Virus record (IMG/VR): IMGVR_UViG_3300003322_000341
Location: 1-20,824 of that record
DNA: 20,824 nt
Reading direction: 5' to 3' (one strand)
Source of the DNA: a virus
Shown here: in pieces, positions 1-20,824 of the stretch
Layout of the letters: each line of letters begins with the position of its first letter
Numbering within the stretch: the first letter of the stretch is position 1
Notes under the pieces: generated by a model
What the model was told of the DNA's origin: nothing
The model's input: the letters and a program-made list of their open reading frames with translations, nothing else
The model's database searches: none
Program-made: the position numbers and the translations under genes

Positions 1-1016
1 GCCTTGGTGATGTGGTGCACCTCGTTGACGCCCGCGATGGTGAAGGCGTCGCCGACCTTGACCGTGCCGCCGCCGACCGTGATGGCCAGCGTCTGGTAGC
101 GGTTGTCCACGTTCTGCACTTCGCCGGTCGCGGCGGTGCTGGTGGCCTTGGGCACGTAGCGCTGGTTGGCGCCGTTGATCGTCACCGACGTGCCGGCGGC
201 CGCGGTCAGGCGGTAGGCGTAGTCCAGCTTGTACGTGTCGAAGCCTGCCACGCGGCCGACATAGGCGCGCTCGTAGGCCGACAGCGACTTGCTGTTGTCC
301 AGCGTGCGGCTGGCCAGGTTGGACGCCATCGAGTTGTAGTCCGACGACGAGTAGCACGCGAGGCGACGGTCCATCGGGACGCCATTCCGATTGAAAGCGT
401 TGTCGATCTGGGCGACGTCGTCGAAGCCGGCCGCAGCCGTGGTGCGCTTGACCACGACCGTGCCGGAGAGCGCGGCCAGGTTCGAGCAGTCGAGGTTGAT
501 GTCGGAGGCCAGGCGCTGCAGAGCGGCTTCACCCAGGCGCTGCTGCTGGAGCATGTCGCGCAGTTCGGTCGCCGACAGGGTCAGCGGCACCGAGTGCGAG
601 TAGCCCAGCGTCGTCGGAACGGACAGCTGCGTGTAGTTGCGGTTGAAGTTCGCCGACTGGTCGAGGCCGGTGAACGACTGCGCGATGTAGGGCTGCGGAC
701 GCCAGACGGTGTTGCCGGCGCGCTCGGCCAGCACGTCGTCGACGTTGAAGCGGCCGAACATCGGCGAGATGACGAGAGCATCCTGGAAACCTTCGAGGAC
801 GTTCTCGAAGGCGACGATTTCTTCCTTGTTGAAGGAATTGGCACCCAGCACCAGACCGGCTCGCGTCTGGTAGTTGAACAGCTTGGTGCTGATCGCATGG
901 CCGAACCAGGCGACGCCCGCGAAGGCGTAGGTCAGCGGCTTTTGCAGAACGGCGGGGGATGCGGCGACCACGCTCGCGGCCGCGGCAATGAGGGAAAGGC
1001 GAAGAGTCTTGGCCAC
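1..1016 (-). CDS. P22-type major coat protein, 3' part outside window
   Basis: Partial gene running off the left edge; 338 codons are visible. The reading frame continues from a GTG at 1016, preceded by AAGGAG six bases upstream. From about residue 59 the protein reads like the P22 gp5 coat family: ANSFNKEEIVAF, then the FGRFNVDDVLAERAGNTVWR stretch, the LSATELRD segment, VAGFDTYKLD and the VKVGDAFTIAGVNEVH strand close to the visible end. It forms the icosahedral shell around the scaffold encoded just upstream. Odd point: the first ~57 residues have no counterpart at the P22 N-terminus and include a hydrophobic, Ala-rich segment (LSLIAAAASVVAA). A shorter start at V56 (GTG) would remove it but lacks a clear ribosome site. 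Identity as a P22-like coat is confident; the start is likely but not certain. The 143-base gap to the scaffold gene shows only a small GCGGC-TTGC-GCCGC hairpin at 1049-1062. Confidence 0.88.
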   Translation of the reverse strand, partial: MAKTLRLSLIAAAASVVAASPAVLQKPLTYAFAGVAWFGHAISTKLFNYQTRAGLVLGANSFNKEEIVAFENVLEGFQDALVISPMFGRFNVDDVLAERAGNTVWRPQPYIAQSFTGLDQSANFNRNYTQLSVPTTLGYSHSVPLTLSATELRDMLQQQRLGEAALQRLASDINLDCSNLAALSGTVVVKRTTAAAGFDDVAQIDNAFNRNGVPMDRRLACYSSSDYNSMASNLASRTLDNSKSLSAYERAYVGRVAGFDTYKLDYAYRLTAAAGTSVTINGANQRYVPKATSTAATGEVQNVDNRYQTLAITVGGGTVKVGDAFTIAGVNEVHHITK

Positions 1017-1159
1017 GACGGGCTCCTTGGACGAATGAGTGCTGAATGCGGCTTGCGCCGCGCTGCTTGACTCATCCGCTCAGGGCCGGACGGGGGCCTC
1101 CTCAAACCTGCCCGTAAGGTGGGCGAGACCTGGCGCGTGACGTGCGCCGGACGGCGGCG

Positions 1160-2206
1160 TCAGGCCGCTTGCGGGTGGTCGCGCAGGTAGCGCGCGACCT
1201 TGGAGCGGTCGCCAGTGCGGTCAGCTTCGGCGCGCAGGCGCTCCAGCTGGTTGCCCACGGCGGCAGCGCCCGGTTTGCCGGACTGCACGCGCCGATCGGG
1301 GGCCGGCGCGACACGCTTGGTCTTGGTGATCTTCATGTTGGCCTTCAGCTCGCCGATAGCGACAGCGAATTTCACGGGGTCATTGATGGCGGCCAGCTTG
1401 CGGGCGACCATGGAGTTCGTGCCCAGGGCGTGGCGCATCTGCGCCGAGGTCTCGGGCGTGTCCAGCGCACCCATGACAATGCCGCGCTGCACGACGCTGA
1501 AGGTGCTGTCGAAGGCCTGCACGGCTTCCTTCTGCGCCTTCACGGGCAGCTTGGCCGTGGCCTCGTCAACCGCAGTCAGGCGGTCGGCCCACTGCTTTTG
1601 CTGCTCGCGCTGGGCCTGCTCGCGCTTTTCCTTCTGGACTGCGGCTTCGGCCTTGCGCTGATTGAAGGCAGCGTAGTCGGCCTTGAACTTGGCCTTGCCC
1701 TCGTCCGTGTACATCTCGTACTCGTCCGGGTCGGGCTCCTTACCCACCTCAATGGTGGCTTCGGCGGGGCGCATCGCCTGCAACTGCTCTTCCAGTTCGC
1801 GGGCACGCTGCTTGGCCTCCAGCTTCTCCTGCTCCTCGCGTTGCAGTCGGCGCTTCAGTTCCTTGCGTGCCACGCGCATGCGGGCGAAGGCGTCGTTGGC
1901 CGTCTCGTCGCCCAGTGCAGCGATGGCAGCCTCGGCGGAGGCGTCGTCGTCGTCTTCGGCCGGCTCGGGCTCGCCACCCAGGCTGATGACGACTTCGCTG
2001 TCGTCTTCTTCGCCTTCGTCGGCCGCGCTGGCGGAACCCTCGCCGCCCTCGTCGTCGGCATTGCCGTCGACGTCATCAGCACCGGCCGTGTCGCCGTCCA
2101 GATCTTCGTCCTCATCTACGACCGCGGCACCACCACCGCCGCCGCCCATCTCAGCCGGAGCCATGACGCGACGAAGGAGCAGCGAGAGCAGTCGGGAGTG
2201 GCGCAT
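1160..2206 (-). CDS. P22-like scaffold protein
   Basis: 348 aa, close to the ~300 aa of P22 gp8, and in the expected place between portal and coat. Residues 1-35 carry a Gly run; about 30-100 are extremely acidic (Asp/Glu-rich, low complexity). Residues ~105-150 and 175-215 are charged, Gln/Glu/Lys/Arg-rich helices likely to form coiled coils. The C-terminus is basic and helical (RLRAEADRTGDRSKVARYL), matching the coat-binding helix-turn-helix known at the end of P22 scaffold. The role is to direct coat and portal assembly and then leave the procapsid. ATG 2206 is taken as start; only a weak GGAT lies upstream, and ATGs at residues 15 and 20 (before the Gly run) are alternatives. The assignment rests on composition and position, since scaffold sequences diverge fast. 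Confidence 0.8.
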   Translation of the reverse strand: MRHSRLLSLLLRRVMAPAEMGGGGGGAAVVDEDEDLDGDTAGADDVDGNADDEGGEGSASAADEGEEDDSEVVISLGGEPEPAEDDDDASAEAAIAALGDETANDAFARMRVARKELKRRLQREEQEKLEAKQRARELEEQLQAMRPAEATIEVGKEPDPDEYEMYTDEGKAKFKADYAAFNQRKAEAAVQKEKREQAQREQQKQWADRLTAVDEATAKLPVKAQKEAVQAFDSTFSVVQRGIVMGALDTPETSAQMRHALGTNSMVARKLAAINDPVKFAVAIGELKANMKITKTKRVAPAPDRRVQSGKPGAAAVGNQLERLRAEADRTGDRSKVARYLRDHPQAA

Positions 2207-2280
2207 TGTTCAAATCCGTGGTGGGGATTGCGCGATTGTCATTCAAATGAATTGAACTTCCAAGGGCCAACCGTTCAACG

Positions 2281-4359
2281 TCACTGCATGGTCACCTGCT
2301 GCGGCGGCTGAAGCATCTGCTGCAGCGCCTGGTAGCTGGCGATCAGCTGGTCGTTGTGGCTTCCCATGGTGTCGGCGTAGGTCTTGGCCGTCTGCGCCCG
2401 CTTCAGGTCCGCGTCGGCGACGACTTGCACAGTCTGTGCGCGAGCCTTGCCGGCGTCGGCCTGGGCCTGTTCGGCAGCGGCCAGGGCGAACTGGTCTTGG
2501 GGCGACGGCTGGGCTTGGGCCTGTTCCTGAGCCATCTCGGCAGCCTCGTCCTTGGTGGGCTTGATGACGCCCATGCGGACCAGCTTGCGGCGGAAGTACT
2601 CGCGGGCGTCGTTGACGCCCTCGCCGTCCATGTTCATGAGGATCAGGCCGTCCAGGATGGCGATGGTCTCCGGGTCCTGCGTGTTGGCCTTCATCGCGGT
2701 CAACTCGCGCACGGTGGCGGCGCGCCTGCTGCTGCTGCTGGGGCCGACGTCGGGAACGACATCGAAGTTCGCCTTCGTAATGTCGTTGCGGGTGTAGTCC
2801 TCGCCAGTCTCCGGGTCGTATGCGGCCTGGTTCAGGATGATGCTGCTCGGCGTGCCGTCTGCAGCCAGTACCTTGCGCTTGTCGTCGCTGTCGACGGCGA
2901 TGTCGCGCATCATCGCGAGCCAGATTTCGCCCTCGCGCTTGCGGCTACGGGCCAGGTTGCTGAGGTAGATGAACACCTGCATGTCCAGTCGGTTCTGGAT
3001 CAGCTCGACCGTCTTGCCGCTGATGTTGGACTGCATCTGCTCGCCGGCCTGCTGGTTGCCCAGCATGTCCTCGAGCGCCTGGACGGCCATCTGCGCCAGC
3101 GCGGCGACGGCCGGCGGTACCTCGGGCGACTGCTTGTAGCCGGCCGGCACGTTGCTGCCCGGGATGGGCTGGCCGGTGGCCGGGTCGGTCATCAGGTTGG
3201 CCAGCAGGTACGGGAAGCGCTGGACGTTGTGGTTCGCCCACATGTAGGCGTGGCCGGCGATCTGCTCGGGCGACATGATCGGAACGTCAGGGCCCGACTC
3301 GGCCGCCATCTGCGCCAGCCACGACAGCAGCATGTTGTAGAGCCGCTGAGCGTCTTTGGCCAGGCGCACATGCCCGTTGCAGCGCTCGATACCGTCGACC
3401 ACCTGGCGCATGCCGTAGAACGGCACGACCGGAATCTCCGTGCCGGCGATGCGCTGCGGCTTGTGGTCGCCCTTGTCGAAGATCTTGCCGCCGCTCATCG
3501 TGTACTTCCACACGACGCGCTGACGCACGCGCTTCTGGCGGACCTCGGTGAAGCCGGTGGCTTCCAGTTCCTCGGCCAGGCCCTCGTCCTCTTCCAGCTC
3601 GGTCTCGGTGACGCGGCGCTCGTCGCCCATCAGGCCTTGGAAGAAGTGCACGAGCTCGGTCTCTTCCTCGATGCGGTACAGCTCGGCGACGTAGACGACG
3701 TCCGGCGTGCACCAGTCGAACTCGTTCATCCGGATCTCGTGCGGCCAGGTCGTCGGGTCGTCGTCGAATTCGTCCTCGTACTTGCGGCGGTCGTAAGGCG
3801 TCAGCACGTAGCAGCGCGAGGCGTCGCGCTTGTCGTAGCGCTTGCCATCAAGCGACCAGAACACGCGGTTGTCGGCGTCGTGGATGGGCTCGATGCGAAT
3901 CCGCTGCTGATCGTTGTCGTCGTCGAGCTCGTCCTCATAGTCCGCGCACAGGCGCCAGGCACCAAAGCCGCCGGAGACGCCCTCCTCGAAGGCCGTGTCG
4001 ACGGCCTCGTCGCCGCCGCTGGCCTGGAAGTCGGCGCGGTATAGGCCGTCGCAGGCGTCGGCCAGGTCGTCATCCTTGCTGCCGTCCTTCGGCTGGAAGT
4101 CCAGCGTGATGCGGTTGTTGCGGTACTCGCTGATGACACGCTTGACCGCAAGGTGGACCTTGTTGAACTCGAACCGTGGCTTGTTCTCGAACTGGTCGCC
4201 GAGCGGGCCTTCCCACTGCGCGCCGGCGATGTAGCAGAAGCGACGATCCTCCAGGCACTGCATGCGCTCTTCGCGCACCGCGGCCTGGATGTCGCTGAAC
4301 TCCTGCAGGGCCTCGGCGTGGAGGTCTTGCAGCTTGGCTTGTCGGGATTGGCGTGCCAT
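2281..4359 (-). CDS. P22-type portal protein
   Basis: 692 aa (P22 gp1 is 725 aa). The P22 portal pattern can be followed in order: an HLAVKRVISEYRNNRI helix and QPKDGSKDDDLAD near residues 70-100, GFGAWRLCADYEDE near 130-145, IRIEPIHDADNRVFW, DKRDASRCYVL, a stem/clip region ending TEIPVVPFYGMRQVVDG, LAKDAQRLYNMLLSW, and SPEQIAGHAYMW. A DVGPSSSSRR stretch and a long Gln/Ala-rich C-terminal helix follow, the counterpart of the P22 barrel. It forms the dodecameric DNA channel at the packaging vertex, contacting terminase and scaffold. ATG 4359 has AAAGG upstream and starts 10 bases after the stop of the glycoside hydrolase gene. A 74-base gap separates it from the scaffold gene. Confidence 0.95.
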   Translation of the reverse strand: MARQSRQAKLQDLHAEALQEFSDIQAAVREERMQCLEDRRFCYIAGAQWEGPLGDQFENKPRFEFNKVHLAVKRVISEYRNNRITLDFQPKDGSKDDDLADACDGLYRADFQASGGDEAVDTAFEEGVSGGFGAWRLCADYEDELDDDNDQQRIRIEPIHDADNRVFWSLDGKRYDKRDASRCYVLTPYDRRKYEDEFDDDPTTWPHEIRMNEFDWCTPDVVYVAELYRIEEETELVHFFQGLMGDERRVTETELEEDEGLAEELEATGFTEVRQKRVRQRVVWKYTMSGGKIFDKGDHKPQRIAGTEIPVVPFYGMRQVVDGIERCNGHVRLAKDAQRLYNMLLSWLAQMAAESGPDVPIMSPEQIAGHAYMWANHNVQRFPYLLANLMTDPATGQPIPGSNVPAGYKQSPEVPPAVAALAQMAVQALEDMLGNQQAGEQMQSNISGKTVELIQNRLDMQVFIYLSNLARSRKREGEIWLAMMRDIAVDSDDKRKVLAADGTPSSIILNQAAYDPETGEDYTRNDITKANFDVVPDVGPSSSSRRAATVRELTAMKANTQDPETIAILDGLILMNMDGEGVNDAREYFRRKLVRMGVIKPTKDEAAEMAQEQAQAQPSPQDQFALAAAEQAQADAGKARAQTVQVVADADLKRAQTAKTYADTMGSHNDQLIASYQALQQMLQPPQQVTMQ

Positions 4360-4369
4360 CGCGTGCCTT

Positions 4370-5554
4370 TCAGACCACGAGCGACGTGCCGTCGGTGAAG
4401 TTCATCCACTCTCGGCCGTCGGGGTAATAGCCGGCCGCGGACATGGTCTTGCCGGCGCACGCCGAATAGACCTGCTGACGGCCGAGGACGTAGCCCGTCG
4501 TGTCAGCGACTTGGTCGCCGCACAGCAGGTTGCCGCCGTAGCTGAAGTCACACATGCACTTCAGCCCATGGCGGATGCCGCTCATGAAGCGGCGGATGGT
4601 CTCGATGCGACGCTGGTTGGCTGACTGCGCAAGCCATGCCTGCACCGTGGCCGAAGGGCTGGCGCGCGATCCGCCGGAGTCGTAGCCGAACTCCGTGCAC
4701 CAGATGTCGATGCCCTGCTTGTTGTAGGGCACGAGCGCCAACCGAATCTGGTTGACGCCGCCTTGCGGTAGCGTGCCGTGCGTGCCTCGGCCGGCATAGG
4801 TGGGGTTGGCGGTCGCCCAATATGGATGCGACGCGACAGCGTCGAACGTCTGCCAACCCATCGTGCCGACCAGCGCCGGGTAGGCCGCGGCGATGTCGGA
4901 GCCACCCGCCGCCTGGGCCAGCCATGTGCTGAAAGTGGGCACGTTGTACATGCCGCACGTCAGCACCACCATGCTCGGATCGGCCGTCTTTACCGTGGAG
5001 TAGATGACGGCGCGCTCGTTCACGAACTGCTGTGCCGTGCCCCACCATTCGCCGACCGTCGTGCCAGCGAAGTTGTTCGCCTCGGGCTCGTTGCGGACCT
5101 GAATGGCCTTGAAGAAGCCATTCCAGACCGTCTTATTGCGGGCGATGAATTGCTGGAAGAAGTAGGCGACCTGCGTCAGGTCGTTCGGGTAGCTGCCGCC
5201 GCCCGGACGCCCATAGGGATCGTTCGTTGCCGCTTGACCAGCCTGCGCAAGCCATGCGCCGATGCTGTGCCAAGCGAAGATGCCCGAAAGCACGCCATTG
5301 GCCACCCACTGCGTCACGAACAGGTCGAGGTTTGCCCAGTTGATGGTGTTCGCGGCCGTGAACATCACCGAAGGACTGAGCGCGCTGCAGTCGTAGGTGG
5401 ACACGATGCCCAGCTGGAACGCCGGAGGATTCGTACCGTCGCCGCCGCTCGTCGGTGCGCGGACAGGCCAGTCCTGCGTATTCGTACCGAAGAACGTTGT
5501 CGGGATGAAGAGAGGCCCCGAGGCGGTCTGGACCGCCCCCGAGTCGGGGCTCAC
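4370..5554 (-). CDS. Clan GH-A (GH39-like) glycoside hydrolase in the head module
   Basis: 394 aa. The sequence shows the landmarks of a retaining TIM-barrel glycosidase of clan GH-A. FFGTNTQDWP lies near the N-terminus (20-30). The NEP motif (N155-E156-P157) supplies the acid/base Glu. HPYW is at 243-246. WCTEFGY (285-291) places E288 as the nucleophile. The order and the FFG start are closest to GH39-like enzymes. The last ~65 residues hold several Cys (CMCDF, LLCGD). There is no signal peptide or membrane segment. The start is GTG 5554, overlapping the stop of the 272-aa gene by GTGA, so the two are probably translated together. Between terminase and portal, the likely role is a virion-borne enzyme degrading capsule or envelope glycan during adsorption; the substrate cannot be read from the sequence. 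It could instead be a cargo gene altering the host surface. Confidence 0.85.
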   Translation of the reverse strand: MSPDSGAVQTASGPLFIPTTFFGTNTQDWPVRAPTSGGDGTNPPAFQLGIVSTYDCSALSPSVMFTAANTINWANLDLFVTQWVANGVLSGIFAWHSIGAWLAQAGQAATNDPYGRPGGGSYPNDLTQVAYFFQQFIARNKTVWNGFFKAIQVRNEPEANNFAGTTVGEWWGTAQQFVNERAVIYSTVKTADPSMVVLTCGMYNVPTFSTWLAQAAGGSDIAAAYPALVGTMGWQTFDAVASHPYWATANPTYAGRGTHGTLPQGGVNQIRLALVPYNKQGIDIWCTEFGYDSGGSRASPSATVQAWLAQSANQRRIETIRRFMSGIRHGLKCMCDFSYGGNLLCGDQVADTTGYVLGRQQVYSACAGKTMSAAGYYPDGREWMNFTDGTSLVV

Positions 5555-6369
5555 CGAAAAATCTGAACCTCGTAATCCAGTAGGTCGTAGGTGTTGCCAG
5601 CCGTGGCTCCGCTGATCGCGAAGTTCAGGTAGTTGTCGACCGTGTTGTCCCAGGTGGACGTGAACTCGCCGACCTGCTGCGAGAGGCTGCCGTCGCCTTC
5701 GCGGCTGCGGCGGAAGGTAGTGCCGAGCCGACCGCTCTTGTAGGCCATGGTGAACTCGAACACGACCTCCAGGCCTGTAGCCGACCAGCCAGTGTTCGTC
5801 ACGTTGGACGCGCCTGACAGCAGGTTCGGGTCGGAAAGGCTGTTCAAGGGGCCGCCCTGGATCTGGAAGAAGCTGGCCGCGTCGGTGCCGGTCTTGCGTA
5901 CCGTCGCTCGCCCGCGGATCAGGCCGAAGCCATCGGTCAGCGTGCCTCCTGGAATCAGCATCGGCTCAGGGATGCCGAACACACCCGACGAACTTGCGCC
6001 GTTGAACGTGTTGATGGGGCTACTGAAGCTACCACTTGCGCGATATCCCAGCGTCACGAGACCCTTGCCGGCGCCGACCTTGGTCATATCGGCGTAGAGA
6101 TCGTAGGTGCTCGGATCTTGAGAGACCGCGTTCAGCGTCGCCGGCACCAGCGTGTAGGTCAATGCCCGTTCGCAGATGATGCTGATCTGGTGGTCAACGC
6201 TGAACGGGCCGATGTAGGCCGGGCTTGCACCGAGCGGCGTGTAGCGCTGCGACGCGAGGGCGCCGGGGCGCAATACGTTCGCGAGACCCGATCCGCCAGC
6301 CGCGAAACGCAGTCGCTGCCCGGCAGTCAGGGTGATGGTTGGGCTCGAACCCGCCGCAATCGTCGGCAT
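5551..6369 (-). CDS. Probable virion structural protein with beta-rich C-terminal domain
   Basis: 272 aa, start ATG 6369 with AAGGA seven bases upstream. The N-terminus (residues 1-75) is a small beta-rich module: an ITLTAGQRLRF strand, then LGASPAYIGPFSVDHQISI. I know similar short modules from phage virion proteins, where they look like attachment or decoration units. The rest (about 85-272) is Gly/Ser/Thr-rich with alternating strands and almost no Cys or charge clusters, typical of a jelly-roll or carbohydrate-binding fold on virions. It ends in the GTGA overlap with the glycoside hydrolase. Inference: it anchors the enzyme on the particle, or provides glycan binding for it. No enzymatic motif is seen. 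A minor capsid or tail protein without link to the enzyme is the alternative. Confidence 0.55.
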   Translation of the reverse strand: MPTIAAGSSPTITLTAGQRLRFAAGGSGLANVLRPGALASQRYTPLGASPAYIGPFSVDHQISIICERALTYTLVPATLNAVSQDPSTYDLYADMTKVGAGKGLVTLGYRASGSFSSPINTFNGASSSGVFGIPEPMLIPGGTLTDGFGLIRGRATVRKTGTDAASFFQIQGGPLNSLSDPNLLSGASNVTNTGWSATGLEVVFEFTMAYKSGRLGTTFRRSREGDGSLSQQVGEFTSTWDNTVDNYLNFAISGATAGNTYDLLDYEVQIFR

Positions 6370-6474
6370 AGCGTCATCCTTGGATCGGATGAGCTGCCGG
6401 GGGGCTCGGGTACTCAGCTGGCCGGCGTGGCGCGGGCCATGGGGCGGGAGTTTAGCGGCGCAAGCGGCGCGCGG

Positions 6475-6786
6475 CTACAGGCCTGCTGGCGCCCTGATGA
6501 CGTCCAAACCGGCGGCCACGACCTTGCGCCTCTGTGTCACGGTCAGCGTGCGCGAGATGTCGGCCAGCTTCAGCGTGGCGGTCCAGTCACCTGGCGCGGC
6601 TGCGCACGCAGCTTGCAGCGCATCCATGGCGGCGAGCCGAGGCCGCTTGCAGAACAGGCCGCTGAGCACGGGCATTGCGTGCGGTGACCGGCCGAACACT
6701 TGCTCGGCGATGTTGGCTTGGCTGAGCAGCCAGAGCGCCTCGCCGTGCTGTTGCATCAGGGGCTTCAGGTCGGCAACGATGCCCAT
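6475..6786 (-). CDS. Hypothetical 103-aa protein coupled to large terminase
   Basis: The ATG at 6786 shares its A with the TGA of the terminase gene (TGATG), so translation is coupled. The frame stays open further upstream, but inside the terminase gene, so this start is preferred. The protein is small and helical (GIVADLKPLMQQHGEALWLL, ARLAAMDALQAACAAAPGDW) and ends with a VTQRRKVVAAGLDVI helix. I do not recognise the family. The position immediately after terminase suggests a packaging, connector or head-completion role, but nothing in the sequence proves it. A 105-base gap without a recognisable signal follows before the 272-aa gene. Confidence 0.7.
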   Translation of the reverse strand: MGIVADLKPLMQQHGEALWLLSQANIAEQVFGRSPHAMPVLSGLFCKRPRLAAMDALQAACAAAPGDWTATLKLADISRTLTVTQRRKVVAAGLDVIRAPAGL

Positions 6787-8234
6787 CAGCGCCTCGCGTA
6801 GTGGTTGACCATGGGCAGGACCTCGACCTTCGGAGGAGGCGGCGCAGGCGGCCGCAATGCCCGATGCTCGCCCAAGCCCAGCATCTGGTACTGCCCGGCC
6901 TCGCACGGGTGGCTGAAGGCGTTCTTGTTCGGCACATCCCGGTAGCGCTCATCGCCTGACACGGACACGCGCTTGAACGCATAGCCGCCCTGCATGCCCT
7001 TGCGCGTGACCTTGCAGTCGGGGTGGATGAGGAACCCGGGCTCGCCGTCGATCATGCGACGCAGCGATGCAGCGACAGCCTCAGTGCGCACCGTGAAGTC
7101 ATTCGTGGGCGCTGGCTTGGCGTGGATGCCGTTGGCTTCCAGCAACTGGAACACCGTCCTCTCCTCGTTGTCGCCGGCCTGTCGCTGATCGCCGGCCGGG
7201 TCGCCCGTGATTGACGCGATGGCGTAGCCAGGGCATTTCTCGCCCAGGAACCGCTTGAGCTCGGTCGCAAACCTGATGATGCCGGTGTCCTCGGTCACCA
7301 GCTCATGGCGCCAACGCACCTGCCCGTTCGCCATGCGCTGCCCGATCATCGCCGCCGGCGTCAGGCCGAAGTCCAGGCCGATGTGCAGGCCAAGCCCTGG
7401 CGTGAGCTCGAACGCCCGGCAATGCGTGCTGTCGCGGTAGTCCGGGTAGACCGGCTTGCCGTCCTTCACGAAGCCGTATTCGTTGGCCAGGTTGACGAGA
7501 ATCCAGTCTTCGCCCTTGCCCTGCGCGCCCTTCAGGTAATACCCCTTGGGTAGGTTGTGCAGGTTCTCGGCCAGCGGGTTTTCTCGCCACGGCGCATCCT
7601 TGTTGTCGCGGATCAGTCCGCCGGGCTGCTTCAGGAACAGCCAGCCTTCCGGCCGCTCCTCTTCGGCAAGGCGGTAGTACCAATGGTCGGTGTCGGGCGC
7701 GTTGGTGTCGCCGTAGATGCCGTACCACGTCGGCTCCACGGCCTGCGGATAGCGGCCGACGCGCAGGTCCAGCATGGACACGATGGCAAACGGCAGTTCC
7801 TTGGTCTCGTTCAGCCATGCTGCGGTCGCCTGAACGCCGCGCAGCTTCTTGACGTGCTCCTCGCGGTCCAGCGCGAGAAAGATCATCTCCGCATCGACGC
7901 GCGTGCCGTCTTCCAGGTTGAACTTCAGGTGATGAGTCGGCGGCTCGAGGCCGCCCTTGTTGAAGTCGCCCAAGTCCTCGAACATCTCCAGCCAGTCCTT
8001 GATGGTCGTGCCGAAGAGGTCGGGATAGGTGTTGCGCACGGCGATGATGCGCGTCTTGCGCACGCCGTTGCTGTCCGGCGCTTGGTCAACCATGATGCGG
8101 AAGGTCTTCCAGCAACTGGCGTTCGTCTTCGATGACCCCAGCGGGCCGCAGATGAACGTGCGCTGTTCGCGGCTGAGGATGTAGCGCTCAAGGGTCGGGC
8201 CCTGCGGCGCGTAGCTGAAGTCAACCTTCGGCAT
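6786..8234 (-). CDS. terL: Terminase large subunit (packaging ATPase/nuclease)
   Basis: 482 aa. The ATPase half has a Walker A-like CGPLGSSKT (residues 29-37) and a Walker B/catalytic Glu in AAWLNETKEL (E143). The nuclease half has the RNase H-like acidic set: D288 in IGLDFGLTP, D345 in GDPAGD, and a distal D433/H442 region (DVPNKNAFSHPCEAGQY). It translocates DNA through the portal and cuts it to unit length, in a complex with the small subunit. Length and motif order are normal for P22/Sf6-like terminases. It overlaps the small-subunit gene by 14 bases and is followed by a coupled 103-aa gene. The C-terminus is Pro-rich (PPAPPPPKVEVLP), a likely flexible tail for portal contact. Confidence 0.95.
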   Translation of the reverse strand: MPKVDFSYAPQGPTLERYILSREQRTFICGPLGSSKTNASCWKTFRIMVDQAPDSNGVRKTRIIAVRNTYPDLFGTTIKDWLEMFEDLGDFNKGGLEPPTHHLKFNLEDGTRVDAEMIFLALDREEHVKKLRGVQATAAWLNETKELPFAIVSMLDLRVGRYPQAVEPTWYGIYGDTNAPDTDHWYYRLAEEERPEGWLFLKQPGGLIRDNKDAPWRENPLAENLHNLPKGYYLKGAQGKGEDWILVNLANEYGFVKDGKPVYPDYRDSTHCRAFELTPGLGLHIGLDFGLTPAAMIGQRMANGQVRWRHELVTEDTGIIRFATELKRFLGEKCPGYAIASITGDPAGDQRQAGDNEERTVFQLLEANGIHAKPAPTNDFTVRTEAVAASLRRMIDGEPGFLIHPDCKVTRKGMQGGYAFKRVSVSGDERYRDVPNKNAFSHPCEAGQYQMLGLGEHRALRPPAPPPPKVEVLPMVNHYARR

Positions 8235-8553
8235 CGCGGCTGCGGCCGGTGTAGTCCTTCACGGTGACGACGAGGCCCGCGCCGTCGGAGCCGATGGTCA
8301 GCGGCAGCACGCGGCCAAGCAGCGCCGAGAACGCCTTGGGCTCCGACCTGGCCAGGCCGACGAGGTAGCCCGTCAGACCTTCCTTGCCCTTGCCGTCCTC
8401 GCCTACCTTCTCGGCCGCGAGCAGGATGGCCTCTTTCAGCGTCTTCGTGGTCTTGCTCTGCGATCCTTTTGGACGACCAGGACCAGGACCCATCGCGGCA
8501 GCACCCGAGGGTTTTCGCTTGGTTTTTGAAACCGTGTCAGCCATGCCCGTCAT
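8221..8553 (-). CDS. Putative terminase small subunit
   Basis: 110 aa, directly upstream of and overlapping the large terminase, the usual place for the DNA-recognition subunit. The N-terminus is basic and contains GRPKGSQSKTTKTLKEAI, a pattern familiar from phage proteins of this position. It is followed by a helical core (LTGYLVGLARSEPKAFSALLGRVLPL) and a short beta tail (GLVVTVKDY). No clear helix-turn-helix can be drawn, so the name depends mostly on context. Two ATGs are possible, 8553 and 8544; neither has a strong ribosome site (GGAAAA precedes both), so the start may be three residues shorter. Confidence 0.6.
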   Translation of the reverse strand: MTGMADTVSKTKRKPSGAAAMGPGPGRPKGSQSKTTKTLKEAILLAAEKVGEDGKGKEGLTGYLVGLARSEPKAFSALLGRVLPLTIGSDGAGLVVTVKDYTGRSRDAEG

Positions 8554-8580
8554 TTTCCGCTGTGAAGACTATTCACGCCA

Positions 8581-8928
8581 TCAGTCCGACACGCGGTCAG
8601 GACTTGGGTTCTCGTCAAACCGGACTGCCTTGATCGTCTCGGCGCCGGTGAGCATCGCCTTCATGATCCGATGCCGGCCGTCCATCAGCTCGCCGTCCTC
8701 GTCCAGAATGATCGGGCAGTCGAGGTCGGCGTCGTTCACCGCCTTCATGTGCATGACCATCTCGCGCAGCGTCAGCTTCTCGTAGGAATAGGCGATGCAC
8801 AGGTGGTCGAGCGGAACATCCATCACCGGCAGATTCCGGCTCAGCTCGAACAGCCGCGGCACAGACCAGGTGTGGCGGCCGAGCGTACCGGCCTGGTCCT
8901 TGGGGTCGATCCAGGGTTTGATTTTCAT
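8581..8928 (-). CDS. ParB/sulfiredoxin-fold-like protein
   Basis: 115 aa from ATG 8928, which overlaps the stop of the preceding small gene (ATGA); a GTG at 8943 would add five residues. The C-terminal half has the ParB-N signature: CPIILDEDGELMDGRHRIMKA (about 71-91), a strand, an acidic turn and the GRHR box that binds nucleotide in ParB-type CTPases and related proteins. The N-terminal half contains an HLCIAYSYEKLTLREMVMHM helix. Stand-alone domains of this size are common in phages and toxin or modification clusters. The reaction here is unknown: nucleotide-dependent DNA binding or a nuclease-like role are both possible. It lies just upstream of the terminase genes, 27 bases from the small subunit. 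Confidence 0.65.
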   Translation of the reverse strand: MKIKPWIDPKDQAGTLGRHTWSVPRLFELSRNLPVMDVPLDHLCIAYSYEKLTLREMVMHMKAVNDADLDCPIILDEDGELMDGRHRIMKAMLTGAETIKAVRFDENPSPDRVSD

Positions 8929-9065
8929 AGCGGGTCGTCCCACATCAGCCGCGCAACTCGCGCGATTTCTCGCGGCTCCAGCAGCATCGACGGACAGAAG
9001 ACGATGGCAATCAGCAGCGAGAACGGGAGGATGGCGCGACAGGCGCCGACTGCAAAGCCCCTCAG
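8925..9065 (-). CDS. Possible 46-aa single-span membrane peptide (non-standard start)
   Basis: Downstream of the 69-aa gene the frame ending at 8925 encodes a convincing hydrophobic segment (AILPFSLLIAIVFC) flanked by Arg/Cys, then a charged tail (EPREIARVARLMWDDPL). Its stop overlaps the next ATG in the ATGA manner used throughout this operon, which supports coding. The frame has no ATG or GTG in the right place. The nearest option is a CTG at 9065 that overlaps the upstream TGA by two bases (CTGA). The only upstream ATG (9278) would force a 117-aa protein lying antiphase over the whole 69-aa gene. The role is unknown; the start is a guess. Confidence 0.35.
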   Translation of the reverse strand: MRGFAVGACRAILPFSLLIAIVFCPSMLLEPREIARVARLMWDDPL

Positions 9066-9271
9066 GAATGCGCGTGCGTGGGCACCCAGGCCCGCAGCGT
9101 CTCCAGCATTGCCACCTGCTCCGGAGTCAGGCTCGGGACCTGCGGACGCGGCCTGGCCATCGCCAGCCACTGCCAGTACGCGCTTGGCCCGGTGATCCCG
9201 AAGCCACTCACGCCATCGCCGTCGCAGCGATAGAAGCCGTTCCAGGGCGTGATGCGGGGTTTGGCGGGCAC
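9062..9271 (-). CDS. Hypothetical 69-aa protein
   Basis: GTG start at 9271, three codons after the stop of the HNH gene and in the same frame. The protein is Trp/Tyr/Pro-rich: WNGFYRCDGDGVSGFGITG, then SAYWQWLAMARP, then a helix LTPEQVAMLETLRAWV. Composition is natural for a small soluble phage protein and unlike the Arg-rich alternative frame. No known family is recognised. There is no good ribosome site, so it probably depends on reinitiation after the HNH gene. Confidence 0.55.
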   Translation of the reverse strand: MPAKPRITPWNGFYRCDGDGVSGFGITGPSAYWQWLAMARPRPQVPSLTPEQVAMLETLRAWVPTHAHS

Positions 9272-9280
9272 GCGGCATTG

Positions 9281-9742
9281 TCACGGTTTCTTGCTCCATG
9301 CGACAACCTTCAGCAGCGTGCCGTCGACCATGAACTGCCAGCCGGGCCAGCCAGAGACGGTCAGGCGGCGGGCGCGCTGCTTGTAGATGGACGGGATCAC
9401 GCTGGGCGTGACGACGTGGACGATGAGCTGCCCTTGCGGCGGCCGGTGGCGCTGGATGGCGGCCGAGATGACTTCGCATCGCACCTCGTGCTTCGTCTTG
9501 CCCGCGGCCTTCTTGGGCCGCACGCGCTCCCACTCGTCGGGGTGCATCGAGCCCTTGCTGGCGTTGCAGGTCAGGCAGGCCCAGCGCAGGTTGCTGCGGC
9601 GGTCCGTGCCGCCGAGCGCGAGCGGCATGTAGTGGTCGAGCGTGCCGCGGCGCTTGCCTGTGGAGACACCGCAGTAGGCGCAGCGACCACCGGCGCCGGC
9701 GTGAACGACGTCGCGCGCGAGGCGCTTCTGCTCGGAATTCAC
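9281..9742 (-). CDS. HNH endonuclease
   Basis: 153 aa. The first half is a zinc-finger HNH domain: C21-x2-C24, the catalytic D36-H37 in TLDHYMPLALGG, N51 in SNLRWACLTCN, second zinc pair C56-x2-C59, then N60. The second half (about 75-153) has no recognised domain and may bind DNA or a partner. GTG 9742 has a strong GAGGAGGT seven bases upstream and overlaps the previous stop (GTGA). HNH proteins next to terminase genes assist genome cutting during packaging in several phages; here five genes separate it from the large terminase, so that role is only plausible. A homing-type nuclease is the alternative. Confidence 0.85.
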   Translation of the reverse strand: MNSEQKRLARDVVHAGAGGRCAYCGVSTGKRRGTLDHYMPLALGGTDRRSNLRWACLTCNASKGSMHPDEWERVRPKKAAGKTKHEVRCEVISAAIQRHRPPQGQLIVHVVTPSVIPSIYKQRARRLTVSGWPGWQFMVDGTLLKVVAWSKKP

Positions 9743-9945
9743 GCCGACACCTCCTCGACCGTGATCTCCCGCAGCTCAGCCTGCAGTGGCACCTGAACGA
9801 TCTGCCCGTCGTCACGCTTCACGAGGACGCCCGGCACCTGCAGAAATGCTCCGCCCATGCGGCTCACCATCTGGCCCCACATGAGCACGTCGCCCTCGAA
9901 TTCGTCGTAGTAGTGGTGCCCTTGGACCATGACCTTGACTCTCAC
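9739..9945 (-). CDS. Hypothetical 68-aa protein
   Basis: Start GTG 9945, overlapping the RusA stop (GTGA), with GGGAGG four bases upstream. The sequence is beta-rich and acidic: VMVQGHHYYDEFEGDVLMWGQ, then VPGVLVKRDDGQIVQVPLQAELREITVEEVSA. No family recognised and no metal or catalytic motif. It sits in a RusA-unknown-HNH overlapping string, so it is made with the DNA-processing enzymes. Confidence 0.65.
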   Translation of the reverse strand: MRVKVMVQGHHYYDEFEGDVLMWGQMVSRMGGAFLQVPGVLVKRDDGQIVQVPLQAELREITVEEVSA

Positions 9946-10394
9946 GCCGCCTCCCCCAGCAGCTCGCCCTGTATCTGCTGCACCGCCATCGGCGTGATCG
10001 TGATGACGACGCGGGCCTCGCCGTCGGGCTCCATGCGCTCGGCGGCGTAGCTGAAGATCCGCTTGTCGTCCTCGAAGGCGACGCCGTTGAGCGCATCGAG
10101 CAGGACCTTCTCGGCATTGGTCAGGTCCATGCACTGCACGGTGTCGTCCCAAGCTGCGCCGTGCTGGCGCTGACGCTTCGCCCAGTCCAGCGGCCGGTGC
10201 GGGTACAGCTGCAGCCTGACCGCGACGCGACCCACGATCGGCCGGCGCACGCCCTGCTCGAACGCGAGGCAGGCCACGGTCTTGATGAACGCCTTCGCCT
10301 CCTTGGTCGGCACGATGCTGATGTGCTTGCCGAGCTTGACGGGCTGCCAGTAGCGGTTGGCGCTGATCGGGTAGGGGAGGGTCAGGCGGATCAC
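9942..10394 (-). CDS. rusA: RusA-family Holliday junction resolvase
   Basis: 150 aa from GTG 10394, which overlaps the upstream stop (GTGA). The N-terminus IRLTLPYPISANRYW is the typical RusA opening (strand plus PxSxNRxW). The catalytic block is MDLTNAEKVLLDALNGVAFEDDKRI: D90, N93, K96, D100 and the D109/D110 pair line up with the RusA pattern DxDNxxKxxxDAL...DD. The second Asp of DxDN is Thr92 here, which is unusual. RusA-type enzymes cut four-way junctions and in phages clear branched DNA before packaging; they act as dimers. The gene lies between replication and packaging genes, as expected. Family assignment is confident; activity is less so because of Thr92. Confidence 0.85.
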   Translation of the reverse strand: MIRLTLPYPISANRYWQPVKLGKHISIVPTKEAKAFIKTVACLAFEQGVRRPIVGRVAVRLQLYPHRPLDWAKRQRQHGAAWDDTVQCMDLTNAEKVLLDALNGVAFEDDKRIFSYAAERMEPDGEARVVITITPMAVQQIQGELLGEAA

Positions 10395-10624
10395 GCGAAC
10401 GCCCTCCACACCGCATAGCCCATGAGCCCCGCAAGCACGATCGCTGCAGCGATCAGCTTGAGCTTGACGGCCACGAAGAATCCGAGGATGAGCAGCACGT
10501 TGGCCGCAGGCGACCAGAGGTTGTGTTGCGGCCGCTGGCTGTCCACGATCTGCTGGGCCTCCCTGCATGCGCAGTTGCGACCCTGGCCGACCTGGCAGTG
10601 AACGCACTTTTCCCGTTTTCCCAT
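10391..10624 (-). CDS. Small Cys-motif membrane protein
   Basis: 77 aa from ATG 10624. The N-terminus has CVHC and NCAC (a possible metal-binding patch). The C-terminal half holds two closely spaced hydrophobic segments (NVLLILGFFVAV and LIAAAIVLAGLMGYAVW), so a hairpin in the inner membrane is likely. Its stop overlaps the RusA start. The frame is open back to an ATG at 10780, five bases after the prim-pol stop, which would give 129 aa. That extension is translated GGGAAA-type repeats (Arg/Lys/Pro/Gly-rich) and looks non-coding, but it cannot be excluded. Function unknown. Confidence 0.55.
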   Translation of the reverse strand: MGKREKCVHCQVGQGRNCACREAQQIVDSQRPQHNLWSPAANVLLILGFFVAVKLKLIAAAIVLAGLMGYAVWRAFA

Positions 10625-10778
10625 TTCCCATTCCCGATTCCCGGGAAAAAGTCTGGTCAACGGGAATTCCCGGGGCTCCCCTCTACTTTTCCCCTTTCCC
10701 CTACGGGGAAAGAGGGAAAAGCGGGAAGCGGGCTTGCCGACCGACGGTAAATCGACCTGTTTTCCCATCAGATTTCCC
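10608..10778. repeat. Cluster of TTCCC/GGGAA motifs, candidate replication or control site
   Basis: About 16 copies of (T)TTCCC or its complement lie in 171 bases. Examples are TTTTCCC at 10608, 10616 and 10760; TTTCCC at 10624, 10695 and 10773; the palindrome TTCCCGGGAA at 10638-10647; and the perfect 12-base palindrome CGGGAATTCCCG at 10661-10672. Both orientations are present, and the composition differs from the flanking genes. It begins just past the end of the prim-pol/helicase gene, so an iteron-like origin bound by that protein or a partner is a natural guess; a regulator-binding site or mRNA element is the alternative. Confidence 0.6.
10686..10721. other. Strong hairpin inside the GGGAA repeat cluster
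   Basis: Left arm CTTTTCCCCTTTCCCC (10686-10701) pairs with the right arm at 10705-10721 over 16 base pairs, with one bulged A at 10713 and a TAC loop. There is no T tract on either strand after the stem, so it is not a standard rho-independent terminator. It may be extruded as a DNA cruciform or act as an RNA stem between the replication gene and the next genes. Confidence 0.7.
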
Positions 10779-10785
10779 ATCTCAC

Positions 10786-12714
10786 TTACTCCTCGGGATT
10801 CGGGCCGCGACCGTTCAAGTGCACGCGGCCCATGACTTCGGTGATGACTGACTGAGCCGCCAACTGCTCGACGGCGCGGTAGATCGGGGATGAGGTGAAA
10901 CCCTGTTCACCCAATGCCTTGACCAAGTCGGACCGCTTCATCGTGCGGTTCGGCGCTTGGGCCAGCGTCGTGATCAGCGCCGTCTGCAGGGCCTGGCCCT
11001 TGACGCGCTTGCTCGGGATCTGTGCCACGGCCGCCCGGCGGTCGGTGGACTCGACCACGCAGGTGGTGATCGGCTTGTTCCACTGCCCGAGCCCCATGTG
11101 CACCACGCGGAACACCGAGACGATCTCTTCGCCGCGGCTGCTGAGATCGCGTTGCTTGGTGATCGTCGCCGTGTGGATCTTGGTGTCGCTCTCGCCGGTG
11201 ACCTCGATTTCTGTGTCCGTCGCCGCCTTCAAGCTGCTGTGCCCGCGGCTGCCCTTCGCCGAGTCCTTGCCGCTGTGGTGAACGAACATGACGTGCGCGC
11301 CGGTGAGCTCGCGCAGCCGGTCGGCGTGCGTGATGACGGCGCCCATGTCCTCGCTGGCGTTCTCGTTGCCACCGCCAAAGGCGCGGGCCAGCGTGTCGAT
11401 CACGATCAGCGCCACCGGCACGCCGTAGCGGGCTGAAACGGCAGTACAGGCATCGGCGAGCCGGGACAGGTCGGCGCGTGCGTCGAGCAGGTTCACCGCC
11501 ACCGGGACGATAGCTAGGGCCGGGTCGGCGCAGTGCAACTGCCGCCAGGCCAGCACGCGCAGCTTGATCGACTCCGCACCCTCACCGGCCACGTACAGCA
11601 CAGCGCCCTGCACCGTGCGCTTGCCAAGCCATTCCCGGCCGGTGCCAACATGGCAACCCATGTCGCAGGCCATGAAGCTCTTGCCGCTGTTGGACTCCCC
11701 GTACATGACCGACAGGCCGCCGCGGGTGATCACGTCCTCGACCAGCTGCTCAATGCGAATGCTGGCCTGCGTGATGTCCTCCGAGAACACCAGCGGCAGG
11801 CCCTGGGCTTCGGATGGGGCGACAGGCGCCGGCCCCGCGTTTTTCCACCCGCTGTCCTGGGCCATCTTGAACACCGTGTTGAGCCCCACGCCGGCCAAGC
11901 CGCGGGGCTTAAAGCTGCGCCAGACCCGGAGTTGGTCCTGGGCGTCGTACTTGCTTGACTGCTGGCTCCAGGCATCCCAGAGCGCGAAGCCGTCGGCGCC
12001 CGGCATCTCGTTGTTGATGGCCTGGCCCACCTGCACCCAGGTCTCGCGGTCGTCGGCGCCGATGTGCTGCAGCGCTTCGTGCACGTCGTGCAGGCGCTGC
12101 GGCGCAATCGGGTTGACCGGCGCCGGCGCGGCCGGCAGTACCGGGGCGGCCCGGCCCATGTCGCGAATCCAGGCCGGCAGGGTCGACGGCACCACGCCGT
12201 CCAGCGGGTCGCTGCTGGTCTCCCAGACGTAGGGCCGCGTGTGCGGCGGCTCGGCCAGCGGTGCGAACGACGGTTCAACAGCGATGTAGCCGTCGGCCTT
12301 CAGGTCCACGCCCGGGCCCAGCTTGCCCGGCAGGTGCTCCACCAGCGCCGCCGCGAACACCCGGTGTTCGCCACCGCCACCGGTGTACGCCAGCACGTCC
12401 GACACGATGGGGCCGTGCTGGGCCTCCAGCCGCTCCATGGTCTCCATGCCGCCGTTGCGGGGGTCGATGTCCACGGCCACCAGGCCGCTGCCCTTCAGCG
12501 CAATGCCGATGTTCGCGGTGGGCTCGCTGGCCCACCAACTGCGGATCTGGTCGGCGTCGGTGGTGGCGTCGTGAAAGCCGTTGCGCACCAGGCGGCCGAG
12601 CGGCTTCTTGGTGCCCGGCGTCAACGGCAGCACGTGCCAGCCCAGCAGCGCATAGCGCAGCGCGTAGTTCAGCGCGCTCCGCGCTTCGTTGAGGTCGTGC
12701 ACGGCGGCGGTCAT
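10786..12714 (-). CDS. Prim-pol / RepA-type helicase fusion replication protein
   Basis: 642 aa from ATG 12714, which overlaps the upstream stop (ATGA). Residues ~10-185 are a bifunctional primase/polymerase domain: GWHVLPLTPGTKKPL, the metal pair in VAVDIDPRNGG (D82, D84) and the His of GGGGEHRVF (H117). Residues ~208-285 match the PriCT helical module (EALQHIGADDRETWVQVG, then LWDAWSQQSSKYD). Residues ~315-560 form a RecA-like hexameric helicase core: Walker A YGESNSGKSF (K345), Walker B VALIVIDTLARAF (D440) and FVHHSGKD (479-484). A C-terminal winged-helix-like part (MKRSDLVKALGEQGFTSSPIYRAVEQL) follows. The protein probably starts and drives phage DNA replication. Nearby: two HTH proteins upstream and the GGGAA cluster downstream. 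Confidence 0.92.
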   Translation of the reverse strand: MTAAVHDLNEARSALNYALRYALLGWHVLPLTPGTKKPLGRLVRNGFHDATTDADQIRSWWASEPTANIGIALKGSGLVAVDIDPRNGGMETMERLEAQHGPIVSDVLAYTGGGGEHRVFAAALVEHLPGKLGPGVDLKADGYIAVEPSFAPLAEPPHTRPYVWETSSDPLDGVVPSTLPAWIRDMGRAAPVLPAAPAPVNPIAPQRLHDVHEALQHIGADDRETWVQVGQAINNEMPGADGFALWDAWSQQSSKYDAQDQLRVWRSFKPRGLAGVGLNTVFKMAQDSGWKNAGPAPVAPSEAQGLPLVFSEDITQASIRIEQLVEDVITRGGLSVMYGESNSGKSFMACDMGCHVGTGREWLGKRTVQGAVLYVAGEGAESIKLRVLAWRQLHCADPALAIVPVAVNLLDARADLSRLADACTAVSARYGVPVALIVIDTLARAFGGGNENASEDMGAVITHADRLRELTGAHVMFVHHSGKDSAKGSRGHSSLKAATDTEIEVTGESDTKIHTATITKQRDLSSRGEEIVSVFRVVHMGLGQWNKPITTCVVESTDRRAAVAQIPSKRVKGQALQTALITTLAQAPNRTMKRSDLVKALGEQGFTSSPIYRAVEQLAAQSVITEVMGRVHLNGRGPNPEE

Positions 12715-12965
12715 GCAGCTTTCAAAGTGGCCTTGAGGTAACGCGCGACCAGATGCAGAGCGCTGCGGACGCCAGCCTTGCGGTTGCAGACCTTCAAGTG
12801 ATCCTTGAGCGTGCACTCGGCAATGCCGAGCTTCCAAGCGGCGAGCTTGCGGCAGCCGTACTCGGCCAAGGCCTCAATGACTTCACGCTCGCGTCGGGTG
12901 AGATTGCCGGGGAAGTACTCGGGGCCCCTGGCGCGCTCGAGACGGATCTGGGTGGATGAGCTCAC
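12711..12965 (-). CDS. LuxR-type HTH protein, copy B
   Basis: 84 aa, GTG 12965 with GGAGGGG just upstream and a GTGA overlap with copy A. It is an isolated GerE/LuxR C-terminal helix-turn-helix: LTRREREVIEALAEYGCRKLA, then AWKLGIAECTLKDHLKVCNRKAGVRSALHLVARY. There is no receiver or ligand domain, so it is a bare DNA-binding unit. It is clearly paralogous to the neighbouring gene (29 of 62 aligned residues identical, counted by hand). Placed between a CII-like gene and the replication gene, it likely regulates phage transcription; target unknown. Confidence 0.85.
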   Translation of the reverse strand: MSSSTQIRLERARGPEYFPGNLTRREREVIEALAEYGCRKLAAWKLGIAECTLKDHLKVCNRKAGVRSALHLVARYLKATLKAA

Positions 12966-13258
12966 GTTCCCCTCCGCAGTTGCTGGTGAAGCTCCCAGGC
13001 GCCCTGCAGCGATGGCTTGCCGCGGCTGGGGTCCTTGGCCTGTGCGTAGCGCGCGATCAAGTGCAAGGTCGTGCGCACGCCGGCTTTGACCCGGGCGCTG
13101 TGCAGGTGGTTCTCGACGGTGCACTTGCGCAAGGACAGGCGTTCTGCGACTTCAACGGGGCAGCCGAGCTCGGCCATCACGTCGACCAGCAGGCGCTCGG
13201 CCGGCGTGAGGTTGGCCGGGAAGTCTTCCGCACGCTTGCGGGCATGCTGAGCACTCAT
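12962..13258 (-). CDS. LuxR-type HTH protein, copy A
   Basis: 98 aa, ATG 13258 overlapping the CII-like stop (ATGA). Core: FPANLTPAERLLVDVMAELG, then CPVEVAERLSLRKCTVENHL and KAGVRTTLHLIARYAQA, the LuxR four-helix pattern. A basic tail (LHQQLRRGT) follows. Like copy B it has only the DNA-binding part. The pair share FPxNLT, AExGC, CT..HL and KAGVR..LHL.ARY, pointing to tandem duplication followed by divergence in the recognition helix. Probable small phage transcription regulator, perhaps acting as a heterodimer with copy B (inference). Confidence 0.85.
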   Translation of the reverse strand: MSAQHARKRAEDFPANLTPAERLLVDVMAELGCPVEVAERLSLRKCTVENHLHSARVKAGVRTTLHLIARYAQAKDPSRGKPSLQGAWELHQQLRRGT

Positions 13259-13620
13259 GTGGCCGCCCTCAGCGACGCCACGAGCTGCGCCAGTTCTGGC
13301 AGCAGGCCCTCGACCTTGGTCAGCATGCGGTGCTTGCGGGCCTCGGGCGTGTCCATGTACTTGGCGGCCAAGTACTCGATCACCGCGGGGGCGTCATTCG
13401 TGCTGGCCAGCCAGGCCTCGAGGTCGTCGAGGTTGAACCGCTGGGTGTCACCCTCGTTGGGGTTGAGCTTGCGAGTCAGCGTGGACGGCGCCAGGTCCAT
13501 GTCCGCGGCTTGCGTCTTCTGGGACTTGGCTACGACGGTGGAGCGGTGCGCGACATAGGCGCGCAGGCTGGAGAAGCGCTCCGGGAGCGACGGCTCCCAG
13601 TTCAAGGTGAGCTGGTTCAT
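13255..13620 (-). CDS. CII-like phage regulatory protein
   Basis: 121 aa from ATG 13620; no strong ribosome site. The middle holds a helix-turn-helix of the type in phage CII/CP76 proteins: VVAKSQKTQAADMDLAPSTLTRK, then LNPNEGDTQRFNLDDLEAWLA. The C-terminal half (VIEYLAAKY to the end) is helical and may tetramerise, as CII does. It is the first gene of the leftward operon and overlaps the next by ATGA. By analogy it would activate genes for lysogeny, but only the fold and position support this. Confidence 0.72.
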   Translation of the reverse strand: MNQLTLNWEPSLPERFSSLRAYVAHRSTVVAKSQKTQAADMDLAPSTLTRKLNPNEGDTQRFNLDDLEAWLASTNDAPAVIEYLAAKYMDTPEARKHRMLTKVEGLLPELAQLVASLRAAT

Positions 13621-13628
13621 CGCACGAC

Positions 13629-13715
13629 ATGGCAAGACGGGTTGCCGTCTGTTGCCATCTCCGGTTTGGACAAAAAAAGGAGAGTCCGGTCATGGCAAAC
13701 ACAACCGGACACTCT
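13629..13715. promoter_or_regulatory. Operator-like repeat array upstream of the CII-like gene
   Basis: Two motif sets are packed here. First, GTTGCC/GGCAAC half-sites: GGCAA at 13631, tandem GTTGCCGTCT and GTTGCCATCT at 13641-13660, and ATGGCAAA at 13692. ATGGCAA (13629-13635) and TTGCCAT (13652-13658) form an inverted repeat. Second, TCCGGT at 13660 and 13685, with its complement ACCGGA at 13704. AGAGTCCGGT (13681-13690) and ACCGGACACTCT (13704-13715) form an imperfect dyad. This fits regulator binding between divergent genes. I cannot place a convincing -35/-10 pair. Confidence 0.55.
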
Positions 13716-13755
13716 GTGAATGAACTGAGGCGCGCCGCAAAAGGCGGCCGCCCTG

Positions 13756-13797
13756 CCTTGGGCTACCCTGGCAACACCCCTGTTACCAAGCCCAAGG
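13756..13797 (+). promoter_or_regulatory. Hairpin covering the ribosome binding site of the 85-aa gene
   Basis: CCTTGGGC (13756-13763) is complementary to GCCCAAGG (13790-13797). Inside it TGGCAACA (13769-13776) pairs with TGTTACCA (13781-13788) with one mismatch around a CCCC loop. The right arm includes AAGG of the AAGGAGG ribosome site (13794-13800) of the gene starting at 13807, so the folded RNA would hide part of it. The inner 20-base dyad also contains GGCAAC/GTTACC half-sites like those at 13629-13698, so it may equally be a DNA operator. Confidence 0.55.
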
Positions 13798-13806
13798 AGG
13801 GCGACC

Positions 13807-14064
13807 ATGGAAGAACTCGACAACGTCAACCACGCGATCAACATCGTCACGATGCGTCACCAGACACTGCTGCGCGCGATGTGCGCGTTGGTGCAAAACC
13901 TGCCCGAAGAAGCCAAGCGAGGGTTTGCTCAAGACACACGTTTTGCAGTGCAAGAACTCCTGCAGGACGCAGCAGACCTTGTGACTGCAGAGATAGACCA
14001 TCTGGTAACGCTGGATACGGCGGCGCTACTGGAGGCCGCCGGCTTCCCGCCTCAGCGAGACTGA
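13807..14064 (+). CDS. Hypothetical 85-aa helical protein, oriented against its neighbours
   Basis: ATG 13807 with a perfect AAGGAGG ribosome site. The protein is almost entirely helical (VNHAINIVTMRHQTLLRAMCALVQ, then a Leu/Ala/Glu-rich second half ending LLEAAGFPPQRD). No family recognised, no membrane segment. It sits on the plus strand between the minus-strand Cro-like and CII-like genes, divergent from the latter and convergent with the former, with only 38 bases to the Cro-like stop. It may be a separately controlled cargo or immunity-region gene. The expression signal is the hairpin-overlapped ribosome site. Confidence 0.75.
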   Translation: MEELDNVNHAINIVTMRHQTLLRAMCALVQNLPEEAKRGFAQDTRFAVQELLQDAADLVTAEIDHLVTLDTAALLEAAGFPPQRD

Positions 14065-14102
14065 GAGCGCGCCGACGCGCGGCGTGGAAGCAGCGCGGCA
14101 TG

Positions 14103-14336
14103 TCAGGCCTCCTGAGGAGCGGGCTCAATGGGAAGGGTGAGTTTTCCTTCCTTCATCGCCTGATATGCGGCCTTGAGCGCAAGGTAGTTCCGCGACAGCA
14201 CATCTTTACTACGACCAGTGAGCACCTTGCTGACGGTTGGCTGCGGGATGCCTGTGACGTCGGCGATCTGCTTCTGCGTGAGGCCTGCCGCTGTGAGGGC
14301 CTCCACGTACTCGCGCGGCTCAAGTTCGTATTCCAT
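14103..14336 (-). CDS. Cro-like HTH regulator
   Basis: 77 aa, ATG 14336. It is a single XRE/Cro-type helix-turn-helix: YVEALTAAGLTQKQIADVTG, then IPQPTVSKVLTGRSKDVLS, followed by a helix and short tail. It is transcribed divergently from the CI-like gene, with only 29 bases between the two start codons and a large inverted repeat in that gap. This is the classic cro position and size. It probably represses the CI promoter and turns down early transcription during lytic growth. Confidence 0.82.
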   Translation of the reverse strand: MEYELEPREYVEALTAAGLTQKQIADVTGIPQPTVSKVLTGRSKDVLSRNYLALKAAYQAMKEGKLTLPIEPAPQEA

Positions 14337-14338
14337 GG

Positions 14339-14370
14339 TGCATATTCTGGCAGTCGCTGAAGAATATGCA
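14339..14370. promoter_or_regulatory. Operator between cro-like and CI-like genes
   Basis: Perfect inverted repeat: TGCATATTCT (14339-14348) and AGAATATGCA (14361-14370) with 12 bases between. It fills the intergenic space and its right arm includes the ATG of the CI-like frame. AT-rich arms also offer poor -10-like hexamers (TATTCT on plus). The most likely ligand is the CI-like or Cro-like protein. Related ATATTCT copies recur at 15276-15307. Confidence 0.75.
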
Positions 14371-15022
14371 AGTGCGATTCAATCCGCGGATGGAAGAAGA
14401 CTTGGACTCAGTCGGCGGCCGCCTCAGATACGCCAGAGAGAAGCGCGGCCTGAAGCAAGATCAGCTCGCCAAGATGAGCCGCGTGACGCAGTCGACCATT
14501 TCCAAGCTGGAAAAGGGAACCACTCAGGAAACAACCAAGCTCTCAACTCTGGCGCGCGCGTTGCGGACGCCGCTGGACTGGATCGAACTGCGACGCGGGC
14601 CGGAACCCGCCTGGGAAGACCCTGATGCCGCGCATAGCCCACTGCCGCACTCGGATGTAAGCGCCGGCCTTATGCAAACGTTTGAGCATGTCCTCACAAC
14701 GATGGAGGAGCTCATGGGACTGCAGCAGGTGCCGGCGCGCTTTGTATATGCGCTGCCGGATGACGCTATGGGGGAATTCGGCAGAGCCGGTACGGAAGTG
14801 CTATTCCATGCCGCTGACGACGCCAAGCCAGGTGCTGGTGTGCTGGTGCGGGACGGAGCCGGCGCGTTGCACGTACGCCGAAAAGCCCAGGGACGTGAAG
14901 ATTCCCACTGGCTGGCCATCGCGCCAAATCGGGTGTATCGCGATCTAGATAGCGAGCGCGACTCGCTCAAAGTCTTGGCAGTCTGGCGCGGGGTTGTGAA
15001 CCGCGGGCTGGAGGACGTGTGA
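14366..15022 (+). CDS. CI-like repressor with degenerate S24 domain
   Basis: 218 aa. Residues ~15-72 are an XRE helix-turn-helix (RLRYAREKRGLKQDQLAKMS, then RVTQSTISKLEKG). The C-terminal part (~124-212) follows the LexA/CI S24 fold: FVYALPDDAMGEF, AKPGAGVLVRDGAGALHVRR, HWLAIAPNRVY, LKVLAVWRG. Where SM-P usually gives the catalytic Ser there is A134-M135, and where the catalytic Lys is expected there is R171. The spacing of 37 equals LexA Ser119-Lys156. It probably dimerises through this domain but does not self-cleave. The start is uncertain: ATG 14366 lies inside the operator, so the message may be leaderless; ATG 14390 is the alternative. It overlaps the next small gene by GTGA. Confidence 0.85.
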   Translation: MQVRFNPRMEEDLDSVGGRLRYAREKRGLKQDQLAKMSRVTQSTISKLEKGTTQETTKLSTLARALRTPLDWIELRRGPEPAWEDPDAAHSPLPHSDVSAGLMQTFEHVLTTMEELMGLQQVPARFVYALPDDAMGEFGRAGTEVLFHAADDAKPGAGVLVRDGAGALHVRRKAQGREDSHWLAIAPNRVYRDLDSERDSLKVLAVWRGVVNRGLEDV

Positions 15023-15189
15023 ATCCTTTGTTCTCACTGCTACTAATCGGCGTTGCGTACGTCGAGGCCACGCTGCTGAAACACTACGCCCGCGCATTTG
15101 CCGGCTGGCGATTTCTGCCGCTGATGGCTTGCTGCTGGGCGCTGACGATCCTTGCTATGGTCATCGTCGTGTCGTTGCTGACGCACTAA
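15019..15189 (+). CDS. 56-aa two-span membrane protein co-expressed with the repressor
   Basis: GTG 15019 overlaps the repressor stop (GTGA), with GGAGG four bases upstream, so translation is well supported. The protein has two hydrophobic segments, PLFSLLLIGVAYV near the start and CCWALTILAMVIVVSLL near the end, separated by a basic stretch (LKHYARAFAGWRF). It ends just before the terminator, so repressor and this gene form one lysogenic unit. Small membrane proteins made with the repressor are often superinfection-exclusion or defence factors. That role is inference; no family is recognised. Confidence 0.75.
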   Translation: MNPLFSLLLIGVAYVEATLLKHYARAFAGWRFLPLMACCWALTILAMVIVVSLLTH

Positions 15190-15211
15190 CGCGCCTCCTA
15201 ACCCCATCTGA

Positions 15212-15235
15212 AGCCCGCCATGAGCGGGCTTTTTT
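15212..15235 (+). terminator. Rho-independent terminator of the repressor transcript
   Basis: AGCCCGC (15212-15218), loop CATGA, GCGGGCT (15224-15230), then a run of six T including the last stem base. A seven-base GC stem and U tract on the plus strand, 22 bases after the membrane-protein stop. It isolates the repressor unit from the early operon. Confidence 0.9.
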
Positions 15236-15275
15236 GCGGCTGCCGATGTCACCTGAACACGGTACAAACCCTGGA

Positions 15276-15319
15276 AATATTCTTTCGCGCTTGCGCGCGA
15301 ATATTCTCTGACGCATACT
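15276..15319 (+). promoter_or_regulatory. Probable early promoter with repressor operators
   Basis: AATATTCT occurs at 15276-15283 and again at 15300-15307 (the latter within the palindrome GAATATTC at 15299-15306). Together AATATTC and GAATATT form an inverted repeat flanking TTCGCGC-TTGC-GCGCGAA. A possible promoter is TTGCGC (15291-15296), 17 bases, CATACT (15314-15319). It matches consensus only partly (3/6 and 4/6), but the palindrome lies in the spacer, where a bound repressor would block polymerase. The motif matches the arms of the operator at 14339-14370. The first gene starts about 300 bases downstream. Confidence 0.5.
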
Positions 15320-15384
15320 CGCTCCCAAGCCACCGAGACGCCCCAACGGATGGTGGTGAAGCCAAAGCAGGCTGCGCATCGCAC

Positions 15385-15610
15385 GACCTCACAAGGGAAG
15401 GCGGGGCAAGGCAGGTAGGGCTTGGCTCGACGCGGTATCGCAAGGGTGGGCTTGGCAGGCAGCCCAAGGCGTGTCGTGACCGGGAAAGGCAGGACGAGGC
15501 AGGCTAGCCAGGGCATCGCGAGACACCGAATGGAACGGCCCGGCAGTGCAGGCGAGCCCAGGCGTCGCACGCAACGGCAACGCCAGGCGCGGCTAGACAA
15601 GGCAGGCAAG
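15385..15610 (+). other. G-rich repetitive untranslated leader of the early operon
   Basis: The roughly 300 bases between the promoter and the first early gene contain no convincing gene. The plus strand is G/A-rich and T-poor with repeated GGCAAGG and GGCAGG units (GGCAGG at 15410, 15454, 15488, 15498 and 15601), ending in AAGGAG before ATG 15618. Read on the other strand it gives a Pro/Leu/Cys repeat protein, typical of translated non-coding repeats. I have seen comparable GGCAAGG-type leaders ahead of phage early genes. It could be an antitermination or RNA-structure element; the mechanism is unknown. Confidence 0.5.
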
Positions 15611-15617
15611 GAGCAGC

Positions 15618-16244
15618 ATGGAAAAGAAGGCAGTTCAGATCGCGGCACCGAAGCTGCGAACCGTCGAGTTCTTGATCAAGGGCACCGCGCCCTATGTTCA
15701 GGCTCGGTTCTCAGCCAAGGCCATGCAGGCGATGGCGTCCAAGATGGCAGCCGGCAGCTTGGCGAAGAAGGGTGCGAAGCGTGAGGCTCGCGACTTCAAC
15801 GACGACTATCTGCAGGCCCAGCACGTCAGTACTGAGGGTTGGCGCGGTATTCCGGCCGGTGCCTTCCGGCAGGCCATGATTTCCGCCTGCCGGCTGGTTG
15901 GCTTCCGCATGACGCTCGCCAAGCTGTCGGTGTTCGTCGAGGCCGATGGCTTTGACAAGGTCGATGGCGTCCCCCTCATCCGCATCAAGGGTGAGCCGGA
16001 ACGGCTGGACATGGCCGTCCGCAATGCCACGGGAGTGGCTGACATCCGCGTGCGCCCAATGTGGCGCGAGTGGTCCGCAAAGCTCAGGGTTCGCTATGAC
16101 GAAGACCAGTTTTCACTGGATGACATCACAAATCTTGTCATGCGCGTCGGGGTCCAAGTCGGAATTGGCGAAGGCCGGCCTGACTCCCGAGAGTCTGCAG
16201 GACTTGGATGGGGCACCTTTGCACTTGGGGGCAGCGATGAATAA
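15618..16244 (+). CDS. Conserved phage early protein, possible RAMP/Cas7-like fold
   Basis: 208 aa, ATG 15618 with AAGGAG four bases upstream; first gene of the early operon. I recognise the pattern as a widespread phage early-gene family without known function: KGTAPYVQARFS near 21-32, a basic KKGAKREARDF segment, GIPAGAFRQAMISACRLVG at 77-95, VRPMWREW at 145-152, and a Gly-rich end GVQVGIGEGRPDSRESAGLGW at 178-198. Strands alternate with a single helix after GIPAGAF. The IPAGAFRQAM helix and the C-terminal Gly-rich loop resemble the two signature elements of RAMP (Cas7/Csm3-type) RNA-binding proteins; this is my inference and untested. Its place before Sak4/DUF669/nuclease genes suggests nucleic-acid work. 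Confidence 0.6.
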   Translation: MEKKAVQIAAPKLRTVEFLIKGTAPYVQARFSAKAMQAMASKMAAGSLAKKGAKREARDFNDDYLQAQHVSTEGWRGIPAGAFRQAMISACRLVGFRMTLAKLSVFVEADGFDKVDGVPLIRIKGEPERLDMAVRNATGVADIRVRPMWREWSAKLRVRYDEDQFSLDDITNLVMRVGVQVGIGEGRPDSRESAGLGWGTFALGGSDE

Positions 16245-16701
16245 GGCTGCCCAAGACGAGCTGAAGGCGCTTTACGAAAAGTCGCCCACTCGCACGCTAC
16301 GGCCCGAGGCCGTTGTCGAGTACGCGAAGAACGAAGCGACCGAGCTGCATCGCTATTTCACCTGGGATGACTGCGAGGCCGCGCAAGCGTACCGCGTCAT
16401 GCAGGCGCGCTCGCTGATCCGCGTTGCAGTCCACGTCATCGAAGAGACGCAAGAAAGCGTGCGCGCCTTTGTGAGCCTGACGCCCGACCGCAAGACCGGC
16501 GCCGGCTACCGCGCCACGGTGGACGTGATGGACGACGCGCAGCTGATGGCTCAGTTGCTGAAAGACGCCCAGGCCGAGTTGGCTGCGTTCAAGCGCAAGT
16601 ACGCGCGCCTCCGCGCCGCAGGCGAACTGCTCGGCGTCTTTGAAGCGATCGAGAAGGTTGAGCCACGCGCAGCACAGCCCGCTTCGTTGCAGGCGGCTTG
16701 A
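16237..16701 (+). CDS. Conserved phage early protein of unknown function
   Basis: 154 aa, ATG 16237 overlapping the previous gene by 8 bases and preceded by a GGGGG run. Recognisable blocks are LRPEAVVEYAKNEATELHRYF and TWDDCEAAQAYRVMQARSLIRV, then a strand-rich middle (FVSLTPDRKTGAGYRATVDV) and a charged helix (LKDAQAELAAFKRKYARL). I remember such proteins beside the preceding family in other phages, so the two probably work together. No catalytic motif is visible. Confidence 0.7.
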   Translation: MNKAAQDELKALYEKSPTRTLRPEAVVEYAKNEATELHRYFTWDDCEAAQAYRVMQARSLIRVAVHVIEETQESVRAFVSLTPDRKTGAGYRATVDVMDDAQLMAQLLKDAQAELAAFKRKYARLRAAGELLGVFEAIEKVEPRAAQPASLQAA

Positions 16702-16734
16702 CTAATCAAAACCGGATCAAGAACAGGAGTCGCG

Positions 16735-17106
16735 ATGGAAACCTCCTTTATCACCCGAGCCGACACCAGCCGCCACGACGCGGCAGCGCTGGAAGAAGCA
16801 CGCAGCGAGGCCCTGCGCGACGCTGACGAGCTGGCCGAGTTCCTGTCGACGGGCTGCTACCGGTACGCGACGCTGCCGCTGATGCCGCTGCTGAGGGACA
16901 AGACGGCGGAGGATTTCGCCGACTGGTCCGTGGCCGCGCTGCTGGCGCTGCTGTTCGACGCTGGCCAGCCGGCGCAGACGACGGTGGCGGCGCGTGACGC
17001 GCTGGCGTCTCGGTACTGCGAGAAGCGCGCGGCGCACATCACCATCCAGGCGGCAGAGATCTCGCTGCGCATGGCCGAGGACGCGCGCTATCCGGAGGCG
17101 GCATGA
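16735..17106 (+). CDS. Hypothetical 123-aa protein
   Basis: ATG 16735 with CAGGAG upstream, 33 bases after the preceding gene. All-helical, Ala/Leu/Asp-rich: ALEEARSEALRDADELAEFL, WSVAALLALLFDAG, ALASRYCEKRAAHITIQAAEI. No membrane segment (too many charges), no known domain. Its stop overlaps the next start (ATGA), so both are made together. Function unknown. Confidence 0.7.
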   Translation: METSFITRADTSRHDAAALEEARSEALRDADELAEFLSTGCYRYATLPLMPLLRDKTAEDFADWSVAALLALLFDAGQPAQTTVAARDALASRYCEKRAAHITIQAAEISLRMAEDARYPEAA

Positions 17107-17471
17107 ACATCCGGCCCCTCCACGACGAAACCACGCTGCCGATCCCGCTGCTGACGGTGCAGCACCAGCGTGCGTTCGCGAACACCGAGGCCGCGGTGCG
17201 CGAGCACTGCAGCGCCTGCCAGGGCGCGTGCCCGACGCCGGAGGCGTGCGAGCTCTCGGTGGCCCAGGCCACGAAGCCGCCGCGCGCTCCCTTCTGGCTG
17301 CTGCGCGTCATCACCCGCGCCCGCCTGGCCATCGCGCAGTGGCACTTGCAGTGCCTGCGCGACGAGCGCGACTACTACGTCGGCTTGGGCATGGTCGGCG
17401 ATCGCTACATGCGTAACAGCTGGGCTGAAGAGGAGCGGCTGCTGAAGCTGATCCGTTCCCTCACCACCTGA
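17103..17471 (+). CDS. Hypothetical 122-aa protein with a Cys cluster
   Basis: ATG 17103 in an ATGA overlap. Residues ~35-50 carry HCSACQGACPTPEAC (C-x2-C-x3-C-x6-C with a nearby His), a possible zinc or Fe-S site. The rest is helical: FWLLRVITRARLAIAQWHLQ, then ERDYYVGLGMVGDRYM and a charged C-terminus. No family recognised. The 54-base gap after it contains an inverted repeat, CGCCGAC (17477-17483) and GTCGGCG (17496-17502), with no T tract. Confidence 0.7.
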   Translation: MNIRPLHDETTLPIPLLTVQHQRAFANTEAAVREHCSACQGACPTPEACELSVAQATKPPRAPFWLLRVITRARLAIAQWHLQCLRDERDYYVGLGMVGDRYMRNSWAEEERLLKLIRSLTT

Positions 17472-17525
17472 CTCAACGCCGACGCACGCCCGGCTGTCGG
17501 CGTGCCTACCTGAAGGACCGCAGCA

Positions 17526-17942
17526 ATGACTGCCATTCCCATGACCGCCCATCCCGAAGCGGGCAACCCGCTGGAGGACCTCGTCGAGGCCTACATCCAG
17601 GCCAAGAAGGCCGAGGACGCCGCCAAGAAGCACCGCGTCGAGCTCGAGGAGCGCATCCTGGCTCTCGCGCCGGCCCGCGAAGAGGGCAGCGAGACGACCA
17701 CGCTGAACAACGGCTTCAAGCTGACGACCACGGGCAAGCTCTCGTACAAGGTCGACGACATCGAGGCCCTGCGCGAGATCTGCCGCGACTGGGACGGCAA
17801 CCTGGTGCCGCTCAAGACCGCCACGACGCTCGACGAGACCGGCTGCAAGTACCTGCGCAAGGAGCGGCCCGAGCTGTGGAAGCAGGTCGCCCGCGTCATC
17901 ACCGTGGCGCCGGCCAAGACCGCGCTGAAGGTTGGCGTGTGA
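17526..17942 (+). CDS. Conserved phage protein resembling DUF7173-type
   Basis: 138 aa, ATG 17526 with GAAGGA upstream. The N-terminal half is a charged coiled coil (LVEAYIQAKKAEDAAKKHRVEL). It is followed by a strand pair (TTTLNNGFKLTTTGKLSYKVD), a helix and KYLRKERPELWKQVARVITVAP. Proteins of this shape, a helix then an FKLT strand and a PELWKQV-like helix, are frequent just before Sak4/DUF669 genes in phages. The family name is from memory and only moderately certain. It may assist recombination or ssDNA handling. Confidence 0.6.
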   Translation: MTAIPMTAHPEAGNPLEDLVEAYIQAKKAEDAAKKHRVELEERILALAPAREEGSETTTLNNGFKLTTTGKLSYKVDDIEALREICRDWDGNLVPLKTATTLDETGCKYLRKERPELWKQVARVITVAPAKTALKVGV

Positions 17943-18340
17943 AGCACGGCCACACCGGGCAAGGCGGCTACCAGTCGCCGACGTACGTCAGCTGGCAGCA
18001 CATGCGCGCCCGGTGTGATCGACCGTCGCACCAGAAATTCAAGCAGTACGGCGCGCGCGGCATTGCCGTCTGCGATCGCTGGCAGACCTTCGCCAACTTC
18101 CTGGCCGACGTGGGCGAACGCCCTGACGGCACGACTCTGGACCGCATCGACAACGCCAAAGGTTACGAGCCGGGCAATTGCCGATGGGCGACGGCAGAGC
18201 AGCAGAACCGCAATCGCCGCTTCTGCCACCGCGTCACGTTTCGCGGCCAGGAGATGTTGCTCGCGGAGGCCGCTGAACGCGCTGGCCTCAAGTACTCAAC
18301 CGCCTACAGGCGCTTTCGCCTGACGGGCTCAATCGAATAG
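17939..18340 (+). CDS. HNH-like/AP2-linked phage DNA-binding protein
   Basis: 133 aa from GTG 17939, overlapping the upstream stop (GTGA). The core is the very common phage motif series: YVSWQHMRARCDRPS, YGARGIAVCDRWQTFANFL, ERPDGTTLDRIDNAKGYEPG, NCRWATAEQQNRNRR. The DRIDN..GY.P.NCRW segment is the HNH-type signature. The C-terminus (EMLLAEAAERAGLKYSTAYRRF) is a NUMOD-like helix-turn-helix for DNA targeting. Such genes move between phage operons as homing nucleases. It lies neatly between recombination genes and does not interrupt any. Confidence 0.82.
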   Translation: MKHGHTGQGGYQSPTYVSWQHMRARCDRPSHQKFKQYGARGIAVCDRWQTFANFLADVGERPDGTTLDRIDNAKGYEPGNCRWATAEQQNRNRRFCHRVTFRGQEMLLAEAAERAGLKYSTAYRRFRLTGSIE

Positions 18341-18348
18341 GAGAAGCA

Positions 18349-19110
18349 ATGAGCTTCGACCTCAACAGCATCAAGCGCGGCCCGGACCTCAAGCCGCCCC
18401 GCCTCTTTCTCTATGCCGTCGAGGGGATCGGCAAGACCACCTTCGCAGCGAACGCGCCGAAGTCGATCTTCATCCCGACCGAAGACGGCCTGGGCGCTCT
18501 CGACGTGGCCCGCTTCCCCATGGTCGAGAAGATCGACGACGTGCGCGCCGCCATCGGCTCGCTGTACGAGCAGGAACACGACTTCGAGACCGTCGTGCTG
18601 GACTCGGCCGACTGGTTGGAACAGATCATCGCCAAGGAGATCGAATCCACGCACGACGCCAAGGACTTGGCCTACGGCAAGGGCGCTCTGAAGCAGGCCG
18701 AGGTGTGGCGCGAGCTGCTGGACGGCTTCAATGCCCTGCGCAATGACCGCGGCATGTCCGTGATCTTGATCGGTCACTGCCAGATCAAGCGTTTCGACTC
18801 TCCCGAGACCGAGCCCTATGACCGCTACCAGCCCAAGTTGCAGGAGCGCAGCGGTGCGCTCATCCGCGAGTGGGCCGACGCGGTGCTGTTCGCGAACTAC
18901 CGCACTGTCGTGAAGACGACGGACGTCGGCTTCAAGAAGGAAGTCAGCCGCGGCATCACGACCGGCGAGCGCCTGGTCTACACGACCGAGAAGCCGGCCT
19001 ACATGGCCAAGAACCGTTACGCGCTGCCCGAGAGCTTGCCGCTCTCTTGGGACGCGCTGAGCGCCGCGATTGCAGGCCGCGTCCAGCCTGCACAACCCTT
19101 GGCCGCCTGA
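18349..19110 (+). CDS. Sak4-type RecA-like ATPase (AAA_24), ssDNA annealing/recombination
   Basis: 253 aa, ATG 18349 with AGGAG upstream. Single RecA-core domain: Walker A VEGIGKTTFA (24-33), a conserved PTEDGLGALDVARF strand, Walker B TVVLDSADWLE (81-91, D85), ILIGHCQIKRF as sensor region, and a C-terminal TGERLVYTTEKPAYMAKNRY segment typical of this family. No DNA-binding extension is present. Sak4-like proteins promote phage single-strand annealing, usually with the partner encoded next to them. The next gene is DUF669, the expected partner. Confidence 0.9.
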   Translation: MSFDLNSIKRGPDLKPPRLFLYAVEGIGKTTFAANAPKSIFIPTEDGLGALDVARFPMVEKIDDVRAAIGSLYEQEHDFETVVLDSADWLEQIIAKEIESTHDAKDLAYGKGALKQAEVWRELLDGFNALRNDRGMSVILIGHCQIKRFDSPETEPYDRYQPKLQERSGALIREWADAVLFANYRTVVKTTDVGFKKEVSRGITTGERLVYTTEKPAYMAKNRYALPESLPLSWDALSAAIAGRVQPAQPLAA

Positions 19111-19145
19111 CGGCCCGTTCTCACCCACGCAAGGAAACCGCCACC

Positions 19146-19649
19146 ATGGCCAAGCTCCCCACCGCATTTGATTCCTCGGCCGTTGAGCCGCAAGCCCCGC
19201 GCGACGGCGAACCGCTGCCTGCGGGCCTCTACACCGTCGAGATCACCGACGCCGACGTGAAGCCGCTCAAGTCGGGCAACGGCACCGGCTTGTCGCGGGA
19301 GTTCACCGTCATCGACCCCGCGCCGCACGCCAAGCGCAAGGTCTGGCAATCGCTGAACATCAAGCACAGCAGCGCCCAGGCCGAGCAGATCGGCCAGAGC
19401 CAGCTTTCGGCGTTGTGCCGTGTCGTCGGTATCGGCGTTCTGCAGGACAGCGACGAGCTGTTCCAGAAGATCCTGCGCATCCGTACCAAGGTGCGTCCCG
19501 CCGAAGGCAGCTACGGTCCGAAAGCCGAGGTCACCGGCTACGAGCCCGCCGGCGGCCCGCTGCCCGCCGCCAACGCACCGGCCACGGGGACCGCCTCGGC
19601 GCCCGCCGCCGGTGCCGCCACGCCCCCCTGGAAAAAGCGCGCCGCCTGA
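19146..19649 (+). CDS. DUF669 protein, probable ssDNA-binding partner of Sak4
   Basis: 167 aa from ATG 19146, AAGGA upstream. Family landmarks are LPAGLYTVEITDADVKPLKSG, a GLSREFTVID strand, WQSLNIKHSS, then QLSALCRVVGI and RIRTKVRPAEGSYGPKAEV. The fold of this family is an OB-like beta barrel that binds ssDNA and accompanies Sak4-type ATPases. Residues ~130-160 are an Ala/Pro linker, ending PPWKKRAA; the tail is basic, not the acidic tip of bacterial SSB. Confidence 0.85.
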   Translation: MAKLPTAFDSSAVEPQAPRDGEPLPAGLYTVEITDADVKPLKSGNGTGLSREFTVIDPAPHAKRKVWQSLNIKHSSAQAEQIGQSQLSALCRVVGIGVLQDSDELFQKILRIRTKVRPAEGSYGPKAEVTGYEPAGGPLPAANAPATGTASAPAAGAATPPWKKRAA

Positions 19650-19651
19650 TC

Positions 19652-20716
19652 ATGGCCGCCTTGCCGCAACCCGAGCACACCACGGCGCGCGCGATCTACG
19701 CGCTGCACGAGCAGCGCGTGGCCGCAGAACCGCCGCGGAGCTATCTCGGCTGGTCCGAGCTCGGCGAGCCCTGCGAGCGCCGGCTGTGGTACGGGCTGCA
19801 CTGGGCCGGCCGCGAGGCCATCGGTGGCCAGCTGGCTCGCCTGTTCGACACCGGCCACCGAGAGGAAACTCGCGTGTTGGACGAGCTCAAGGCGCTGGGC
19901 TACGAGGTCTTCGACCGCGACCCCGCCACCGGCGGGCAGTTCGCTGTCGAGTCACATGGCGGCCATCTGCGCGGCCACCTGGACGCCGTCGTGCGCGGCC
20001 TTCCCGAGGCGCCGAAGACCTGGCATCTGTTCGACGTCAAGACGATCAAGGCCAAGAAGTTCGACGAGCTGCTGAAGAAGGGCCTGCGCGCCATGTACCC
20101 CAAGTACTACGCGCAGGGCCAGGGCTACATGGGCCATCAGGGGTTGGAGCGTGCCGCGTTCCTGTTCGCCTGCAAGGACGACGATCGCATCCACCTGGAG
20201 CGGTTCGAGTTCGACGACGCTGAGTTCAAGAAGCTCGAACAGAAGGCCCTGCGCATCATCGATGCGAGCGAGCCGCCGCAGCGCTTGTCCGAGGACCCGG
20301 CCTGGTTCGAATGCAAGTTCTGCCCCTTCCACGCGCTGTGCCACGGCGAGACGCTGCCGGCCGTCAACTGCAGGACCTGCGCGCACGCAACGGCCGACAC
20401 GCAGCGCAGCAATGGCTGCTGGACCTGTACCGCCGGAACCGACCGGGCGCTGGTCACGCTGCCGCTGCATCACCAGCGCCTGGCCCACGACTGTCACCGC
20501 TTCATTCCGGCGCTGCTGGTCAACGTCGCCGAACCCTTCGACAGCGACGGCGACAGCGTGACCTACAGAACCGCCGCTGGCGCCACCTTCGTCAACGGTG
20601 ATCGGCCCGGCTTCAGCAGCGCTGAGATCTCGGCTGGCGGCATCGCTGCCGTGACCGATCTGATAACCCGCAAGCTGGTCGAGCAGTTCCCCACCGCAAA
20701 GGTCACTGCAGCATGA
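19652..20716 (+). CDS. Cas4-like PD-(D/E)XK nuclease with Fe-S cluster
   Basis: 354 aa from ATG 19652, probably translationally coupled to DUF669 (2 bases after the stop). RecB-type nuclease motifs in order: FDTGHREE (H69), GHLDAVV (D111), FDVKT (D128, K130; D replaces the usual E) and QGQGYM (Q155/Y159). A four-Cys Fe-S site is formed by C41 (GEPCERRLWYG) plus C221, C224 and C230 (ECKFCPFHALC), as in Cas4/AddB. An extra C-terminal part adds CRTC (240-243), CWTC (256-259) and C281-H282, a second metal-binding candidate. The likely role is 5'-to-3' resection giving ssDNA for Sak4. No CRISPR array or cas genes are present, so the Cas4 resemblance is structural only. Confidence 0.85.
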   Translation: MAALPQPEHTTARAIYALHEQRVAAEPPRSYLGWSELGEPCERRLWYGLHWAGREAIGGQLARLFDTGHREETRVLDELKALGYEVFDRDPATGGQFAVESHGGHLRGHLDAVVRGLPEAPKTWHLFDVKTIKAKKFDELLKKGLRAMYPKYYAQGQGYMGHQGLERAAFLFACKDDDRIHLERFEFDDAEFKKLEQKALRIIDASEPPQRLSEDPAWFECKFCPFHALCHGETLPAVNCRTCAHATADTQRSNGCWTCTAGTDRALVTLPLHHQRLAHDCHRFIPALLVNVAEPFDSDGDSVTYRTAAGATFVNGDRPGFSSAEISAGGIAAVTDLITRKLVEQFPTAKVTAA

Positions 20717-20824
20717 ACCTGACCGAGTACCGCGCCAAGCGCGACGTCATCGAAAAGATGGTGAACCAGTTTAAGTTCATCGTGCCCGGCTGCGCCCAAT
20801 GCAAGCACTTCGACTTCGGCAAGT
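20713..20824 (+). CDS. Unidentified early gene, start only
   Basis: ATG 20713 overlaps the nuclease stop (ATGA). The visible 37 residues are basic and helical (YRAKRDVIEKMVNQFKFIV), then CAQCKHF with a C-x2-C pair. It may be another small zinc-type phage protein. The rest lies outside the window. Confidence 0.7.
   Translation, partial: MNLTEYRAKRDVIEKMVNQFKFIVPGCAQCKHFDFGK

Follow-up and report, generated by a model that had tools for sequence, protein, structure and literature searches.

Repeat origins next to the gene of their initiator protein, and the exchange of such origins as modules, are already known from SaPI, SCCmec and PLE elements, and stem-loops behind Prim-Pol genes have been proposed for pRN1 and BIP-1. 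In SaPIs, the short iterons that make up the origin immediately follow the gene of the initiator-helicase Rep, and the C-terminal domain of the helicase recognises them (PMC7581432). In SCCmec elements, the C-terminal domain of Cch2 binds AAGTG direct repeats just behind its own gene, with inverted repeats nearby, and this site is a putative origin (PMC7581432). The P4 alpha protein unites a primase, a helicase and a C-terminal winged helix and binds repeats at the origin (PMC4234260). In pRN1, the replication protein ORF904 combines a Prim-Pol with a winged helix, and an element downstream of its gene is essential; in BPP-1/BIP-1, a large stem-loop lies behind the Prim-Pol gene, and an origin element at this place was proposed for BIP-1 (PMC4234260). 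In the PLE RepA/ICP1 Odn system, the origin-binding domain and the iterons are exchanged as a module and the iterons diversify, with an origin-directed nuclease as the proposed selective force (PMC8263062). The GGGAATC repeat of Xanthomonas is a G-rich host repeat that is dispersed, has a 7-bp period and forms inverted pairs (PMC4692102).

We analysed a stretch of viral DNA of 20,824 nucleotides (IMG/VR record IMGVR_UViG_3300003322_000341, hereafter the window) in which a cluster of GGGAA/TTCCC repeats follows a helicase gene. As in SaPIs, the array lies directly behind the gene of its proposed reader, which would act through its C-terminus; unlike in SaPIs, the protein is a Prim-Pol/PriCT_2/AAA_25 (RepA-like) fusion, the carriers are tailed phages, a hairpin is present, the units occur in both orientations, and about 30 units are in use. 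SCCmec Cch2 differs from the window in having only three iterons, a separate polymerase-primase and a different helicase. P4 alpha has a Toprim-type primase and an SF3 helicase, a combination not found in the window protein, which carries Prim-Pol, PriCT_2 and AAA_25 instead. The stem-loops of pRN1 and BPP-1/BIP-1 are large (about 100 nt) and lack iterons, whereas iterons dominate in the window and the stem has 16 bp; a unit array was looked for in BPP-1 and was absent. The PLE initiator is a RepA_N protein of a satellite with iterons of about 30 bp and few module types, whereas here a phage helicase is paired with far more specificities. The Xanthomonas heptads (GGGAATC/GGGANTC) are untied to a replication gene, and the window units, in contrast, are irregularly spaced and form a single cluster. 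New here are the protein architecture, the number of specificities and the exchange of cassettes between near-identical phages. We found no earlier description of such arrays in AAA_25 phages in the open-access literature; one may exist elsewhere.

Repeat array and replication gene of the window

The window encodes a P22-like portal, a distant terminase large-subunit match, HNH, RusA and PD-(D/E)XK proteins and a repressor, and was therefore taken to be a tailed-phage fragment. The features considered below are as follows.

10609-10778, minus strand: iteron-like array, proposed origin of replication, with 15 GGGAA/TTCCC units in both orientations (sequence, counts, simulation, position kept in relatives)
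10639-10648, no strand: perfect 10-bp palindrome TTCCCGGGAA, two units tail to tail (sequence)
10662-10671, no strand: perfect 10-bp palindrome GGGAATTCCC, two units head to head (sequence; CCGGAATTCCGG at the corresponding place in L103)
10686-10721, no strand: stem of 16 bp within the array, interrupted by one bulge and closed by a C-GTA-G triloop (single-stranded DNA fold)
10391-10780, minus strand: ORF through the array (MGNLMGKQ...), its array part unconstrained as protein and only its downstream part likely a small membrane-protein gene
10786-12714, minus strand: replication gene, Prim-Pol + PriCT_2 + AAA_25 (RepA-like) helicase, proposed initiator (Pfam; alignment A1)
10816-11010, minus strand: helicase C-terminal domain, predicted winged helix (H-E-H-H-E-E), proposed iteron-binding domain (AlphaFold2, Foldseek)
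12711-13258: LuxR-like HTH protein, encoded upstream of the helicase
13255-13635: CII-like HTH protein, encoded upstream of the helicase
14366-15022: repressor, encoded next door

One 180-bp stretch contained 15 GGGAA/TTCCC units, whereas the best stretch in 500 order-1 Markov simulations of the window held 2.5 on average and 4 at most. The original prediction had placed about 16 copies in 171 bases; the density was thus upheld, and the count was corrected to 15 on recounting. Of the 20 GGGAAW sites in the window (20.8 kb), 14 lay in the array, and the units formed this one cluster only and were not dispersed. On the helicase strand, the first unit starts 7 bp past the helicase stop codon (10786-10788), in agreement with the predicted position immediately after the prim-pol/helicase gene. 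The spacing of GGGAA was irregular (6-8 and 12). Rfam and ARAGORN found no RNA features in the window, and when the start of the array was used as a DNA pattern, the scan found the known relatives and two chance matches and nothing else.

The two predicted perfect palindromes were both present, with 10 bp each. The predicted 16-bp hairpin was also recovered: folded as single-stranded DNA, positions 10686-10721 formed 16 pairs with one bulge (-15.6 kcal/mol, z = -5.9).

Pfam analysis of the replication gene identified Prim-Pol (8e-31), PriCT_2 (2e-17) and AAA_25 (1e-39), and the alignment suggested that translation starts at the ATG of MTAAVHDLNEARSA. The C-terminal domain of about 65 residues had no Pfam match. 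AlphaFold2 predicted for it the order helix-strand-helix-helix-strand-strand, which is that of a winged helix, with block-wise pLDDT values of about 76-87 across the greater part of the domain. Many winged helices were among the top PDB matches of a Foldseek search with this model, all of them weak (E 0.02-0.15, none below 0.001). The AlphaFold model of the C-terminus of the relative L039 had three helices but lacked a wing, and it matched nothing in the PDB. A search elsewhere in the fetched loci for separate copies of the helicase C-terminal domain, of the kind of Odn-like decoys, found none.

Arrays in close and distant relatives

With the helicase as the query, we obtained the relatives L003-L009, which were 57-88% identical in the best segment. 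A comparison of this region among related phages had been suggested together with the original prediction; it showed a GGGAA array at the corresponding place in every one of L003-L009 and an array with other units in most relatives. The arrays of the window, L003, L004 and L006 aligned without gaps, and invariant columns were more frequent in the units (61 of 75) than in the rest (58 of 101; p = 0.001). L103, whose helicase segment was 64% identical, has TCCGGAA units in the layout of the window.

The stem of L003, L004 and L006 is that of the window with one compensated pair (T-A to C-G), and C-GAA-G triloops close the hairpins of L009 and L103. Throughout the GGGAA/CCGGAA clade (L003-L006, L009, L103; 10701-10705 in the window), the hairpins end in C-GTA-G or C-GAA-G. 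Both triloops are unusually stable in DNA, which hints at a function of the element in the form of DNA and not of RNA. A hairpin core of CTATAG or CTTTAG is common to many other clades. Over 94 arrays, the longest perfect stem had a mean of 7.9 pairs, compared with 5.2 in shuffled sequence, and exceeded all 30 shuffles in 41 arrays.

As judged from translations, the array is followed by a membrane protein in the window, by a zinc-knuckle peptide (CX2CX4HX4C) in L003 and L006, and by a RuvC-like start in L009. This gene (10391-10630 in the window; L003, L005, L006, L009) differs in nearly every close relative, as if the array marked a cargo or recombination boundary.

We then ranked the 300 bp behind the helicase gene for repeat density against the other windows of the same contig in 122 distinct loci. 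This segment was the most repeat-dense of its contig in 77 loci and within the top 5% in 94, compared with about 1 and 6 expected by chance. A strong array was absent from this spot in 28 of the 122 relatives, and an inserted gene had displaced the array in L035 and L037. The unit differed by clade, with about 30 units among the relatives, for example, GGGAA, TCCGGAA, CGGGACA, CTACAAA and TCAGAA. Distant relatives also carried CGTGACA, CGTCACG, CGTTACG, CGGACA, TCGGACA, CGTCCGAAA, ACCGCA, GCGGTA, CCGTACA, TGCAGGAA, GTTACA, GCACCGAA, TACCCGAA and others. Named carriers were a Dyella ginsengisoli contig (GCGGAAGTG), the isolated Roseobacter phage CRP-823 (CTACAAA) and the complete phage ct3Oc712 (TGGGACA). 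The array of CRP-823 has 11 CTACAA units at about 3186-3348. Neighbouring units of the same orientation were mostly 9-11 bp apart in the non-GGGAA arrays, near one helical turn, whereas GGGAA arrays preferred 8 and 12.

Three observations concern single loci. The densest array seen was in L219, with 18 units of the GGGGTTA type behind the helicase stop codon. In L029, L030, L033 and L034, a cluster of AAAGTGCA lies about 450-850 bp behind the helicase and not directly behind the gene. In MW202867.1 (L185), the annotated hypothetical protein UOF82828.1 overlies a repeat array (14428-14592) and is probably a spurious gene.

Joint change of the unit and the helicase C-terminus

We compared pairs among the 69 loci with a strong array; these loci are not phylogenetically independent. 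When the ATPase cores were 90-99.5% identical, the last 75 residues were 92% identical in pairs with the same unit (n = 59) and 37% identical in pairs with different units (n = 61). The partial correlation between unit and C-terminus was 0.82 (core identity 60-99.5%).

Five pairs with different units (L110/L126, L112/L126, L132/L126, L159/L129 and L146/L174) were 83-93% identical upstream until about 310-380 bp before the stop codon, differed from there on, and were 80-93% identical again from about 130-260 bp past it. In L110/L126, for example, the identity was 91% until 312-354 bp before the stop codon and 93% again from +129/+234, with different sequences in between. Whole cassettes of C-terminus plus array are thus exchanged between collinear phages.

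Concerted changes of the unit were also found. In all 10 of 10 aligned units, L126 and L146 differed at the third base of TCAGA, one having A and the other G (A-to-G or T-to-C), and the hairpin GAGTCTAGAAGACTC was identical. The helicases of L039 and L040 are about 98-99% identical outside the C-terminus; their units are CGTGACA and CGGGACA, and the C-terminal differences (Q/K, RR/GK) sit in the predicted last helix. In the homologous arrays of L199, L201 and L202, the units were GCACCGAA, TACCCGAA and TACCCTAT, and the unit positions and the hairpin core CTATAG were kept. Because the array and the C-terminus are neighbours, their joint exchange alone could reflect linkage; only the concerted changes in these three sets argue, on the sequences compared, against mere linkage. 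At the sequence level, covariation, cassette exchange and concerted changes indicated that the repeat specificity and the C-terminal domain of the proposed initiator correspond to each other.

Proposed function and alternative explanations

We propose, with a probability of about 0.82, that the array is a set of origin iterons to which the Prim-Pol/AAA_25 helicase binds with its predicted C-terminal winged helix. The array lies behind one initiator-type gene, and all copies of its unit change jointly and in step with the helix-turn-helix; it is therefore likely the binding array of this helicase. We consider an origin the most probable function, since the protein combines primase and helicase, since the arrays of SaPI Rep and SCCmec Cch2 at this position are an established and a putative origin, respectively, and since the winged helix of P4 alpha acts on origin repeats. 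Both the contact of the C-terminus with the units and the start of replication at the array are inferred. The helicase encoded directly upstream would use this domain to bind the GGGAA units, assemble on the array, open the DNA and prime synthesis; the hairpin may be extruded or may serve as a single-strand initiation site. Across the phage family, unit and C-terminal domain change jointly, either when a cassette is exchanged or when all units acquire the same point change.

The helicase might bind the array for another purpose, as an autoregulatory, partition, incompatibility or helicase-loading site. Covariation shows cognate recognition only, and a position behind the gene could serve to regulate the downstream genes, which vary between relatives. 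GC skew, which had been suggested as a check, gave no support for an origin, with no extremum at the array in two complete circular relatives. We nevertheless regard such a site as unlikely, as the array at exactly this position is the origin in SaPIs, and in SCCmec it is a putative origin that is bound and unwound (PMC7581432), and the binder is a helicase-primase and not a regulator. The original prediction had left open whether the cluster was an origin or the target of an HTH protein encoded upstream. The comparative evidence favours the predicted origin. The LuxR-like and CII-like proteins and the repressor are encoded next door, and short inverted units fit HTH dimers; however, phages that are 83-94% identical in their upstream DNA differ in their units, the units follow the helicase C-terminus, and the site is placed behind genes rather than before them. 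As the upstream DNA is kept across a change of unit, the upstream HTH proteins are unlikely binders, and an operator of any of these proteins is very improbable.

The unit resembles the G-rich GGGAATC heptads of Xanthomonas, host-type G-quadruplex repeats that are dispersed between genes and often occur in inverted pairs near ORF ends (PMC4692102), and the array could be a repeat of this type. The window, however, has spacings of 6-8 and 12 without regular heptads, and its units form a single cluster. The units of relatives at the same place (CTACAAA, TCAGAA, GTTACA) lack G-runs, which excludes G4 formation as the function common to all; host-type repeats were ruled out as a general explanation on this ground, and for the window itself this origin of the repeats is hardly credible. 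Finally, the repeats could be no more than a by-product of a gene for a small protein (MGNLMG...GKSRG...). The cluster had been described as a gap among genes, which is not strictly so, as the minus-strand ORF reads through it; this ORF, however, is without sign of protein-level selection. In favour of a gene, L003-L009 have no stop codon in this frame across the array, and the window aligns with L003, L004 and L006 without gaps. Against this, substitutions in the array were even over the codon positions (13/17/11, 11/13/15 and 14/15/11), in contrast to 47/30/101 in the helicase, and codon-position counts revealed no third-position excess in the array ORF. L103 keeps the layout without an ATG start, and the protein sequence is lost when the unit switches. 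Conservation as a translated protein with synonymous-site constraint, which had been named as evidence against a DNA element, was thus not seen. Because substitutions fall evenly over codon positions, unlike in the neighbouring helicase, the array appears to be conserved as DNA and not as protein, and we give the coding explanation next to no weight.

If the array is an origin read by the helicase C-terminus, one step yields predicted origins together with a predicted binding protein for many unstudied phages. The relatives also offer a natural series of matched pairs, each a helicase C-terminus with its DNA unit, which are set apart by a few residues and a single base; the DNA-recognition code of the helix-turn-helix is therefore directly testable. 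The exchange of cassettes among nearly identical phages raises the question of the selective force. We give even odds to the idea that, in this tailed-phage family, C-terminus and array form an exchangeable origin-specificity cassette under diversifying selection, so that near-identical phages would have mutually non-recognised origins. Possible drivers are escape from origin-directed nucleases, satellites or replicon interference.

Two other segments of the window drew our attention. In the structural gene region, a 394-aa ORF (4370-5554) has no Pfam match; from an impression of its text only, we take it to resemble a glycoside hydrolase. The intergenic segment 15370-15610, before the gene at 15618, is rich in AGGC/GGCAAGG-like words and is a possible repeat-rich control region.

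What the first reader, a model, noticed from the sequence alone, without database searches (positions are those of the whole stretch)
15618..16244. First early protein may be a RAMP/Cas7-like RNA-binding fold
The helix motif GIPAGAFRQAM after a strand and the C-terminal Gly-rich loop ending GLGWGTF resemble the two hallmark elements of Cas7/Csm3-like RAMP proteins. Together with the following conserved protein and a Cas4-like nuclease in the same operon, this may be an undescribed nucleic-acid-handling or anti-defence system of phages.
Basis: inference. Interest (0 to 1): 0.6.

Follow-up and report, generated by a model that had tools for sequence, protein, structure and literature searches.

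The report
Phage RNA-guided VIPR system with array

Summary
The 208-aa protein (15618-16244) has a Cas7/Csm3-like RAMP fold. AlphaFold2 gives pLDDT 86; the best solved matches are Csm3-type CRISPR subunits, Z 11. By sequence it is a relative of the solved SUSP1 Vipr protein, profile E 5e-6. It is the effector of a VIPR system, described in a 2026 preprint (PMC13142463). Same-strand arrays flank the gene in 82 of 86 loci, against 1 of 105 control stretches. The following 154-aa gene is a conserved partner. The Cas4-like nuclease is not linked: 0 of 41 loci. Guide dinucleotides of relatives fit codon positions 1-2, as the published 'skip one base' code predicts. A conserved GCAGGY punctuation between guides is not in the preprint's main text. 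No natural target was found, and the window's own array is degenerate (19 of 43 units exact GGY). New member of a known kind; type not determined.

The parts
15369..15372 (+). first AGGC boundary (within AAAGCAGGC)
15373..15412 (+). guide block 1: 8 NN-GGY-like units (TG AT AC CT AA AA GG AA)
15413..15416 (+). boundary AGGT
15417..15456 (+). guide block 2: 8 units (AG TT TC GC AT AA TG TT)
15457..15460 (+). boundary AGGC
15461..15500 (+). guide block 3: 8 units (AG AA GT GT CG AA AG GA)
15501..15504 (+). boundary AGGC
15505..15549 (+). guide block 4: 9 units (TA AG AT GA AC AT AC CC AG)
15550..15553 (+). boundary AGGC
15554..15603 (+). guide block 5: 10 units (GA CA GT AC AC AA CA GC TA AA)
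15604..15607 (+). last boundary AGGC, followed by AAGGAGCAGC and the ATG of vipr
15618..16244 (+). vipr: 208-aa RAMP (Cas7/Csm3-like) protein, PHROG 4652
16237..16701 (+). vap candidate: 154-aa partner protein, PHROG 15946, overlaps the end of vipr by 8 bases

Best explanation
A VIPR (Viral Interference Programmable Repeat) system of a temperate podovirus. The 208-aa Vipr, a minimal single-RRM RAMP, is inferred to assemble along an RNA transcribed from the array just upstream (15369-15607). In that RNA each five-base unit holds two variable guide bases (NN) and a roughly constant GGY. Vipr copies would hold the GGY triplets and present the NN pairs, so the complex would read DNA as NN-skip-NN-skip, mostly codon positions 1 and 2 of a target gene with the wobble base skipped. 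The target gene, most likely in a competing phage or prophage, would be silenced by binding. The 154-aa Vap (weakly winged-helix-like) would help DNA binding. Shown here: fold, homology, array, array-gene linkage, partner conservation, codon register of the relatives' guides. Taken from the preprint's work on other members: RNP formation, 1-nt skip recognition, repression. Not shown: expression, or any target of this phage.
For: Homology to SUSP1 Vipr: phmmer E 0.0025, profile E 5.2e-6 against 177,635 PDB sequences, hhalign probability 94.5 over 53 columns. Fold: Foldseek best E 1.9e-5; VIA-align Z 11.3, rmsd 3.5, 150 aligned (Csm, 9g9f_D). Array: strongest period-5 G signal of the window; parse score 85.8 against a maximum of 18.4 in 2000 shuffles and 19.1 in the best unrelated stretch. 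Linkage: 82 of 86 loci against 1 of 105 control stretches. The same parser picks out two arrays beside SUSP1 vipr/vap1. Partner gene at 60 of 68 loci. NN usage fits codon positions 1-2 best (999 of 1000 bootstraps by KL), and N2-to-next-N1 mutual information is at noise (0.0019); a both-strand mixture of codon positions 1-2 fits better still.
Against: Only 19 of 43 window units have an exact GGY. No natural target was found in any search. The window's own 43 NN pairs do not discriminate the codon register. No sigma-70-like promoter was seen upstream. No structured 3' tail like SUSP1's was tested for directly, and Rfam found nothing. The Vap is not detectably related to SUSP1 Vap1.
Confidence: 0.87

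Rival explanations
1. A VIPR locus whose array is decaying: vipr is intact, but the guides no longer load because most GGY triplets are altered.
For: Exact GGY in 19 of 43 units; the window has the lowest share (0.41) among 41 representative loci, the others lying at 0.51-0.98.
Against: No unit has all three constant bases changed (20 with one change, 4 with two, 19 with none) and the AGGY boundaries are intact. One search left out other loci's arrays below 0.5; outside that table L028 has a long array at 0.34 and L073 one at 0.49. In one guide shared by L033 and L053, 16 of 16 NN bases are kept while 8 of 24 constant bases differ. vipr and vap reading frames are intact.
Confidence: 0.2
2. The system regulates the phage's own or host genes (for example lysogeny) rather than attacking competitors.
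For: Array and gene lie between a repressor gene and the early operon. No competitor target was found.
Against: No window guide appeared among the listed best matches (2 or fewer mismatches) to the window or the fetched loci under the 1-nt skip rule (only the 12 best per rule were listed). Guides vary between near-identical relatives, which fits changing targets better.
Confidence: 0.15
3. A CRISPR Class 1 fragment picked up by the phage.
For: Csm3-like fold.
Against: No PADLOC, NCBIfam or Pfam Cas model matches the protein. The repeats are 5-base NN-GGY units, not repeat-spacer. The closest sequence relative with a structure is Vipr.
Confidence: 0.02
4. The period-5 repeat is a composition artefact or simple-sequence tract.
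For: High G+C region, G-rich strand.
Against: Shuffles keeping dinucleotides never come near. It is found beside the gene in 82 of 86 loci but in 1 of 105 control stretches. NN pairs carry natural adjacency and a codon register.
Confidence: 0.01

Closest known systems
VIPR systems, type II (Escherichia phage SUSP1; preprint PMC13142463; PDB 36pp)
   Same: Minimal phage-encoded RAMP of about 200 aa, a small partner gene, flanking tandem NN/GGY repeats on the gene's strand.
   Different: Vap not detectably homologous to Vap1. SUSP1 guides are runs of 15-16 units in separate ~100-nt RNAs with a structured tail (paper); here blocks of 8-10 units follow one another with only AGGY between them.
VIPR types with staggered, overlapping vrRNA arrays (same preprint, its fig. 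S18, not read)
   Same: Named in the main text as another array layout; may be what is seen here.
CRISPR Class 1 RAMP proteins Csm3/Cas7
   Same: Fold, Z about 11.
   Different: About 11% identity, one RRM, no cas genes, no repeat-spacer array, gapped rather than contiguous reading inferred.
TIGR-Tas (abstract start seen in the search listing only)
   Same: Phage-borne tandem guide array with one protein.
   Different: Different protein and different array type (recalled, not tested).

Membership tests
VIPR | Vipr protein: RAMP homologue with single RRM core and G-loop | tested here: met
   invariant G195, G197, G199
VIPR | Sequence relation to a characterised Vipr | tested here: met
VIPR | RAMP thumb domain | tested here: inconclusive
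   strands 119-149 and a low-confidence helical insertion 33-66 could form it; not compared in isolation
VIPR | Tandem GGY/NN repeats in flanking non-coding sequence | tested here: met
   82 of 86 loci; degenerate in the window (19 of 43 exact GGY)
VIPR | 9-16 repeats plus an invariable 3' tail per vrRNA (described for the SUSP1 and P. fulva clades) | tested here: inconclusive
   blocks of 8-10 units with AGGY boundaries; no tail model tested; Rfam none
VIPR | vap accessory gene | tested here: met
   partner at 60 of 68 loci; not detectably related to Vap1; other Vap families could not be compared
VIPR | Encoded by phage or prophage | tested here: met
   virus record; terminase 62% identical to Burkholderia phage BcepC6B
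VIPR | 1-nt skip recognition of DNA | tested here: inconclusive
   statistics of relatives' guides agree; no target found
VIPR | RNP formation and transcriptional repression | not testable with these tools
   needs experiments
CRISPR-Cas Class 1 | CRISPR repeat-spacer array and several cas genes | tested here: not met
   no Cas model for the proteins at 15618-16701; repeats are 5-base units; Cas4-like gene not linked

The most novel reading that the evidence does not exclude
A VIPR layout in which many short guides (8-12 units) are packed head to tail in the operon's own spacers, without a separate tail per guide, and a conserved GCAGGY signal marks where one guide ends and the next begins, perhaps as the processing or phasing site. 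The reading code tolerates large drift of the GGY scaffold, as in this window.
Probability: 0.35. Interest if true: 0.7.

Novelty: new member of a known kind. Interest (0 to 1): 0.55.

Why it matters
VIPR is proposed as the ancestor of CRISPR RAMP systems, and only two clades (SUSP1 and P. fulva) are characterised in depth in the preprint's main text. This locus and its relatives give a broad family (Burkholderiales-like, rhizobial, mycobacterial, Gordonia and uncultured hosts or contigs) with compact arrays, a distinct partner protein, and an independent, target-free argument that guides read codon positions 1-2 and skip the wobble base. The GCAGGY boundary gives a direct test of how guides are delimited.

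Tried and rejected
Target searches, all negative or at chance. Guides against the fetched loci with skips of 0-3: no excess over shuffled guides, 276 guides. Window blocks 4 and 5 exact in viral contigs: 0 and 0. A guide shared by several arrays: 1 hit, between genes of a contig whose ORFs look like an RNA phage (by eye; sequence), taken as chance. Block 5 with up to 2 mismatches in 300 genomes: 2 hits against 4 with the reversed control. An L070 guide in 195 genomes: 0. L067 and L013 guides: 0 and 0. An L016 guide: 1 hit whose flanking units do not match. Blocks 2-5 were in the local search; block 1 was not tested separately, and blocks 1-3 were not scanned in any collection.

NN conserved more than constants: 54 pairs with all NN equal, 47 of them with identical constants too, one with 8 of 24 different; the reverse selection gave 66 of 618 NN differences against 29 of 927 constant ones. 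Selection effects make this anecdotal. The window's 43 NN pairs do not tell codon register 1-2 from 2-3 (log-likelihood -2.91 and -2.87).

Winged-helix reading of the Vap is weak (best Z 5.9, none of 441 chains at 8 or more). Foldseek/VIA did not list 36pp (library ends 2026-04-08). No promoter-like site; no Rfam match in 9 sources. In one search the window row includes spurious parses elsewhere in the window and was not used; one search replaces it. Four of 86 loci lack a GGY array (L058, L059, L061, L083); by eye L058 has NN-AGY units, L055 NN-GGA and L086 NN-GGT. 41 of 86 loci also exceed the threshold on the opposite strand, probably because the complement of GGC partly fits the matrix; the window scores 18.2 there against 88.2.

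Full report
Observation. In 41 aligned homologues from viral contigs (the window plus 40 of the 63 loci found) the key residues of both motifs are invariant.

Protein. AlphaFold2 on that alignment gives mean pLDDT 85.8 and pTM 0.80, with elements in the order strand 13-22, helical insertion, helix 80-94, strand 105-108, strands 119-149, strand 153-161, helix 167-181, Gly-rich loop, strand 201-203. Foldseek finds 51 solved chains at E 0.001 or better; the 50 listed are CRISPR Csm, Cmr, type VII or III-D subunits. VIA-align gives Z 11.3 (rmsd 3.5, 150 aligned, 11% identity) to Csm; the 50 listed entries are CRISPR effector entries apart from two titled only 'bacterial protein' or 'bacterial protein complex'. 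By sequence the best PDB match is SUSP1 Vipr, 36pp: E 0.0025 with one sequence, 5.2e-6 with the profile. Pfam has no match; PHROG 4652, function unknown, matches at 6e-13.

Known system. The main text of PMC13142463 was read whole (the reference list only in passing); its supplement was not available. It describes VIPR: a phage RAMP, a vap gene, and vrRNAs of YNNGG repeats that read DNA with a one-base skip and repress genes, mostly of competing mobile elements. Two further literature searches found no other paper on VIPR.

Array. The strongest period-5 G signal of the whole window lies at starts 15451-15501. A parser for NN-GGY units with 4-base slips scores 85.8 on 15240-15617 (+). 2000 dinucleotide shuffles reach at most 18.4 (mean 1.8), and of 1024 windows on both strands the best not touching this region scores 19.1. 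The array is AGGC, 8 units, AGGT, 8, AGGC, 8, AGGC, 9, AGGC, 10, AGGC, then AAGGAGCAGC and the vipr ATG. Of 43 units 19 have exact GGY, 20 deviate at one constant base and 4 at two.

Relatives. Of 86 loci (63 viral contigs, 3 phage records plus SUSP1 as control, 18 loci from the bacterial genome collection, and the window; near-duplicates included), 82 have a same-strand array within 0.6 kb upstream or 1.6 kb downstream of vipr; 1 of 105 control stretches more than 2.5 kb away does. In 41 representative loci, blocks between AGGC/AGGT boundaries hold 8-12 units in 214 of 278 cases; positions 3-5 are G 0.89, G 0.87, C 0.74 or T 0.15, while positions 1-2 vary. Near-identical relatives differ in block number.

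Punctuation. The triplet before an AGGY boundary ends in GC in 95% of 446 cases, against 57% of 4914 other units. In 19 loci with degenerate arrays it is 94% of 209 against 42% of 2714. In L086, whose units are otherwise GGT-like, it is 6 of 6 against 0 of 46. GCAGGY is therefore a boundary signal distinct from the ordinary unit. The 4-base step itself is selected by the parser, so its exact AGGY spelling is partly conditioned, and the pooled figures include spurious parses in some loci (for certain in the window's row); the preceding GC is not conditioned in the same way.

Code. For 359 distinct guides of at least 60% GGY (end units dropped, 2799 units) the NN usage fits codon positions 1-2 best: KL 0.064 against 0.10-0.23 for five other registers; 999 of 1000 bootstraps by KL, 765 of 1000 by the correlation measure. 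The last base of one pair and the first of the next share no information (0.0019, the size expected from sampling, by my own estimate), so units are not neighbours in the source DNA. A 62:38 mixture of forward and reverse-complement codon positions 1-2 fits better than forward alone, and mixtures of all three registers fit worse. This agrees with the published skip-one, wobble rule without using any target. The window's own guides are too few to show it.

Partner and neighbours. The 154-aa gene overlaps vipr and has a homologue at 60 of 68 loci by profile. Of the 8 without, one is SUSP1, six are contigs that end within 0.9 kb (L002, L004, L014, L015, L022, L064), and L005 truly lacks it. Its model (pLDDT 86) resembles winged-helix DNA-binding domains weakly (Z up to 5.9). 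The Sak4, DUF669 and Cas4-like genes downstream in the window are absent from all 41 loci with at least 4.5 kb of downstream sequence.

Targets. None found (see Tried and rejected). The host is unknown; the terminase points to a BcepC6B-like phage of Burkholderiales (62% identity).

Verdict. A VIPR system: fold and kinship well supported, array and linkage strongly supported, mechanism carried over from the published members, targets open. The family is known since 2026; the punctuated layout may or may not be in the preprint's supplement.

Noticed in passing
L055 5660-6000; L058 5612-5900; L086 1697-2000: Arrays with other constant triplets (NN-GGA, NN-AGY, NN-GGT); by eye the boundaries keep GCAGG.
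   Followed up: partly
L044 5653-6772; L047 805-1989; L035 5648-6672: Very long punctuated arrays of about 1.0-1.2 kb with about 20 or more guides between vipr and vap.
   Followed up: no
L033, L048, L052, L053 arrays: The guide TA-GA-CG-TA-GT-AT-AA recurs in several distinct loci with differing constant bases (6 or 7 of 7 units shared), suggesting a recurrent target.
   Followed up: partly
L066, L067 (Gordonia phage Pipp, Mycobacterium phage Quico) and 28 further Gordonia and Mycobacterium phage records: VIPR-like proteins annotated as hypothetical in cultured actinobacteriophages; clean arrays seen in the two fetched (L066, L067), which would suit experiments.
   Followed up: partly
window 17939-18340: HNH endonuclease gene (PHROG 3377) inside the early operon.
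   Followed up: no
window 15211-15236: Stem AAGCCCGC/GCGGGCTT running into a T tract: a likely terminator between the repressor gene and the array (by eye; not listed by the scan).
   Followed up: no
L023 5767-6028: A second array 4.7 kb away from vipr.
   Followed up: no
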